64,000 bases of DNA from Flavobacterium daemonense (lineage in GTDB: Bacteria; Bacteroidota; Bacteroidia; Flavobacteriales; Flavobacteriaceae): assembly GCF_007341385.1 (NCBI RefSeq), contig NZ_VJYD01000019.1:1-64000 (forward strand), read 5' to 3'. Numbering within the stretch: position 1 is the first letter of the stretch; each line of letters begins with the position of its first letter. This document shows, one piece after another, positions 1-64,000 of the stretch. The translations under genes and the position numbers were made by a program. Below the pieces are notes generated by a model. That model had not been told where the DNA came from. It did not search any database and worked only from the letters and a program-made list of their open reading frames with translations.

Positions 1-130
1 ATAAACCTTTTAAACTAAAAAACACTAACTAAAAAATCACGCGAAGTCGCAGAGTCGCAAAGTTTTAAAAATCAAATGCTTTACAAAAAAAACTTAGAAC
101 CTTAGCAACTCAGAAACTTAGAACCTTTCC
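1..130. repeat. Intergenic flavobacterial repeat remnants
   Basis: No gene is visible. The stretch holds short repeated words (CTTAGAACCTTAG, CTTAGAACCT) that recur near 19.73 kb (CTTAGAACCTTAGAAACT) and a GTCGCAGAGTCGCAAAG segment. It lies just downstream of the RDD gene and may contain its 3' end signals, but no clean hairpin plus T-tract is seen. Confidence 0.4.
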
Positions 131-880
131 TTACATATTCTGCGTATAAAAGTTGTAGTCTTTTAAAACCACTCTAATAAAATCACTGTTGTTTCCAGAT
201 TGATTTTTGATTCCGGTTACACTTTCAATTTTTGCTGTTAATTTTCCGATGATTTCAAAATCATTTTTCTCGGCTGCTTTGATGAAAGTCTCTTTGATAA
301 TTCGCATATCATTATCTGATAATTTGATTACAAGCGGATAAGTAGGAACATAAGCAGTTCCAATATCTTCTAAAATAGTATGACTAATATTGATTTTGTT
401 TTTCAGAGTAATCACCGCTGTTCCTGCTGCCATATCGCCAAAACGCTGTGCTTTTTTGCTAGATATTACGGTAATCAAAGCTACAAGTCCGTAAATTACA
501 GGGATGAAAAAATCGATAATCCCAAAAAACCAGCGAATTAAATAATCGCCAAAACCGGCTTGGTAACCGTCAATTTTAACGACTTTTATTTTGACCAAAA
601 TTTTTCCGATCGATTGTCCTTCAAAAATACTTTCCAGTGTAAGCGAATAAAATATTAGCGGAATAGCAAAAAACAACATCAACGCTCTACTCGACCAATC
701 GTCTAGACCATCCATTAAAACACCGATTTTGAGCCAATAAAAAAACACAAACCAGACGAATAACATATAAGCGATTTTTACTGAAGCATCAATAAAATAA
801 GCCCCTAGTCGTTCGCCGACAGAAGCTGCTATAAAATTTATTTTAACATTTTGTGTTGTGTTAATAGATAATTCTGACAT
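131..880 (-). CDS. RDD family membrane protein
   Basis: Predicted inner-membrane protein of 249 residues. The RDD domain spans about residues 20-160: the GERLGAYFIDASVK start carries the Arg and Asp typical of the first helix, and hydrophobic segments lie near 33-50, 66-85 and 120-140, with GKILVKIKVV before the last pair. The C-terminal 90 residues are soluble. RDD proteins are thought to be transporters or sensors; the substrate is unknown. It diverges from the SpoIIM-like gene with only 20 bp between the two ATGs. RDD and SpoIIM-like proteins commonly neighbour MoxR/DUF58 genes in Bacteroidota, so a shared envelope role is inferred. Confidence 0.8.
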   Translation of the reverse strand: MSELSINTTQNVKINFIAASVGERLGAYFIDASVKIAYMLFVWFVFFYWLKIGVLMDGLDDWSSRALMLFFAIPLIFYSLTLESIFEGQSIGKILVKIKVVKIDGYQAGFGDYLIRWFFGIIDFFIPVIYGLVALITVISSKKAQRFGDMAAGTAVITLKNKINISHTILEDIGTAYVPTYPLVIKLSDNDMRIIKETFIKAAEKNDFEIIGKLTAKIESVTGIKNQSGNNSDFIRVVLKDYNFYTQNM

Positions 881-900
881 ATTTTATATTTTAGCCTTCA

Positions 901-1881
901 ATGAGAGAAGTTGCCTTCATAAAACAAAATAAAGAAAAATGGCTGGAATTTGAGCTAGCTATTTTTGGTAAAGCTAAAAAAAATCCTGACGAATTAGCTA
1001 ATTTATACATTCAAATGATGAATGATTTGTCGTATGCGCAAACGTATTACCCTAAAAGTAAAACTGTTATTTACTTAAATCACCTCGCATCGCAGATTTA
1101 TCAGAAGATTTATAAAACTAAAAGAACGGAGAAAAACAAAATAGCCGAATTTTTTATTACCGAAGTTCCTTTGCTGGTTTATCAGTACAGACGTTATTTG
1201 ATTTATGCCTTTGTTTTATTTTTTGCGACGGTTGCTATTGGCGTCATTTCTGCAAAATACGATCCTAATTTTGTTCGTCTTATTCTTGGTGATAATTATG
1301 TCAACGAAACTTTGGAAAACATCAAAAAAGGGAACCCAATGGCGGTTTACGGCTCTGGAAGCAACTGGGGAAGTTTCATTTCTATCACAATGAATAATCT
1401 TTTTGTGGGTGCAAAATGTTATTTCTTCGGACTATTTGCCGGAATTGGAACTTTTTATATCTGCTTGAGCAACTGTATTATGCTTGGATCTTTTCAGTAT
1501 TTCTTTTATGAGCAAGGCGTTTTCTGGAAAAGTGTTAGAGGAATTTGGATTCACGGCGCAATGGAAATTTTCGGAATTGTTATTGAAACTGCTGCAGGAT
1601 TTATTTTGGGCGCTTCGATTTTATTTCCAAAGACTTTTTCGAGAATGAATTCTTTTAAAATTGGCTTCAAAAACAGTTTCAAAATCTATTTAAGCACATT
1701 TCCTTTTACAATTGCGGCGGGATTTCTAGAGGGTTTTATTACCAGATATTCTATTGATATGCCAAACTGGCTCAGCAGTTTTATAATTCTATTTACGTTA
1801 GGAATAATTTCATTTTATTATTTGGTTTATCCATTTATCGTCTTCAAAAAAACACAAAATTATCAGCCTAAATTGACTTAA
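901..1881 (+). CDS. Stage II sporulation protein M-like (SpoIIM/DUF95) membrane protein
   Basis: A 326-residue polytopic protein. The first ~95 residues are soluble; hydrophobic segments follow near 100-118, 162-195, 212-240, 262-280 and 292-315. The stretch around residues 160-190 (NNLFVGAKCYFFG then GIGTFY) is the conserved SpoIIM-type core. Flavobacteria do not sporulate, so the name is only homology; in this phylum the family travels with MoxR ATPase and DUF58 genes. It begins 20 bp from the divergent RDD start and is followed after 12 bp by the DUF4129-like gene, so it probably heads the operon running to about 6.5 kb. Confidence 0.82.
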   Translation: MREVAFIKQNKEKWLEFELAIFGKAKKNPDELANLYIQMMNDLSYAQTYYPKSKTVIYLNHLASQIYQKIYKTKRTEKNKIAEFFITEVPLLVYQYRRYLIYAFVLFFATVAIGVISAKYDPNFVRLILGDNYVNETLENIKKGNPMAVYGSGSNWGSFISITMNNLFVGAKCYFFGLFAGIGTFYICLSNCIMLGSFQYFFYEQGVFWKSVRGIWIHGAMEIFGIVIETAAGFILGASILFPKTFSRMNSFKIGFKNSFKIYLSTFPFTIAAGFLEGFITRYSIDMPNWLSSFIILFTLGIISFYYLVYPFIVFKKTQNYQPKLT

Positions 1882-1893
1882 TCGGAAACCATA

Positions 1894-2667
1894 ATGAATA
1901 AATTTTTCTTCATTTTACTTTTTGTTTTTGGCTGCAGTTTTTCAAATGCGCAGGATTCTCTTGCGACCGAAGAACCGCCAAAAATCGCTTCAATTAAATA
2001 CACCGAAAAAGATATTAAAGTCGATTCGATTGCAATTCCTGTAAAGACTTTCAAAAAAGATTTCAAAGAAAATTACAAAGGCTCCGATTTTGTTTATGAA
2101 ACAAAAGCACCAGAAAAAACATTTTGGGATATTTTCATGGAATGGCTGGCGGGAATTTTCAGAAGAATATTTACTTTCAAAAATCCTCAAGCGTCAATAA
2201 ATTTTGTTGCTGTTCTTTTTAAAACATTGGCAATCATCATTATTATCGTCGTAATATTTTTGATTGTAAAAGCCTTGATCAATAAAGAAGGACAATGGAT
2301 TTTTGGAAAAAATTCAAAAAAACGAACCATTTATTATTCAGATACAGAGAAAAATATTCACTTGTTGGATTTCGAAAAACTCATTAAAGAAAATATCGAA
2401 TCGGGACAGAAAAGAAACGCAATTCGATACTATTATTTATGGTTGTTGAAAGTAATGGCGCAAAATCATTATATCGAATGGGATATCGAAAAAACAAACT
2501 CCGATTATTTATACGAGATTCAGAGTCCGGTTCTTAAAGAAGAATTCACTTATTTGTCTTATTTGTATAATTACATCTGGTATGGCGAATTTGACATTAA
2601 TGCTGCCACATTCGCAAAAGCAGAAAACCGATTTAAAAATGCCATAAAAACCTTTAGCCATGAATAA
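1894..2667 (+). CDS. Membrane protein with DUF4129-like C-terminal domain
   Basis: 257 residues. There is a signal peptide at 1-19 (cleavage after FSNA), a soluble periplasmic part of ~80 residues, one strong transmembrane helix near 105-128 (rich in Ile), and a cytoplasmic C-terminal domain. The tail with RNAIRYYYLWLLK and a late YLYNYIWYGEF has the look of DUF4129, which accompanies MoxR/DUF58/SpoIIM modules. It overlaps the next gene by 8 bp (2660-2667), which argues for translational coupling. The biochemical function is unknown; placement in an envelope-associated complex is inference from neighbours. Confidence 0.7.
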   Translation: MNKFFFILLFVFGCSFSNAQDSLATEEPPKIASIKYTEKDIKVDSIAIPVKTFKKDFKENYKGSDFVYETKAPEKTFWDIFMEWLAGIFRRIFTFKNPQASINFVAVLFKTLAIIIIIVVIFLIVKALINKEGQWIFGKNSKKRTIYYSDTEKNIHLLDFEKLIKENIESGQKRNAIRYYYLWLLKVMAQNHYIEWDIEKTNSDYLYEIQSPVLKEEFTYLSYLYNYIWYGEFDINAATFAKAENRFKNAIKTFSHE

Positions 2668-3865
2668 ATCCATCAAAATTTACATAGGCGTTTTGGTTTT
2701 TCTAATGGCCTTGATTTTATTGATTGACAAAGGTCAGCCAAAACCTGTTGACTGGCGCCCGACTTTTTCTGTGCATGACAAAATTCCGTATGGTTTATAT
2801 GTTTTTGACCATGAAATTAAAGATCTTTTAAAAGATCAAAAAATAGAAAGAATCTCTACGGTAACGCCTTACGAATATTTAGATTCGAAATATAATCCAG
2901 ATACATTAGTTGAGGATTACCGAATAAAAGGTACGTTTTTGAATATTGATTTAGCAGCTGATATTGACGAACAATCGGTAAAAGAGCTTTTTTATTTTGT
3001 ATCGCGAGGAAATAATGCTTTTTTAAGCATGAGAACTTTTCCGAAAATCTTGCTTGACAGCTTGAAACTGGAAACTCAAACCAATTTGAAGCGCTACAGC
3101 AATACTTCAATTTGGGCGGCAAACCCAAAAATAAGTGACAAAAAATATAATTTTAAGCAGTCGGTTGAGGATTATTTTTCACAAATTGACACTGCTGAAA
3201 CTACTGTTTTAGGATATCAAAATACTGAAAAAGACAAAAAGCATGTTAATTTTATAAAAGTTCGCTATAACGGAGGCTATTTTTATCTGCACACGCAACC
3301 TGCGGCTTTTACAAATTATCATTTATTAAAAGACAATCATTATCAATATGCTGAGGATGTGTTGTCCTATATTCCAAAAGGTGATGTTTTTTGGTATACA
3401 AAAGGACAAAATAATGAGTCGGTTTCAAGTTCGCCGTTGCGCTATATTTTCAGTCAGCCTGCTTTAAAATGGGCATATATGTTTAGTTTATTGGGACTTT
3501 TGATTTTCATTTTTTTCAATGCAAAAAGAAAACAACGAATTGTTCCAATTGTAAAACCACTCAGCAATTTGACTGTTGATTTTACAAAAACAATCGGAAA
3601 TTTATATTATCAGGAAGGTGATCACACGAATATTATCGACAAGAAAATCATTTATTTCCTTGAAAAAATGCGAAACGAATACTTGATTGATACGACAAAA
3701 CTGGATGATGATTTTATTAAAAAACTGCATCTGAAAGCAGGTAAAAATTTGGCCGATATTCAGGAGCTTGTTTTTTTAATCAATGAACACCGAAAAAGTT
3801 ATCACGGAAGTCTTGAAGAAGATTTAATCCGAATCAATAATGCAATTGAAAAAGTTATACATTAG
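2660..3865 (+). CDS. DUF4350 domain protein, membrane anchored
   Basis: 401 residues. An N-terminal signal-anchor helix (about 6-24) is followed by a ~230-residue extracytoplasmic domain of the DUF4350 type (the segment starting SVHDKIPYGLYVFD is typical), a second transmembrane helix near 271-288 followed by basic AKRKQR, and a ~110-residue cytoplasmic tail. The start overlaps the preceding DUF4129-like gene. DUF4350 proteins are of unknown biochemistry and recur in MoxR-DUF58 clusters. A perfect-arm inverted repeat separates it from moxR, so the operon may be attenuated there. Confidence 0.75.
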   Translation: MNKSIKIYIGVLVFLMALILLIDKGQPKPVDWRPTFSVHDKIPYGLYVFDHEIKDLLKDQKIERISTVTPYEYLDSKYNPDTLVEDYRIKGTFLNIDLAADIDEQSVKELFYFVSRGNNAFLSMRTFPKILLDSLKLETQTNLKRYSNTSIWAANPKISDKKYNFKQSVEDYFSQIDTAETTVLGYQNTEKDKKHVNFIKVRYNGGYFYLHTQPAAFTNYHLLKDNHYQYAEDVLSYIPKGDVFWYTKGQNNESVSSSPLRYIFSQPALKWAYMFSLLGLLIFIFFNAKRKQRIVPIVKPLSNLTVDFTKTIGNLYYQEGDHTNIIDKKIIYFLEKMRNEYLIDTTKLDDDFIKKLHLKAGKNLADIQELVFLINEHRKSYHGSLEEDLIRINNAIEKVIH

Positions 3866-3873
3866 ATAAATAG

Positions 3874-3952
3874 TTTTGCCACAGATTAAAGGATTACCAC
3901 AGATTAATTATAAATAATAAAATCGATTTAAATCCTTTAATCTGTGGCAAAA
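3874..3952. repeat. Palindromic intergenic repeat, CCACAGATT family
   Basis: Two perfect 22-bp inverted arms at 3874-3895 and 3931-3952 (beginning TTTTGCCACAGATTAAAGG) flank a 35-bp AT-rich core. The same CCACAGATT end words reappear at 46481-46703, which marks it as an interspersed element and not a private terminator. It sits inside the DUF4350-moxR interval and would form a long mRNA hairpin. Confidence 0.85.
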
Positions 3953-3987
3953 AGAAAATAATAAGATCAAAGAAAACATACCAAAAC

Positions 3988-5001
3988 ATGGAAGAAAATA
4001 ACGTAACCGAAAACGAAATCACAAACGAAAATGTGAATTTTGAAACCCGAATAAACCTGACACCGCTTTTAGAGCATGTGAATGCTATTAAAAAAGAAAT
4101 TGAAACCGTTATTGTTGGACAGCATAAAATGATCGATCAACTTTTGGTTGCGATTTTGTCAAACGGTCACGTGTTATTAGAAGGTGTTCCGGGAGTTGCG
4201 AAAACAATTACAGCAAAATTGCTGGCAAAAGCTGTGAATATTGATTTTAGCCGAATCCAATTTACGCCTGATTTAATGCCTTCTGACATTTTAGGAACCT
4301 CTATTTTTAATTTGAAAAACTCTGAATTTGAGTTTAAAAGAGGACCTATTTTCTCTAATTTAATTTTGATTGACGAGATAAACCGTGCTCCGGCAAAAAC
4401 GCAAGCGGCACTTTTTGAAGTTATGGAAGAACGCCAAATTACAATTGACGGTTCTGTTTATCAGCTTGACACTCCGTTTTTAGTAATTGCAACGCAAAAC
4501 CCAATTGAGCAAGAAGGAACGTATCGTTTGCCTGAAGCGCAATTAGACCGTTTTTTATTCAAAATTGCGATTGATTATCCAAAATTGAATGAAGAAATCC
4601 TGATTATTCAGCGCGAACATTTATTGCAGAATCATGGCAAATTAGAAGCTATAAAAGCAGTGCTTTCTGCTTCAGAAATTAAAGGATATCAGGCTTTGGT
4701 AAAACAAATTAGAGTGGAACCAAATCTATTGGAATACATTGCCCGAATTGTTGTTAATACTAGAGAAAATGCATTTTTATATTTAGGAGCTTCGCCTCGT
4801 GCTTCGATTGCAATTTTGAATGCAGCAAAAGGTTTCGCTGCAATTCGAGGACGCGATTTTGTTACTCCTGAAGATATCAAAGACGCGGCGATTCCTGTAT
4901 TGCAACACCGTGTGATTGTTTCCCCAGAAAGAGAAATGGAAGGAATTACAAGTTCTGAAATTATAAAACAGATTATTGAAACGGTTGAAATTCCGAGGTA
5001 A
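3988..5001 (+). CDS. MoxR family AAA+ ATPase
   Basis: 337 residues, full length for the family. Walker A is GVPGVAKT near residue 66, Walker B LILIDEINRAP near 127, sensor 1 lies in the ATQNP stretch near 168, and a C-terminal helical lid (AAA lid with GASPRAS) follows. MoxR ATPases act as chaperones for vWA-domain or metal-containing partners; the adjacent DUF58 protein is the usual partner. The N-terminal ~20 residues are acidic and Asn-rich. It is separated from the DUF58 gene by 174 bp of repeat DNA. Cytosolic. Confidence 0.93.
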   Translation: MEENNVTENEITNENVNFETRINLTPLLEHVNAIKKEIETVIVGQHKMIDQLLVAILSNGHVLLEGVPGVAKTITAKLLAKAVNIDFSRIQFTPDLMPSDILGTSIFNLKNSEFEFKRGPIFSNLILIDEINRAPAKTQAALFEVMEERQITIDGSVYQLDTPFLVIATQNPIEQEGTYRLPEAQLDRFLFKIAIDYPKLNEEILIIQREHLLQNHGKLEAIKAVLSASEIKGYQALVKQIRVEPNLLEYIARIVVNTRENAFLYLGASPRASIAILNAAKGFAAIRGRDFVTPEDIKDAAIPVLQHRVIVSPEREMEGITSSEIIKQIIETVEIPR

Positions 5002-5059
5002 TTATTAATTATTAATTGTTAATGATGAATGGTAAATTGAAAAACGAGCCTTCGATTCC

Positions 5060-5113
5060 GCTCAGGATGACAGCAATTTTTAATAAACCTTTTTATTTTT
5101 TGTCATGCTGAGC
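5060..5113. repeat. Imperfect inverted repeat in the moxR-DUF58 gap
   Basis: Arms GCTCAGGATGACA (5060-5072) and TGTCATGCTGAGC (5101-5113) differ at one base pair. A smaller CCCGAGATTTTGGG hairpin and repeated ACCTGAAAC words follow up to the DUF58 start. This looks like an interspersed element dropped into an operon interval. Confidence 0.7.
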
Positions 5114-5175
5114 GTCCCGAGATTTTGGGAGAAGCAAACCTGAAACCTGAAACATAAAACCTGAAACAAACAAAA

Positions 5176-6507
5176 GTGAAATTCATAAAAAGTCTATATC
5201 TCAACAACTTCTTTTTCTATGTGCTTGCGGGCATTGTGGGATTGTTTATCTGTGCTTTTATTTTTCCGAATATTTATAATGCGGTTTGGTTTGGGGTTTT
5301 GATTTTGGTAACTTTCTTAGGTCTTGATATTTTGCTTTTATATTTGACAAGAACTGGATTTGAGGCCGAGAGAAGCACTCCAGAAAAGTTGTCAAACGGT
5401 GATTTAAACCCTGTAACTATCATTTTAAAAAACCATTATACTTTTACGGTTTCAGTCAAAATAATTGATGAGATTCCGTTTCAGTTTCAAGTTCGTGATT
5501 TTAAACTTATAAAAACCGTTAAAGCATCGGAACAAAAAGAAATCGGTTACGATTTGCGTCCAACGGAGCGTGGCGAATATTATTTTGGGAATCTCAACAT
5601 TTACGTTTCTTCGCCTTTGCGATTGATTTCTAGAAGATTTACATTTAGTAATGACCAAATGGTGCCAACCTATCCGTCGTTTATTCAGCTTAGAAAATAC
5701 GATTTATTGGCTTTTTCAAATAATTTATATCAATACGGAATCAAGAAAATTCGCCGAATTGGCCATACAATGGAATTTGAACAAATTAAAGAATATGTTC
5801 AAGGCGACGATTTGCGAACGATAAACTGGAAGGCAACAGCAAAGAAAAATGCGTTGATGGTCAACCAGTTTCAAGACGAAAAATCACAATCGGTTTATAT
5901 GGCGATTGATAAAGGACGTGTAATGCAAATGCCTTTTGATGGCTTGAGTTTATTGGATTATGCGATAAATTCGACTTTGGTTTTATCCAATGTTATTCTG
6001 AAAAAACAAGATAAAGCGGGTCTTTTTTCTTTTTCCAAAAAAGTAGAAAACCGAGTTTATGCCGAAAAAAGAGGTTCGCAGATGCAGAAAATCCTTGAAA
6101 CTTTATACAATATTAAAACTGATTTTTTTGAAAGCGATTACAGCCGATTATATGTTGATATTAAGAAAAACATTAACCAAAGAAGCTTGATAATTCTATA
6201 CACCAATTTCGAAACCATGGACGGCTTAAACAGACAACTGCCTTATTTAAAAGGAATTGCAAAAAGTCATTTATTGGTTGTCGTTTTCTTTCAGAATACA
6301 GAATTAAATGCCATCATAAACAAAAAAACAGACACGATTCAGGAAGTTTATGACAAAGTGATCGCAGAAAAATTCATGTTTGAAAAACGCTTGATCGCAA
6401 ATGAATTAAAGAAATACGGAATTCATTCGGTTTTGACGCAGCCTGAAAATCTTACTTTGGATGCCATTAATAAATATCTGGAAATTAAGGCACGCGGGAT
6501 TTTGTAA
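5176..6507 (+). CDS. DUF58 domain protein (MoxR partner)
   Basis: 443 residues with a GTG start directly after an A-rich stretch. Two N-terminal transmembrane helices (about 10-30 and 35-55) precede a beta-rich region and the DUF58 motif around residues 210-240 (GDDLRTINWKATAK). The C-terminal half has a von Willebrand factor A-like fold, but the metal site reads AIDKGR where a MIDAS protein would have DxSxS, so metal binding is probably lost. Expected to be an inner-membrane protein acted on by the upstream MoxR ATPase. It closes the 0.9-6.5 kb module. Confidence 0.88.
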   Translation: MKFIKSLYLNNFFFYVLAGIVGLFICAFIFPNIYNAVWFGVLILVTFLGLDILLLYLTRTGFEAERSTPEKLSNGDLNPVTIILKNHYTFTVSVKIIDEIPFQFQVRDFKLIKTVKASEQKEIGYDLRPTERGEYYFGNLNIYVSSPLRLISRRFTFSNDQMVPTYPSFIQLRKYDLLAFSNNLYQYGIKKIRRIGHTMEFEQIKEYVQGDDLRTINWKATAKKNALMVNQFQDEKSQSVYMAIDKGRVMQMPFDGLSLLDYAINSTLVLSNVILKKQDKAGLFSFSKKVENRVYAEKRGSQMQKILETLYNIKTDFFESDYSRLYVDIKKNINQRSLIILYTNFETMDGLNRQLPYLKGIAKSHLLVVVFFQNTELNAIINKKTDTIQEVYDKVIAEKFMFEKRLIANELKKYGIHSVLTQPENLTLDAINKYLEIKARGIL

Positions 6508-6691
6508 AATATGTGAAATGTTTTTTGTGAGATGTAAAATGGTCTTTGGCGAAAAACAACTTCGCTTTTAGCTACTTTTATCTTCTATTAATTTATAGTT
6601 ACATTACGTTATTCCGTAAAAATTGCTTACTTAAATTAATTAGTTTTGAAAAAATTTACAACTAATCAATGTAATTTCAAACTAATACAAA

Positions 6692-7780
6692 ATGAAAAAA
6701 GCAATTCTATTTCTTTTCGTTTTATTAAGCTGGAGATCTTTCGCGCAAAAAACAGAAAACATCATAATCATTACTACTGACGGATTTAGATGGCAAGAAG
6801 TTTTTAAAGGTTTGGATCCGGCGATTGCCAATGATAAAAAATTCAATCAGGGTGATAGTGCTTACATTTATAAAAAATATGGAAGCGCTGATATTAAAGA
6901 AGCACGCAAAAAACTAATGCCTTTTTTCTGGTCTGAAATTGCTTCCAAAGGGCAAATTTACGGAAGCAGAGATTTAGGAAATAAAGTTGATGTTGCTAAT
7001 CCGTACTGGTTCAGTTATCCAGGATACAGTGAAATTATGACCGGAAATGTTGATACTAAAGTCAATTCAAATCATTATAAAGCCAATCCGAATGTCAATG
7101 TTTTAGAGTTTTTAAATCAACAATCTAAACTTAAAGGAAAAGTTGCCGCTTTTGGAGCATGGGATGCTTTTGACCGAATCTTAAATGAAGAAAGAAGCGG
7201 TTTTCCTGTAGTTTCTGCATTCGATAAAGTAGGCGGAAACAAACCAACTGAAGCTCAAAAACTGCTAAATGAAATGCGTAACAACTCCTATAAGCCTTTT
7301 CATGAAGATGAATGTCTGGATGTTTTTACGCATTATGAGGCAATGGACGAACTTAAAACCAAGAAACCAAAAATCCTTTATATTGCTTATGGCGAAACAG
7401 ATGAGTGGGCGCATCATGCGCAATATCGCTCGTATCTAGACGCTGCAAATCAAGTTGACAAATGGATTCAGGAAATCTGGAATTTTGTCCAGAGTGATCC
7501 TCAATACAAAAATAAAACCACACTATTTATAACCGTTGATCATGGCCGAGGCGACAAAGTAAAAGCACAATGGACAGATCATGGTGCCGATGTTGAAGGT
7601 GCATCGCAAATTTGGTTCGCAGTTATGGGACCAGAAATTGCTCCAAAAGGCGAAATCAAAACCGAATCTCAAATTTATCAAAAGCAATTTGCCCAGACGA
7701 TTGCAAAAATTTTAGGTTATAATTTCACAGCCGAACATCCTGTTGAAAAAGAGATTTCAGAATTATTTCAAAACAAATAG
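6692..7780 (+). CDS. Secreted alkaline phosphatase superfamily (phosphodiesterase-like) enzyme
   Basis: 362 residues with a Sec signal peptide (cleavage near SFAQ, residue 19). Metal-binding motifs of the alkaline phosphatase/phosphodiesterase/sulfatase superfamily are visible: TTDGFRW near 28, SYPGYSEIMTG near 108, GETDEWAHH near 240, and VDHGRG plus TDHG near 280-300. The substrate is not evident; relatives are annotated as phosphodiesterases or phosphoglyceromutase-like. No FGly CxPxR motif, so it is not a sulfatase. Followed after 46 bp by the DUF2167 gene, possibly one transcript. Confidence 0.8.
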   Translation: MKKAILFLFVLLSWRSFAQKTENIIIITTDGFRWQEVFKGLDPAIANDKKFNQGDSAYIYKKYGSADIKEARKKLMPFFWSEIASKGQIYGSRDLGNKVDVANPYWFSYPGYSEIMTGNVDTKVNSNHYKANPNVNVLEFLNQQSKLKGKVAAFGAWDAFDRILNEERSGFPVVSAFDKVGGNKPTEAQKLLNEMRNNSYKPFHEDECLDVFTHYEAMDELKTKKPKILYIAYGETDEWAHHAQYRSYLDAANQVDKWIQEIWNFVQSDPQYKNKTTLFITVDHGRGDKVKAQWTDHGADVEGASQIWFAVMGPEIAPKGEIKTESQIYQKQFAQTIAKILGYNFTAEHPVEKEISELFQNK

Positions 7781-7826
7781 AAACCAAATAAAAACCAAAA
7801 TAATTAACCAATTCAATTAACCCCAA

Positions 7827-8753
7827 ATGAAAAAAACAGTACTTTTTATTTTTTTATGGCTGATTTCCATTTCAAAAATCAATGCACAAGCAGATACACT
7901 TACTGCTTTTTATGACAAAATTGAAAAATCTTTTAATTACGAATCAGGAAAAATCAAGCTTTCTGAGGGCGATGGAACTCTAAATGTTCCAAAAGGATTT
8001 AAATTCTTAAACGGTGAGCAAACACAAAAAGTTTTGACCAAATTGTGGGGAAATCCAGAAGATAAAGCGATTCTTGGTTCACTTGTTCCAGATGGAAAAG
8101 GAGTTACACACGCCGACAGCTGGATGTTTGTGATTAGCTATCAAGGTGATGGTTACGTAAAAGATGACGACGCAGGCGAAATTGATTACGATGATCTTCT
8201 AAAGACAATGAAAGAAGATGTAGCAACTGCAAATGAGGAACGCAAAAAAGGCGGATATCCTGAAGTTCAATTGATTGGCTGGGCATCAAAACCGTATTAT
8301 GACAATAATTTGAAAGTGCTGCATTGGGCAAAAGAATTGCAGTTTGGCCAAGATAAAAACCATACTTTGAATTATGATTTGAGAGTTTTGGGCCGTAAAG
8401 GAATGTATAATATTTCTGCCGTAGCAGGAATTAATCAGCTTGCGGAAGTAAAAAGAAGTATTCCGGAAATTATTCAAAGTGTTGAATTTAACGATGGACA
8501 TAAATACTTAGATTTTGACGCCGATACAGATACAGTTGCTGCATGGACAATTGGCGGTTTAGTGGCCGGGAAAGTGTTGGCAAAAGTTGGATTCTTCGCT
8601 ATTTTGGCAAAATTTGCAAAAGTAATTGTAGTGGGAATTGTAGCGGCTTTTGCTGCCGTAAAAAAATTCCTTTTTGGAAGCAAAGACCAAGTGGTTACCA
8701 AACCTGAAGAAGAAACTGCTCTTTTAGAAGAAACTACTTCTACTGAAGAATAG
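7827..8753 (+). CDS. DUF2167 family membrane protein
   Basis: 308 residues: a signal peptide (cleavage near INAQ, residue 21), then the DUF2167 domain (about 40-240, with GDGTLNVPKGFKFL and WMFVISYQGDGYVKDDD), then two hydrophobic segments near 238-280 and an acidic Glu/Thr-rich tail. The architecture suggests a periplasmic domain anchored by a C-terminal hairpin. Function unknown. The gene is closely followed by two interspersed palindromes. Confidence 0.85.
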   Translation: MKKTVLFIFLWLISISKINAQADTLTAFYDKIEKSFNYESGKIKLSEGDGTLNVPKGFKFLNGEQTQKVLTKLWGNPEDKAILGSLVPDGKGVTHADSWMFVISYQGDGYVKDDDAGEIDYDDLLKTMKEDVATANEERKKGGYPEVQLIGWASKPYYDNNLKVLHWAKELQFGQDKNHTLNYDLRVLGRKGMYNISAVAGINQLAEVKRSIPEIIQSVEFNDGHKYLDFDADTDTVAAWTIGGLVAGKVLAKVGFFAILAKFAKVIVVGIVAAFAAVKKFLFGSKDQVVTKPEEETALLEETTSTEE

Positions 8754-8760
8754 TTTTTTT

Positions 8761-8846
8761 TTGCCACGAATTCCACAAATTTTCACGAATTAATTTTTTA
8801 CACTTTACAAATAAAAATTAGCGAAAATTAGTGTAATTCGTGGCAA
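8761..8846. repeat. Palindromic intergenic repeat, CCACGAATT family
   Basis: Outer arms TTGCCACGAATT (8761-8772) and AATTCGTGGCAA (8835-8846) are perfect, with further weaker pairing inside (AATTTTC with GAAAATT). It resembles the CCACAGATT elements in design but not in sequence. It may double as the 3' end of the DUF2167 transcript. Confidence 0.8.
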
Positions 8847-8860
8847 CCTTTTTTCATAAA

Positions 8861-8887
8861 CCTACAAGGTTTTAAAAACCTTGCAGG
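8861..8887. repeat. Short palindrome, AAGGTTTTAAAAACCTT type
   Basis: CCT-A-CAAGGTTTT-A-AAAACCTTG-C-AGG reads nearly the same on both strands. The element at 18348-18380 has the same plan (GGTTTTAAAAACC core), so these are two members of one small palindrome family. Confidence 0.8.
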
Positions 8888-8895
8888 AACTCATA

Positions 8896-8911
8896 TACCT
8901 TTGTACCTTTG
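8896..8911 (+). promoter_or_regulatory. Two overlapping -7 boxes (TACCTTTG) for the TrmH-type gene
   Basis: TACCTTTG occurs at 8896-8903 and again at 8904-8911, both matching the Bacteroidota TAnnTTTG consensus. Transcription would begin near 8908-8916, which rules out the upstream TTG at 8901 as start codon and supports the ATG at 8940. Confidence 0.6.
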
Positions 8912-8939
8912 CTTCTTTGCAACTTTGAGCCTTAAAAAA

Positions 8940-9731
8940 ATGAAACAAATCACTTCAGTACAAAATCCGTTTATAAAATCTTTGGTATTACTTCAGGAAA
9001 AATCCAAAGCCAGAAAACAAACTGGAACTTTTTTGATTGAAGGACAACGTGAAATTTCATTAGCCATAAAAGGCGGTTACGAAATTGAAACGGTTTTATT
9101 TTTACCCGAATTAGTTTCTGAAAACGAAATCAATAAACTGATTCGAAATTCAGTTCAATTAATCGAAATCAACAAAGACGTTTATCAAAAACTGGCTTAT
9201 CGCGATACTACTGAAGGTATTTTGGCTGTAGCCAAAACCAAATCGCTAAAACTATCCGATTTAAAATTATCTGAAAATCCGTTGATTCTTGTAGTTGAAT
9301 CTTTGGAAAAACCAGGAAATATTGGTGCTGTTTTACGTACTGCCGATGCTGCAAAATTGGATGCTGTTTTAATCGCTGATCCAAAAAGTGATTTATATAA
9401 CCCGAACATTGTCCGTTCCAGCGTTGGTTGCCTCTTTACCAATCAAATCGCAGTTGGAACATCTACAGAAATCATTGCTTTTTTAAAAGAAAACAAAATC
9501 AATTTCTACAGCGCAACTTTACAAAATTCGACTTCTTATCATACTCAAAACTTTACTGAACCGACGGCTTTGGTTGTCGGAACAGAAGCAACAGGCTTGA
9601 CCCAGCAATGGCGTGAAGCTGCAACGCAAAATATCATTATCCCAATGCAGGGCGAAATCGACAGCATGAACGTTTCGGTTGCTGCTGCAATTTTAATTTT
9701 CGAGGCCAAACGCCAAAGAGGATTCAATTAA
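8940..9731 (+). CDS. TrmH/SpoU family RNA 2'-O-methyltransferase
   Basis: 263 residues from the ATG at 8940. The N-terminal ~95 residues form a SpoU substrate-binding domain; the C-terminal SPOUT knot has its three motifs: ESLEKPGNIGAVLRTADA, a middle YNPNIVRSSVG, and IIPMQGEIDSMNVSVAAAI. It would transfer methyl from S-adenosylmethionine to a ribose in rRNA or tRNA; which nucleotide cannot be told from sequence. The start was chosen because promoter boxes overlap the longer TTG-initiated frame. Followed after 16 bp by the serine hydrolase gene. Confidence 0.9.
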   Translation: MKQITSVQNPFIKSLVLLQEKSKARKQTGTFLIEGQREISLAIKGGYEIETVLFLPELVSENEINKLIRNSVQLIEINKDVYQKLAYRDTTEGILAVAKTKSLKLSDLKLSENPLILVVESLEKPGNIGAVLRTADAAKLDAVLIADPKSDLYNPNIVRSSVGCLFTNQIAVGTSTEIIAFLKENKINFYSATLQNSTSYHTQNFTEPTALVVGTEATGLTQQWREAATQNIIIPMQGEIDSMNVSVAAAILIFEAKRQRGFN

Positions 9732-9747
9732 TTTTAAATTAAAAATC

Positions 9748-11289
9748 ATGAATTTTAAACTATCACTTTTAGCATTACTTTTCGGTTTTTCTGTTTCGGC
9801 ACAAATTACAAATCAGGAAGTTGATGAATTGGTAAACAGAACAATAAAAACATTTGATGTTCCTGGGATTGCAGTTGCGATTGTAAAAGACGGAAAAGTA
9901 GTTCTAGCCAAAGGTTATGGTGTAAAATCAATTAAAACACAAGAAAAAGTTGATGCCAATACCCTTTTCGGAATTGCATCAAACAGTAAAGCGTTTACCA
10001 CTGCAGCACTTGCAATGCTTGTAGACGAAGGTAAAATCAAATGGGATGACAAAGTCATTAAATATCTTCCGGATTTTAAAATGTCTGATGATTATGTTAC
10101 TCGTGAATTTACGATTCGTGATTTGCTGACACACAGAAGCGGACTTGGCCTTGGAGCCGGAGATTTGATGATCTGGCCTGACGGAAGCGATTTTAAAGCC
10201 CAGGATATCATTCATAATTTACGTTACTTAAAACCTGTTTCGAGCTTTAGAACAAAATACGATTATGACAATTTGATGTACATTATTGCAGGTGAAATTG
10301 TTCATGTTGTAAGCGGAAAAACTTGGGCAGATTTTGTCGAAGAACGCATCATGAAACCATTGGAAATGAACAACAGTGTGGCATCAATCAAACGCTTAAA
10401 AGATACTTCAAACGTCATTACGCCTCATGTTCCAATTGACGGAAAACTAAAAACAATAAAACGTTACGAAAACCAGCTTTTTGATGGCGCAGCCGGAATT
10501 TACTCAAGTGTAAACGATTTGAGCAAATGGGCGATTTTGCAGATCAATAACGGAAAATACAGCGATAACAAACAATTGTTTTCGGAAAAAGAACATGATG
10601 AAATGTGGCAATTGCAAACTATTATTCCGGCTAAAACCAGGCCTCCTTACAACACGCATTTTTCAGGCTATGGACTAGGATGGTTTTTAAGCGATGTGAA
10701 AGGATACAAACAAGCTTCGCATACAGGAGGTTTAGAAGGAAATGTTACGCAAACAACTTTGATTCCGGAAATTGGTTTAGGAATTATTGTTTTGACGAAT
10801 CAACAATCTGGAGCAGCCTTTAACGCAATTACAAACACAATAAAAGACAGTTACTTAGGCATTAAATCTGATGATTATGTGACCGTTTACAGCAACAGAA
10901 TGAAGGCCAACGAAGAAAAAGCCGATAAAGTTACTGACGAAGTTTGGGCCGTTGTTGCCAAAAACAAAAAAGACAAAATAAAAACTGATTTTTCTAAAAT
11001 TACAGGTACTTACAAGGACAATTGGTTTGGCGAAGTTACAATAACTGAGAAAAAAGGAAAACTGTATTTTGCTTCAAAACGCTCACCACAATTAGTCGGA
11101 GAAGTATTTTTCTACAAAGATGGCAACTACGTGGTAAAATGGAACAATGCTTTTTTTCATGCTGATGCTCACCTACTTTTTAAATATGATGAAAGCGGAA
11201 AAGCTACTAATCTAAAAATGCTTCCAATCTCGGAACTAACAGATTTTAGTTATGATTTTCAGGATTTGGATTTTTCGAAAATACAATAA
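9748..11289 (+). CDS. Secreted serine hydrolase, class C beta-lactamase/PBP4-like
   Basis: 513 residues with a Sec signal peptide (cleavage near SVSAQ, residue 19). The catalytic set of the beta-lactamase/transpeptidase-like fold is intact: S78-N-S-K81 (SxxK), Y173-D-N175 (YxN) and H325-T-G-G328 in place of KTG. A C-terminal beta domain (from about 400, DUF3471-like lipocalin fold) follows. Such proteins are usually peptidases or esterases and only rarely true beta-lactamases. Location: periplasm. It is 16 bp downstream of the RNA methyltransferase gene. Confidence 0.88.
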   Translation: MNFKLSLLALLFGFSVSAQITNQEVDELVNRTIKTFDVPGIAVAIVKDGKVVLAKGYGVKSIKTQEKVDANTLFGIASNSKAFTTAALAMLVDEGKIKWDDKVIKYLPDFKMSDDYVTREFTIRDLLTHRSGLGLGAGDLMIWPDGSDFKAQDIIHNLRYLKPVSSFRTKYDYDNLMYIIAGEIVHVVSGKTWADFVEERIMKPLEMNNSVASIKRLKDTSNVITPHVPIDGKLKTIKRYENQLFDGAAGIYSSVNDLSKWAILQINNGKYSDNKQLFSEKEHDEMWQLQTIIPAKTRPPYNTHFSGYGLGWFLSDVKGYKQASHTGGLEGNVTQTTLIPEIGLGIIVLTNQQSGAAFNAITNTIKDSYLGIKSDDYVTVYSNRMKANEEKADKVTDEVWAVVAKNKKDKIKTDFSKITGTYKDNWFGEVTITEKKGKLYFASKRSPQLVGEVFFYKDGNYVVKWNNAFFHADAHLLFKYDESGKATNLKMLPISELTDFSYDFQDLDFSKIQ

Positions 11290-11310
11290 AAACATATTTA
11301 GTGATTTAAT

Positions 11311-11339
11311 CTTTGTCAAAGTTTTAAACTTTGACAAAG
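11311..11339. repeat. 29-bp palindrome, CTTTGTCAAAG family
   Basis: CTTTGTCAAAG-TTTTAAA-CTTTGACAAAG is perfectly self-complementary at both ends. A near-identical copy lies at 38102-38132. It follows the serine hydrolase and could act as its terminator, though no T-tract follows. Confidence 0.8.
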
Positions 11340-11358
11340 ATATCACATAGCTTGTCTA

Positions 11359-11515
11359 GTCCCTACGGGACATTATATATCATTCATGTGTTTTTTTCTA
11401 CCAATATTTAACTCCTAAAAGAGCATTTCTTTATCAAACTCTTCAAAAAAAAATCTCGTAGAGATTTCATATTGGTAAACAAGCTTATATAGACTTTTTT
11501 TTGTCCCTTAAGGGC
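11359..11515. repeat. Diverged inverted pair of REP-like two-hairpin units
   Basis: Two copies of the repeat found beside the transposase at 53.6-54.1 kb, here tail to tail. The left unit is inverted: GTCCCTACGGGAC at 11359-11371, then CTACCAATATTTA and a weak hairpin at about 11411-11424. The right unit is direct: hairpin AAATCTC-GTA-GAGATTT at 11451-11467, then ATATTGGTAAAC, then GTCCCTTAAGGGC at 11503-11515. The stem sequences differ from the 54-kb copies but stay paired, and the TATTGGTA box is kept. The rest of the 366-bp gap (11290-11655) is AT-rich with no gene. Confidence 0.75.
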
Positions 11516-11655
11516 TATACAAATTCCAATAACCATTATGGATTTCTAAGATTTTTTTTTCTTCAAAAATCTAAAATCTAAAATCACAAATCAACAATCT
11601 AAAACCTTGCGTATATTCAAACTAATGCGTATTTTTAGTACTTGAATATGCCGTT

Positions 11656-13875
11656 ATGATAGAAATAGATATTGAGAAAGAAAACAAAGCGATTGCGCAG
11701 GAATACAAGGAATTACTTCGAATAAGTTATCAAACATTAACCCCCGCCGATAAAAAACTGATTCGGAAAGCTTTTGATGTAGCTGTTGATGCTCACAAAG
11801 AACAAAGACGCAAATCTGGAGAGGCGTATATATTTCATCCTATTGCAGTTGCAAAAATTGTTGCCTCAGAAATTGGTCTGGGCGCGACCTCTATCGCTGC
11901 GGCTTTATTGCACGATGTTGTCGAAGATACTCCCATGACAGTTGAAGAAATTGAGCGCTTATTCAATCCAAAAGTAGCTCAATTAGTTGAAGGTCTGACT
12001 AAAATTTCATTGGTTCAAAAAGACTTAAATGCATCAATGCAGGCCGAGAATTTTAGAAAAATGATCTTGACATTGAACGATGATGTACGTGTTATTTTGA
12101 TAAAACTCGCCGATCGTCTTCATAATATGCAGACCATGGATTCGATGGCAGAATATAAACAAACGAAAATTGCTTCGGAAACACTTTATATTTACGCTCC
12201 CCTTGCCCATCGTTTAGGACTTTATAATATCAAAACCAAATTAGAAGATTTAGGCTTAAAATATACTGAACCTACTGTTTACAATGATATTGTGAGCAAA
12301 ATCAGGGAAACTAAAGAGGAACAAGACGCTTATATCAAGGATATTTCAGATGTTTTGAAAAAATCTCTTGATGCTGAAAACATCGATTATATCATAAAAG
12401 GGCGTCCGAAATCTATTTATTCGATTCGCCGAAAAATGCGTGCTCAAAATGTGACTTTCGACGAAGTGTACGACAAATTTGCGCTTAGAATTGTCTATAA
12501 GTCTGATCCCCACGATGAGAAATTTATCGCTTGGAAAATATATTCGATCGTAACAGATCATTACAGACCAAGCCCGAGCCGTTTGCGTGACTGGATTTCA
12601 TCTCCAAAATCAACTGGTTATGAAGCACTTCACATTACCGTTATGGGACCAAAAGGCCGCTGGGTCGAAGTTCAGGTTCGAAGCGAGCGTATGGATGAAA
12701 TCGCCGAAAAAGGTTACGCTGCACATTATAAATACAAAAATGGCGCAACTGAGGAAAGCGGTCTTGATACTTGGCTGAATCTGCTTCGCGAAGCATTAGA
12801 AAGTCCAGAAACAAATGCCGTTGATTTTGTTGAGGATTTCAAAATGAATTTGTATTCAAAAGAAATCTTTGTATTTACGCCAAAGGGAGAAATAAAATCA
12901 CTGCCTAAAGGTGCGACTTCATTGGATTTTGCTTTTAGCATTCACTCTGAAATTGGGATCAAAACTAGAGGAACACGTGTAAATGGACGCCTTGTTCCGT
13001 TAAATCACGAATTAAAAAGCGGTGATCAAGTTGAAGTAATCACTTCTCCAAACCAAAAACCAACGGTAAACTGGTTGGAATATGTAACTACTTCACGTGC
13101 AAAGAACAAGATTAAAAACGTTTTAAACGAAAACACCAAAAAAATTGGCGAGGAAGGAAAAGAACTTCTTACCCGAAAACTAAAACATTTAAAAATTACG
13201 CTTAACGAACAAGTTACAAACGAGTTGGTTAACTTTTTTAAATTAAAAACGAGTTTAGATTTATTTTACAGAGTCGGAATTGGAGCGATTGAAAATCAGC
13301 AGTTAAAGGATTATGCGGCTCAAAAAAGCAATTCGTTTATCAATTTCTTCAAAAATAAAATCAAACGAAATAAAGATACAGCCGACGAGGATATTCATAA
13401 ACCAGTTATCAGCAGCAATTACGACATGCTGGTTTTTGGAACCGAACATGACAAACTGGATTATAAACTTTCGCAATGCTGTAATCCAATTCCGGGCGAC
13501 GATGTTTTTGGTTTCGTGACCATCAATGAAGGAATAAAAGTGCATAAAAAAGATTGCCCGAATGCCATTGGAATGCAGTCTAATTATGCATACCGAATTA
13601 TGAGTGCCAAATGGATTGACTCATCGCAAGAAGAATTCAAAGCGATCATCAATATTACGGGAATGGATGTTTTAGGACTTACAAACCAATTGACAAGGGT
13701 AATTTCGAACAATATGAGCGTGAATATTCAAAGTATTTCGCTAAGCACAGATGCTGGAATTTTTCACGGACAAATTGCGGTTATTGTGAAAAATAACACC
13801 ATTTTGAAAAAGATGATCAATGCAATCAAAAAGATTGATGGTGTTGATAAAGTGACTAGAGAATACCGAACATAA
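11656..13875 (+). CDS. Bifunctional (p)ppGpp synthetase/hydrolase (Rel/SpoT)
   Basis: 739 residues, the usual Rel/SpoT length. Domains in order: HD hydrolase (about 45-200, with intact LLHDVVEDT), synthetase (about 235-370, with GRPKSIYSIRRKM and STGYEALHIT), TGS (about 395-460, VFTPKGEIKSLPKGAT), a helical and zinc-finger-like region containing QCCNPIPGDDV near 605, and an ACT domain at the end. Both catalytic domains look intact, so it can make and degrade the stringent-response alarmone. Monocistronic by position, cytosolic, ribosome associated. Confidence 0.95.
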   Translation: MIEIDIEKENKAIAQEYKELLRISYQTLTPADKKLIRKAFDVAVDAHKEQRRKSGEAYIFHPIAVAKIVASEIGLGATSIAAALLHDVVEDTPMTVEEIERLFNPKVAQLVEGLTKISLVQKDLNASMQAENFRKMILTLNDDVRVILIKLADRLHNMQTMDSMAEYKQTKIASETLYIYAPLAHRLGLYNIKTKLEDLGLKYTEPTVYNDIVSKIRETKEEQDAYIKDISDVLKKSLDAENIDYIIKGRPKSIYSIRRKMRAQNVTFDEVYDKFALRIVYKSDPHDEKFIAWKIYSIVTDHYRPSPSRLRDWISSPKSTGYEALHITVMGPKGRWVEVQVRSERMDEIAEKGYAAHYKYKNGATEESGLDTWLNLLREALESPETNAVDFVEDFKMNLYSKEIFVFTPKGEIKSLPKGATSLDFAFSIHSEIGIKTRGTRVNGRLVPLNHELKSGDQVEVITSPNQKPTVNWLEYVTTSRAKNKIKNVLNENTKKIGEEGKELLTRKLKHLKITLNEQVTNELVNFFKLKTSLDLFYRVGIGAIENQQLKDYAAQKSNSFINFFKNKIKRNKDTADEDIHKPVISSNYDMLVFGTEHDKLDYKLSQCCNPIPGDDVFGFVTINEGIKVHKKDCPNAIGMQSNYAYRIMSAKWIDSSQEEFKAIINITGMDVLGLTNQLTRVISNNMSVNIQSISLSTDAGIFHGQIAVIVKNNTILKKMINAIKKIDGVDKVTREYRT

Positions 13876-13900
13876 ATAAGTCGAAAGTTTAAAGTAATTT

Positions 13901-14031
13901 AACACATAGAAACATAGATTTCTTTGTCGAAAAAGGCGTTTCACTTATATAAATAAACATAGACTATGTGTTAGAAACTAGTTTCTTTTTGCCTTCTTTT
14001 TTTTGAAATAAAAACTATGTTTCTATGTGTT
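13901..14031. repeat. Palindromic intergenic repeat, ACACATAGAAACATAG family (copy 1)
   Basis: Arms at about 13901-13920 and 14012-14031 (AACACATAGAAACATAG against CTATGTTTCTATGTGTT) pair with one mismatch. The core carries further CATAG and GAAAC words. A second copy with the same arms lies at 44966-45103. Confidence 0.85.
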
Positions 14032-14075
14032 TAAATAATTCTGCACAAAGAAAAAAATAGCTTAAATAATTATTT

Positions 14076-14618
14076 ATGGAAAATGAAAACCTAGAAATTC
14101 CTGAAATCAATTTTGATGAAAATGGCGAACTTATCATTGTCGCTTCTGAATCTTCTTCAAAAGATGATTTTGATTTTTTTCAGGGAAAGTCTTTCATTCA
14201 AAATAAAAAATTAAAAGAACGTTTTGCAAATTGCACAGAATGGATTGAATTCCCATCGACTCAGGAAATGTATAAAATCCTGAAAGGAATTGGAAATATT
14301 GATAACTTTTTGTCCACTTTTGACGGAGAACCTTTTGAAGGAATGACGGTTAGATTATTTAATCCGAAAACGAGATTGTGGAGCATTTATTGGTCAGATT
14401 CGAATACTGGAGTTTTAGATAAACCCGTAGTTGGTTCATTCGAAAATAATATTGGGCATTTTTTCTCAAAAGATGTTTTTGAAAGTAAAAATGTCCTTCA
14501 AGTTTTTCGTTGGGATGCCAGAGATCAAGACAATCCAATTTGGAGTCAGGCAATGTCTGATGACAACGGAAAAACATGGGAATGGAATTGGTACATGTAC
14601 ATGACAAAAAGCAAATAG
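14076..14618 (+). CDS. Conserved hypothetical protein, DUF1579-like
   Basis: 180 residues, acidic, with no signal peptide or membrane segment. The Trp-rich alternation (FDFFQGKSF, FNPKTRLWSIYW, GKTWEWNWYMYM) suggests a lipocalin-like beta-barrel of the DUF1579 kind seen in small proteins of unknown function. I do not recognise a catalytic motif. It stands alone between the Rel gene and the Fur-family gene, both in the same direction. Confidence 0.65.
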   Translation: MENENLEIPEINFDENGELIIVASESSSKDDFDFFQGKSFIQNKKLKERFANCTEWIEFPSTQEMYKILKGIGNIDNFLSTFDGEPFEGMTVRLFNPKTRLWSIYWSDSNTGVLDKPVVGSFENNIGHFFSKDVFESKNVLQVFRWDARDQDNPIWSQAMSDDNGKTWEWNWYMYMTKSK

Positions 14619-14788
14619 AAATTTGTTAATTTTATCGTAATTAAAAATATTTATGTTAATTAAGGTTTTTTAGATTCTCCAAAACATATCACCGCAAAAG
14701 CCCATAATTATTGAATTTGTGCTGCTCTAATATGATTTTGAACGTTAAACTTTAAAGCCGAAACTTTTATTGATTAAAAATAAAAAAT

Positions 14789-14796
14789 TATCTTTG
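14789..14796 (+). promoter_or_regulatory. -7 box TATCTTTG for the Fur-family gene
   Basis: A perfect TAnnTTTG box. The first in-frame ATG is only 7 bases beyond the final G, so the transcript would be leaderless or the protein starts at a later Met. Confidence 0.55.
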
Positions 14797-14802
14797 CCGG
14801 AT

Positions 14803-15261
14803 ATGACACTCATTTCAACTGACAACACTAAGAATCAAGAAATTGTAAAAAATGTTTTTACAATGTATCTTGAACAAAAAGGGCATCGCAAAACTCCTGA
14901 GCGATATGCTATACTTCAGGAAATTTACGATAGCGAAGAGCATTTTGATATTGAAAACTTATATATCAAAATGAAAAACAAAAACTACCGTGTGAGCAGA
15001 GCTACTTTGTACAACACGATCGAGTTATTGTTAGACTGCGCTTTGGTTAGAAAACATCAATTTGGACAAAATCAGGCTTATTACGAAAAATCATATTTTG
15101 ACAAACAGCATGATCACATCATCATGACTGATTCGGGAGAAGTTATTGAATTTTGCGATCCAAGAATTCAGACCATCAAAAAAACAATCGAAGAAATATT
15201 TGATATCGAAATTACGAATCATTCACTTTATTTCTACGGAAACAAAAAGCAAAAACAATAA
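14803..15261 (+). CDS. Fur family transcriptional regulator
   Basis: 152 residues from ATG 14803. The winged-helix DNA-binding half is clear ([16 protein letters not shown] and [14 protein letters not shown]); the dimerisation half has KQHDHIIM and VIEFCDPRI with the His/Asp/Glu metal ligands of the family. The CxxC pairs that bind structural zinc in many Fur proteins are absent (MTDSG stands where LxCxxCG is expected). Iron uptake or peroxide control is likely, but Fur, PerR and Zur cannot be told apart here. The TTG at 14770 is rejected because a promoter box lies inside that extension; Met at 14863 is an alternative start. purA follows after about 95 bp. Confidence 0.85.
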
Positions 15262-15356
15262 TCCCAAAAAGGAATTATTAAAAAATAAAAAAAAAGAAAA
15301 TTAACTACATTAATCAGTAGGGCAACTTAAATTGTCTCAACGCAAATTAAAACAGA

Positions 15357-16628
15357 ATGACCGTAGATTTATTACTAGGATTACAATGGGGAGATGAAGG
15401 TAAAGGAAAAATTGTTGACGTTCTTACCTCAAATTATGATATTATTGCACGTTTTCAAGGAGGACCAAACGCAGGACATACATTAGAATTTGACGGAATT
15501 AAGCACGTACTTAGAACGATTCCTTCTGGAATTTTCCACAAAGATTCAGTAAATATCATTGGTAATGGTGTTGTAATCGATCCTGTAGTTTTTCAAAAAG
15601 AAATTGAAGGTTTGCAGAAATTCAACCTTGACATCAAAAAGAAATTAATCATTTCTAGAAAAGCACATTTAATTTTACCAACGCACCGTTTGCTTGACGC
15701 AGCTTCTGAAGCATCAAAAGGAAAAGCAAAAATTGGTTCTACTCTTAAAGGAATTGGACCAACTTATATGGACAAAACGGGTAGAAACGGTTTGCGTGTT
15801 GGAGATATTGAATTAGAAGATTTTAAAGATCGTTACAGAGCTTTAGCTGACAAACATGAAGCTATGATTGCTTTTTACGATGTAAACATTCAATACAACT
15901 TAGCTGAACTTGAAAAAGAATTCTTCGAAGCTATTGAAGAATTGAAAAAATTAGATTTCATTGACAGTGAAGAATACATGAACCAAGCGCAAAAAGCGGG
16001 TAAATCTATTCTTTGTGAAGGTGCTCAAGGATCTTTATTAGATGTTGATTTTGGAACGTATCCTTTTGTAACTTCATCAAACACTACTGCAGCAGGAGCT
16101 TGTACAGGTTTAGGAATCGCTCCTAACAAAATCAAAGAAGTTTACGGAATTTTCAAAGCTTACGTGACTCGTGTTGGTAGCGGACCTTTCCCAACAGAAC
16201 TTTTTGACGAAGTTGGTGCTACAATGGCAAGAGTGGGTAACGAATTTGGATCTGTTACAGGAAGACAAAGACGTTGCGGATGGTTAGACTTAGTAGCTTT
16301 AAAATATGCTGTTCAAGTTAACGGAGTTACGCAGTTAATGATGATGAAAGGCGACGTTCTTTCTGGTTTTGAAACTTTGAAAGTTTGTACAGAATACAAC
16401 TATAAAGGACAAAATATTTCTCATTTCCCATACAACATTGAACCAGAAAATGTTACTCCGGTTTACAAAGAATTTAAAGGCTGGAAAGCTGACTTGACTG
16501 GATTGACAACTTATGATGAATTGCCAATTGAGCTAAAAGAATACATTGAGTTTATTGAAAAAGAAATCGAAGTGCCAATCAAAATTGTATCGGTTGGACC
16601 AGACAGAAAGCAAACAATAACAAAATAA
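15357..16628 (+). CDS. purA: Adenylosuccinate synthetase
   Basis: 423 residues, full length. The N-terminal GLQWGDEGKGKIVD holds the catalytic Asp and P-loop-like segment, followed by the GGPNAGHT and GNGVVIDP motifs and a C-terminal TGRQRRCGWLDLVALKYA. It joins IMP and aspartate using GTP, the first committed step to AMP. Cytosolic. Upstream lies the Fur-family gene, and a strong terminator closes the gene at 16637-16665. guaB, the GMP branch from the same IMP, is at 21.7 kb on the other strand. Confidence 0.97.
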   Translation: MTVDLLLGLQWGDEGKGKIVDVLTSNYDIIARFQGGPNAGHTLEFDGIKHVLRTIPSGIFHKDSVNIIGNGVVIDPVVFQKEIEGLQKFNLDIKKKLIISRKAHLILPTHRLLDAASEASKGKAKIGSTLKGIGPTYMDKTGRNGLRVGDIELEDFKDRYRALADKHEAMIAFYDVNIQYNLAELEKEFFEAIEELKKLDFIDSEEYMNQAQKAGKSILCEGAQGSLLDVDFGTYPFVTSSNTTAAGACTGLGIAPNKIKEVYGIFKAYVTRVGSGPFPTELFDEVGATMARVGNEFGSVTGRQRRCGWLDLVALKYAVQVNGVTQLMMMKGDVLSGFETLKVCTEYNYKGQNISHFPYNIEPENVTPVYKEFKGWKADLTGLTTYDELPIELKEYIEFIEKEIEVPIKIVSVGPDRKQTITK

Positions 16629-16636
16629 TACACTTT

Positions 16637-16665
16637 AAACGCTCTGATTATCAGAGCGTTTTTTT
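16637..16665 (+). terminator. Intrinsic terminator after purA
   Basis: AACGCTCTGA-TTA-TCAGAGCGTT hairpin followed by a run of seven or more T. Confidence 0.9.
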
Positions 16666-16682
16666 ATACAAATATTCACGCC

Positions 16683-17264
16683 ATGAAAAACCCAGAAATT
16701 AAAGTTACAGAAACGAAGTTATTATCAGACAATTGGTATATCCTGAACAAGGTTACTTTCAGTTACCAGAAAGAAAATGAAAAAATTCAGACGCATGTTC
16801 GTGAAGTTTATGACCGAGGAAACGGAGCAGGAATTTTACTTTACAATAGCACTAAAAAAACAGTCATTTTAACGAAACAATTTCGTTTGCCAACTTTCCT
16901 TAACGGAAATAAAACCGGAATGATGATCGAAGTTTGTGCTGGACTTTTGGACAAAGACAATCCTGAAACCGCAATCATTCGCGAAACCGAAGAAGAAACT
17001 GGATATAGAATCAGCAAGGTTCAAAAAGTGACTGAAACTTATATGTCGCCAGGCGCTGTTACTGAGATTTTATATCTTTTTGTTGCCGAATATGATGAAA
17101 GCATGAAAGTAAGCGAAGGTGGTGGATTGGCTTCGGAACAAGAAAATATTGAAGTTTTAGAATACACTTTTAATGAAGCGTATGCGATGATTGAATCTGG
17201 CGAAATTGTTGACGCTAAGACTATTATCTTGTTGCAACATGCTAAAATAAAAGGACTTATATAA
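16683..17264 (+). CDS. nudK: NUDIX hydrolase, GDP-mannose pyrophosphatase NudK-like
   Basis: 193 residues. The Nudix box is seen as a GLLDKDNPETAIIRETEEETGY segment near 85-107 (Gx5Ex7REUxEExGU pattern). The N-terminal half (LLSDNWYILNKVTF, HVREVYDRGNGAGILLYN) and TYMSPGAVTE match what I remember of E. coli NudK closely over the whole length. Expected to cleave GDP-mannose or related sugar nucleotides in the cytosol. It sits between the purA terminator and a promoter for the next gene, so it is probably transcribed alone or by read-through. Confidence 0.88.
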   Translation: MKNPEIKVTETKLLSDNWYILNKVTFSYQKENEKIQTHVREVYDRGNGAGILLYNSTKKTVILTKQFRLPTFLNGNKTGMMIEVCAGLLDKDNPETAIIRETEEETGYRISKVQKVTETYMSPGAVTEILYLFVAEYDESMKVSEGGGLASEQENIEVLEYTFNEAYAMIESGEIVDAKTIILLQHAKIKGLI

Positions 17265-17272
17265 TTATTTAG

Positions 17273-17280
17273 TACCTTTG
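17273..17280 (+). promoter_or_regulatory. -7 box TACCTTTG for the amidohydrolase gene
   Basis: Perfect TAnnTTTG box 60 bp upstream of the amidohydrolase ATG, giving a leader of about 55 nt. Confidence 0.55.
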
Positions 17281-17339
17281 GATCTATAAAAGTTTCATTT
17301 TCAGATTGTTAAACACAATCAAAACTAAAATAGATCAAG

Positions 17340-18245
17340 ATGAAAAAAGCTATACTCTTATATTTAATCCCTATTTTATTTTTTCAAAGTGCAATATCAC
17401 AAAACAGAAAGATAATTGATGTGCATTTCCATACTCGTTCTGCGGGAGATTACGGAAAGATTCCTCCTCCAAATCCAATAACGGGAAAAGCTCCAAAGGC
17501 AGACAATAATGATATGATCTTAAACAGCAACCTTGAATTGCTTAGAAAATATAATGTTGTAAAAGCAATTTGCTCCGGAACGCTAAAAAGAAATGCAGAT
17601 TTTATTTCAAAAGATCCTTCAAGATTTATAAGTTCTTTAGAGTATCCGGATCATCAAAACAACGCTTTGCCGGATACTTTAGCCTTTAAAAAATTATGCG
17701 AAGAGCATAAAATCTCCGCCTTTGGAGAACTTGGCTTACAATATGAAGGAGAACTTTTGAATGATAAAAAATACGAACCTTATTTAGCAATTTGTGAGAA
17801 ATTTGGAATTCCAGTTGCAATACATACCGGAATCGCAGGTCCAAATACACCATATACTTGTTGTCCTAATTTCAGAATTGAAGCTGGAAAACCATTACTT
17901 TTAGAACCAGTTCTTCTAAAACATCCGAAATTAAAAATTCAATTAATGCACATGGGGTTTCCTTTTTTAGAAGACACCAAAGCTTTAATGGTTGTATTTC
18001 CGCAAGTTTACGTCGATATATCTGCTGTTGATTGGCTAGTTCCGAAAGAGGAATTCTACAGCTACCTAAAAGCTCTAATTACTGCCGGATTCGAAGACAG
18101 AATTATGTATGGTTCTGACCAAATGATATGGGAAGATGGAATTCCTCTAAGCATTAAAAATGTAGAAGAAGCACCTTTTTTAAATGATGCTCAAAAGGAT
18201 AAAATATTCTATAAAAATGCTTCTGGATTCTTTAATATTCAATAA
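17340..18245 (+). CDS. Secreted amidohydrolase 2 family metal-dependent hydrolase
   Basis: 301 residues with a signal peptide (cleavage near AISQ, residue 20). The TIM-barrel metal ligands are visible: DVHFHTR (HxH) near 27, IHTG near 160, QLMHMGFP near 200 and GSDQMIW near 259. This is the amidohydrolase-2 (COG2159-like) fold; substrates range from decarboxylation of aromatics to lactone hydrolysis and cannot be chosen here. The CPxxxxE-type loop near TPYTCCPNFR is distinctive. Periplasmic location inferred from the signal peptide. Confidence 0.82.
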   Translation: MKKAILLYLIPILFFQSAISQNRKIIDVHFHTRSAGDYGKIPPPNPITGKAPKADNNDMILNSNLELLRKYNVVKAICSGTLKRNADFISKDPSRFISSLEYPDHQNNALPDTLAFKKLCEEHKISAFGELGLQYEGELLNDKKYEPYLAICEKFGIPVAIHTGIAGPNTPYTCCPNFRIEAGKPLLLEPVLLKHPKLKIQLMHMGFPFLEDTKALMVVFPQVYVDISAVDWLVPKEEFYSYLKALITAGFEDRIMYGSDQMIWEDGIPLSIKNVEEAPFLNDAQKDKIFYKNASGFFNIQ

Positions 18246-18347
18246 TGAATAGCCAAAGTCAAAACTATTATTGCACTACAATATCATAAAAGCAAAAGAA
18301 TAAATTTAGATTTAAAACTTCGAATTTGCTTTTTATAAATGCAAAGT

Positions 18348-18380
18348 AGACCTGACAGGTTTTAAAAACCTGTCAAGTCT
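18348..18380. repeat. 33-bp palindrome, GACAGGTTTTAAAAACCTGTC type
   Basis: AGACCTGACAGG and CCTGTCAAGTCT arms around a TTTTAAAAA core, one mismatch. Related in plan to the palindrome at 8861-8887. Lies between the amidohydrolase and the L,D-transpeptidase. Confidence 0.8.
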
Positions 18381-18482
18381 AATCATGGATATCAAAATGT
18401 AAATCCCGAAACCAATTCAAAAAATTGTGTAACGCCTTTGCCCTATCCTATTTATAACTTTACTTTCATAAAAATACGAGCT

Positions 18483-19367
18483 ATGAAAAAGTTATATTAC
18501 TCCGCAAATGCCCTATTGATAATGATGTTGGTTTTACTAGGTTCTTGCAAGAAAAGCGAAACCGTACATTTATCTGAAAATAAAAAAGAAAGAAAAGTTG
18601 TTGAATATAAAAAACCGGCTTCAGCCATTTCGTACCAAATTCAAAATACAAAAGAATGGTTGAAAATGAACGAAGCTGACAGCACCAAAATGAATATTGT
18701 CTATGCTGTAAACAGAACCGATAAAGCCAATTTTAAAAAACTGGATTCTGTTGTGATTCCGGCAGATTTTAGTGGTGATTTGGTTTATTATATGCCATTT
18801 CCGCTTCATGTTTCCGCTTTACAGGACGTTTCAAAAATTATCATTTTTTCGTATCCAACGCAGACTTTTGGTGCATACGAAAACGGCGAATTAGTACGTA
18901 CAGGCCCAACAAACATGGGAAGAAAAAAAGATCCTAGTCCAACCGGATTATTTTTCACCAATTGGAAAGCCGAACAAACAACGAGTACATTTAATGACGA
19001 ATGGGATTTAAAATGGAATTTCAATATTGAAAATAAACTTGGTGTCGGTTTTCATCAATACGAATTGCCAGGTTATCCAGCATCGCATTCGTGTTTAAGA
19101 CTTCAAGAAAAAGATGCCAAATACCTTTACACTTTTGCTGACGAGTGGATTTTGAAAGACAAAGAAAATGTAAAAGTCAAAGGAACTCCGGTTGTAGTTT
19201 TTGGAAGTTATAATTTTGACGGACCAAAACCTTGGCTGCAATTAACCTCAGATCCAAAAGCTTTAAATATTTCAGAAAGCGAAATTGAAAGTCAGGTACA
19301 ACCGTTTTTAAGCGAGATTTTAGAAAACCAAAAACTCAGAGAAGCCGAGCCAAGTTCAACTATGTAA
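18483..19367 (+). CDS. L,D-transpeptidase (YkuD) family lipoprotein
   Basis: 294 residues from ATG 18483; the longer TTG frame from 18438 is discarded because residues 1-22 from this ATG make a perfect lipoprotein signal (LLGSC, Cys22). The YkuD catalytic domain is at about 115-240, with the upstream HQYELPG His and the catalytic ASHSCLRL. The usual motif is HGC; here it is HSC. Such enzymes form 3-3 crosslinks in peptidoglycan or attach proteins to it. Expected to be periplasmic and membrane anchored. A terminator follows at 19390-19432. Confidence 0.88.
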   Translation: MKKLYYSANALLIMMLVLLGSCKKSETVHLSENKKERKVVEYKKPASAISYQIQNTKEWLKMNEADSTKMNIVYAVNRTDKANFKKLDSVVIPADFSGDLVYYMPFPLHVSALQDVSKIIIFSYPTQTFGAYENGELVRTGPTNMGRKKDPSPTGLFFTNWKAEQTTSTFNDEWDLKWNFNIENKLGVGFHQYELPGYPASHSCLRLQEKDAKYLYTFADEWILKDKENVKVKGTPVVVFGSYNFDGPKPWLQLTSDPKALNISESEIESQVQPFLSEILENQKLREAEPSSTM

Positions 19368-19389
19368 AAAAAAAATAGTTTTATCATAT

Positions 19390-19432
19390 AAATCAGCTAA
19401 ACATTTAAAATAATGCTTAGCTGATTTTTTTT
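19390..19432 (+). terminator. Intrinsic terminator after the L,D-transpeptidase
   Basis: AAATCAGCTAA paired with TTAGCTGATTT, then a T-tract. Confidence 0.85.
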
Positions 19433-19459
19433 AAAAATTATCGAAAGCATGGAATATTT

Positions 19460-19510
19460 GGCTAAAGCCTTTCGCTCTATCCTCTTTAAACCTCCAGCTA
19501 AAGCTGGAGG
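19460..19510. repeat. Two-hairpin repeat, GGCTAAAGCC / CCTCCAGCTAAAGCTGGAGG
   Basis: Hairpin GGCTAAAGCC (19460-19469) and a perfect 20-bp palindrome (19491-19510) separated by a 21-base pyrimidine-rich spacer. The plan, two small hairpins with a conserved linker, is like the REP units at 54 kb but with unrelated sequence, so it is a second REP-like family. Only one copy is in this window. Confidence 0.65.
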
Positions 19511-19569
19511 CAATTCATACATTACATGATATTAAAATTACTATTTTCACTTAAAATCGTCGAATAGCA

Positions 19570-19713
19570 CCAAACATCAACCAAACATCAACCAAACATC
19601 AACCAAACATCAACAATAAGCAAAGAACCACAAACAACAAACCACAAACAACAAACCACAAACAAAAACCAACAAACAAAAACCAACAAACAATAAACAA
19701 CAAACAATAAACC
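19570..19713 (+). repeat. A/C-rich tandem repeats (11- and 14-bp units)
   Basis: Four exact tandem copies of CCAAACATCAA at 19570-19613 are followed by pairs of 14-bp units (AACCACAAACAACA, AAAAACCAACAAAC, AATAAACAACAAAC). The strand is almost free of G (two G in about 145 bases). No ORF. It occupies most of the 445-bp gap between the L,D-transpeptidase and tetR. Confidence 0.85.
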
Positions 19714-19758
19714 TAAGAATCTCAGCATCTTAGAACCTTAGAAACTTTAAAAAAAATA

Positions 19759-19780
19759 AATAAGCGAACATTCACTTATT
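19759..19780. promoter_or_regulatory. TetR-type palindromic operator
   Basis: A 22-bp near-perfect palindrome AATAAGCGAA-CA-TTCACTTATT with one mismatched pair. It ends 5 bp before the -7 box, covering the expected -33 region, as an autorepressor site would. The sequence is typical of TetR/AcrR operators. Inferred to be bound by the downstream TetR protein. Confidence 0.8.
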
Positions 19781-19785
19781 ATTCA

Positions 19786-19793
19786 TATCTTTG
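19786..19793 (+). promoter_or_regulatory. -7 box TATCTTTG for tetR
   Basis: Perfect TAnnTTTG box; start codon 19 bases after the final G. Confidence 0.65.
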
Positions 19794-19812
19794 TACTCTA
19801 ATTGAGAAAACA

Positions 19813-20403
19813 ATGAGAACAAGGGATACAAATAAAGAAGAAATTGTAAAGCAAAAAGCCATTGAAATGCTGGTTTCGCAAGGTGTTGAAGGTTTCGGAA
19901 TGAATCGACTGGCTAAAGAATGTGGTGTTTCTGTAGCGACACTATATATTTATTATTCGGATAAAGAAGATTTGATTAAGAAAATTGGACGCGAAATAGG
20001 TCAAAATTTCTTTGATGAAATGTTGGCGGATTTTTCCTCAGAAATGTCTTTTGTTGATGGATTACGAAAACAATGGGAAAACCGTTCGAGATTTGTCATT
20101 AACCATATGCTTGAAACTACTTGTTTTGAACTCTTAAAACATTCTACTTATGCAGAGGCCATTCTTTCAGAAATCACATCAGATTTTAGAAACGAAATGG
20201 AAAGATTCATTACAAAATCCATTGAAAAAAAAGAACTTCTACCTATGACTTTCGAAGTTTTTTGGAGCATTGCTTATGGTTCTCTTTATTCACTTTTAGA
20301 ACTTCATAGAGAAGGCAAATCAATGTCGGGAGAACCTTTTGTTTTTACAGAACAAATTAGAAATGAAGCTTTTAATTTGGTTTTAAAAGCACTTATTCCC
20401 TAG
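19813..20403 (+). CDS. TetR/AcrR family transcriptional regulator
   Basis: 196 residues. The N-terminal helix-turn-helix is clear (about 10-55: IVKQKAIEMLVSQG, GMNRLAKECGVSVATLYIYY). The C-terminal ligand domain is variable, as usual. It sits behind a 22-bp palindrome that overlaps its own promoter, and 60 bp before a Tet(X)-like flavin monooxygenase, so it most likely represses both and is relieved by a small hydrophobic or aromatic ligand, perhaps a substrate of the monooxygenase. Confidence 0.9.
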   Translation: MRTRDTNKEEIVKQKAIEMLVSQGVEGFGMNRLAKECGVSVATLYIYYSDKEDLIKKIGREIGQNFFDEMLADFSSEMSFVDGLRKQWENRSRFVINHMLETTCFELLKHSTYAEAILSEITSDFRNEMERFITKSIEKKELLPMTFEVFWSIAYGSLYSLLELHREGKSMSGEPFVFTEQIRNEAFNLVLKALIP

Positions 20404-20463
20404 TAAAAAAATATCAATTACAATATTAATTACAATATCAATTAAAATATAAAATACAATAGA

Positions 20464-21609
20464 ATGAAAACTTCACTTATAGACAATAAAAAAATCGCCA
20501 TTATTGGTGGCGGACCGGTCGGACTTACAACTGCTAGAATTTTACAAATTAATGGCGCTGATGTAACTGTTTATGAAAGAGATGCCAATGCTCAAGCCAG
20601 AACTTCGGGAGGAACTCTTGATATTCATTCTGATTCCGGTCAATATGCGATTCAGAAAGCTGGATTGATGGAAGAATTTTACAAACACGCGCGCCCAACT
20701 GGCGAGAAAATGGCTGATATGCATGGAAATATCAATGCTGATGAAATGCCAAACGAAACAAACGCATATTCAAGACCAGAAATTGACCGCAACGATCTTC
20801 GAAAAATTATGTTGGAAAATCTTCAAGAAAATACCGTTGTTTGGGACAGTCAATTAACAAATATTGAAAGAGAAGAAAATCAATATATTTTAGAATTCAA
20901 AAACGGAACAACAGCAAAAGCCGATTTTGTAATTGTAGCAAATGGCGGAAGATCAAATGCGCGAAAATTTGTAAGCGATCAAGAACCGCAACTTTCTGGA
21001 ACTTATATTATTCAGGGAGAAATTGTAAATCCAGATCAGGATTATCCAGAATTCAAACCGAAATACGGAAATGGAAATGTCATGGCAATGGGCGAACAAA
21101 AAATGTTTTATACACATACCATGAGCGACGGTTCTTTGCATTTTGGAGTTTCTTTTAAAGCCAATGAAGAATGGGTTAAAAATCACGGAATCAATTTTGA
21201 AGATGACAAAACTGTAATTGCTTTTTTAAATGAAATGTTTAAAAACTGGAGTGATGATTACAAAAAATTCTTTGCCGTTTCAACTGAATTCTCTGGTTTG
21301 CCATTACGATTATTTTCATTGGAAAAACCTTGGAAAAAACATTCAAATATTACACTTGTTGGCGATGCCGCACACTTAATGCCTCCATTTGCAGGCGAAG
21401 GCGTAAATATGGGATTGTATGATGCGTTTCATCTAACCGAAAATCTGACGAACGGAAAATTTGAAACAATCGACGAAGCAATTGCTGATTATGAGAAAAA
21501 AATGTTTGGCTATGCTTTAGAGGCGCAACGCATGACAAAAAAAATGGAAGATTTGCTACATTCTGATATTTCTGCGGAAGATATTTTGAATAGCCGAATT
21601 GATATCTAA
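20464..21609 (+). CDS. FAD-dependent monooxygenase, Tet(X)-like tetracycline destructase family
   Basis: 381 residues. FAD motifs: GGGPVG at 15-20, RNDLR near 109, and GDAAHLMPPFAGEGVN near 296. Similarity to remembered Tet(X) runs the whole length (GGTLDIHSDSGQ, SRPEIDRNDLR, DGSLHFGVSF). Residues aligned with Tet(X) substrate contacts Gln192 and His234 are kept (Q184, H226), but the position of Arg213 reads Val (V206), so substrate choice may differ. Family members hydroxylate tetracyclines or other aromatics with NADPH and O2. Downstream of tetR in the same transcript; the 60-bp gap carries AT-rich direct repeats. Confidence 0.85.
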   Translation: MKTSLIDNKKIAIIGGGPVGLTTARILQINGADVTVYERDANAQARTSGGTLDIHSDSGQYAIQKAGLMEEFYKHARPTGEKMADMHGNINADEMPNETNAYSRPEIDRNDLRKIMLENLQENTVVWDSQLTNIEREENQYILEFKNGTTAKADFVIVANGGRSNARKFVSDQEPQLSGTYIIQGEIVNPDQDYPEFKPKYGNGNVMAMGEQKMFYTHTMSDGSLHFGVSFKANEEWVKNHGINFEDDKTVIAFLNEMFKNWSDDYKKFFAVSTEFSGLPLRLFSLEKPWKKHSNITLVGDAAHLMPPFAGEGVNMGLYDAFHLTENLTNGKFETIDEAIADYEKKMFGYALEAQRMTKKMEDLLHSDISAEDILNSRIDI

Positions 21610-21627
21610 CATCAAAAAATGAAATAA

Positions 21628-21660
21628 AAAAAGGCGTAAGAATTAAATCTTACGCCTTTT
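21628..21660. terminator. Bidirectional terminator between the Tet(X)-like gene and guaB
   Basis: AAAAGGCGTAAG paired with CTTACGCCTTTT, with A-run upstream and T-run downstream, placed between convergent genes. Confidence 0.9.
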
Positions 21661-21682
21661 ACTTTTATATAAAAGCTAAAAA

Positions 21683-23155
21683 TTATCTAGAATAATTTGG
21701 AGCTTCTTTTGTAATAGTTACGTTGTGTGGATGACTTTCAGTGATTCCACTAGAAGTGATTCTAACAAAACGTCCCGTTTCTTGTAAAGTCGGAATGTCT
21801 TTTGAACCACAGTATCCCATTCCGGCACGTAGACCTCCAATAAACTGAAGCATACTTTCGTTTAATTCGCCTTTATAAGGAACACGTCCAACAATTCCTT
21901 CTGGAACTAATTTTTTGACATCATCTTCAACATCTTGAAAATAACGGTCTTTTGAACCTGTTTGCATAGCTTCAACAGAACCCATTCCGCGGTATGACTT
22001 GAATTTTCTTCCTTCGAAAATAATTGTTTCTCCTGGAGATTCTTTAGTTCCCGCTAATAATGAACCTAACATTACACAATCAGCACCTGCTGCGATTGCT
22101 TTCGGAATATCTCCTGTATAGCGAATTCCACCATCAGCAATTACAGGAACTCCAGTTCCTTTGATAGCCGCAGCAACTTCTAAAACTGCTGAAAATTGAG
22201 GAAAACCAACACCTGCAACGATACGAGTTGTACAGATAGAACCAGGTCCGATTCCAACTTTTACACCATCGGCACCATTTTCTACTAAATATTTAGCAGC
22301 TTCTGGCGTTGCGATGTTTCCAACAATTACATCTATTTGAGGGAATTTAGATTTTACTTCTTTCAATGTGTTTACCACACCTTCTGTATGTCCGTGAGCG
22401 GTATCGATAATGATTGCGTCAACACCTGCATTTACCAAAGCTTCAGCTCTTTGAACAGCATCGCCAGTAACTCCAATAGCGGCAGCAACTCTTAAACGTC
22501 CAAAAGAATCTTTATTTGCGATTGGTTTTTGAGTCAGTTTTGTAATATCTCTAAAAGTGATCAAACCAACTAATTCGTTTTTATCGTTTACAACAGGAAG
22601 TTTTTCAATTTTATGACCTTGCAATACAACTTCTGCTTGCTGTAATGAAGTTCCTTCAGAAACCGTAACTAAGTTTTGGCTTGTCATTACCTCAGCGATT
22701 GGTCTTGCTCCGTTTTTCTCGAAACGCAAGTCACGATTGGTTACAATTCCTTTAAGAATTTTGTTTTCATCAACGATTGGAATACCTCCAATACCGAATT
22801 CTTTCATTGCATTTTTTGCGTCTGCAATTGTCGAAGTCATTGGCAAAGTTACCGGATCGATAATCATTCCAGCCTCTGCACGTTTTACTTTTCTAACTTT
22901 CCCAGCTTGCTGCTCGATAGTCATATTTTTATGTAAAACACCTATTCCGCCTTCTTGCGCCATAGCAATAGCCATTGCACTTTCCGTTACTGTATCCATA
23001 GCTGCAGATACAATTGGAACATTTAATGTGATGTTTCTTGAGAATTTTGATTTGATACTCACTTCGCGAGGAAGCACATTCGAGTAGTTAGGTACTAATA
23101 ATACATCGTCGTAAGTTAAACCTTCGCCGATAATCTTGGAGTTGTGTGCTATCAT
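21683..23155 (-). CDS. guaB: Inosine-5'-monophosphate dehydrogenase
   Basis: 490 residues, full length. The TIM barrel starts with [13 protein letters not shown]; two CBS domains lie at about 95-205; the catalytic loop [17 protein letters not shown] carries the active Cys near 305; the flap with YRGMGS and RYFQ follows. It oxidises IMP to XMP with NAD+, committing to GMP. The transcript from the -7 box at 23182-23189 would begin at a 5' hairpin (GCAATT-8-AATTGC, 23159-23178) that ends three bases before the ATG. Confidence 0.97.
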
Positions 23156-23181
23156 GGTGCAATTTCTAGTTGAATTGCGTG

Positions 23182-23189
23182 CAAATATA
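23182..23189 (-). promoter_or_regulatory. -7 box TATATTTG for guaB
   Basis: Read on the minus strand, perfect TAnnTTTG, 26 bases before the guaB start codon. Confidence 0.65.
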
Positions 23190-23320
23190 GTGAATAAATT
23201 GCTAACTTGAATACTAACTAATTCATAAAATTGTATTTACATGAATTGCCTTACAAAACCGAGCAAACTAGCCCAGATGGAAATGGAAAGCCACGAAAAG
23301 CTAAAAAGCATTTTTTTTCT

Positions 23321-23358
23321 GGTTTAAAAAAGCGACCAACGGAAGCTCTTTTTAAACC
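23321..23358. repeat. Hairpin in the DUF5723-guaB gap
   Basis: GGTTTAAAAA (23321-23330) pairs with TTTTTAAACC (23349-23358). The surrounding 276-bp gap (23156-23431) otherwise holds the guaB promoter, an AGCCCAGATGGAAATGG segment resembling intergenic sequences common in flavobacteria, and no gene. Confidence 0.5.
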
Positions 23359-23431
23359 TTGAAAAAAAGTTTTTTAGATTGAGTGCTTGAAATGTAAAGC
23401 TGGATTTTGCTTCTAATAATTATTTTAAAAA

Positions 23432-24832
23432 CTACTCTTCTTTGTCTTGAAAAACAAAATTTAAACCAATCTGAAACGCTGCACTGCTGGCTTTTGAGAC
23501 ATCTTTATATTCTAATACATTATTTGCCAATGCATAGATATTAAGTTTCCAGATGGTACCTGAAAGTCCGAGTCCGATGTTTTTGTTGGAAAATGAATCA
23601 ACTGTATAAGTGGCTTTTACATCTAACTTTTCAAAAATATTTCGTTTGTAAAAAGCTGTTAATGCTACAAGTGGTTCTCTTGGCGCGGTCATTGCAAAAA
23701 ACTGAATTCCGGCCGCATTTTTGTAGCGTTCTGTGACGTGTCCGTGACAATTACATTCTTCATCTGAGCGGGATTTTCCAAAGGAATATTCGACTGAAGT
23801 GTAAATTTTTGTTGGACGCCAAGTTGTATATTTATTATATAAAGTATCTCTCGGAATCGCTTTTTTAAATTCATCAAAAACATTTTCTGGATCGTTTTGA
23901 TTCGTAAAATCCGGATTTGCACCTTTATATTGATAAGTTCCTTTGTAGGTCAAGGTTTCAATATCTTTTGACTGTCTCACAAAACCGAGATCAATTATAC
24001 TTCCTGTCACCTGAAGATTTTCTTTTAAATAATATGTTACACCGGCATCCAGACCTAGACCTAAACTTCCGTTGAAAAAAGTATTATGGGCAATATCGCG
24101 TACAATATTTCCATCATATTCATCTTTTGTAAAAGAGGAAAGCCCTGAGGTTTTGAGTTCTAAATTTGAAGAAATAATTTGGTTGTACAGATTTGGAGTT
24201 CCCGGTTCTTGGCCTGTATAAATATAGCCCGAATTATGAACCGAAACGGCGTTTGCACCGCTTGAATAGATTTTGGCACGACCTCCAAGCACTAATTTGT
24301 CATTCATTTTTTTATGAAAACCTACGTGAAAAACCGAAAGCACCTCGGCCTTAACACTGAGATCATCTAGATGAAATGCTTTTCCGATATAATCTTTATT
24401 TCCGTCTAAAGCCAATATTGCCAAGTCTTTTGGCATGTACATAAAAAAGTCAAATTCCTGATAAACGCCAAACGAAACATACGAACGGCTTTCTGTCCCT
24501 CCTACTCTAAAGCCGCCCGAAAAAACTTCCAGTTGCTCGTTTGTAACCACTTTGTCGTTTCTTGAAGATTTATTGACAACGTCTCTCACTTTTTGATTAA
24601 AATCGACACCGTTTTTTGCAAATAAATCGTAAGCCGCAAAACTGCTTGATCCAGCATTTAACGAGACTCCAGACAATAAGGGAAAACCAAAATAAAATTT
24701 ATAAGAAACATCGGCACCGGGATTTACCAGTGAAGCTTGCAGAATTGTAGTGAAATTGTACAGCACTTCTTTATTTTGAGAAAAACAAGAAAACTGCAAA
24801 AGAAGCCCCAAAACTAAATATTTTATCCTCAT
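23432..24832 (-). CDS. DUF5723 family outer-membrane beta-barrel protein
   Basis: 466 residues with a signal peptide (cleavage near CFSQ, residue 19). The rest is rich in alternating aromatic strands typical of an outer-membrane barrel, and the N-terminal segment (LQASLVNPG) and the end (FQIGLNFVFQDKEE) fit DUF5723 proteins. Function unknown. It overlaps the upstream lipoprotein gene by 4 bp (ATGA), so the two are translated together and may form an envelope pair. Confidence 0.75.
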   Translation of the reverse strand: MRIKYLVLGLLLQFSCFSQNKEVLYNFTTILQASLVNPGADVSYKFYFGFPLLSGVSLNAGSSSFAAYDLFAKNGVDFNQKVRDVVNKSSRNDKVVTNEQLEVFSGGFRVGGTESRSYVSFGVYQEFDFFMYMPKDLAILALDGNKDYIGKAFHLDDLSVKAEVLSVFHVGFHKKMNDKLVLGGRAKIYSSGANAVSVHNSGYIYTGQEPGTPNLYNQIISSNLELKTSGLSSFTKDEYDGNIVRDIAHNTFFNGSLGLGLDAGVTYYLKENLQVTGSIIDLGFVRQSKDIETLTYKGTYQYKGANPDFTNQNDPENVFDEFKKAIPRDTLYNKYTTWRPTKIYTSVEYSFGKSRSDEECNCHGHVTERYKNAAGIQFFAMTAPREPLVALTAFYKRNIFEKLDVKATYTVDSFSNKNIGLGLSGTIWKLNIYALANNVLEYKDVSKASSAAFQIGLNFVFQDKEE

Positions 24833-25383
24833 TGGATCGTAAAATAAGCTGTTGCACTTGATCTAAACTTTAAATTTCCTAAACTGCTTTGATCTAGCGG
24901 AGTTCCAGAAGCCATTAGGACAATAAAACCAATTTGCTCGGTTTGTTTTAAAAGTTCTAATCTTTGATTTTCAAAAACTTCAGTAGGATATTTAATAACA
25001 TTTGAGGTTCCTGTATAGGCGGGAACACTAAATGTTTTGGTTATTAGGACTTGATTTTTAGAATTCAAGAACAGCATGTTTACTACAAAACTGCGCTGAA
25101 TATTGTTTTCAATTTCGACATCAAATTCAGCTTTTGACAAATAATCACGAAAAAACTGTTTTTTGAAAATGTCAAAATCTCTGGAATCAAATATAATCTG
25201 ATTGCCTCCGCTATTTGTCAATTTATTGGCAGGAACATCAAAATAGGCCAAATTTGCAACATAAGCAGGTTCCAGTTTCAAATCTTTTGCCTGATTAAAG
25301 TCTAAATCACTCGAGCAGGAAAACAGTAGAAAAACTAGTAAAAATAGACTTGAAATTTTATTTGAAAAGCTGTGTTTCATCAC
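24829..25383 (-). CDS. Hypothetical lipoprotein
   Basis: 184 residues. A lipoprotein signal ends at LLFSCS (Cys about 23). No known domain recognised. The remaining ~160 residues look like a single beta-rich domain. It is the first gene of a two-gene unit with the DUF5723 barrel (4-bp overlap), suggesting a periplasmic or surface accessory to that barrel. MM at the start leaves a one-codon ambiguity (25383 or 25380). Confidence 0.7.
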   Translation of the reverse strand: MMKHSFSNKISSLFLLVFLLFSCSSDLDFNQAKDLKLEPAYVANLAYFDVPANKLTNSGGNQIIFDSRDFDIFKKQFFRDYLSKAEFDVEIENNIQRSFVVNMLFLNSKNQVLITKTFSVPAYTGTSNVIKYPTEVFENQRLELLKQTEQIGFIVLMASGTPLDQSSLGNLKFRSSATAYFTIQ

Positions 25384-25459
25384 AAATTTTATATCAATAA
25401 TAAATGCAAACTTTTATAGTCGCAACCATGATCTAAAGTAAGTAAAATATAATTACTTA

Positions 25460-26326
25460 TTAATGAAACTTACCAAATAATTTTGAAGCCTCGTTATAAG
25501 CGCTTTCGAAACTTAAAGAATTGAGTCCCGTTATTTTTTTATTGGCTGTAAAATATGAAACCAGTTTTTCCGTCGGCATATTTCCCGTCAATTTATCTGT
25601 TGCCATCGGGCAGCCACCAAATCCTTGAATTGCACCGTCAAAACGGGTACAGCCTGCTTTTGCCGCCGCATCAATTTTTTCGAACCAGGTTTCTGGAGTG
25701 GTATGCAAATGCGCACCAAACTCAATATGAGGGTATTTCGGAATCAAATTAGAGAAAAGATAGGTTATGACTTCTGGCGTTGAACTTCCTACAGTATCTG
25801 AAAGCGATAGAATTTTAACGCCCATGCCGGCCAATTTTTCGGTCCACTCGCCTACTATTTCAATATTCCAAGGATCTCCGTAGGGATTTCCAAAACCCAT
25901 TGAAAGATAGGTCACCACTTCTTTGTTTTTTTTATCGGCAATGTTTAGAATTTCTTCTAAAGTCACTAAAGATTCGGCGATGGTTTTATGCGTATTACGC
26001 ATCTGAAAATTTTCGGATATCGAAAAAGGAAATCCTAAATATTGAATAGATTCAAATTCTGATGCCAAAGCCGCGCCTTGTGTATTGGCAATAATAGAAA
26101 GCAATTTGCTTGAAGTCTGAGAAAGATCAAGTTGTGCCAAAACTTCGGCGGTATCCTGCATTTGCGGAATTGCTTTTGGAGAAACAAAACTTCCAAAATC
26201 AATGGTATCAAAACCTACACGAAGCAATGCCTGAATATAAGTAACCTTGTTTTTTGTTGGAATAAAATCCTTGATGCCTTGCATAGCATCTCGCGGACAT
26301 TCGATAATCTTGATTTCTTTATTCAA
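25460..26326 (-). CDS. Hydroxymethylglutaryl-CoA lyase
   Basis: 288 residues from a TTG start at 26326. HMGL-like TIM barrel: IIECPRDAMQG near 6 carries the catalytic Arg, FGAHLHTT near 205 the metal His pair, and GCTRFDGAIQGFGGCPMA near 230-245 the active Cys loop. It cleaves HMG-CoA to acetoacetate and acetyl-CoA, the end of leucine breakdown. An open frame continues upstream to 26542, but that part lacks homology and runs through an interspersed palindrome, so it is not accepted. It may serve the same route as the leucine-type dehydrogenase at 39.9 kb. Confidence 0.88.
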   Translation of the reverse strand: MNKEIKIIECPRDAMQGIKDFIPTKNKVTYIQALLRVGFDTIDFGSFVSPKAIPQMQDTAEVLAQLDLSQTSSKLLSIIANTQGAALASEFESIQYLGFPFSISENFQMRNTHKTIAESLVTLEEILNIADKKNKEVVTYLSMGFGNPYGDPWNIEIVGEWTEKLAGMGVKILSLSDTVGSSTPEVITYLFSNLIPKYPHIEFGAHLHTTPETWFEKIDAAAKAGCTRFDGAIQGFGGCPMATDKLTGNMPTEKLVSYFTANKKITGLNSLSFESAYNEASKLFGKFH

Positions 26327-26480
26327 AACTTTTTCTTTTGTAAAGGCTAAGTTAGTTTCTTTTTTAAAGAAATAAAAATTATGTTTTTGAAACCATATAA
26401 GGAATGTAAGTTCATTTAAAACTAACTTGGCAATATTCGTTAGAAAACGCATTCTTTTTCCAATATAGTAGATTCTCTTT

Positions 26481-26513
26481 GTATAGACGCACTGCTGTGC
26501 GCCTCTACGATAC
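26481..26513. repeat. Palindrome with GACGCACTGCTGTGCGCC core
   Basis: GTATAGACGCAC and GTGCGCCTCTACGATAC arms around TGCT. Resembles an interspersed palindrome I associate with flavobacterial intergenic DNA. It lies between HMG-CoA lyase and the SatD operator sites. Confidence 0.65.
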
Positions 26514-26553
26514 GCTACATGAATGATTACGCAAAACTGCAATAATACAAATA

Positions 26554-26627
26554 ATTACTTAAAAACGTAATAACTAAAAATATTACCTAAAAACGTAATA
26601 ACTAAAAATATTACCTAAAAACGTAAT
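26554..26627. promoter_or_regulatory. Three evenly spaced operator-like sites, ATTAC-N8-GTAAT
   Basis: Sites at 26554-26571, 26582-26599 and 26610-26627, each an 18-bp inverted repeat (ATTAC and GTAAT around yTAAAAAC), placed exactly 28 bp apart with a conserved AACTAAAAAT linker. The last one ends 16 bp before the -7 box of the SatD gene, over its -33 region. The likely binder is the SatD protein itself, which has a helix-turn-helix, but that is inference. Confidence 0.75.
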
Positions 26628-26643
26628 AATAAATTTTATTCCG

Positions 26644-26651
26644 TATATTTG
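26644..26651 (+). promoter_or_regulatory. -7 box TATATTTG for the SatD-DUF3307 operon
   Basis: Perfect TAnnTTTG box directly after the operator array; start codon 37 bases downstream of the final G. Confidence 0.65.
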
Positions 26652-26688
26652 TAATAGAAAATTTATTATTTTTTAATTATATTTGGTT

Positions 26689-27300
26689 ATGACTAGTGTA
26701 ATTACAGGCGACATTATTGGCTCAAGACAGCAAAAATCGAAAGATTGGGTTGAAGGTTTGAAAAAAATCCTAGCTCCGTTTGGCGAAACGCCAAGTCAAT
26801 GGGAAATTTATAGAGGCGATGAATTTCAAATCGAAATAAAGAATCCTGAAGAAGCTTTACTTGCCGCTATTTTGATCAAAGCACATTTGAAAGCTATAAA
26901 ATTAGATGCCCGAATGAGTATTGGTTTTGGCGACAAAACACATAATGCCGAAAAAATATCCGAAAGTAACGGATCAGCTTTTATTAATTCAGGGGAGCTT
27001 TTTGAAACTTTAAAAAAGCAAAAACTGACTCTTGCTTTGCGAACTGGTAATCTTGATTTTGACGAAAAACTGAATTTAATAATTCGGTTGGCTCTGACTT
27101 TTATGGACAGCTGGCTGGTGCAATCGGCGGAATTTGTTGCCGTCGCCATCGAAAACCCAAAGTTGTCTCAGGAAGAAATAGGACAGAAATTAGGCATTAA
27201 TCAAGCTGCCGTAAGCCGAAGACAAAAACGTGCTCAATTTGACTTAGTCACAAATTTAGACCGATATTTTAGAAAACAAATAAAACAAATTGCCCCATGA
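26689..27300 (+). CDS. SatD family protein: palm-like domain plus C-terminal helix-turn-helix
   Basis: 203 residues from ATG 26689 (an in-frame TTG six bases earlier is less likely). The N-terminal ~125 residues carry ITGDIIGSR near 5-13, YRGDEFQIEI near 41-50 and ARMSIGFG near 74-81. This order recalls the GGDEF/class III cyclase palm fold, where RGDEF stands at the GGDEF position; that relation is my reading, not a search result. Residues ~158-180 (LSQEEIGQKLGINQAAVSRR) form a helix-turn-helix. The SatD name comes from a streptococcal acid-tolerance locus. It overlaps the DUF3307 gene by 4 bp and lies behind three operator-like sites, so autoregulation is likely. Confidence 0.8.
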   Translation: MTSVITGDIIGSRQQKSKDWVEGLKKILAPFGETPSQWEIYRGDEFQIEIKNPEEALLAAILIKAHLKAIKLDARMSIGFGDKTHNAEKISESNGSAFINSGELFETLKKQKLTLALRTGNLDFDEKLNLIIRLALTFMDSWLVQSAEFVAVAIENPKLSQEEIGQKLGINQAAVSRRQKRAQFDLVTNLDRYFRKQIKQIAP

Positions 27301-28013
27301 TTTTATTCGTAAAACTGCTTTTAGCACATTTATTAGGTGATTTTATCTGGCAGCCAAACTCGTGGGTTGCTGATAAAGAAATTAAAAAACATAAAAGTAT
27401 TTACTTATATGTTCACATAGCGCTTCACGGTGTTTTGTCCGCAGTCTTAGCGGGAGAAATCCGCTTTATCCCTTATGCTGTTTTTATTGCATTTTCGCAT
27501 GGAATTATTGACTTGATCAAACTGAATTTTCAAAAAAAGAAAACCAAACGCACTTGGTTTGTCGTTGATCAAATTGCACATATTCTAGTTTTAATTGCCG
27601 TTGTGCTTGTTTATGAAAATAAAAATATCGTTTATTTTTGGGAGAATAATGAATTTTGGATTCTGTTTACGGGCTTTTTGTTCGTCACAAAACCGGTTTC
27701 TATTTTCATCAAAACCATTATTTCAATTTGGAGTCCAGAAAGCCAGAACAGCCAGCAGGATAATTCGCTTGCCAATGCAGGAAATTACATTGGCATATTA
27801 GAGCGTCTGCTTATTGTTTGCTTTATTTTGACCAATCACTTTGAAGCAATCGGATTTTTATTGGCTGCAAAATCTATTTTTAGATTTGGAGATCTAAAAG
27901 AAGCCAAAGACAGAAAACTTACTGAATATGTAATGATTGGAACTTTAATTAGTTTTGGAATCGCAATCGCAACCGGACTTATTATCCAGGCGCTTCTTTT
28001 ACAATTGAGCTAA
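27297..28013 (+). CDS. DUF3307 family polytopic membrane protein
   Basis: 238 residues, about six hydrophobic segments. Unusual charged motifs lie in or at the edges of membrane helices: H11xxxD15, H40xxxH44, H68xxxD72 and D91xxxH95. The pattern resembles membrane-bound metal-dependent hydrolases (DUF457/YdjM type), so an intramembrane metal site is possible but unproven. It is translationally coupled to the SatD gene (ATGA overlap), implying they act together. Its 3' end overlaps the convergent pyrD gene by 15 bp, with no terminator between them. Confidence 0.82.
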
Positions 28014-29033
28014 AACCTTTTTGTTGATTGCTTTTATCAAAGCTGGACCTTCATAAATAAAACCTGTGTACAATTGTACTAAACTTGCACCTGCATTTAG
28101 TTTTTCGATCGCATCATCGGCAGAATGAATTCCTCCTACTCCAATAATCGGGAAAGCTTTGTTGCTTTTTTCTGAAAGAAAACGAATCACTTCTGTAGAA
28201 CGTTTCGTCAATGGTTTTCCAGACAAACCACCTATTTCAGATTGGTTTTGAGATTGTAATCCGTCTCTAGAAATCGTAGTATTTGTTGCAATTACGCCCG
28301 CAATTTGCGTTGTTTTTACAATATCAATAATATCTAATAATTGCTCGTCTGTCAAGTCTGGGGCAATTTTCAAAAGAATTGGTTTTACTTTTTGAGTGCT
28401 TGTTTTTTGCTTTTCAACATTTCTGTCCTGCAATGTCTGCAATAACGCGGTTAAAGGTTCTTTATCTTGAAGCGCTCTTAAATTTGGTGTATTTGGTGAA
28501 CTTACATTCACTACAAAATAATCAACATGATCAAATAAGGCGTCAAAACAAATGATATAATCATCAACGGCATTTTCGTTTGGCGTCACTTTATTTTTTC
28601 CAATATTTCCACCAATCAAAACACCCGAATTCTTTTTCAAACGTTCTACGGCTTCAATCACACCGCCGTTGTTAAAACCCATTCGGTTAATAATCGCTTG
28701 ATCTTCTTTCAAACGAAATAAACGTTTTTTAGGATTTCCTTCTTGACCAACTGGCGTTACCGTTCCAATTTCGATGAAACCAAAGCCAAAATCTCCAAGT
28801 TCTTTATATAGTTTAGCATCTTTATCAAATCCTGCCGCAAGCCCAACTGGATTTTTGAATTTAATTCCGAAAACTTCTCGCTCTAAACGAGCATCTTTTA
28901 CTTCATAAATTGCTCTTATAATTGATGAAACTCCTGGGATTTTTGAGATGAATTTTACAAATGAAAAAGTAAAGTAATGCACTTCTTCTGGATCAAACCA
29001 AAAAAGTATCGGACGAATTATCAATTTATACAT
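27999..29033 (-). CDS. pyrD: Quinone-dependent dihydroorotate dehydrogenase (class 2)
   Basis: 344 residues, class 2 length with the N-terminal amphipathic extension ([15 protein letters not shown]) that docks the enzyme on the membrane and quinone. FMN barrel motifs: [12 protein letters not shown] near 60, FNNGG near 120, [12 protein letters not shown] near 180 with the catalytic Ser, and [10 protein letters not shown] near 300. It oxidises dihydroorotate to orotate in pyrimidine synthesis. Promoter box at 29063-29070. The 3' end overlaps the DUF3307 gene. Confidence 0.96.
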
Positions 29034-29368
29034 AAGAATTTTGTTGTGTTGTTTTTCGGATGCAAATTTAAATATTATAGTTTAAAAAGGTGCTTTTTAC
29101 ACCAAACAAATTACAAGAGTTTTTCTGATCAATTTTAATTTCTACAAAAGAGAAACGCATCTTATAACTAAAAAATTCTGTTTCAAAGTGCTCATTTTAA
29201 CGTTGCAAATTATAAAATGAAACAACTTCAAGGCTTTTACTAAAACCGCTTCGGATTTTTATTACTTAATTTTGAGCTATTTAAGAAAATTTTTACGCTT
29301 AGTAAAGTTTTATCCAAAATTTCAAAAAGTAATATCATACAGAATTTTATAACTAACATTTTAAAATT
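29034..29368. other. 335-bp intergenic region between pyrD and the sulfatase gene
   Basis: Divergent upstream regions. The pyrD promoter box is at the left edge; on the sulfatase side I see an AT-rich leader without a convincing TAnnTTTG box. No ORF, repeat or RNA structure stands out. Confidence 0.5.
29063..29070 (-). promoter_or_regulatory. -7 box TAAATTTG for pyrD
   Basis: Read on the minus strand, matches TAnnTTTG, about 30 bases before the start codon. Confidence 0.55.
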
Positions 29369-31810
29369 ATGAAAGCCGCCAACATTACATTACTTAAAAA
29401 AAGCTTTTTTTTATTGATTCTCTGCTTGTTCTCAAGTATGATTTCGAAATTAGCTGCCCAAGCAGATCCCCAACAGGTAACTAAGGAAACTTTTCATGGA
29501 AAAATAGCCTTAGATGTGCGTGATTCAAAAGAAGACTGGGCGCCTTACTCTCCAAAAAAAGCACCCGAAGGATCTCCAAATATTTTATTTATTTTATATG
29601 ATGATACCGGGCTTGCCGCTTGGTCGCCTTATGGAGGAGCTATCAATATGCCAACCATGCAACGATTAGCCGATAACGGACTTACTTATACGCAATGGCA
29701 TACGACAGCTTTGTGTTCTCCTACAAGATCAACATTATTGACAGGAAGAAATCACCACCTTAACGGAATGGCCGCCATTACGGAAGCTGCTGCTGGTTTT
29801 CCCGGCGGAAGCGGAAGACTGCCAAAACAAGCCGCAACTATTGGTCAAGTACTTCAAGACAATGGATGGAGCACTTTTTGGATAGGAAAAGATCACAACG
29901 TTCCTGAGCAAGATGTTGCCGCAGGAGGTGATCGAAGCACATGGCCTTTGCAAATGGGATTTGACCGCTACTACGGATTTCTTGGCGGAGAAACCAATCA
30001 GTGGTATCCTGATTTGACAGAAGACAACCATTTTGTTGAACCACCTGCAACGCCAGAAGAAGGTTATCACTTATCCAAAGATTTAGCAGACCATGCCTTA
30101 GAGTTTCTTAAAGATCAAAAAGCAACTAATCCATCTAAACCTTGGTACATGTGGTATTGTCCGGGTGCTAACCATGCTCCGCATCATGCTCCAGAAGAAT
30201 ATATTGCAAAATACAAAGGAAAATTTGATGGAGGTTATGATGCTTACCGCAAATGGGTATTGCCTCGTATGATTGCCAAAGGAATAATTCCAAAAGGCAC
30301 TGAATATGCAAATTTCAATCCGCTTCCTCCGGGTGTTTCAAATCCGGGTGACGAAGTTTTAGATTGGAATAAATTAAGTCCAGACGAAAAGAAATTATTT
30401 TCTAGACTAGCAGAAGTTTATGCCGGTTTCTCTGAATATACTGATGCTCAAGTTGGTCGTATAATTGATTACTTACAACAAACTGGCCAATTAGAAAATA
30501 CGGTTGTAATTTATGCCGCCGATAATGGAGCTTCAGGTGAAGGTTCGCCAACGGGATCTGTAAATGAAAACAAATTCTTTAACGGCTATCCTGATGAATT
30601 AAAAGAAAATTTAAAATACATCGATAAATTAGGAAGCCCTGATACTTATGAACATTATCCTACTGGCTGGGCTGCAGCATTTTCTACTCCGTTCAAAATG
30701 TTTAAAAGATACAGCGAATATGCCGGAGGAACTTGTGATCCTCTTGTAATTTCATGGCCAAAAGGAATAAAAGCCAAAGGCGAAGTTAGAGATCAGTTCC
30801 ATCATTCTACTGATATTGTGCCAACAATTCTCGACATCTGCGGACTTGAAATGCCAAAAGTATATCGCGGCGTTCCTCAATATCCTTTATCTGGAGTTTC
30901 GATGCGTTATACTTTTGATGCTACTCCAAATACAAAAACACAAAAACACATTCAGTATTTTGCAATGTTAGGAAGCCGCGCTTTATGGAAAGACGGTTGG
31001 AAAGCAGTTGCGTTGCACGCGCCATTGACCGGAAAAGGAAATTTTGACAAAGATGAATGGGAACTTTACAATACTGATGTTGACCGTGCAGAAGTAAACA
31101 ATTTAGCAAAAAAATATCCAGATAAATTAAAAGAACTTATTAAAGACTGGAATGATGAAGCTGCCAAAAACCTTGTACTGCCGTTAGATGACCGTACAGC
31201 AGTTGAACAATTAGGTATTGAAAGACCAACCTCTGAAGCGCCTCGTGATCTTTACAAATATTATCCTGGAACGGGAGCAGTACCAGAAGGAGTCGCGGTA
31301 AATGTTCGAGGACGCTCTTATAAAATTTTGGCCGATGTTGACATAAAAGATGCCAACGCTTCGGGAGTAATTTTTGCACATGGATCCCGTTTTGGAGGTC
31401 ATACTTTATTTATTAAAGACAAAAAATTAAACTATGTCTATAATTTCTTAGGAATTTCGCCTGAGCAAAAATTCACTTCAAATGTGCCAATCACTGCCGG
31501 AAAACATGTTTTTGGTATGGAATTTACCAGAGAAAAAGCAGGTCCAAACGGCGAATCTCTTGGACAAATGAAACTTTATATTGACGGAAAAGAAGTGGCT
31601 TCTGGACCAATGAGAACACAATCTGGTAAATTTACTCTTGCAGGAGACGGACTTTGCGTTGGTTTTGATAGTGGCGATTCTGTTAGTAAAGAATACAAAA
31701 CTCCAGGTACTTTCAAAGGCGGAGAAATTATTGGTGTCGGAGTCAGTGTTGGAAAAATTGAATATACGGACTTGAACAACGAAGCTAAAAGAGCTATGGG
31801 AAGAGATTAA
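29369..31810 (+). CDS. Secreted arylsulfatase (formylglycine type)
   Basis: 813 residues. Signal peptide to about residue 30 (KLAAQ). Sulfatase domain: metal ligands Y77-D-D79, the formylglycine motif C116-S-P-T-R120 followed by STLLTGR, GKDH near 174, and AADNGASGEG near 386. A C-terminal beta-sandwich (about 630-795) extends it beyond the ~540-residue Pseudomonas arylsulfatase, as in other long bacterial arylsulfatases. Cys116 must be converted to formylglycine for activity, and a matching FGE-type protein is encoded at 34932-36074. Substrate not evident; periplasmic or surface location. A terminator follows at 31828-31874. Confidence 0.9.
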   Translation: MKAANITLLKKSFFLLILCLFSSMISKLAAQADPQQVTKETFHGKIALDVRDSKEDWAPYSPKKAPEGSPNILFILYDDTGLAAWSPYGGAINMPTMQRLADNGLTYTQWHTTALCSPTRSTLLTGRNHHLNGMAAITEAAAGFPGGSGRLPKQAATIGQVLQDNGWSTFWIGKDHNVPEQDVAAGGDRSTWPLQMGFDRYYGFLGGETNQWYPDLTEDNHFVEPPATPEEGYHLSKDLADHALEFLKDQKATNPSKPWYMWYCPGANHAPHHAPEEYIAKYKGKFDGGYDAYRKWVLPRMIAKGIIPKGTEYANFNPLPPGVSNPGDEVLDWNKLSPDEKKLFSRLAEVYAGFSEYTDAQVGRIIDYLQQTGQLENTVVIYAADNGASGEGSPTGSVNENKFFNGYPDELKENLKYIDKLGSPDTYEHYPTGWAAAFSTPFKMFKRYSEYAGGTCDPLVISWPKGIKAKGEVRDQFHHSTDIVPTILDICGLEMPKVYRGVPQYPLSGVSMRYTFDATPNTKTQKHIQYFAMLGSRALWKDGWKAVALHAPLTGKGNFDKDEWELYNTDVDRAEVNNLAKKYPDKLKELIKDWNDEAAKNLVLPLDDRTAVEQLGIERPTSEAPRDLYKYYPGTGAVPEGVAVNVRGRSYKILADVDIKDANASGVIFAHGSRFGGHTLFIKDKKLNYVYNFLGISPEQKFTSNVPITAGKHVFGMEFTREKAGPNGESLGQMKLYIDGKEVASGPMRTQSGKFTLAGDGLCVGFDSGDSVSKEYKTPGTFKGGEIIGVGVSVGKIEYTDLNNEAKRAMGRD

Positions 31811-31827
31811 AAATCAATTAATATAAA

Positions 31828-31874
31828 AAAGAGGTATTTAATGAACAGTAAAACGGACAGAAATACCTCTTTTT
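31828..31874 (+). terminator. Intrinsic terminator after the sulfatase gene
   Basis: AAAGAGGTATTT pairs with AAATACCTCTTT across a 21-base loop, then a T-tract. It may only partly stop transcription into the next gene. Confidence 0.7.
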
Positions 31875-31900
31875 ATTTGTAAAACAGTAGTATTCAAAAA

Positions 31901-32488
31901 ATGTTAAGCAACACTTTTTATCATAAAAAAGACATTTTGCAAATAGCAGCGTTTTGTTTGATCTGCGTTTTTTCAAACAAAATCAGCGCTCAAGAAAACG
32001 AAGAAAAAGCTTTTCATCCGCATCATCAATTAGGTCTTTCCATAAATCACGTTCATGTTTTTGAAGGCAGAGATGATGAAGGAAATCGGGAAGCTTTAAG
32101 TCTTCCGGCTTGGGGTTTGGATTATACTTTTCAATTTCACGAAAAATGGGCAATTGGTCTTCATACTGATTTTATTGTCGAAAAATTCAAAGTCGAAAAA
32201 AATCTGGAAAGCGGCGGCGACAAAGAAACCGTTGAAAGAAGCTACCCAATTGCGCCCGCTGTAATGGGAATTTATAAACCAAATGAACACTGGAGCTTTC
32301 TACTAGGATTTGGTGGAGAATTTGCAAAAGAAGAAGATTATTTTTTAACCAGAGCCGGAGTCGAATACGGTTATGAAATGCCAAAAGGCTGGGAAGTTTT
32401 TGGAACTTTTAGCTATGATTTTAAATGGAACGCTTATGACAGCTGGGGAATTGGTTTAGGAATTGCAAAAAACTTTGGACGAAAATAA
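31901..32488 (+). CDS. Outer-membrane beta-barrel protein, hypothetical
   Basis: 195 residues. Signal peptide to about residue 31 (KISAQ), then a His-rich start (FHPHHQLGLSINHVHVF) and alternating aromatic strands ending GLGIAKNFGRK, consistent with a small eight-strand barrel. No known family recognised. It is 17 bp upstream of the porin gene, in a run of same-strand genes from sulfatase to FGE, so it may help pass substrate or product of the sulfatase. Confidence 0.65.
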   Translation: MLSNTFYHKKDILQIAAFCLICVFSNKISAQENEEKAFHPHHQLGLSINHVHVFEGRDDEGNREALSLPAWGLDYTFQFHEKWAIGLHTDFIVEKFKVEKNLESGGDKETVERSYPIAPAVMGIYKPNEHWSFLLGFGGEFAKEEDYFLTRAGVEYGYEMPKGWEVFGTFSYDFKWNAYDSWGIGLGIAKNFGRK

Positions 32489-32505
32489 ACACTTAAAAAC
32501 CAATT

Positions 32506-33747
32506 ATGTATTTATACAAGACAAATAAAACTGTTTCGATTTCAAAACTTCTTTTGACATCTTTATTGCTTTTAATTGGTTTTAATGGAATGGCGCAGCT
32601 CGAAGAAAAAGAAAAGCAAAAAGATACCACAAAACTGATCAATGTCAGCTACGGAAAAAAAGGAATCGAACTAAGAACAAGAGACAACAAATTTCTTTTT
32701 CAATTGCAAAGCCGTCTTCAATTTCGATTTTCAACACCAAACGATACAGATCCGCTAACGTATGACGATTACAGTCAGGATACAAAAACAACTTTTAAAA
32801 TCAACCGAGCCAGATTAAAAGTGGGCGGACATGCTTTTCAACCTTGGTTAAAATATTATTGGGAATATGAACTCAGCCAATCTAATTTATTGGATTTTAG
32901 AATTATGGTTGAAAAATGGGAATGGCTTAGTTTTAAAGCCGGGCAATGGAAAGTAGAATATACCAGAGAACGTTTTATAAGCAGCGGCGAACAGCAAACT
33001 GTTGACCGTTCCTTAATTAACCGTCCTTTTACTGCCGACCGACAAATGGGGGTTGAAGTTTACGGACATCTAAAAGGCGCCGGAATTGCCGATTTTAATT
33101 ATTGGGCTGCAGCACTTACAGGAACCGGACGAGGAAACTCGGCAAACGACGATGGAAACCTAATGTATTTTGGACGCGCTCAATGGAATTTTCTGGGAAG
33201 ATTTCTCGATTTTGAAGGAAGTGATTTAGAATTTCACGAAAAACCAACACCAATTATTGCCTTTTCAGCATTAACGAATCGAAGCCCTTATACCCGATTT
33301 TCACAATCCGGTGGAGGCTCTTTAGAAGGTTATGAAAACGGATTGCCCGGACAATATCGTGTCAATCAATGGAATCTCGAAAGCGCTTTTATGTATCGCG
33401 GGTTTTCATGGCAAAGTGAATGGCACACAAAACAAATCATCGATAAATTAAACAATGATGATACCTCAACATTGAAAGGTTATTACGTTCAGGCTGGGTA
33501 TTTTTTTCATAATGCTTTTACTTGGTGGCCAAAAGATCTTGAAATGGCCGCAAGACATGCCGCTTACCGTCCTGATAATTCGATTAGAGAAAACCTGCAG
33601 GATGAAACAACTATTGCTTTTAACTGGTTTTTTAACGGTCATAAAAACAAACTAACATCTGAAGTCAGTTATTTTAGTTTTCAGGATAAAACTTTGCCCT
33701 TAGAGCAAGGTTGGCGCTTTAGAATTCAATGGGACATTTCATTATAA
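32506..33747 (+). CDS. Phosphate-selective porin O/P-like outer-membrane porin
   Basis: 413 residues; signal peptide to about residue 29 (GMAQ). The sequence GKKGIELRTRDNKFLFQLQSR at the start, INRARLKVGGHAF, FRIMVEKWEW, VDRSLINRPF and the final WRFRIQWDIS fit the OprO/OprP porin family (16-strand trimeric barrel for anions). In this setting an anion route for sulfate, phosphate or sulfated compounds is plausible but inferred. It lies between the small barrel gene (17 bp) and the DUF6515 gene (74 bp). Confidence 0.82.
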   Translation: MYLYKTNKTVSISKLLLTSLLLLIGFNGMAQLEEKEKQKDTTKLINVSYGKKGIELRTRDNKFLFQLQSRLQFRFSTPNDTDPLTYDDYSQDTKTTFKINRARLKVGGHAFQPWLKYYWEYELSQSNLLDFRIMVEKWEWLSFKAGQWKVEYTRERFISSGEQQTVDRSLINRPFTADRQMGVEVYGHLKGAGIADFNYWAAALTGTGRGNSANDDGNLMYFGRAQWNFLGRFLDFEGSDLEFHEKPTPIIAFSALTNRSPYTRFSQSGGGSLEGYENGLPGQYRVNQWNLESAFMYRGFSWQSEWHTKQIIDKLNNDDTSTLKGYYVQAGYFFHNAFTWWPKDLEMAARHAAYRPDNSIRENLQDETTIAFNWFFNGHKNKLTSEVSYFSFQDKTLPLEQGWRFRIQWDISL

Positions 33748-33821
33748 TAGAACTGAAAAATCGTTAAATTTTTATAATAAATCTTTTTTTTTAATAACTT
33801 TATAAAACTAAAACTCTGAAA

Positions 33822-34829
33822 ATGAAAAATATATCCAAAACATTAAGAAAAACGATTTGTATACTTTTCGTGGGATCACTTTTTATGGTTTCTGTTGACG
33901 GTTTTGCGCAACGCGGCCGTGGTGGTTTTCATGGCGCTGGAGGTGGTGGAGCTCGTGGTGGCGGAGGTCTTCATGGCGGAGGCGGAGGCGGACAAATGAG
34001 ACAATCTAGACCTGCTAGAGAAGCCAGACCAACAATTAATTCAAGACCTGCTGCCCAGTCAAGACCTGCTGTATCGCGTCCGGGAGCAAACAATGGCGGA
34101 ACGAAAATCAATGGTGGAACTGCTTCAAATCTTCGAAACAACAACGGCAATGGCATAAATAAAAACAACGGAAACAGAATTAATAATTCTGGAAACAGAA
34201 ATATCAGCGGCAATACCGTTAATAGAAACAGAAATAATGTCAATATTAACGTTAACAACAGCGTTCATGTCCGCAACAATCGAAACACAATCGTTAGACC
34301 AGGGGTTAGACCTTATGCTCGCCCTCCTTATCGATATGGCGGTTATAGATATAATTGCTACCATCCTTATTATCCTCGTCCTTACAGACCATTTTATTGG
34401 GGGCCAGTTTGGCATCCGTGGGGATTTTTTGTTGCAACCTTAGCAACGACTGCAATTATTGTTAGTGTCGAAAACCAGAAATATCATTATGATCAAGGAG
34501 TTTGGTACTCTTCAACAAGCGGAGGCTATACGGCTGTTCCTGCACCAGTTGGAGGTACAGTAAATAATATTCCAAGCGGCGCCGAAACTGTAAACACAGG
34601 AACCGTAAATAATTACTATTACGGTGGAACCTATTATGAAAAAGATGGCGGCAAATATACCGTGGTAGCACCAACAGCAGGAACAATCGTGGAAAATTTA
34701 CCTGAAGGAGGCGAAGAAGTTACCATTGGTGATGTAAAATATGTGAAATTCGGCGAAACCTATTATCAGCCTGTACAAGTTGATGGAAAAGACAAATATG
34801 AAGTTGTTTCGGTTGAAAAAGATAGCTAA
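33822..34829 (+). CDS. DUF6515 family protein with Gly- and Asn-rich low-complexity region
   Basis: 335 residues. Signal peptide to about residue 29 (FAQR). Residues 30-60 are glycine-rich (runs of GGG with Arg and His), 60-150 are Arg/Pro- then Asn-rich, 158-190 are Tyr/Pro/Arg-rich; a hydrophobic segment follows near 200-218, and the C-terminal ~120 residues form a DUF6515-type domain with two repeated units (YYGGTYYEKDGGKYTVV and VKFGETYYQPV). Function unknown; probably cell-envelope. Low-complexity antisense frames here are shadows. Confidence 0.72.
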   Translation: MKNISKTLRKTICILFVGSLFMVSVDGFAQRGRGGFHGAGGGGARGGGGLHGGGGGGQMRQSRPAREARPTINSRPAAQSRPAVSRPGANNGGTKINGGTASNLRNNNGNGINKNNGNRINNSGNRNISGNTVNRNRNNVNINVNNSVHVRNNRNTIVRPGVRPYARPPYRYGGYRYNCYHPYYPRPYRPFYWGPVWHPWGFFVATLATTAIIVSVENQKYHYDQGVWYSSTSGGYTAVPAPVGGTVNNIPSGAETVNTGTVNNYYYGGTYYEKDGGKYTVVAPTAGTIVENLPEGGEEVTIGDVKYVKFGETYYQPVQVDGKDKYEVVSVEKDS

Positions 34830-34931
34830 AATTAACTATCCTATAAATTCTATAAAATAAATAGACTTATGTGATGTTATTTTTATAATTTTATCACGCT
34901 ATTCACAACCACTACATTTAAAACTATTATA

Positions 34932-36074
34932 ATGAAAAATAAAACCTATTGGATATTTGCACTTCTGACGCTTTTAATTATTTCGATTGCTTCTTTTGGA
35001 TACACTAAATTAGTGGTTCCAAAAAAAGAAAAACCAGTCGCAATGGATTGTGCCGAAACTCCAAATACATCAGAAGCATCTGCCTTTAAGCCCACTATCG
35101 AAAACAAAGACAAACCAGCCGGGAAAGCTCCAAAAGGCATGGTATGGATTCCGGGTGGCGAATTTTCGATGGGATCAAATGTTGAAGATGAAAGTTTGTG
35201 CAGCATAAAAGGTGTCACAAAAGATGCTGCTCCTATTCATCGTGTTTATGTTGATGGTTATTATATGGACCAAACCGAAGTTACCAACGAAGAATTTGAA
35301 AAATTTGTTAAAGCAACTGGCTACGTAACGGTTGCAGAACAAAAACCAACCAAAGAAGAGTTTCCAACAGCAAGCGAAGAAGATTTGGTTACAGGTTCTG
35401 TTGTCTTTACTCCTACGCCTTCGGCAGTTAATTTGAATAATTTCTTGCAATGGTGGCGTTATGAACCAGGCGCAGATTGGAGACATCCAGAAGGTCCGCA
35501 GAGTACTATTAAAGGAAAAGAAAAATATCCTGTTGTACATGTTGTTTATGAAGATGCTGCAGCTTACGCAAAATGGGCTGGAAAAAGACTTCCAACTGAA
35601 GCAGAATGGGAATTTGCTGCTCGTGGTGGCAAAACAGGCAATTTATACGCTTGGGGAAATTCATTAAAACCTAACGGTAAATTTCAGGCTAACATTTACC
35701 AAGGTCACTTTCCTATAAAAGATGGCGATACAGGCGAAGATGGCTTTAAAGGAATTGCTCCTACGGCTCAATTTGCGCCAAACGGTTATGGTTTATATGA
35801 TATGGCGGGAAATGTTTGGGAATGGGTTAATGACTGGTACAGCGTTGATTATTATAAAACTTTGGCTGAAAGCGGTGAAGTAGCAAAAAATCCGCAGGGG
35901 CCAAGTGCGTATTATGACCCTAGTGATCCAAGCGAAGTAAAACGAGTTCACCGTGGCGGTTCGTTTTTATGTACAGACCAATATTGTACTCGTTACATGG
36001 TGGGAACAAGAGGGAAAGGCGAAATTAGATCTGCTGCTAACCATGTCGGTTTTAGATGTGTAAAAAGCAAATAA
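34932..36074 (+). CDS. Formylglycine-generating enzyme (FGE/SUMF1) family protein, membrane anchored
   Basis: 380 residues. An N-terminal signal-anchor helix (about 6-28) is followed by a linker and the FGE-sulfatase domain from GMVWIPGGEFSMGS near 69. The catalytic pair is present: RGGSFLC347-TDQY-C352, matching the CxxxxC pair of human SUMF1, and the domain ends NHVGFRC. Both Cys are needed for copper-dependent oxidation of sulfatase Cys to formylglycine. The anchor places the enzyme outside the cytoplasm, where it could act on the exported sulfatase encoded at 29.4 kb. Some relatives with this fold lack sulfatase activity, but they usually lack the Cys pair. Confidence 0.85.
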   Translation: MKNKTYWIFALLTLLIISIASFGYTKLVVPKKEKPVAMDCAETPNTSEASAFKPTIENKDKPAGKAPKGMVWIPGGEFSMGSNVEDESLCSIKGVTKDAAPIHRVYVDGYYMDQTEVTNEEFEKFVKATGYVTVAEQKPTKEEFPTASEEDLVTGSVVFTPTPSAVNLNNFLQWWRYEPGADWRHPEGPQSTIKGKEKYPVVHVVYEDAAAYAKWAGKRLPTEAEWEFAARGGKTGNLYAWGNSLKPNGKFQANIYQGHFPIKDGDTGEDGFKGIAPTAQFAPNGYGLYDMAGNVWEWVNDWYSVDYYKTLAESGEVAKNPQGPSAYYDPSDPSEVKRVHRGGSFLCTDQYCTRYMVGTRGKGEIRSAANHVGFRCVKSK

Positions 36075-36092
36075 CAAACTTAAAATAATCAG

Positions 36093-36121
36093 AAAGGGAT
36101 TCGTAATGAATCCCTTTTTTT
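36093..36121 (+). terminator. Intrinsic terminator after the FGE gene
   Basis: AAAGGGATTC paired with GAATCCCTTT, loop GTAAT, then T-tract. Confidence 0.9.
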
Positions 36122-36168
36122 ATTAATTCAGATATTGAAAGCTAAATTTTCTGGCAGAAAAAAATTTC

Positions 36169-36176
36169 TATATTTG
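36169..36176 (+). promoter_or_regulatory. -7 box TATATTTG for pepT
   Basis: Perfect TAnnTTTG box 16 bases before the pepT ATG. Confidence 0.65.
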
Positions 36177-36192
36177 CTAAAAAAACAAAAAA

Positions 36193-37467
36193 ATGCAACA
36201 TATTATAGATCGTTTTATCAGTTATGTAACTATTGATACTGAATCAGATCCAAATTCACAAACTACTCCAAGTACAGAAAAACAATGGAATCTTGCCAAC
36301 AAACTAGTCGATGATTTAAAAGCTATTGGCTTGCAAGATGTTACCATAGACGATAAAGCATACATTATGGCAACTTTGCCAAGCAATGTTGATCATGAGG
36401 TGCCTACAATTGGATTTGTTTCTCATTTTGATACTTCTCCCGATTTCAGCGGAGCAAACGTAAAACCTCAGATTGTTGAAAATTACGACGGAAAAGATAT
36501 TGTTCTAAATGCTGAAAAAAACATCATTCTATCTCCAGATTACTTTAAAGATCTACTTTTATACAAAGGTCAAACCATAATTACTACTGACGGAACAACT
36601 TTATTAGGTGCCGATGATAAGGCCGGAATTACCGAAATTGTTTCGGCAATGGAATACCTTGTGCAACACCCTGAAATCAAACACGGGAAAATCAGAGTTG
36701 GTTTTACTCCTGATGAAGAAATCGGACGCGGTGCACACCATTTTGATGTTGAAAAATTTGGCGCGCAATGGGCTTACACTATGGATGGAAGCCAGATTGG
36801 CGAATTAGAATATGAAAATTTCAATGCGGCTGGAGCTAAAATCACTTTCAAAGGAAAAAGCGTTCATCCGGGTTATGCCAAAGGAAAAATGATTAATTCG
36901 ATGCTTTTGGCAAATGAATTCATCAACGAGCTTCCAAAAGGAGAAACACCACAAGAAACTAAAGGTTACGAAGGTTTTTTTCACGTTCATCATATTAAAG
37001 GAAATATTGAAGAAACGGTTTTAGAATTGATTATCCGCGATCACAACAAAAAGAAATTCGAAAAACGAAAAGAACTGATTCATAAAATCACTAAACAATT
37101 CAACAAAAAGTTTGCAAAGAAATTTGGTGAAGACATCGTAATTGCTGAAGTAAAAGACCAATATTACAATATGAAAGAAAAGGTTTTGCCTGTAAAATAT
37201 ATTGTTGATATTGCCGAAAAAGCAATGCGTGAATTAAATATAAAACCGATTATTAAACCTATTCGTGGCGGAACTGACGGTTCTCAATTATCATTTATGG
37301 GATTGCCTTGTCCGAACATTTTTGCTGGCGGACACAACTTCCACGGAAAATACGAATATGTTCCTGCAGAAAGCATCCAGAAAGCAACCGAAGTTATCGT
37401 GAAAATTGCTGAATTAACGGCTACTCCAGGAATTTTTGATACTACTGAAAAACCTAAAAGAAGATAA
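36193..37467 (+). CDS. pepT: Peptidase T (tripeptide aminopeptidase)
   Basis: 424 residues. M20 family zinc peptidase with [11 protein letters not shown] near 79 (HxD), GADDKAG near 141, [10 protein letters not shown] near 176 (EE catalytic/ligand) and [19 protein letters not shown] near 356, all as in PepT. A lid/dimerisation domain lies at 215-320. It releases the N-terminal residue from tripeptides in the cytosol. The YdeI-like gene starts 2 bp after its stop, so the two are co-transcribed. Confidence 0.95.
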
Positions 37468-37468
37468 A

Positions 37469-38056
37469 GTGGAAACGAATTCTGATAAAAAACATGTTTG
37501 GGATAAAGTCAATCAATGGGAAGAAGAACTTCTTTTTCTGAAATCAATTATTGACAAAACAGAACTGGTCGAAACCATAAAATGGGGAGGTCCAATTTAT
37601 GTTTATAACAACAAAAATGTTATCGGAATTGGCGGTTTTAAAAATTATTTTGCGATTTGGTTTCTAAATGGTGTATTTCTGAAAGATGAAAAAAAACGAC
37701 TGATCAATGCGCAAGAAGACAAAACAAAATCGATGCGTCAATGGCGTTTTACCTCAAAAGAAGAAGTAAATGAAAAAGAAGTTCTTGAGTATATTTTAGA
37801 AGCAATTGAAAACGAAAAACAAGGAAAAGTCATCAAACCTTCGAAAAAAGAAGCGATTGTTTCTGAACTTCTTGAGAAAGAAATGACTCAAAATCCAGCT
37901 TTAAAAGAGGCATTCGAAAAATTTTCTCCTTACAAACAATATGAGTTTCTGGAATATATTGAAACTGCAAAACAGGAAAAAACAAAGCTTTCAAGAATCG
38001 AGAAAGTGATTCCGATGATTTTGGAGAATAAAGGATTGAATGATAAATACAGGTAA
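37469..38056 (+). CDS. YdeI/OmpD-associated family protein (DUF1801-like plus YdeI tail)
   Basis: 195 residues from a GTG start at 37469, immediately after the pepT stop; the longer TTG frame from 37436 lies inside pepT. The N-terminal part (VETIKWGGPIYVYNNKNVIGI) is the DUF1801-type small alpha/beta fold; the C-terminal helical part (FEKFSPYKQYEFLEYIETAKQ) is the YdeI tail with a cluster of basic residues. Members are cytosolic; proposed roles in peptide resistance are weakly supported. Function here unknown. Confidence 0.78.
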   Translation: METNSDKKHVWDKVNQWEEELLFLKSIIDKTELVETIKWGGPIYVYNNKNVIGIGGFKNYFAIWFLNGVFLKDEKKRLINAQEDKTKSMRQWRFTSKEEVNEKEVLEYILEAIENEKQGKVIKPSKKEAIVSELLEKEMTQNPALKEAFEKFSPYKQYEFLEYIETAKQEKTKLSRIEKVIPMILENKGLNDKYR

Positions 38057-38101
38057 TTAAATTTTCAATTTTTTAAATTCCAAACTCCAATAGAGAAGAG
38101 A

Positions 38102-38132
38102 CCTTTGTCAAAGTTTAAAACTTTGACAAAGG
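38102..38132. repeat. 31-bp palindrome, CTTTGTCAAAG family (copy 2)
   Basis: CCTTTGTCAAAG and CTTTGACAAAGG arms, followed on the plus strand by TTTTT, so it may also terminate the pepT-YdeI transcript. Copy 1 is at 11311-11339. Confidence 0.8.
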
Positions 38133-38151
38133 TTTTTATTTACGCTTTAAA

Positions 38152-38233
38152 GTCATTGCGAGGAACGAATCAACCACAATAAAATAAGCACTCGTGATAA
38201 GCATCGTGAGATTGCTTCGTTCCTCGCAAAGAC
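38152..38233. repeat. Inverted repeat, GTCATTGCGAGGAACGAA family
   Basis: Arms at 38152-38169 and 38216-38233 pair over 18 bp with one mismatch around a 46-bp core. An interspersed element by appearance; it is between convergent genes. Confidence 0.8.
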
Positions 38234-38260
38234 ATACAATTCGTCGATTCGCAAACAAAA

Positions 38261-38292
38261 AAATCCCAAATTCCATTCGGAATTTGGGATTT
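38261..38292. terminator. Bidirectional terminator between the YdeI-like gene and yajC
   Basis: AAATCCCAAATTCC paired with GGAATTTGGGATTT, with A-rich and T-rich flanks on both sides. Confidence 0.9.
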
Positions 38293-38315
38293 TTAAATTG
38301 AAAATCTTAAAAAAA

Positions 38316-38591
38316 TTAAGCTTTTTTATTCAAAGTAGCGCTCAATTCTAAAGAAATCGCAGAACGCTCTAATTTTAATTTTCCAGACATTGTTTCGATT
38401 ACAACTGTAGTTTCTGCAAGCTCAACAATTTTACCGTGAAAACCACTTTTTGTAATTATTTTATCACCTACTTTTAGGTTGCTTTCAAATTCTTTTTCGT
38501 TTTTTGCTCTTTTTTGCTGTGGTCTGATCATGAAGAAATAGATTACCACAAACATTAAAAGAAACGGTGCAAATTGAGATAATTGTCCCAT
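38316..38591 (-). CDS. yajC: Preprotein translocase accessory subunit YajC
   Basis: 91 residues: one N-terminal transmembrane helix (about 6-24, FAPFLLMFVVIYFFMIRPQQ) ending in the diagnostic RPQQKR, then a small cytosolic domain (VGDKIITKSGFHGKI). Part of the SecDF-YajC complex that aids protein export. It lies 59 bp downstream of nusB on the same strand, a gene order common in this phylum. Confidence 0.95.
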   Translation of the reverse strand: MGQLSQFAPFLLMFVVIYFFMIRPQQKRAKNEKEFESNLKVGDKIITKSGFHGKIVELAETTVVIETMSGKLKLERSAISLELSATLNKKA

Positions 38592-38650
38592 AATTTAAAT
38601 TCTGTTTTTGATTTATATTAATATATTTTTTTATTGAATTTCTTCTAAAA

Positions 38651-39595
38651 TTACATCAACCCTCTTCCTACTTTTACCATTTTTTTATTGGCTTCAAGTT
38701 CTTTTACAAGGTTATCTAAAATTCCGTTGATAAAAATACTACTTTTTGGTGTAGAATATTCTTTTGCGATTTCTAAATATTCGTTAAGCGTAACTTTTAC
38801 TGGAATTGAAGGGAATTTCAAAAATTCGCAGATTGCCATTTTCAAGATAATCGTATCAATTTCTGCAATACGTTCGCTGTCCCAATTTGGCGTTTTATCG
38901 TCATATTCTTTTGCAAGAACAGCTTCATTCAAAACAGTACGTCTGAATAAGTCTTTTGCAAAATCCTTATCTTCAACATCTTTGTATAATTTCGGAACTC
39001 TAAAAGCATCTGGATCTTCTGTTTTGATTGCTTTCAATTGTTTGATGATATGTGTATTAACAACCGGAATATCATCAACCCAAGTTAGTTTATCATCTTC
39101 AAGATATTCGTATAATTTTTCATTCGGAACAATAACATTTTCAAACAAATCAATTATAAATTGTCTGTCTTCTTCAAATGTGTTCACATTGTTGCTCATG
39201 TATTTTTTGTAAATATCACTTGCTTTAATATCATTTAAAAGTAAAATGATATAATCGTCGTTTAAAGACCAGTTGTTGATTTTACGAGTTTCTAAAGCAA
39301 TACTAAGAGAGTTGCTTTCGGCAAGAAGTTGAAAAATTTTGTTTTTAACAAACTTTTCGTTCGGGTTGCGTTCTGCTGCAGTTGCAAGGTGTTTTTTGCT
39401 CGAAAGATGCAAATAAACAGATTCTTTTTTGCAAATTTCAATCAATGAAGAAAGCATTATAAGATATAAGTCCTGAATATTATCTATGCTGTAAAAAAGA
39501 AATTTCTCTTCTTTTTCCATATTATCAGAACCGCTTTGATGCATTGCATAAATGGATTGCATTACTTTAACGCGTATGTGTCTTCTATTTACCAC
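38651..39595 (-). CDS. nusB: Transcription antitermination factor NusB (long Bacteroidota form)
   Basis: 314 residues with a GTG start at 39595. The start VNRRHIRVKVMQSIYAMHQ is the NusB RNA-binding arginine-rich helix; the conserved C-terminal NusB half (AVLAKEYDDKTPNWD, FPSIPVKVTLNEYLEIAKEYS) ends the protein. At more than twice the ~140 residues of E. coli NusB, it carries a central insertion of about 150 residues seen in this phylum. With NusE it supports rRNA antitermination. Co-directional with yajC; promoter box at 39624-39631. Confidence 0.93.
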   Translation of the reverse strand: MVNRRHIRVKVMQSIYAMHQSGSDNMEKEEKFLFYSIDNIQDLYLIMLSSLIEICKKESVYLHLSSKKHLATAAERNPNEKFVKNKIFQLLAESNSLSIALETRKINNWSLNDDYIILLLNDIKASDIYKKYMSNNVNTFEEDRQFIIDLFENVIVPNEKLYEYLEDDKLTWVDDIPVVNTHIIKQLKAIKTEDPDAFRVPKLYKDVEDKDFAKDLFRRTVLNEAVLAKEYDDKTPNWDSERIAEIDTIILKMAICEFLKFPSIPVKVTLNEYLEIAKEYSTPKSSIFINGILDNLVKELEANKKMVKVGRGLM

Positions 39596-39623
39596 CTTGT
39601 AAGAACTTTTAAAAATTAGTCTG

Positions 39624-39631
39624 CAAAAATA
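39624..39631 (-). promoter_or_regulatory. -7 box TATTTTTG for nusB
   Basis: Read on the minus strand, matches TAnnTTTG, 28 bases before the GTG start. Confidence 0.5.
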
Positions 39632-39679
39632 TAACTTTTAAGGCGTATTTTAAAATTAAATCGTAAAAAAGTCATGGTT

Positions 39680-39856
39680 TTAGTGGTCAGTTTTCAGTAT
39701 TTAGTGGTCAGATTTTGTTTTTAGTGATCAGTTAATCAGTATTTAGTGATCAGTGACAATATGCCGATAAAAAAAGTCTCAGTTTACAGAACCAACTGCA
39801 AACTGAGACTATAAATTGACACTGAACACTTAAAAAAGTGAACACTGAACACTTAA
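39680..39856. repeat. Short direct and inverted TTAGTGGTCAG repeats
   Basis: TTTAGTGGTCAG or TTTAGTGATCAG occurs four times between about 39679 and 39755; complementary CACTGAACACTTA words occur twice at 39819-39855, so the block ends are inverted. A perfect 11-bp hairpin sits between them (39775-39810). No gene. Confidence 0.65.
39768..39810 (-). terminator. Intrinsic terminator for the leucine-type dehydrogenase gene
   Basis: On the minus strand AGTCTCAGTTT and AAACTGAGACT form a stem, followed by seven T. Confidence 0.75.
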
Positions 39857-40963
39857 TTATTTCGCTGCGTTTTCAATTTTTCTCGCATCAATACGATTTT
39901 GAGCAATTGTAAGCGCCGCTTTATGTGTTGTCATTCCGTTCTTCACAGCATAATTGATAATTTCTAAAGTAGTGTTATAGATATTTTCGGTTTTGCTCAT
40001 GATTTCGGCTTTACCGTAGTTTGCTAATTCAGCATAAACATTGATGATTCCACCAGCGTTGATCAAGAAATCAGGAGCATATAAAATTCCTCTTTCTTGC
40101 AATCTTGCACCGTGAACATTTTCATCTGCCAATTGGTTGTTTGCTGCACCAGCAATAACTTTAGCTTTAATTTTATCTACTGTATTATCATTGATGATTG
40201 CTCCCATCGCACATGGCGCATAAATATCAACATCAGCACTATACAAATCCTCGCCTGTATAAATTGTCGCGTTGTATTTTTTAGCAACTTCATATAATTT
40301 TTCTTCATTGATATCAGAAATTGTAACCTTAGCTCCTTCTTTTGTCAAATATTCAACTAAAGCTTCACCAACGTGACCAATTCCTTGAACCAAAACTTTC
40401 TTTCCGTCTAAAACATCAGAACCAAACTGACTTTTAGCAGCTGCTTTCATTCCTAAATAAACTCCGTAAGCAGTTACAGGAGAAGGATTTCCAGACCCGC
40501 CTCTTTCTTCAGAGATTCCTGTAACATAAGGCGTTACATCTCTTACCGTATCCATGTCTTTTGTCTCCATTCCAACATCTTCAGCAGTAATATATCTTCC
40601 GCTTAAAGAGTGAACAAATTCTCCAAACTTGCGCATCAACTCAGGCGTTTTCTGCGTTTTAGCATCACCAATAATAACAGCTTTTCCACCACCAATATTA
40701 AGTCCGGTAATAGCAGATTTATAAGTCATACCTCTAGAAAGACGCAAAACATCGTTTAGTGCCTCCCATTCGGTGTTGTAATTCCACATTCTAGTACCTC
40801 CTAAAGCTGGCCCCATAACCGAATTATGAATACCAATAATTGCTTTTAAACCTGTATCTTTGTCATTGCAAAATACAATTTGTTCGTGATCGTCAAAAGA
40901 TAATTGACCAAAAACAGGATCCATTTTTTGAAGTTCCTTTCCAGTTGCGAAAGTTGCATCCAT
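39857..40963 (-). CDS. Glu/Leu/Phe/Val dehydrogenase, leucine dehydrogenase type
   Basis: 368 residues. The N-terminal domain has GPALGGTRMW near 52 and SAITGLNIGGGKAVI with the catalytic Lys near 93; the C-terminal Rossmann domain has VLVQGIGHVGEALVEYL near 190 and SDINEEKL. The length and GGTRMW fit leucine dehydrogenase, which deaminates branched-chain amino acids with NAD+. With HMG-CoA lyase at 25.5 kb it would fit leucine breakdown, but they are not one operon. It diverges from the ABC exporter gene across 203 bp. Confidence 0.9.
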   Translation of the reverse strand: MDATFATGKELQKMDPVFGQLSFDDHEQIVFCNDKDTGLKAIIGIHNSVMGPALGGTRMWNYNTEWEALNDVLRLSRGMTYKSAITGLNIGGGKAVIIGDAKTQKTPELMRKFGEFVHSLSGRYITAEDVGMETKDMDTVRDVTPYVTGISEERGGSGNPSPVTAYGVYLGMKAAAKSQFGSDVLDGKKVLVQGIGHVGEALVEYLTKEGAKVTISDINEEKLYEVAKKYNATIYTGEDLYSADVDIYAPCAMGAIINDNTVDKIKAKVIAGAANNQLADENVHGARLQERGILYAPDFLINAGGIINVYAELANYGKAEIMSKTENIYNTTLEIINYAVKNGMTTHKAALTIAQNRIDARKIENAAK

Positions 40964-41166
40964 AGCGCTAGTATTAATTAGTTAAAATTATGAATTTGTC
41001 AAAAAGACTTCTCAAACATAATTAAAAAATACACATGTGCTAATTTTTTATCTTTAAAATAACAATTTTACAATATAATTGTTTTGATTAAAATGCATTT
41101 TATTATAATTTTAATTAATAATAATTCATAATTTTAAATCAATTCAATGTTACATTTCTTAAAAAA

Positions 41167-42945
41167 ATGAAAGAGTTAAGCTATTTAAATAAATATTTTG
41201 TCAAATATAAATTCAGTTTTTCATTCGGAATTTTAATCACAATAATCGCACAAATTTTCTTTTTATTTACGCCAAAATTAGTCAGCCACTCTTTTGACGT
41301 TATCGAACGCTTTCTAAAACTCTCAAAAGCAGACCAAAACTCTTCGATAATTAGAGATTTCTACAAACAAGATTTAATTAATAATGTCTTTTTAATCATT
41401 GGAAGTGCAATTATTGCAGGTTTTTTAACCTTTTTAATGCGCCAGACTTTAATTGTAATGTCGCGTCATATTGAATTTGATTTAAAAAATGAAGTCTTCA
41501 AACAATATGAAACACTTTCGCAGAATTTCTACAAACAAAACCGTACTGGCGATTTAATGAACCGAATCAGCGAGGACGTTTCAAAAGTGCGTATGTATGT
41601 TGGCCCGGCGGTTATGTATACGATCAACACTTTTATTCGTTTTGCAATCGTTATTATATATATGTATAATGTTTCGCCGTTGCTGACGTTGTACACGATT
41701 CTCCCGTTGCCAATTCTTTCATACTGCATTTTTAAATTAAGTTCTGAAATCAACAAACGAAGCACCACGTTCCAGCAATATCTTTCAAAAGTTTCGAGTT
41801 TTACGCAGGAAATATTTTCTGGAATTCGCGTTATAAAAGCCTATTCTTTAGAAAATCAGCATCAAAATAACATGGTTGATCTTTCTGAAGAAAGCAAACG
41901 AAAAAGTTTGGATTTAGCAAAAGTGCAGTCTTTATTTGGTCCACTTATGATTGCGCTTATCGGAATAAGTAATTTGGTTGTGATTTATTTTGGAGGTGTT
42001 ATGTACATCAACGGAACGATTCCGAATATTGGAACCATTGCCGAATTTATTTTGTACGTAAATATGCTGACTTGGCCGGTAGCATCTTTGGGCTGGGTTT
42101 CATCGATGGTTCAAGAAGCCGAAGCGTCTCAAAAACGTTTGAACGAATTTTTGAAAATACAGCCAGAAATCAAAAACAACAATCCAAATTCATCAGAAAT
42201 TCTGGGTTCAATTGCTTTTGAAAATGTAAGCTACACTTATGAAGATACCAATATTGAGGCTTTAAAAAATGTGACATTTTCGGTTAAAAACGGAGAAACA
42301 TTGGCTATTTTAGGTAAAACTGGTTCGGGGAAATCGACTATTTTATCTTTGATTTCGCGTTTGTATGATGTTACAGAAGGAAGAATCACAATTGACCAAA
42401 ACGAAATCAGCACTTTGAATTTATATGATCTGAGAAATAACATCGGAATTGTACCTCAAGATGCCTTTTTATTTTCGGATACAATAAAAAACAACATCAA
42501 ATTCGGTAACCAAAATGCAACTGATGAAGAAGTAATGGAAGCAGCAAAAAATGCTGTAGTTCACGATAATATTATTGCCTTTAATAAACAATATGACACT
42601 ATTTTAGGAGAACGAGGCATCACACTTTCGGGAGGACAAAAGCAGCGTGTGTCAATTGCGCGTGCGATAATTAAAGATCCAGCTATTTTGCTTTTTGACG
42701 ATTGTCTTTCTGCAGTTGACACCGAAACAGAAGAAACGATCTTAAATAACTTATTTGAAATTTGTAAGAATAAAACCACTATTATTGTAAGCCACCGAGT
42801 TTCGTCAGCAAAGAATGCGGATAAGATTATAATTTTAGAAGATGGCAAAATAATTCAACAAGGTTCTCATAATCAATTAATAAATCAGGAAGGCTATTAT
42901 TCATCGTTATATTTAAAACAACTTTCGGAAAAAGAATTACTTTAA
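41167..42945 (+). CDS. ABC transporter, fused permease and ATPase (exporter)
   Basis: 592 residues. Six transmembrane helices in the first ~320 residues, then a nucleotide-binding domain: Walker A GKTGSGKST near 384, signature LSGGQKQR near 489, Walker B ILLFDDCLSAVD near 508, and the switch His in IIVSHR near 540. This is a homodimer-forming type IV exporter of the MsbA/MdlB kind; lipid or drug substrate unknown. The AT-rich upstream region has an AACAATT/AATTGTT inverted repeat at about 41060-41085. Confidence 0.92.
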   Translation: MKELSYLNKYFVKYKFSFSFGILITIIAQIFFLFTPKLVSHSFDVIERFLKLSKADQNSSIIRDFYKQDLINNVFLIIGSAIIAGFLTFLMRQTLIVMSRHIEFDLKNEVFKQYETLSQNFYKQNRTGDLMNRISEDVSKVRMYVGPAVMYTINTFIRFAIVIIYMYNVSPLLTLYTILPLPILSYCIFKLSSEINKRSTTFQQYLSKVSSFTQEIFSGIRVIKAYSLENQHQNNMVDLSEESKRKSLDLAKVQSLFGPLMIALIGISNLVVIYFGGVMYINGTIPNIGTIAEFILYVNMLTWPVASLGWVSSMVQEAEASQKRLNEFLKIQPEIKNNNPNSSEILGSIAFENVSYTYEDTNIEALKNVTFSVKNGETLAILGKTGSGKSTILSLISRLYDVTEGRITIDQNEISTLNLYDLRNNIGIVPQDAFLFSDTIKNNIKFGNQNATDEEVMEAAKNAVVHDNIIAFNKQYDTILGERGITLSGGQKQRVSIARAIIKDPAILLFDDCLSAVDTETEETILNNLFEICKNKTTIIVSHRVSSAKNADKIIILEDGKIIQQGSHNQLINQEGYYSSLYLKQLSEKELL

Positions 42946-42999
42946 ATGTTGTGTAATAGATAATTTTTTATGATTTTTGAGTACTATTAATTCCAAAAA

Positions 43000-43383
43000 A
43001 TGATAGAACGTATTATGAGAGAAAATGACATGTTAGAAAAAGAAGAGATTTTTTCTAAAGTATTACGCGCAGGAAGAAGAACTTATTTCTTTGATGTGAG
43101 AGCTACTAAAGCTGACGATTATTACATCACGATTACCGAAAGTAAAAAATTTACTGAAGAAGATGGTTCTTTTCATTTTAAAAAACACAAAATTTACTTG
43201 TACAAAGAAGATTTTAGTGCTTTTGCCGAAATACTAGAAGAAATGACTTCATATGTCTTGAACCACAAAGGCGAAGAAGTAATTTCTGAAAGACACCAAA
43301 AAGATTTTAAAAAAGAATACGGTTCAGATAAAGCTGAAGGACAAAGATCTAGTTTTACTGATATTGATTTTGACGATATTTAA
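43000..43383 (+). CDS. DUF3276/PUR family nucleic-acid-binding protein
   Basis: 127 residues. The central PUR-alpha-like repeat (SKVLRAGRRTYFFDVRAT, DYYITITESKK, HKIYLYKEDF) is almost the whole protein, with an acidic tail ending DIDFDDI. Relatives from Borrelia and Bacteroidota bind single-stranded nucleic acid. The start may be ATG 43000 or the in-frame ATG 43015. A terminator follows. Confidence 0.88.
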   Translation: MIERIMRENDMLEKEEIFSKVLRAGRRTYFFDVRATKADDYYITITESKKFTEEDGSFHFKKHKIYLYKEDFSAFAEILEEMTSYVLNHKGEEVISERHQKDFKKEYGSDKAEGQRSSFTDIDFDDI

Positions 43384-43409
43384 TTCCATATAGCTTTTTA
43401 AAAAGTACG

Positions 43410-43447
43410 AGTCCAATTTGTTCAGCATTTTGGACTTTTTTTATATC
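43410..43447 (+). terminator. Intrinsic terminator after the DUF3276 gene
   Basis: AGTCCAA paired with TTGGACT across a 15-base loop, then a long T-run. Confidence 0.85.
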
Positions 43448-43556
43448 TTGGCGTGAAATGTAAATTGATAAAATGTAAGATGCGAAATGTGATACTATGA
43501 TTACACTCTTCGTTTATGCTTTTCACCTTTAACATTTAACTTCTAACAAACCAAAA

Positions 43557-44387
43557 ATGAAAAAATTAATCCTCTTATTTGCTTTCCTATTCCTTTCTGC
43601 TTCTTCGTTTGGTCAAAAAACAGAATATGAAACCAAATCAAATATTCAATATTACAACGCAGCAGCAAACAAATCTGACAGTTATATTAACGAAAGATGC
43701 GTTTTAGATATTTATTATCCAAAAAACACTAAAAACTTTGCTACCATAATTTGGTTTCACGGCGGCGGATTGACTGGCGGAAGCAAGGAAATTCCGGAAG
43801 CTTTAAAAAATAAAGGTTTTGCTATTATTGGCGTTAATTACAGGCTTTCGCCGAAAGTAAAGGCAGAAAAAGCGATTGAAGATGCTGCAGCTGCAATTGC
43901 TTGGACTTTTAACAACATTTCCAATTATGGAGGCGACGCTTCGCAGATTTTTGTTTCTGGGCATTCGGCTGGCGGATATTTGGCGTTAATGACTGGGCTT
44001 GATAAAAAATGGCTGCAAAAAGAAGGAATTGATGCCAATAAAATTGCCGGACTTATTCCGTTTAGCGGGCAATGCATCACGCATTTTGAGATTAGAAGAG
44101 AAAATGGGATTCCAGAAAAACAACCAACTATAGATACCTATGCGCCTCTATATTACGTTCGTGCCGACGCACCGCCACTTTTATTGATCACTGGCGACAG
44201 AGAACTTGAAATGCTGGGACGTTATGAAGAAAACGCTTATATGGCACGCATGATGAAGCTCGTTGGTCATACACAAACCAAACTTTATGAATTAGACGGT
44301 TACGGTCACGGCATGACTGAACCGGGTTTTCCGCTTCTAGTCAACGAGGTAAACCGAATTTTAAAGGAGAAACAAACTAAAAAATAA
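43557..44387 (+). CDS. Secreted alpha/beta hydrolase (esterase/lipase, BD-FAE-like)
   Basis: 276 residues with a signal peptide (cleavage near SFGQ, residue 20). Catalytic elements: oxyanion HGGGLTGG near 69, nucleophile GHSAGG near 139, acid in ITGDRE near 219 and His in GYGHGMT near 250. The HGGG and GHSAG pattern fits the hormone-sensitive-lipase/feruloyl-esterase-like group. Likely periplasmic esterase. Followed after 20 bp by another hydrolase gene. Confidence 0.85.
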   Translation: MKKLILLFAFLFLSASSFGQKTEYETKSNIQYYNAAANKSDSYINERCVLDIYYPKNTKNFATIIWFHGGGLTGGSKEIPEALKNKGFAIIGVNYRLSPKVKAEKAIEDAAAAIAWTFNNISNYGGDASQIFVSGHSAGGYLALMTGLDKKWLQKEGIDANKIAGLIPFSGQCITHFEIRRENGIPEKQPTIDTYAPLYYVRADAPPLLLITGDRELEMLGRYEENAYMARMMKLVGHTQTKLYELDGYGHGMTEPGFPLLVNEVNRILKEKQTKK

Positions 44388-44407
44388 AACAATTAAAATC
44401 CACGGCA

Positions 44408-44956
44408 ATGGACACACAATTATTGATTTTACCCGGATTAGGAAATTCTGGAGAGAAACACTGGCAGACCTTTTGGCACGAAAAATTCAAAAATTCAATC
44501 CGTTTAGTTCAAGACAATTGGGACGAACCGCTTCGCGAAGACTGGATTTCTCGACTAAATGAAGAAGTTTCTAAATTAGAAGAACCAACGATTCTGGTTG
44601 CGCACAGTCTTGCGGTTTCCTTAGTCTTGCATTGGGCAGAAACCCATTCAAACAAAAATATTGTTGGCGCTTTATTAGTCGCACCAGCTGATGTAGATTC
44701 TCCTCAGCATACTCCAGACATTGTTCGAAATTTTGCACCAATGCCTATATACAAATTGCCATTTCCGTCAGTCGTTGTAGCAAGCGAAAATGATCCTTAC
44801 GCTTCTTTCGAAAGAAAACAATATTTTTCGGAAAAATGGGGAAGTGATTTTGTAAACGTGGGTCAGCAAGGACACATCAACTCTGATTCTGATTTAAAAT
44901 ATTGGGAAGAAGGACAAGTGATATTACAACAGTTAATTGAAAAAATCAATTCTTAA
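44408..44956 (+). CDS. RBBP9/YdeN-type serine hydrolase
   Basis: 182 residues, the usual family size. It starts with LPGLGNSGEKHWQTFW, has the nucleophile region LVAHSLA near 66, acid in ASENDPYAS near 123 and final His in QQGHINSDS near 155. Cytosolic alpha/beta hydrolase with unknown natural substrate. Probably co-transcribed with the secreted hydrolase 20 bp upstream. Confidence 0.87.
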   Translation: MDTQLLILPGLGNSGEKHWQTFWHEKFKNSIRLVQDNWDEPLREDWISRLNEEVSKLEEPTILVAHSLAVSLVLHWAETHSNKNIVGALLVAPADVDSPQHTPDIVRNFAPMPIYKLPFPSVVVASENDPYASFERKQYFSEKWGSDFVNVGQQGHINSDSDLKYWEEGQVILQQLIEKINS

Positions 44957-44965
44957 TTAAATATT

Positions 44966-45103
44966 TTAACACATAGAAACATAGGTTTAAATCCTAAAAA
45001 AGACAACAAAAAAGAAACTCGTTTCTTCACACATAGCTATGTGTATTTAAACAAATGAAATGCCTTTTTTCAAGTTTATTGAACTATGTTTCTATGTGTT
45101 TAA
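44966..45103. repeat. Palindromic intergenic repeat, ACACATAGAAACATAG family (copy 2)
   Basis: Arms at 44966-44988 and 45081-45103 match those of the copy at 13901-14031; the core carries two small palindromes (AAGAAACTCGTTTCTT and CACATAGCTATGTG). It lies between convergent genes. Confidence 0.85.
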
Positions 45104-45110
45104 TAAAAAT

Positions 45111-45446
45111 TTACCCAATCCTAAGTCCATTCGGTATTTTAAAATCCGGCGCTAATAAAATAACATCGCCCTCCTCACCTACAGCACCGAGAACCAGACA
45201 TTCGCTCATAAATTTTCCGATTTGTTTTTTCGGAAAATTCACAACCGCAACGATTTGCCTGTTTACCAAATCTTCTTTTATATAACGCTTCGTAATTTGC
45301 GCCGATGATTTTCTGATTCCTATTTCCGAACCAAAATCTATTGTCAATTGAAATGCTGGTTTTCTTGCTTCGGGAAAATCATTTACCTCAACAATGGTTC
45401 CTACTCGCATGTCTGTTCTTTCAAATTCGTTCCAAGTTAAATCCAT
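45111..45446 (-). CDS. csaA: tRNA-binding protein CsaA
   Basis: 111 residues, a single EMAP-II/OB-fold tRNA-binding domain: LTWNEFERTDMRVGTIVEV at the start, SSAQITKRYI, and IGKFMSECLVLGA near 75. CsaA is an export-related chaperone and tRNA-binding protein in Bacillus; the Bacteroidota role is untested. A TAGGTTTG promoter box lies at 45471-45478. Confidence 0.92.
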   Translation of the reverse strand: MDLTWNEFERTDMRVGTIVEVNDFPEARKPAFQLTIDFGSEIGIRKSSAQITKRYIKEDLVNRQIVAVVNFPKKQIGKFMSECLVLGAVGEEGDVILLAPDFKIPNGLRIG

Positions 45447-45470
45447 TTTGTATGCTATCTAGTTTATTTA

Positions 45471-45478
45471 CAAACCTA
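45471..45478 (-). promoter_or_regulatory. -7 box TAGGTTTG for csaA
   Basis: Read on the minus strand, matches TAnnTTTG, 24 bases before the start codon. Confidence 0.5.
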
Positions 45479-45577
45479 TAATTTTGTAACGAATTGCACT
45501 AATTCTATAACTAGTTTTTCTGGCATCACATTTAATTTTACTAGACATTGAATGAACTAACAGTAAAAACATACAAT

Positions 45578-46471
45578 ATGGAAAATGGTGTAATAAGTCC
45601 GGGAATTTCTCTTCAAGATTTTGATTATGAAGTTAATAAATCAAATAGCGATAAATATATTGAAGTTGCAAAAAATGTAAAACTATATGTAAAAGATTAC
45701 GGAAAAGGAAAACCAGTAATTTTGATTCATGGTTGGCCGCTTTCAAACGAAATGTGGGAATATCAAACCGAATTTTTGGTTCAAAATAATTACAGGGTAA
45801 TCGCATACGACCGCCGTGGATTCGGGAAATCATCTCAGCCTTGGGAAGGTTACGATTACGATACTTTAACCGATGATTTAAGCGAAATTATTGAGCAGCT
45901 TCAACTGGAAAATGTAACACTTGTTGGTTTTTCTATGGGAGGCGGTGAAGTAGTACGCTATTTCAGCAGACATCATGGAAAAGGTGTTGAAAAAGCCGCT
46001 TTGATTTCCTCAATTATTCCATTTTTACTAAAAACAGAAGACAATCCTGATGGTCATCCGAGAGAAAAAAGCGAATCAACCGCAGCAGCAATTAAAGAAG
46101 ACCGAATTGGTTTTTTAGATAATTTTGGGAAAACATTTTTTGGTGTAAACATCATCAACAAACCTTTAAGTACTGCTTTATTAGAATATTACAGAATGCT
46201 TTGTTCTTTTGCTTCTCCGCATGCAACCTTGAAATGCGCAGAATCTTTTTCTTATACTGATTTTAGAAGCGAACTTCAGTCTGTAAATGTTCCAACTTTG
46301 ATTATTCATGGAAACGACGATAAAATTGTTCCTATCGATTTGACTTCTAAAAAAGCATCACAATCCATTGAAAACAATACTTATATTGTTTATGAAGGCG
46401 CTCCACATGGTTTATTTTACACCGACAGAGACAAATTAAACCAAGATTTACTTGAATTTTTAAATTCGTAA
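45578..46471 (+). CDS. Alpha/beta hydrolase, non-heme haloperoxidase-like
   Basis: 297 residues from ATG 45578 (a TTG at 45548 would add ten residues). Oxyanion LIHGWPLSNEMW near 60, nucleophile GFSMGGGE near 128, acid in IHGNDDKIVP near 250, His in GAPHGL near 280. This signature set belongs to the cofactor-free chloroperoxidase/arylesterase group. No signal peptide, so cytosolic; the ~35-residue N-terminal extension is unusual. Natural substrate unknown. Confidence 0.87.
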   Translation: MENGVISPGISLQDFDYEVNKSNSDKYIEVAKNVKLYVKDYGKGKPVILIHGWPLSNEMWEYQTEFLVQNNYRVIAYDRRGFGKSSQPWEGYDYDTLTDDLSEIIEQLQLENVTLVGFSMGGGEVVRYFSRHHGKGVEKAALISSIIPFLLKTEDNPDGHPREKSESTAAAIKEDRIGFLDNFGKTFFGVNIINKPLSTALLEYYRMLCSFASPHATLKCAESFSYTDFRSELQSVNVPTLIIHGNDDKIVPIDLTSKKASQSIENNTYIVYEGAPHGLFYTDRDKLNQDLLEFLNS

Positions 46472-46480
46472 AATAACCTT

Positions 46481-46703
46481 TTGCCACAGATTTTACAGAT
46501 TAAAAGGATTTAAACTTTGTACGTAAAAAAAATCTTTGGTTAAAAACTCTCGCAGATTTTGCAGATTAGCAGATTTTCTTTAGTTGCCAAAAGATTAATC
46601 TGCTAATCCGCAGAATCTGCGTGAACATTTTTTCCACTCACTTTTTAAATCATTTTAATCTCTGACTCGAGCGATAGCGAACAGGCGAAGCAAATCTGTG
46701 GCC
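46481..46703. repeat. Nested palindromic repeat, CCACAGATT family
   Basis: Outer ends TTGCCACAGATTT (46481) and AAATCTGTGGCC (to 46703) enclose a second inverted repeat, CGCAGATTTTGCAG at 46551-46575 against 46597-46621 (25 bp, two mismatches). The outer ends match the element at 3874-3952, so one palindrome appears inserted within another or both grew from one family. Confidence 0.75.
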
Positions 46704-46760
46704 AAATAAAAACCAAACATTCACTGCAATATCAAATGGAATTATCTTAAAAAAGTTTGT

Positions 46761-46768
46761 TATATTTG
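46761..46768 (+). promoter_or_regulatory. -7 box TATATTTG ahead of a structured leader
   Basis: Perfect TAnnTTTG box 346 bp before the GreA/GreB-domain gene, giving a leader of about 340 nt that contains a small ORF and two competing hairpins. Confidence 0.55.
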
Positions 46769-46791
46769 TAAAACAAGCAAAAAATTCCATT

Positions 46792-46896
46792 GTGAGTTCA
46801 CTACTCTTATTTACAGTTTTAACACTAGTGTTTTCTTCTCCAAGAAAACCGCTTTCTGCTGTATTTATCTCACACAGCAAGGCCTTTATTAATTAG
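46792..46896 (+). CDS. Possible leader peptide (34 residues) in the GreA/GreB-domain gene leader
   Basis: GTG-started ORF beginning about 20 bases after the predicted transcription start; product starts VSSLLLFTVLTLVF and ends SHSKAFIN, hydrophobic then basic. Its TAG stop (46894-46896) falls inside hairpin A (GGCCT 46881-46885 with AGGCC 46895-46899). Hairpin B (CCTCCG 46898-46903 with CGGAGG 46927-46932) shares two bases with A, so only one can form fully. The layout resembles an attenuator. No homologue is known to me, and a chance ORF is quite possible. Confidence 0.35.
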   Translation: MSSLLLFTVLTLVFSSPRKPLSAVFISHSKAFIN

Positions 46897-47113
46897 GCCT
46901 CCGTCTATTTCATTTCTTCTTTCAGGCGGAGGATTTACATCTCTTTAAAACATTATTTTATTTGACAAAATCAAATTTTAGTCAGATACTTTTTTGTTTT
47001 TCCACATTTAAGCAATTTGAAAATCAGGCTTTTTAAAAGTTCTGAGCGCTTGCTTTCTACATTTTAAAGAAGAAAAAAATCAAAAAAAATAATACAATTA
47101 AATTTACACAGAT
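46897..47113. other. Remaining leader/intergenic region before the GreA/GreB-domain gene
   Basis: About 215 bp, AT-rich, holding hairpin B of the leader (46898-46932). No further ORF or clear promoter box, so the downstream gene is probably read from the promoter at 46761 or from one I cannot recognise. Confidence 0.4.
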
Positions 47114-47509
47114 ATGAAACCGATTCCCACATTCACCAAATCAGAGCATCAATTTTTAAGAGAATTGATTTTAAAAAGTAAAAACGCAACCAATACTCAA
47201 GAAGCAAATTTGCTATCGAAGGAATTAGATCGCGCGATTATCAGTAAAGAAAGTGATTTAGATCCGTCAATAATCCGAATTAATTCTTTTGTGACTATTG
47301 AAGACGTGAAAGCAAAAAAACAAATGACCATACAAATTGTTCTACCTTCGGCTGCTGATTTAAAAGAATCGAAAATTTCAATTCTTGCTCCTATCAGCGT
47401 TGCGATTATTGGCTTTAAAGAAAATGATCAAGTCGATTGGGAATTGCCTGCGGGAGTAAAAACTTTAAAAATAATTGCAGTGAACAACGAAGAAGTACAT
47501 ACTGCATAA
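47114..47509 (+). CDS. GreA/GreB C-terminal domain protein (Rnk-like)
   Basis: 131 residues. A short N-terminal helical part (TFTKSEHQFLRELILKSK) is followed by the GreA/GreB C-terminal FKBP-like domain (SFVTIEDVKAKKQMTIQIVLP, ILAPISVAIIGFKENDQVDWELPAG). The long coiled coil of true GreA is missing, so it resembles Rnk-type proteins that bind RNA polymerase without cleavage activity. A terminator follows. Regulation may involve the long leader upstream. Confidence 0.82.
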   Translation: MKPIPTFTKSEHQFLRELILKSKNATNTQEANLLSKELDRAIISKESDLDPSIIRINSFVTIEDVKAKKQMTIQIVLPSAADLKESKISILAPISVAIIGFKENDQVDWELPAGVKTLKIIAVNNEEVHTA

Positions 47510-47516
47510 ATTTTAT

Positions 47517-47548
47517 AAACACCTCATCTTACGTGAAGGTGTTTTTTT
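47517..47548 (+). terminator. Intrinsic terminator after the GreA/GreB-domain gene
   Basis: AACACCT paired with AGGTGTT and followed by seven T. Confidence 0.85.
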
Positions 47549-47566
47549 ATATCTGTCTGAAAACAA

Positions 47567-47603
47567 AAAAACTATTCAATATAAGTACTGAATAGTTTTT
47601 TTA
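47567..47603. terminator. Terminator facing the cytochrome c lipoprotein gene
   Basis: AAAACTATTCA paired with TGAATAGTTTT, A-run before and T-run after, so it can work on either strand between convergent genes. Confidence 0.85.
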
Positions 47604-47621
47604 TGTTTCTAAATGCAAATA

Positions 47622-47930
47622 TTACAATTGCGAGTGAATATAATTTGTTATCGAAGCCATATTAGTATCATCTAATTTTGCTTTTTTCTGCATGCGAACC
47701 AAAATTGGCTGCCATTCTTCTTTTGAGAATTTCGTTGGTTCATATAACTTGTGACATTTTGCACAGCTATTTTCATATAAGCTTTTCCCTGCAGCAAGTT
47801 CAGGAGTTAATTCCTTTGCTTTTGCAGTTTCAGTTACTGCAGGCGCAGCTGGTGCAGCAGGCGCTTTTTTTGTACCGCAAGAAGCAAGTAATAATACTGC
47901 AGCGGTTAAAGTTAAAATTTTTGATCTCAT
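47622..47930 (-). CDS. Monoheme cytochrome c-like lipoprotein
   Basis: 102 residues. Lipoprotein signal ending LLASC (Cys18), an Ala/Pro linker (about 23-33), then a small cytochrome c domain with heme site C56-AK-C59-H60. M80 or M91 could be the sixth ligand. Likely a periplasmic or outer-membrane-tethered electron carrier. It is not beside an oxidase here, so its partner is unknown. Confidence 0.85.
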   Translation of the reverse strand: MRSKILTLTAAVLLLASCGTKKAPAAPAAPAVTETAKAKELTPELAAGKSLYENSCAKCHKLYEPTKFSKEEWQPILVRMQKKAKLDDTNMASITNYIHSQL

Positions 47931-47961
47931 TGCTTAGTCTTTGTTTTTAATTTAAGTAAAT

Positions 47962-47996
47962 ATAAAAAAATCCCACATGCCAAAACATATGGGATT
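47962..47996 (-). terminator. Intrinsic terminator after the cyclophilin-FKBP gene
   Basis: On the minus strand AATCCCATATG and CATGTGGGATT form a stem followed by seven T. Confidence 0.8.
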
Positions 47997-48031
47997 ACTA
48001 TTTAAAACAATACTAAATTGTTCTAGAAATC

Positions 48032-48964
48032 TTATTTAACATCCATTAATTCAACGTCAAAAATCAAAGTTGCGTTTGGTGGAATAACTCCTCCTGCACC
48101 TGATGGTCCGTAAGCCAAATCAGATGGAATTACAAAACGAGCTTTGTCTCCAACTTGCAATAAAGCAATACCTTCGTCCCATCCTTCGATAACTTGTCCA
48201 ATTCCTAATTTAAATTCGATTGGTTTTTTTCTTGGGTAAGAAGAATCAAAAACTTTTCCGTTTTCTAAAGAACCTTCGTAGTGAACAGAAACTGTTTTTC
48301 CTGCTTCAGCTCTTTTTCCTTCACCTTTTTGAATCATTTTATAACGCAAACCGCTTTCTGTTTTATCAAAACCAGCAGCTAATTGTTCCATTTTTGCTTC
48401 AGATTCCGCTTTTAAAGCCGCTTCTCTTTTTAGACGAGCACCTTTTAAACCAATGAAAGCCTCAATCGCATTAAATTTTTGAGCTTCATCACCAACTCTG
48501 ATAATTTCAACTGACTCTAATGCATCACCTTGAGCAACAGAATCAACAACATCTTGTCCTTCAACAACATATCCAAAAACACTGTGTTTTCCATCTAACC
48601 AAGGAGTTGGAACGTGCGTAATGAAAAATTGAGAACCGTTGCTTCCAGGTCCTGAATTTGCCATAGATAAAACTCCCGGACGATCGTGTTTTAAAGTTGG
48701 GTGAAATTCATCGTCAAATTTATATCCAGGATCTCCAGTTCCAGTTCCTTTAGGACAACCACCCTGAATCATAAAATCAGCGATAACTCTATGAAAGTTT
48801 AATCCGTCATAGAATTTTTGTCCTTGAGGTTTTACTTTATTTTCCATATTTCCTTCTGCAAGAGCAACAAAGTTTCCTACAGTTCCTGGTGTCAAATCGT
48901 GTGTCAATTTTACTAAAATTGAACCTTTGCTAGTATTGAATTTAGCGTATATTCCGTTTTCCAT
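48032..48964 (-). CDS. Dual-domain peptidyl-prolyl isomerase: cyclophilin fused to FKBP
   Basis: 310 residues from ATG 48964; the ATG at 48991 overlaps the promoter box and is rejected. Residues ~1-160 are a cyclophilin ([14 protein letters not shown] with the catalytic Arg, [27 protein letters not shown]); a ~45-residue helical linker follows; residues ~205-310 are an FKBP ([51 protein letters not shown]). Both active sites look intact. Such two-family immunophilins are known from Flavobacterium and a few other lineages. No signal peptide, so cytosolic folding is expected. Confidence 0.93.
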
Positions 48965-48988
48965 TTTGTATTTTTTTTTATTCGAATG

Positions 48989-48996
48989 CAAATTTA
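48989..48996 (-). promoter_or_regulatory. -7 box TAAATTTG for the cyclophilin-FKBP gene
   Basis: Read on the minus strand, matches TAnnTTTG, 24 bases before ATG 48964; it decides the start. Confidence 0.6.
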
Positions 48997-49011
48997 CAAA
49001 TTAATTATTTA

Positions 49012-50184
49012 TCAATTTGTCTTTCTATTTTTAGATTTATATGTGAGTCCATAAACAACAAATGACAATGCTGATAAGCCAACACAACCGATAGCAACTG
49101 CGTGCCATCCGCCCATTTTCCAAAGCATTAATCCATATGCAGATCCAGCTGCAGTTCCTAAAAAGCTAAACGACATAAATACTGTATTTAGTCGGTTTCT
49201 GGCTTCTGGCAATAATGAATAAACTCGGGTCTGATTTGAAATGTGAACGCCTTGAATCCCTATATCAATAAACACAATTCCAATTGCAATTCCGATTACA
49301 CTTTCAATTGAAAAATAAAAAATCAGAAAACTAATCAAGATCAACAAACAGCCGTAACCAACTGCAATTCTGGAATTTCCTTTATCTCCAATTTTACCCA
49401 CCAAAGGCGCCGCCAAAGCTCCAGAAGCACCAACAATTCCGAACAAACCGATTGTCGCGCTATTGAAATGAAAAGGCTCACCTGAAAGCAACAAAACCAT
49501 TGTGGTCCAGAAAGCTCCAAATTGAGCAAAACTGAAAACATTTATTGCTGTAGCTTCACGCAAAATCGGCTGTGTTCTTATAAGAGTAAAAAGCGACTGA
49601 ATCAATTGTCCATAAGTTCCCTGAAACTGAGGTTTATTGACTGGAAATTTGCTTTGAATTACAAAAAAGATCAGCAGACAAATTCCTGCCGCGATATAAA
49701 ACATCGATCGCCAGCCCAAAACCTGACCAATAAGTCCGCTTAAAGTTCTCGAAAGCAAAATCCCGACTAATAAACCGCTCATAATTGTTCCAATAACTTT
49801 TCCGCGCTGTTCTGGCGTACTTAATGACGCCGCCAAAGGCAAAATAAGCTGTGGTACAATCGATGTGATTCCGATTAATAAGGAAGCGATTTGTAAAATC
49901 AGAAAACTTTTGGCCGTTGCTGCAATCAATAAAGCGATTACAGAAGCAAAAGTGGTGATCAAAATTTGTTTTTTACGTTCTAATTTGTCACCAAGAGGCA
50001 CCATAAAAAACAGCCCAATTGCATAACCCGCCTGCGTCAGATACGTTATTGTTCCAGCGCTGGCTTCGGGAATTTTAAATTCGTTGGCAATTAAAACAAT
50101 CAAAGGCTGGCAGTAATAAAGATTTGCAACTATAAGACCAGTGCAAACTGCCATAAACAAGACATTGGTTTTAGATAAATTCAT
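49012..50184 (-). CDS. Major facilitator superfamily exporter
   Basis: 390 residues, twelve hydrophobic segments. The signature loop between helices 2 and 3 is GDKLERKKQI near 64, and the central loop with helix 6-7 is near 180-210. It resembles sugar-efflux/drug-efflux MFS members. Substrate unknown. The -7 box TATTTTTG ends only 4 bases before the ATG, implying a leaderless mRNA or a later start at Met11. Confidence 0.88.
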   Translation of the reverse strand: MNLSKTNVLFMAVCTGLIVANLYYCQPLIVLIANEFKIPEASAGTITYLTQAGYAIGLFFMVPLGDKLERKKQILITTFASVIALLIAATAKSFLILQIASLLIGITSIVPQLILPLAASLSTPEQRGKVIGTIMSGLLVGILLSRTLSGLIGQVLGWRSMFYIAAGICLLIFFVIQSKFPVNKPQFQGTYGQLIQSLFTLIRTQPILREATAINVFSFAQFGAFWTTMVLLLSGEPFHFNSATIGLFGIVGASGALAAPLVGKIGDKGNSRIAVGYGCLLILISFLIFYFSIESVIGIAIGIVFIDIGIQGVHISNQTRVYSLLPEARNRLNTVFMSFSFLGTAAGSAYGLMLWKMGGWHAVAIGCVGLSALSFVVYGLTYKSKNRKTN

Positions 50185-50188
50185 GGTG

Positions 50189-50196
50189 CAAAAATA
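50189..50196 (-). promoter_or_regulatory. -7 box TATTTTTG for the MFS gene
   Basis: Read on the minus strand, matches TAnnTTTG, with 4 bases between its last G and the ATG. Confidence 0.5.
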
Positions 50197-50267
50197 CCAT
50201 CAATATTTAACCTAGACTTATAATTAAAGTTATTTTTTTACTAAAATCTGTGTAAAACCGCGTCTTT

Positions 50268-50331
50268 GCGATGGCGAATCTGTCTCATCTGCCTCGATTT
50301 TAGAACGCGGATGAAACAGATTCGCCATCGC
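50268..50331. repeat. Inverted repeat with GCGATGGCGAATCTGT arms
   Basis: Perfect 16-bp arms at 50268-50283 and 50316-50331 around a 32-bp core, between the MFS and cupin genes. Outer words (CTGTGTAAAACCGCG, CGCGAAAACACGG) may extend the pairing. Confidence 0.75.
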
Positions 50332-50357
50332 GAAAACACGGATATCACTGATTTAAT

Positions 50358-50696
50358 TTATTTCAAAAAATCTTCGCGAACCGGACTAAAAACATCCGTA
50401 AGCATGCCGCTTTCAAGACATACAACGCCATGAACAGCGTGAGGCGGAATGTAAAAACTGTCTCCTTCTTTTAAGTTTTGTGTTACACCACTTATCGTTA
50501 CATCAAATTTTCCGCTTGCGATATACGTCACCTGTGAGTGGTAATGATCGTGTAAAACGCCAATACCGCCTTTTTCAAAATGAACATTTACGAGCATAAT
50601 TCTGTCATCATAGGCCAAAATTTTACGCTTAATTCCCTCTCCTACAACTTCCCATTCTATGTCGTCACCTTTTATAAATTCTTTACTAGTTGCCAT
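50358..50696 (-). CDS. Small cupin domain protein
   Basis: 112 residues from ATG 50696, placed 1 bp after the stop of the upstream gene; a longer frame to 50720 lies inside that gene. Cupin motif 1 appears as GVLHDHYHSQVTYIASGKFDVT and motif 2 as GDSFYIPPHAVHGV, with the metal His/Glu set largely kept. Role unknown; such single cupins often act on sugars or pectin-derived compounds. It is the last gene of a three-gene minus-strand run with the archaemetzincin and TIM-barrel genes. Confidence 0.85.
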   Translation of the reverse strand: MATSKEFIKGDDIEWEVVGEGIKRKILAYDDRIMLVNVHFEKGGIGVLHDHYHSQVTYIASGKFDVTISGVTQNLKEGDSFYIPPHAVHGVVCLESGMLTDVFSPVREDFLK

Positions 50697-50697
50697 T

Positions 50698-51609
50698 TTA
50701 TTTATTTTTAATTTTTTCAAGATCTTTTTGCATCAACGCTAATCCTGCGTCAAGATTGTTTTCTTGAAAGTATTTTTCTAATTCTTTTAACCTTTTAACA
50801 TTATCATATTTCAAACCTGAATTCAGCTTTCTTTGACAAAGCGAACATAATCTAATCAAATGACTGTCTGTTTCATACATGCTGTTTGTGCCGTTCATAA
50901 CACAATTTGCTTCCGTACAATGATGAAGCCCAAACATATGTCCAATTTCATGCGAGCAAATTTTCAGTAATCGATCTAAAGCCAAAGTAAAATCGGCGTC
51001 TTTCTGCATTCTATAAATCGAACTTACCGCAATTCTATCTTGATAAGATGCTAATCCAAAAACATAATTCCATTCCGGTTTTGGGTACAAGTCCTTTTCT
51101 GTAATCGCCATTAATGCAATTCCGCCAGAAGGTTTTTCTTTTTTTAAAACATCATTTAAAATATAACCTGCTAAAAATTGTTCCTGTTCCATATCGCCAA
51201 TTCTTCTGGCACGATCTGGAACAATATCATTTGAAACTTTTTCCAAAATCTTAGTCTCTAGTTGAAAAAATATTTTCAGATATTGACGAACTAATTCAAT
51301 TTGTTTTTGCTGTTCCAAATTAAATTCACCTATAGGCTGTAAATAAATGATATTTTCCTTTTCGGTTGGAACAACATGTTTTGTCCTCAAGAATTGCTCA
51401 AAAGTTTGTTTTCTTTCATTGTGCGAATATAGCCATTCGCCAAAAACAGGATCCGCAAGCTTGACATCATTGGCTTTAATATCAATAAAATAAGGTTGTG
51501 GCGGTGACTCAAGCAATGCAATTGTCGTTGCATCGAGAGTAGTTTTCTCTTTTTTATTTGATTGACAAGAACAAAAAATCACTAAAAGCACCAACACAAG
51601 CTTATTCAT
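50698..51609 (-). CDS. Archaemetzincin family zinc metalloprotease, lipoprotein form
   Basis: 303 residues. Lipoprotein signal ending IFCSC (Cys about 15). The zinc site HEIGHMFGLHHC matches HExxHxxGxxHC, and the following TEANCVM and late CSLC complete the four-Cys second zinc site of archaemetzincins. Catalytic Glu is present. Most described archaemetzincins are cytosolic and shorter; this one has an N-terminal extension and lipid anchor, implying an envelope protease or peptidase. Neighbours: cupin gene downstream (1 bp) and TIM-barrel gene upstream (13 bp). Confidence 0.85.
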   Translation of the reverse strand: MNKLVLVLLVIFCSCQSNKKEKTTLDATTIALLESPPQPYFIDIKANDVKLADPVFGEWLYSHNERKQTFEQFLRTKHVVPTEKENIIYLQPIGEFNLEQQKQIELVRQYLKIFFQLETKILEKVSNDIVPDRARRIGDMEQEQFLAGYILNDVLKKEKPSGGIALMAITEKDLYPKPEWNYVFGLASYQDRIAVSSIYRMQKDADFTLALDRLLKICSHEIGHMFGLHHCTEANCVMNGTNSMYETDSHLIRLCSLCQRKLNSGLKYDNVKRLKELEKYFQENNLDAGLALMQKDLEKIKNK

Positions 51610-51622
51610 AAATTATAATGAA

Positions 51623-52495
51623 TTAAATTAATTCTTTCGCAATAAAATCACAGCTTGTTTTAATAGATTCAAAAGCATTTCCGGCAAAATTATTTTCCTG
51701 TTCAACAAAAAAATGAAGTATTCCAGATTGTTTGGCCGCTGCAAAAAATGGCTTAAAATCAATTAACCCCGAACCAATTTCAGTATTCAGCGCCTGATTT
51801 GTTTTGTCCATATCTTTTACATGCCACATTTTAAATCTTCCCGGATTTTCTTTAAACAATTTTAAAGAGTCATTTCCAGAACGGGCAACCCAATATAAAT
51901 CTAATTCAAAATAAACTAAGTCTTTGTCGGTTTCCGTCAGCAAAATTTCATAGCCTGTAACGCCGTCATGTTTTTGAAATTCAAAATCATGATTGTGATA
52001 CGCTAATTTCAACCCTGCTTTTTTACACATTTTTGCAGCTTCATTTAAGCGCAAAGCTATCTTTTTGTAATCTTGAATGCTCTTTCTATACGGTTCATCA
52101 ACCCATGGAACAGTAAGAAATTCGTTTTTCAGGATTTTTGCCGCTTCAATTGCCGCAATAAGTTCAGCGATATTTCCATCGTATAAATAACTTCCCAAAT
52201 TATAATGTCCGCTCAGCGCTTTTAGATTATTATCGTCTAGAATCTTTCTTAATTCTTTTGGCGATAATCCCCAAAACTGATCTTTTATGGAAAAACCGTA
52301 TGTTTCAACAGTTGTAAAACCAGCTTTTGCAACATTTTCCAAAGTTGATTTTACGTCTTTTGGCAGCTCGTCGCGCAATGTATATAACTGTAAACCTATT
52401 TCTTTTTTGTTCATTGTAAAAGCTAATGATGGCAAGGCTAAAACTGCAGCGGCAGCCAAGCTTGTATTAATAATAAAGTTTCGTCTTGTTGTCAT
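51623..52495 (-). CDS. Sugar phosphate isomerase/epimerase-like TIM barrel with Tat-like signal
   Basis: 290 residues from ATG 52495; MTTRRNFIINTSLAAAAVLA is a twin-arginine type signal, so this ATG is preferred over the one at 52516. The AP-endonuclease-2 fold barrel follows: IGLQLYTLRDE near 33, YHNHDFEF near 165, ELDLYWVARSG near 195, WHVKDMD near 225, and HFFVEQEN near 260, with the metal Glu/His/Asp set. Export suggests action on periplasmic sugar derivatives. Heads a three-gene unit with the archaemetzincin and cupin. Confidence 0.83.
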   Translation of the reverse strand: MTTRRNFIINTSLAAAAVLALPSLAFTMNKKEIGLQLYTLRDELPKDVKSTLENVAKAGFTTVETYGFSIKDQFWGLSPKELRKILDDNNLKALSGHYNLGSYLYDGNIAELIAAIEAAKILKNEFLTVPWVDEPYRKSIQDYKKIALRLNEAAKMCKKAGLKLAYHNHDFEFQKHDGVTGYEILLTETDKDLVYFELDLYWVARSGNDSLKLFKENPGRFKMWHVKDMDKTNQALNTEIGSGLIDFKPFFAAAKQSGILHFFVEQENNFAGNAFESIKTSCDFIAKELI

Positions 52496-52553
52496 TTTAA
52501 TTTCAAAAAAATCCAAAAGTAAAGCTACTCTTTTTATCGAAACTGTTTACAAA

Positions 52554-53096
52554 TCACTCAAAAAATTGATTTTCAAAATCATTAATAAAATCGGCAAGTG
52601 CTTTTACGGTTTCAGAATTCGTGATTTTTCCCTCACTGTCCATTTTTCCGCGAATGCCTTGGATTAATAATGTTGAAGAATTATCAAATTTGGCCTCAAG
52701 CGTTTTCATGACAAGCAAAAGTTGCTCATGTCCCATTTCACCTGAAGCGGAAGCAGTGACAAGTCCAGTCTTTTTTCCTGAAAAAACAGTGGTCGAAACA
52801 CACCATTCTAAAGCATTTTTTAAAGTTCCCGGCAAACTGAAAACATATTCCGGCGTGCAAATTAAAACGCCATCGGCTTGAGCTATTTTGTTTCTGAATT
52901 CCGTTACGCTTTTTGGTACATTTTCATTATCAAGATCGGGATTGAAGTGGGGCAATTGATCTAATTTCTCGAAAATTTCGATCTCGAATTCCGATTTAAT
53001 ATTTTCTTAAATGTGTTTTAGAATTTTGAAATTGCTGGCGTTTTTGCGAGTGCTGCCGTTTATCGCGAAGATTTTAATTTTTTGTAGAGAAATCAT
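52554..53096 (-). pseudogene. NADPH-dependent FMN reductase gene broken by an in-frame stop
   Basis: Read on the minus strand from ATG 53096, the frame gives a start with KIKIFAINGSTRKNASN (the flavin phosphate loop), then a TAA stop at codon 30 (53009-53007), and continues without frame change through IKSEFEIEIFEKLDQLPHF, GVLICTPEYVFSLPGTLKNAL and on to the normal end. Joined, it is 180 residues, the usual family length. The 133-residue frame left after the stop (from 52955, TTG) lacks the FMN loop. A single C-to-T or A-to-T change explains it. The transposase gene ends 14 bp upstream. Confidence 0.85.
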
Positions 53097-53110
53097 CCCA
53101 TAAAATATCT

Positions 53111-53572
53111 TTAAATTAATTCTTTAAAGATAAACTTTTCATCAAAATCAATTTCAAATTTATTAAGAAAGTCAATATATTCCTCTCTGAATGTTTTATT
53201 TTTATGATGCAGTTCTTGATTATGAATATAATTTATAACAGCACTCAAATGCGATTTACTATATGAAAATGCCCCATATCCTTCTTGCCATTCAAAATGA
53301 GCATTTACAAATTTGTTTTCATTTATCCATTTTGATGAGTTTTGTTTTATACTTTTCATTAATTCAGAGATAGACTGTACTGGTCTTATTCCAATTAAAA
53401 TATGAATATGATCTGAAACGCCATTTATGGCCAACAGCTTATGGTTATTATTTTTAATAACTCCTGAAATATATTTGTATAATTCATCTTTCCATGTATT
53501 GTGAATGATTGCATTTCTGTACTTTACGGCGAATACAAAATGAATATGTATTTGTGTATATGTGTTGGGCAT
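53111..53572 (-). mobile_element. IS200-like / REP-associated tyrosine transposase (Y1_Tnp)
   Basis: 153 residues, intact. HUH motif D-H55-I-H57-I near the centre and the catalytic Tyr115 in VINYIHNQELHH; the start NTYTQIHIHFVFAVKYR is typical of the Y1 transposase fold. These enzymes cut and join single-stranded DNA at hairpins. A unit of the neighbouring two-hairpin repeat lies 13 bp upstream of its ATG, and four more follow, so it is better read as a REP-associated transposase (RAYT) than as a free IS200. Base use looks like its neighbours. Confidence 0.9.
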
Positions 53573-53584
53573 TTCTTAGATATA

Positions 53585-53649
53585 GTCCCTACGGGACATT
53601 AATTCTTAACTATTTTTTCTTTCTACCAATATTTTATTCCTAACGGAAT
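53585..53649 (-). repeat. REP-like unit at the transposase 5' end (inverted orientation)
   Basis: On the minus strand: hairpin ATTCC-GTTA-GGAAT (53649-53636), then AAAATATTGGTAGAAA, then hairpin GTCCC-GTA-GGGAC (53597-53585), then the transposase ATG 13 bases on. Same order and linker as the plus-strand units further right, but opposite direction. The first stem differs from theirs by a G-C to A-T pair swap. Confidence 0.85.
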
Positions 53650-53751
53650 AGATTTAAGTAATCAAAAATACAAAAAAGAAAGAAAATTCTTAAAAATTTA
53701 TGAGAAGAATATTTTTCGAAGAATAAATTATATTAAGCGACACAAGATTTT

Positions 53752-54075
53752 GTCTCGCCGAGGCTATATTATTGGGTAGAATAAAAATCCTTTAGTTCCG
53801 TTAGGAACTGAATATTGGTAGAAAAATATTAAACGACGTGAAAATTTGTCCCGTAGGGACGATATACATTTGGCGATATAAAAATTCCTCAGTTCCGTTA
53901 GGAACAAAATATTGGTAGAAAAAATATTACGCGATGCAAAATTTGTCCCATAGGGACTATACATTGGGCGAGATAAAATACTGTAGTTCCGTTAGGAACA
54001 AAATATTGGTAGAAAAAATATCAAGCACCACAAAATTTGTCCCGTAGGGACTATATACATTGGGCGATATAAAAA
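53752..54075 (+). repeat. Array of REP-like two-hairpin units, period 94-97 bp
   Basis: Hairpin 1 GTTCC-GTTA-GGAAC at 53795, 53892 and 53986; hairpin 2 GTCCC-GTA-GGGAC at 53848 and 54039, with loop ATA at 53945 and a paired variant GTCTC-GCC-GAGGC at 53752. Conserved linkers: AATATTGGTAGAAAAA after hairpin 1 and TATACATTGGGCGATATAA after hairpin 2. Stem changes keep pairing. Together with the inverted unit at 53585-53649 this fills the 534-bp space between the transposase and the next gene; the antisense ORF through it is spurious. Confidence 0.88.
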
Positions 54076-54106
54076 ATATTCTAATGAATTCTGCATGAAG
54101 CTATTT

Positions 54107-54466
54107 CTACTTCGCAGTCAACAAATTCATGCCTGCTAATTTGTTAGAATCAATAGATTGTGGTCCATAGTTTTGTTTTTCGTTTCTATACGAAACTACT
54201 TTGCCTGCTTTGTCTACATAAACATAAACATAATTCCAATAAGCAGTACCAGCAATCCTAGAATCATGATCTTTTTGTTTTTCATAGATCTGATCTGCAT
54301 AAACCAGAATCTCGCCATTTGTACTGTTATCAAAAGTCCTTATAGGTGTCCCCCAACTTTTTATAAGATTTTGTTTTGATTTTCCGACCCATTTGTCCCC
54401 GGTATTGTTAGAACTTGCGCACGATGCCAATACTACTAGGACACATAAAAGTATGATATTTCTCAT
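54107..54466 (-). CDS. Small lipoprotein, hypothetical
   Basis: 119 residues. Lipoprotein signal ending VLASC (Cys about 16), then GKSKQNLIKSWGTPIRTFDN, which recalls SmpA/OmlA-like beta domains (W/G-K-xxx-LxxxWGxP pattern), and an Asp/Tyr-rich remainder. Likely outer-membrane associated; function unknown. A TAAGTTTG box lies at 54500-54507. It borders the REP array on its 3' side. Confidence 0.75.
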   Translation of the reverse strand: MRNIILLCVLVVLASCASSNNTGDKWVGKSKQNLIKSWGTPIRTFDNSTNGEILVYADQIYEKQKDHDSRIAGTAYWNYVYVYVDKAGKVVSYRNEKQNYGPQSIDSNKLAGMNLLTAK

Positions 54467-54499
54467 TAGATGAAGATTTAGATTTAAGGCAATATTTTA

Positions 54500-54507
54500 C
54501 AAACTTA
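54500..54507 (-). promoter_or_regulatory. -7 box TAAGTTTG for the small lipoprotein
   Basis: Read on the minus strand, matches TAnnTTTG, 33 bases before the ATG. Confidence 0.5.
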
Positions 54508-54703
54508 AGAAGTTGTAATGTTACTTAAAATTAATTCAAATAAGTTTACATAAAAGTCCTGAAATGTTATATAATTATTATTTATTTACTTGACATACAA
54601 TAAAATAACTGAAAGAAAAATCTCTCTTATTTAAGTACCAAAAACTAAAAAACAATCCACTATTTTTTAAAATCTAGTTTTAATTTTCTCCATATTTACT
54701 TTG

Positions 54704-54711
54704 TATCTTTG
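54704..54711 (+). promoter_or_regulatory. -7 box TATCTTTG for trmD
   Basis: Perfect TAnnTTTG box 23 bases before the trmD ATG. Confidence 0.65.
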
Positions 54712-54734
54712 CACCCAAAACTTTTGAGAGCGAA

Positions 54735-55415
54735 ATGCGAATTGACATTATTACACTTTTACCGGAATTATTAAGAAGCCCTTTTGAGGCCTCAATTATG
54801 AAACGTGCCATTGACAAAGGTTTAGTCGAAGTACATTTTCACAATCTGCGTGATTACAGTACTAACAGGCAAAAAAGTGTCGACGATTATCCATTTGGAG
54901 GAGGCGCCGGAATGGTAATGACGATTCAGCCTATTGACGACTGCATAACACATTTAAAAAGCCAGCGTGAATATGACGAAATCATTTATATGTCGCCTGA
55001 CGGAGAAACTCTCAATCAAAAAATGGCAAACACCATGTCAATGTATGAAAACATAATTATTTTATGTGGCCATTATAAAGGTGTTGATCAGCGAGTACGA
55101 GATCATTTTATTACCAAAGAAATCTCTATTGGTGATTACGTTTTGTCTGGCGGAGAATTAGGTGCTATTGTTCTATCAGATGCCTTGATTCGATTAATCC
55201 CCGGAGTATTGAGTGATGAAACCTCTGCCCTGACTGATAGTTTTCAAGACAATTTACTTTCTGGACCTATATATACCAGACCAGCAGATTATAAAGGATG
55301 GAAAGTTCCAGAAGTTTTAACCAGCGGTCATGCAGCCAAAATCGATAAATGGCGTGAAGATATGGCCTACGAACACACAAAAAACAGACGCCCAGATTTA
55401 TTAGAAGAACATTAA
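54735..55415 (+). CDS. trmD: tRNA (guanine-37 N1)-methyltransferase
   Basis: 226 residues. Starts [20 protein letters not shown]; the SPOUT knot shows [11 protein letters not shown] near 53, [13 protein letters not shown] near 111, and [20 protein letters not shown] near 136, with the catalytic Asp in [16 protein letters not shown] near 169. It methylates G37 of tRNAs next to the anticodon and prevents frameshifting. rplS follows after 216 bp, the usual bacterial order. Confidence 0.97.
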
Positions 55416-55440
55416 AATTTAGTTTCAAGTTTAAGGTTGT

Positions 55441-55500
55441 TTTTGTTTCAAGTTAAAACTCTCGATAGCAACAACTTGAAACCTAAAACTTGAAACAAAA
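55441..55500. repeat. Inverted TTTTGTTTCAAGTT repeat after trmD
   Basis: Perfect 14-bp arms at 55441-55454 and 55487-55500, in a block of repeated AACTTGAAACC words. It may end the trmD transcript, as a new promoter lies just beyond. Confidence 0.7.
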
Positions 55501-55550
55501 TAAACTAAAAATAATTCACAATTTATGATTCATAATTTATAATTATTTTT

Positions 55551-55558
55551 TACATTTG
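55551..55558 (+). promoter_or_regulatory. -7 box TACATTTG for rplS
   Basis: Perfect TAnnTTTG box 73 bases before the rplS ATG. Confidence 0.65.
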
Positions 55559-55562
55559 CACC

Positions 55563-55631
55563 CGAATTTGACCAACCTCTGGCGAGATCCGTGAATGTTG
55601 CTCTAATATAAAACCATAATTTAAAATTATC
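55563..55631 (+). promoter_or_regulatory. Possible ribosomal-protein leader of rplS
   Basis: About 69 nt between the predicted start of transcription and the ATG. The segment ACCAACCTCTGGCGAGATCC followed by GTGAATGTTGCTC is much more GC-rich than the surroundings, as structured leaders often are. I recall a described L19 leader class in Flavobacteria, which would fit this position, but I cannot match it to a model here. Confidence 0.4.
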
Positions 55632-55982
55632 ATGGCAGATTTATTAAAATTCGTTCAAAACGAATTCGTTGCTAAAAAAGATTTCCCTGAGTTTGGAGCT
55701 GGAGATACTATCACAGTTTTCTACGAAATTAAAGAGGGTGAAAAAACAAGAACTCAGTTTTTTAAAGGAGTTGTTATTCAAAGAAGAGGTTCTGGTAACA
55801 CAGAAACTTTCACGATCCGTAAAATGTCTGGAGCTATTGGAGTTGAGCGTATCTTCCCAGTAAACTTACCAGCTTTACAAAAAATCGAAATCAACAAGAA
55901 AGGTGCAGTTCGTAGAGCTAGAATTTTCTACTTCAGAGAACTTACTGGTAAAAAAGCTAAGATTAAAGATAAAAGAAGATAA
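55632..55982 (+). CDS. rplS: 50S ribosomal protein L19
   Basis: 116 residues, normal length. Recognised by GDTITVFYEIKEGEKTRTQ, FKGVVIQRRGSGNTETFTIRK, IGVERIFPVNLP and the basic end RRARIFYFRELTGKKAKIK. Located at the 30S-50S interface. Possibly autoregulated through its leader. A strong terminator follows. Confidence 0.97.
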   Translation: MADLLKFVQNEFVAKKDFPEFGAGDTITVFYEIKEGEKTRTQFFKGVVIQRRGSGNTETFTIRKMSGAIGVERIFPVNLPALQKIEINKKGAVRRARIFYFRELTGKKAKIKDKRR

Positions 55983-56001
55983 TCATTTGTCTAATTGTTA
56001 T

Positions 56002-56040
56002 AAAAAACTCGTTTCATATCATTTGAAACGAGTTTTTTTT
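56002..56040 (+). terminator. Intrinsic terminator after rplS
   Basis: AAAACTCGTTTCA paired with TGAAACGAGTTTT, then eight T. Confidence 0.9.
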
Positions 56041-56118
56041 ATGCCTTCTTTTTAACGAATATCAAAACCGTAATTTTTTAATATCAAAACAATCGATTTG
56101 ACAATTTAAAGAGCATGA

Positions 56119-58488
<2,370 letters not shown>

Positions 58489-58525
58489 TAACACAGCATA
58501 ACTAAATGTGCTTGTGCAGATAAAT

Positions 58526-58557
58526 AAAAAAGACAACCCTAAAAGGTTGTCTTTTTT
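58526..58557 (+). terminator. Intrinsic terminator after icd
   Basis: AAAAAAGACAACC paired with GGTTGTCTTTTTT. Confidence 0.9.
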
Positions 58558-58640
58558 GCTTATCTTAACCAATGTTTAACACAGTTTCCGTTTTAATATA
58601 TTAGTAAGAATTCTTATCTATGTAAAACAAAATCAAAAAG

Positions 58641-61025
58641 ATGATTATAAAAAAAATTGGCATCCTTATTATTTTAGTTTTAACGGCGTTCACATCCTTT
58701 TCTCAAGAAAAATTCACTCTGAGCGGCACTATTAAAGATAATAAAAGCAACGAAACCTTAATTGGTGTCAATATCTATATTCCATCTTTAAAAATTGGAA
58801 CTGCAACAAACGAATATGGTTTTTATTCGCTTACCATCCCAAAGGGCGAATATCAAATTGAAATTAGCTATGTCGGATATCAAACTCTACAGCAAACCGT
58901 AATTTTAAACCAAAATACCAAACTCAATTCGAGCCTCAGCGAAGGCGTTGGCCAGGAACTTCAAGAAGTTGTAATTGCAGAAAATAAAGGCAAAGTCAAT
59001 ATCAAGTCTCCCGAAATGAGCGCCAATAAACTCTCGATTGCCACGATTAAAAAAATGCCAGTGGTTTTAGGAGAAGTTGATGTTTTAAAATCTATTTTAT
59101 TGCTTCCGGGTGTAACAAATGCTGGCCAAGGCGCATCAGGCTTTAATGTTCGCGGCGGCGGTGCTGATCAGAATTTGATTTTATTAGACGAAGCTACTAT
59201 TTTTAATTCTTCTCACGTTTTTGGTTTTTTCTCGGTTTTTAATCCAGATGCGATAAAAGATTTGAAATTGTATAAAGGCGGAATTCCAGCACGCTTTGGC
59301 GGACGAGCTTCTTCTGTTTTGGATATTTATCAGAAAGACGGAAACAGCAAAGAATTTCATGTAAACGGAGGAATCGGATTAATTTCGAGTCGGCTTTTGG
59401 CAGAAGGTCCTTTGGTAAAAGATAAAGGCTCGTTTTTAATTGGCGGAAGAGCTTCTTATGCCCATCTGTTTTTAAAATTGTCAAAAGATCAAAAAGATAA
59501 TGCAGCTTATTTTTATGATTTGAATACCAAATTAAGCTATAAATTAAACGATAATAATAGTCTGTATTTGTCAGGTTATTTTGGGCGCGATGTTTTCAGC
59601 TTGAACAAAAGTTTTACCAATATCTACGGAAATTCAACTTTAAATCTGCGTTGGAATCATTTATATTCTGATAAACTGTTTTCAAATTTATCGATGATTT
59701 ACAGTGATTATTACTACGGACTTGATCTGGATTTTGTTGGTTTTAAATGGGATTCGGGCATTCAGAACTATAACATCAAATACGATTTCAAACATTATAT
59801 TTCGGATAAATTCAAATTGAGCTACGGCTTAAACGGAATTTACTACAAATTTAATCCCGGGACGATTAAACCAAGCAGTCCAGATTCTGGAATTAATCCG
59901 GATCAATTGGATAAAAAATACGCTTTTGAACCTTCTATTTATATTGATGCCGAAAATCAGCTTTCGAAAAAAATCACTGTTGCATACGGATTACGATACA
60001 GTATGTTTTACCGTTTAGGACCTTCGTCTGTAAATCTTTACGAGAACAACAATCCGGTTATATTCGATACCGATATGCAGATTTACGAAAAAGCAACTCC
60101 AATTGGCACCGAATATTACAGCAAAAACAAATCCATTAAAAGTTACAACAATTTAGAGCCTCGGTTTTCAGTTTCTTATCAGCTAAATGATGAACAAGCC
60201 ATTAAAGCAAGCTACAACCGAATGGCGCAATATCTTCAATTGATTTCAAACACCTCATCTCCTACTCCGCTGGATGTCTGGATGCCAAGTGATAATTACA
60301 TCAAACCACAGCTTGCCGACCAAGTTGCGTTGGGTTATTTCAGAAATATCAAAAACGGCGCTTATTCACTTGAAGTGGAAACGTATTATAAAAAAATTCA
60401 AAACAGATTGGATTATATCGACGGAGCCGATTTGATTGCAAATAATGCCATTGAACAAGTAATTTTGAACGGACATATGCGTGCGTATGGTTTAGAAATT
60501 ATGGCGAAGAAAAATGAAGGCAAATTCAACGGATGGATTTCCTACACGTTATCAAAATCTGAACAACAAACTCCAGGCAGAACTCCAGAAGAAACAGGAA
60601 TCAATAATGGTGAATGGTATAATTCGGCTTACGATAAAACACACAATTTGGCTGTAACTTCTGCTTATAATTTGAACGAAAAATGGTCTTTTGGTGCTAA
60701 CTTTGCGTTACAGACCGGACAACCAGTTACTTATCCGAACGGTCAATATGAATATTTAGGAATTACTGTTCCGAGTTATGGCTTGCGCAACAAAAACAGA
60801 TTGCCCGCTTATCATCATTTAGATGTTTCGGCGACATTGACTCCTAGAAAAAACAAAGACCGAAACTGGAAAGGCGAATGGGTTTTTAGTATTTATAATT
60901 TATATAATCGCAAGAATGCTGCTTCAATCAATTTCCGCCAAAATGTAGACACAGGCGCAAATGAAGCCGTAAAAACTTCCATTTTTGGAATTGTACCTGC
61001 TGTGAGTTACAATTTTAGATTTTAA
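58641..61025 (+). CDS. TonB-dependent outer-membrane receptor with carboxypeptidase-regulatory N-domain
   Basis: 794 residues. Signal peptide to about residue 22 (SFSQ). Residues 25-105 form a CarboxypepD_reg-like beta-sandwich (SGTIKDNKSNETLIGVNIYI); the plug follows at about 115-235 (LPGVTNAGQGASGFNVRGG, GGIPARFGGRASSVLDIY); the rest is the 22-strand barrel ending in the aromatic SYNFRF. The substrate is unknown. The following DUF4249 lipoprotein gene (27 bp away) is its customary partner in Bacteroidota, forming a receptor plus surface lipoprotein pair. Confidence 0.92.
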   Translation: MIIKKIGILIILVLTAFTSFSQEKFTLSGTIKDNKSNETLIGVNIYIPSLKIGTATNEYGFYSLTIPKGEYQIEISYVGYQTLQQTVILNQNTKLNSSLSEGVGQELQEVVIAENKGKVNIKSPEMSANKLSIATIKKMPVVLGEVDVLKSILLLPGVTNAGQGASGFNVRGGGADQNLILLDEATIFNSSHVFGFFSVFNPDAIKDLKLYKGGIPARFGGRASSVLDIYQKDGNSKEFHVNGGIGLISSRLLAEGPLVKDKGSFLIGGRASYAHLFLKLSKDQKDNAAYFYDLNTKLSYKLNDNNSLYLSGYFGRDVFSLNKSFTNIYGNSTLNLRWNHLYSDKLFSNLSMIYSDYYYGLDLDFVGFKWDSGIQNYNIKYDFKHYISDKFKLSYGLNGIYYKFNPGTIKPSSPDSGINPDQLDKKYAFEPSIYIDAENQLSKKITVAYGLRYSMFYRLGPSSVNLYENNNPVIFDTDMQIYEKATPIGTEYYSKNKSIKSYNNLEPRFSVSYQLNDEQAIKASYNRMAQYLQLISNTSSPTPLDVWMPSDNYIKPQLADQVALGYFRNIKNGAYSLEVETYYKKIQNRLDYIDGADLIANNAIEQVILNGHMRAYGLEIMAKKNEGKFNGWISYTLSKSEQQTPGRTPEETGINNGEWYNSAYDKTHNLAVTSAYNLNEKWSFGANFALQTGQPVTYPNGQYEYLGITVPSYGLRNKNRLPAYHHLDVSATLTPRKNKDRNWKGEWVFSIYNLYNRKNAASINFRQNVDTGANEAVKTSIFGIVPAVSYNFRF

Positions 61026-61052
61026 ATATTTCTTTTTATTAAAAAGCATATT

Positions 61053-61874
61053 ATGAAAAAAACAGCTTTACTAATTGTAATTTTTATCTCGATTCTCTTT
61101 GCCGGCTGTGAAGAAGTTGTTGATGTCGATTTAGATACCGCTCCGCCAAAACTAGTTATTGAAGCCGCGATTAATTGGCAAAAAGGAACAACCGGCAAAC
61201 AACAGACTATAAAACTGACTACAACAACGGGGTACTATCAAAATGTGATTCCGACAGTTTCAGGCGCTCAGATTTTTATAAAAAACAGCGCTAACGAGCA
61301 GTTTAATTTTATAGAGGTACCAAAAACGGGACGTTATGTCTGCACTAATTTCAAACCCGTTTTGAATACAGACTACACTTTGACCGTAAAAACAAATGGA
61401 CAAACTTATACAGCAACCGAAACTTTTAAATCTGTTGCGCCTATAACACATATTGACCAAAATAACCAAGGCGGATTTACAGGAAAAGATATTGAAATAA
61501 GAGCCTATTATAATGATCCTGGTGATGCTGATAACTTCTATTTGTACAAATACCTATATTCAAATAAAGTCAAATCAAATTATTATGTTGACGACGATAA
61601 ATTTTTTCAAGGCAACGAGTTTTTCAGCCTTTCTGATGATGATGAACTGAAACCTGGAGACGAAATCGAGATAACTCATTTCGGAATTTCGAAACAATAT
61701 TACAATTATATGAGTATCTTAGTAAGTATTGCAGGCACAAACGTTGGCGGGCCATTTCAATCGCCTCCGGCAACGGTAAAAGGGAATATCATCAACACAA
61801 CTAATAAAGACAATTATCCGCTTGGTTATTTTTCACTGAGCGAAACCGATTTTAAAAAATATACTATCAAATAA
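61053..61874 (+). CDS. DUF4249 family lipoprotein
   Basis: 273 residues. Lipoprotein signal ending LFAGC (Cys about 19), then the acidic EEVVDVDLDTAPPKLVIEAAI typical of DUF4249, and a beta-sandwich-rich body. An Asp-rich patch follows the Cys, in the position of surface-export signals of Bacteroidota lipoproteins. Probably a surface lid or binding partner of the upstream TonB receptor. Ligand unknown. The GyrI-like gene follows after 10 bp. Confidence 0.87.
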   Translation: MKKTALLIVIFISILFAGCEEVVDVDLDTAPPKLVIEAAINWQKGTTGKQQTIKLTTTTGYYQNVIPTVSGAQIFIKNSANEQFNFIEVPKTGRYVCTNFKPVLNTDYTLTVKTNGQTYTATETFKSVAPITHIDQNNQGGFTGKDIEIRAYYNDPGDADNFYLYKYLYSNKVKSNYYVDDDKFFQGNEFFSLSDDDELKPGDEIEITHFGISKQYYNYMSILVSIAGTNVGGPFQSPPATVKGNIINTTNKDNYPLGYFSLSETDFKKYTIK

Positions 61875-61884
61875 ACCTACTAAA

Positions 61885-62367
61885 ATGGACGCCCGAATTA
61901 AAATTTTAACCGAAAAAAAATTGGTCGGCAAACATGTTGAAATGTCGTTTATTGAAAATCATACCTTTCAATTATGGAACGGTTTTATGCCAAGACGAAA
62001 GGAAATCAAAAATACAATTGATTCAAATTTATACTCGCTTGAAGTTTTTCCGAATGGTTATTTCGACAATTTTGATGCCAGCAAGACTTTCCAAAAATGG
62101 GCAGCTGTAGAAGTTAAAAACTTTCCTGTGATACCCGAAGAAATGGAAAAATTGATAATTCCGACCGGAATTTATGCTGTATTTATTCATAAAGGCCCAG
62201 CCAGCGAAGGACATAAAACTTATCATACGATTTTTGCAGAATGGCTTCCTAACTCAGAATATACGGTAGACGACAGACCGCATTTTGCTGTTATGGACGA
62301 AAAATACAAAAAAGACGATCCAAATTCTGAAGAAGAAATTTGGATTCCGATAAAAAACAGAAGCTAA
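61885..62367 (+). CDS. GyrI-like small-molecule-binding domain protein
   Basis: 160 residues, a stand-alone GyrI/AraC effector-binding (SOUL-like) domain: VGKHVEMSFIENHTFQLWNGF at the start, SLEVFPNGYF near 50, PTGIYAVFIHKGPASEG near 92, and RPHFAVMDEKY near 132. No DNA-binding domain is attached, so it is a ligand-binding or inhibitor protein and not a regulator by itself. Cytosolic. It is packed against the DUF4249 gene (10 bp) and DinB gene (28 bp). Confidence 0.85.
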   Translation: MDARIKILTEKKLVGKHVEMSFIENHTFQLWNGFMPRRKEIKNTIDSNLYSLEVFPNGYFDNFDASKTFQKWAAVEVKNFPVIPEEMEKLIIPTGIYAVFIHKGPASEGHKTYHTIFAEWLPNSEYTVDDRPHFAVMDEKYKKDDPNSEEEIWIPIKNRS

Positions 62368-62395
62368 TTTATTACTCCCAAAAAAATCAAATATC

Positions 62396-62842
62396 ATGTT
62401 GACAGATACTCTTAAATCACTATTTAAAAGAGACTTAAACAAATTAAAAGTCGAAATTGAATCGTATCAAGACGAAAGCAAACTTTGGGAAATTGATAAA
62501 AATATTTCAAATTCGGCAGGAAATCTTTGCTTGCATCTTATTGGAAACATCAATAATTTTATTGGAGCAGAAATTGGTGAAACAGGTTACATTAGAAATC
62601 GTCCTTTGGAATTTTCATTAAAAGATATTCCTAAAGCAGAATTAATCCAGAAAATTGACGACACAATTGTGGTTGTAAATAATGCATTAGATTCTTTGAC
62701 TGAAGCCGATTTAAATGCCATTTATCCGCAAATTGTATTCGAAAAAGAAATGACAACTGGATTTTTTCTGGTTCATCTTTCTACACATTTAGCGTATCAT
62801 TTAGGACAAATAAATTATCATAGACGATTACTTGATTTTTGA
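62396..62842 (+). CDS. DinB family protein (DUF1572-like)
   Basis: 148 residues, a four-helix bundle: LTDTLKSLFKRDLNKLKVEI, NLCLHLIGNINNFIGAEI with the first metal His, and a final HLSTHLAYHLGQINYHRRLL carrying the other His residues. The DinB fold binds a divalent metal and often acts as a thiol transferase or is of unknown role. It ends an apparent operon with the GyrI-like gene. Confidence 0.87.
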   Translation: MLTDTLKSLFKRDLNKLKVEIESYQDESKLWEIDKNISNSAGNLCLHLIGNINNFIGAEIGETGYIRNRPLEFSLKDIPKAELIQKIDDTIVVVNNALDSLTEADLNAIYPQIVFEKEMTTGFFLVHLSTHLAYHLGQINYHRRLLDF

Positions 62843-62889
62843 TTTTAGAATGTAGATTTTAGATTATTTCAAAGCTGGAAAAAAATCTA

Positions 62890-62907
62890 TCCCGATAATT
62901 ATCGGGA
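62890..62907. repeat. Perfect palindrome CCCGATAATTATCGGG
   Basis: Eighteen bases including flanking T and A, within a larger imperfect repeat (TAGATTTTAGATT against AATCTAAAAT). It may form the 3' end of the DinB transcript. Confidence 0.7.
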
Positions 62908-62936
62908 CTAAAATCTGCAATCTAAAATACTAGCCG

Positions 62937-62944
62937 TATATTTG
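62937..62944 (+). promoter_or_regulatory. -7 box TATATTTG for thiamine pyrophosphokinase
   Basis: Perfect TAnnTTTG box that overlaps the TTG at 62942, so the true start is the ATG at 62966, 22 bases after the final G. Confidence 0.65.
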
Positions 62945-62965
62945 CTTCACATTAAAAAATACTTC

Positions 62966-63628
62966 ATGTCATCACATCATATAGTCCGCGACGATCAGGA
63001 ACCAGCTTTAATAATTGCAAACGGAGCCGCCTGTGATCCTGAACTATTAGGGCAATTGCTTGAATGGTCGCCTCTTGTTGTTGTTTTAGACTCGGCTATA
63101 GAAAGAGTAATTGATTTAGGCATCAAAGTCGATGTTCTTTTAGGCGATTTTGATCGTGGTTTTGATCCCGAAATTTATAAAACTTCTCAGTTTCCGATAG
63201 AAATTGTGCATACACCAGATCAAGACAAAACCGATTTAGAAAAGGCATTTGATTATTTGATTGAACGAAAAATTCCAGCCGTAAACGTTGTTTGGGCAAC
63301 CGGAAAACGCGCTGATCACACGATTACAAATCTTACCAACATTGTTCGTTATCGCGATTTGCTTAAAATCGTTATTCTTGACGATCACTCAAAAATATTT
63401 TTGCTTCCTTCGAAATTCGAAAAATGGTACACCGCAAAAACTCCAATTTCTCTAATTCCAATTGGGGTTGTAAACGGAATTTACTCTAACAATTTAAAAT
63501 ATGAATTGCAAAACGATACGCTTACAATGGGCTACAGAACCGGAAGCAGTAATTCTGTTGAGCAAGACGGAATCGTAACCATTTCGCATCGTGAAGGTGA
63601 TCTTTTAATGATGGAATGTTTTGATTGA
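62966..63628 (+). CDS. Thiamine pyrophosphokinase
   Basis: 220 residues from ATG 62966. The catalytic domain shows VVVLDSAIERV near 42, LLGDFDRG near 61 and the diagnostic HTPDQDKTDLEKAFDYL near 85, then WATGKRADHTITNLTNI near 112; a C-terminal beta domain binds thiamine (TPISLIPIG). It pyrophosphorylates thiamine with ATP to make TPP in the cytosol. Probably transcribed alone from its own promoter. Confidence 0.9.
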   Translation: MSSHHIVRDDQEPALIIANGAACDPELLGQLLEWSPLVVVLDSAIERVIDLGIKVDVLLGDFDRGFDPEIYKTSQFPIEIVHTPDQDKTDLEKAFDYLIERKIPAVNVVWATGKRADHTITNLTNIVRYRDLLKIVILDDHSKIFLLPSKFEKWYTAKTPISLIPIGVVNGIYSNNLKYELQNDTLTMGYRTGSSNSVEQDGIVTISHREGDLLMMECFD

Positions 63629-63714
63629 TTTTTCTTTTTGAGCATGCTGATTCCGAGATCACGCTTTTAAAATTGAGGCTTTTTTCTTACTTTAGTGGTC
63701 TGAAATTTATATTT

Positions 63715-64000
63715 ATGAATTGGGAAGCTAAAATTATCATCCATAAAAAAGAAAAAAGAATTGCGGTTTATTTTGAAAAAAATGCTGACTTAATAACTCG
63801 AATAAAAAAGCTGACAGGTTCACGTTGGAGTCAAACTTTAGGTGTTTGGCATCTACCTGACACGACTGAAAACAGGGCAAGATTTCATTTAGTTCCTTTT
63901 TCTCATTCTTTACCTTCAGAGGAGGGTTTCGAGCAAATAAAAAAATTCGTTCAATGGCTTTCTTCTAAGAGATACAGCCCAAACACGATCAAAACGTATT
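63715..64000 (+). CDS. Tyrosine-type recombinase/integrase, 5' part (cut by window end)
   Basis: An open frame from ATG 63715 runs to the end of the window (95 codons). The product begins MNWEAKIIIHKKEKRIAVYF and contains SRWSQTLGVWHLPDT, the N-terminal arm-binding motif common in Bacteroidota integrases, then FEQIKKFVQWLSSKRYSPNT, the start of the core-binding SAM-like domain. The catalytic half lies outside the window, so intactness is unknown. It may mark the edge of an integron-like or mobile region, or be a XerC-like chromosomal recombinase. Confidence 0.8.
   Translation, partial: MNWEAKIIIHKKEKRIAVYFEKNADLITRIKKLTGSRWSQTLGVWHLPDTTENRARFHLVPFSHSLPSEEGFEQIKKFVQWLSSKRYSPNTIKTY

Follow-up and report, generated by a model that had tools for sequence, protein, structure and literature searches.

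A transposase gene and its hairpin array

The window, i.e., the whole stretch of 64,000 nucleotides of Flavobacterium daemonense analyzed here (contig NZ_VJYD01000019.1), contains on its minus strand an intact open reading frame of 153 aa (53111–53572) for a Y1 (HUH) transposase with the motifs DHIH, WQ, and YIHNQELHH, resembling TnpA-Y1 subclass 1.2. The protein matches Pfam Y1_Tnp with 104 bits, which bears out the intact HUH/Tyr transposase named in an earlier, sequence-only reading of this DNA. Directly upstream of the start codon lies an inverted unit of two hairpins (53580–53649, minus strand), with hairpin A at 53636–53649, the box GGTAG at 53623–53627, and hairpin B at 53585–53597. While this unit has the orientation of the gene, the direct array is found on the opposite strand. 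It opens with a half unit, a degenerate hairpin B, GTCTCGCCGAGGC, read from the sequence at 53752–53764 (plus strand), which forms GTCTC-GCC-GAGGC with one G-T wobble and has no hairpin A before it. Three complete direct units, all on the plus strand, follow at 53784–53880 (hairpin A 53795–53808, GGTAG 53817–53821, hairpin B 53848–53860), 53881–53974 (53892–53905, 53914–53918, and 53945–53957, respectively), and 53975–54075 (53986–53999, 54008–54012, and 54039–54051, respectively).

Each unit consists of hairpin A (GTTCC-GTTA-GGAAC), 8 nt, GGTAG, about 26 nt, and hairpin B (GTCCC-GTA-GGGAC or close to it), and the box follows every hairpin A of the array. Hairpin A occurs as exact GTTCCGTTAGGAAC in the three direct units (starts 53795, 53892, and 53986), and its inverted copy has an ATTCC/GGAAT stem; hairpin B starts at 53848, 53945, and 54039 in the direct units and at 53585 in the inverted one. 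The complete direct units are spaced by 97 and 94, in agreement with the period of 94–97 bp given by the sequence-only reading, which also counted one inverted unit correctly; its four direct units are, however, three complete ones and a half. The window gene is devoid of the inverted 3' unit that many other loci have. When a single unit is folded by itself, its stability is only modest for the direct ones (z −1.4 to −1.7), and the inverted unit reaches z −2.2.

The gene occupies a fixed chromosomal slot. Among 150 genomes drawn from the genus, it lies beside the same neighbors in all eight that carry a homolog at least 81% identical (its own included): to one side are trmD and a gene of 119 aa, to the other are genes for an FMN reductase and a TIM-barrel protein. 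In three genomes (G103, G079, and G052), at least one of these neighbors is missing or past the contig end. The slot without the gene is present in 11 further genomes, in some of which a neighbor is also absent or displaced. Genome G036 carries the gene twice, in neighboring positions, and one copy contains a stop; thus, duplication happens. In genome G075, a transposase fragment persists in the conserved slot (L309:4666–4791), yet at least 27 half-unit matches remain, and the gene was perhaps lost before the repeats. The FMN-reductase-like gene beside the transposase of the window (52554–53097, minus strand) contains a TAA in frame, about 30 codons in, and looks broken in this genome.

Classification of the transposase

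The window protein scores 81.7 bits against the IS200 transposase family of NCBIfam, above the cut-off of 55, and 31.2 bits against REP_Tyr_transpos (RAYT), far below the cut-off of 80. Its tyrosine motif is Y---Q--HH (YIHNQELHH) and not the Y---NP of RAYTs, which defines class 2 in the part of PMC6006769 considered here; Y---Q--HH is shared by 62 of 70 homologs in the genus and 74 of 80 across the phylum. The features that mark subclass 1.2 (Y---Q--HH, WQ, DH[IV]H, a length of about 148 aa, and a low copy number) are all found in the window protein, and its own genome contains one such gene in addition to one further distant Y1 match. The nearest named relatives among the matches listed, which may omit the own genome and very near ones, belong to F. 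sp. UBA7680 (84%) and F. cutihirudinis (80%).

In the predicted structure (pLDDT 83.9), the best E-values are those of the ISDra2 and IS608 TnpA proteins, and the RAYT 4er8 appears at rank 30, with a lower rmsd to the model. Both an IS200 dimer and a RAYT monomer would be compatible with this comparison, since the E-value favors one and the rmsd the other. By membership tests, the protein is classified as an IS200-like transposase of subclass 1.2 (class 1) and not as a RAYT, because it bears the subclass 1.2 motif, scores under the RAYT cut-off, and is accompanied by a box located 3' of the hairpin. Thus, of the REP/RAYT pair proposed by the sequence-only reading, the pairing of hairpins with a transposase is retained, whereas the RAYT membership is not.

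Dispersed paired elements

Exact GTTCCGTTAGGAAC occurs four times in the 4.75 Mb genome, with three copies inside the array and one elsewhere; with up to two mismatches, 61 places are matched versus 22 for the backwards control, and most of 30 such sites that were fetched have no linker and appear coding-like by eye. The purely local repeat that the exact search first suggested was overturned by a covariance model (R1) built from the four window units. A literal search for GTTCCGTTAGGAAC would mimic a refutation because the stems drift between copies. Model R1 gave 53 matches at E up to 10 in the whole genome. Of 20 loci away from the array that were fetched, 19 contain an element; L090 contains none and was left out, and weaker matches (e.g., C29:144123, E 0.7) were excluded from the element count. 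The repeat, whose restriction to this one place would have refuted the sequence-only reading, is thus found at 19 further loci, 18 of them free or nearly free of open reading frames, and its copy number in this genome is in the tens.

All 19 elements carry half-units on opposite strands, both of which are detected at E ≤ 0.01 in 18. The order is B'-A'-A-B in 14 elements, three of which have extra half-units (L072, L074, and L078), and A-B-B'-A' in five (L073, L084, L087, L088, and L089). These paired units without a gene measure about 150–430 bp. The two A stems within one element are often unequal, e.g., ATCTC-GTA-GAGAT together with ACTCC-GTTA-GGAGT, each of which pairs, and the two elements that were folded as single strands gave z −9.7 and −9.8. 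One element (L080) lies within the window at 11337–11535, with a half-unit at 11337–11434 on the minus strand (E 8e-8) and a weaker one, readable despite its E-value of 0.7, at 11443–11535 on the plus strand; it is intergenic and lies upstream of the gene at 11656–13875.

The elements are intergenic. Open reading frames of at least 100 aa cover 2% of their bases versus 88% of their flanks; 17 of the 19 have no overlap, L075 overlaps by 5% and L089 by 50%, and no reading frame spans an element. The neighboring genes are convergent in six cases and point in the same direction in 13; none are divergent. The site orthologous to L080 was compared in 21 relatives, in 14 of which only the stretch before the downstream gene is placeable. 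A second repeat model (R2) detects the element in G121 and G052, and a fragment is visible by eye in G075, whereas G108, G103, G102, and G004, in which both flanking genes were identified, have spacers of 160–219 nt without the element. The presence or absence of this one element, therefore, varies between species.

Stem covariation and a box at a fixed distance

Stem covariation was examined in 45 distinct half-units, three from the array and the others dispersed. Stem cells pair in 99.8% of cases overall (hairpin A, 100%; hairpin B, 99.5%), and changes on both sides occur in eight of the ten stem pairs, with 68 such cells versus 20.2 in shuffles, a value reached in 0 of 500 shuffles; the half-unit alignment was fitted to the model, which favors pairing in all these figures. 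The claim that stem bases vary while pairing holds is thereby substantiated.

The half-unit can be described as a 5-bp hairpin, 8 nt, and GGTA, the last located exactly at +8 in 43 of the 45 half-units of this genome. The same survey was extended to the flanks (up to 700 nt on each side) of 150 homolog loci from the genus and phylum sets, which overlap in a few genomes. When GGTA occurs within 22 nt after a hairpin, it is at exactly +8 in 150 of 176 cases, and GGTA at +8 is present in 74 of the 150 loci, with 11 different stems. Conversely, GT[AG]G of the RAYT type, 0–2 nt 5' of the foot, was found for only two of 647 CC(loop)GG hairpins in these flanks, and no clear conserved 5' partner or guide for GGTAG emerged from them. 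The likening of GGTAG to the guide tetranucleotides of REP hairpins is not borne out, since the box is 3' of the hairpin and usually exactly 8 nt away, while the REP guide is 5' at 0–2 nt. In IS200/IS605 elements, as outlined in the part of PMC8266576 considered here, the guide precedes the hairpin on its 5' side and determines where the DNA is cut. A sequence kept constant on the 3' side, at a distance of 8 nt, may itself be suited to cutting.

The module beside homologs in the genus and the phylum

In the genus set (70 homologs, 68 of which have a long enough upstream region), at least one CC(loop)GG hairpin is located at most 160 nt upstream in 55 of 68 homologs, and two are present in 34, compared with 0.66 and 0 in shuffles; the initial 160 nt of the gene contain none. 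The spacing of the two hairpins is 49–56 in 22 of 37. A hairpin is also present far upstream (−600 to −440) in 15 of 68, because the arrays are long. In the phylum set (80 named loci, mostly Bacteroidota), at least one hairpin is found upstream in 59 of 78 loci (shuffles 1.0; two in 40) and downstream in 57 of 78 (two in 33), with far-upstream hairpins in one of 68. Loops found downstream (TAC, TAAC) are often reverse complements of those found upstream; thus, the flanks tend to be inverted, in the arrangement A-B-gene-B'-A'.

In a tree of 161 proteins, 20 control proteins (homologs of 35–41% identity with the same Y---Q--HH motif) fall outside a clade of 141 members with support of 100/99. 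On at least one side, 135 of the 141 clade members have a CC(loop)GG hairpin no more than 200 nt away; at the 20 control loci, it is present upstream in none and downstream in one, and GGTA at +8 occurs in none. Looser hairpins are located downstream of 15 of the 20 control genes (shuffles 1.2). The control genes do have hairpins of other kinds, so that they can serve as a control for the module itself but not for hairpins in general.

Association between repeats and transposase

The 150 genomes of the genus comprise 52 with a strong homolog (E ≤ 1e-45), 20 with a weaker one, and 78 with none. Model R2 (E ≤ 0.001), whose counts saturate at 27 per genome and are read as presence and rank only, detects repeats in 36 of the 52, six of the 20, and eight of the 78; for the 52 versus the other 98 genomes, p is 2e-11, a value which, as with all association statistics given here, ignores kinship, the genomes being phylogenetically non-independent and compared without tree correction. 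Exact hairpins tell the same story: among the 52 genomes, 27 contain GTCCCGTAGGGAC, 15 contain GCTCCGTAGGAGC, and 33 contain GTTCCGTAGGAAC, compared with four, two, and five of the 78; the copies number 194, 62, and 301 in the former versus five each in the latter and 7, 5, and 23 in the weaker-homolog group. The totals are 557, 35, and 15 copies in the 52, 20, and 78 genomes, respectively, and the backwards controls of the three hairpins yield three, one, and six matches across all 150. The repeat, therefore, follows the transposase; an equal frequency in genomes without the gene, which would have refuted the sequence-only reading, is not observed within the genus.

Exceptions occur on both sides. 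Among the strong-homolog genomes, 16 of 52 are without the R2 repeat and 10 of 52 without all three exact hairpins. Repeats accompany only a weaker homolog in G077 (17 exact copies) and G007 (four), and no homolog in G071 (four exact copies) and in G108 and G148 (nine model matches each); repeats in such genomes may be relics.

Dispersed copies in a genome tend to have the stem type that flanks its gene. Across 50 genomes and 70 fetched loci, which represent a part of the homologs of those genomes, stem copies away from the gene are commoner where the same stem flanks the gene (p 0.004, 0.0035, and 0.00025 for the three stems), and a permutation in which stem labels were exchanged within the 50 genomes gave p 2e-4. 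Exceptions, defined as at least three dispersed copies of a stem not beside the fetched gene, are G056, G057, G063, G075, G092, and G121 for type 1, G057 for type 2, and G015, G051, G052, G078, G079, G105, and G114 for type 3; G092 and G079 have 18 and 29 dispersed copies, respectively, of a stem absent beside the fetched gene. In genome G022, 21 of 23 exact GCTCC-type hairpins lie within 16 kb around a transposase locus (contig C1, about 1032937–1048922), forming a large local array.

Across 296 Bacteroidota genomes, the pattern CCGYTAGG-N11-GGTAG gave 135 matches in 45 genomes; it is too short, because the backwards control is nearly as frequent (117 matches in 87 genomes), and single matches mean little. 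Of the 133 genomes that have a homolog, 32 contain the pattern, compared with 13 of the other 163 (p 1.5e-4). At least five matches are reached in eight genomes (at most four in the control), seven of which have a homolog; in G170, there are 14 matches and no homolog was found. The phylum-wide link between repeat and gene is, therefore, weak.

Proposed role of the locus and alternative explanations

We regard this locus as probably REPtron-like and the source of a repeat family; its Y1 transposase would mobilize the hairpins in trans. The transposase would recognize single-stranded N3CC-loop-GGN3 hairpins followed by 8 nt and GGTA(G) beside its own gene, and would cut, at or guided by the box, and join such hairpin DNA in trans; the gene-less paired units, in either the B'-A'-A-B or the A-B-B'-A' order, would be copied or moved to intergenic sites. 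The gene itself would stay in one chromosomal slot and be inherited vertically, sometimes being lost with the repeats left behind.

An ordinary IS200-type insertion sequence, mobile now or recently, whose internal-deletion copies of A-B-gene-B'-A' gave rise to MITE-like dispersed pairs, appears unlikely to us. The protein does pass the IS200 cut-off of NCBIfam, most phylum relatives also have downstream hairpins with loops often reverse-complementary to the upstream ones, the five A-B-B'-A' elements correspond to a gene locus minus its gene, and two adjacent gene copies exist in G036. However, an insertion sequence is at odds with a single such gene in the own genome and with the same slot in all eight species at or above 81% identity, and deletion derivatives are at odds with the opposite order, B'-A'-A-B, of the other 14 elements. 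Co-occurrence by descent only, with gene and repeats as old features of one clade that need no interaction, is rated as highly improbable. The disregard of kinship in the association tests leaves room for it, as does the large size (4.7–6.5 Mb) of many genomes rich in both, but the within-genome match between the stem beside the gene and the dispersed stem and the flanking of the gene by the module across the phylum with changed stems argue against it.

The least probable of these readings is that the hairpins act in RNA, as a terminator, a 3'-end stabilizer, or an attenuator of transposase translation, their spread being incidental. In many homologs, a hairpin precedes the start codon by about 6–20 nt, which would suit this role, as would the absence of elements between divergent genes and the presence of six between convergent ones. 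On the other hand, termination has no need of a paired symmetric element, the number of copies goes with the transposase, and neither the array nor the 19 elements contain a match at the gathering score of any Rfam family. We know of no role in terminators for a box at +8.

Relation to known systems

The REPtron-like reading draws on the REPtrons and REPINs described for RAYTs (in the parts of PMC3116915 and PMC8266576 considered here). As in the REP/RAYT (TnpAREP) systems of Proteobacteria, a single-copy Y1 transposase lies beside hairpin repeats, the repeats are dispersed and intergenic and form inverted pairs that fold on single strands (two of 19 folded here), and the repeat type tends to match the transposase. 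Unlike in those systems, the protein is of class 1 (Y---Q--HH) and not class 2 (Y---NP), the box is GGTA(G) 3' at +8 and not GT[AG]G 5' at 0–2 nt, and each unit contains two different hairpins, with tens of copies in this genome. The anatomy is REPtron-like, but neither the protein nor the position of the box is that of RAYTs; a parallel system on an IS200-type enzyme is, therefore, proposed. We lean, with considerable reserve, toward the broader view that repeat-enslaved domesticated Y1 transposases arose a second time, on the IS200 side (class 1, subclass 1.2), that they are widespread in Bacteroidota, and that they read a rigid hairpin–8 nt–GGTAG module, the stem of which would co-evolve with the protein, keeping REPIN-like populations independently of RAYTs.

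The protein shares with TnpA-Y1 subclass 1.2, as characterized in the portion of Quentin et al. 2018 considered here (PMC6006769), the motifs DH[IV]H, WQ, and Y---Q--HH, a length of about 150 aa, a low copy number, and an occurrence in Bacteroidetes. In the same portion of that paper, subclass 1.2 is tabulated with "no" REPs and is generally without the typical IS200 terminal structures, and the automatic search demanded GT[AG]G 0–2 nt 5' of the structure; in contrast to that tabulation, a hairpin lies by the gene at nearly all loci of one large clade, with the +8 box at about half. IS200/IS605 elements (IS608 and ISDra2; subclass 1.1) have in common with this locus the HUH/Tyr fold, being the closest solved structures by E-value, and hairpins near the gene. 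They differ from it in that no multi-copy insertion sequence was found in this genome, the slot is fixed, and non-autonomous pairs dominate. TIRYT loci, in the sections of Di Nocera et al. 2013 considered here (PMC3733652), likewise consist of a Y1 gene with inverted repeats on its flanks, and in some species these are accompanied by a small family of repeats; unlike the present repeats, some TIRYT repeats share a GGGGWSAS motif, and 20 of 26 TIRYT examples are placed in subclass 2.1 in the cited portion of PMC6006769. In the same sections of Di Nocera et al. 2013, Bacteroidetes are named as having CGTC repeats but do not appear with the phyla that have GTAG repeats. The MITE described for an endosymbiont of the Bacteroidota, in the part of PMC9769881 considered here, belongs to IS982 and was set aside as unrelated.

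No paper describing these repeats was found in the literature searched, outside which subscription journals mostly lie, so that an earlier description is possible; the suggestion that the flavobacterial form may be uncatalogued agrees with this. REPINs are well studied in that literature, but the work deals with class 2 transposases, chiefly those of Proteobacteria. A parallel IS200-type system with easily changed stems and a constant box would, if true, allow two origins of one partnership to be compared, and subclass 1.2, listed in 2018 without a REP association, would gain a likely substrate. The question of what keeps such transposases would become testable in Flavobacterium.

Other hairpins and repeats

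Among the control loci, L325–L334 (about 36–39% identical, with Y---Q--HH) have 5-bp hairpins with TGAAA or TTTCA loops near six of ten genes, and two further control loci have similar hairpins; this is perhaps a second hairpin–transposase pairing. A Flavo-1 RNA (82.8 bits) is located at L078:2148–2227, near but outside the L078 element. In addition, a palindrome, TTTGTCAAAGTTT..AAACTTTGACAAAG, is present twice in the window, at 11312–11339 and 38104–38131, and this stretch has many further short matches in related genomes, representing a separate dispersed repeat.
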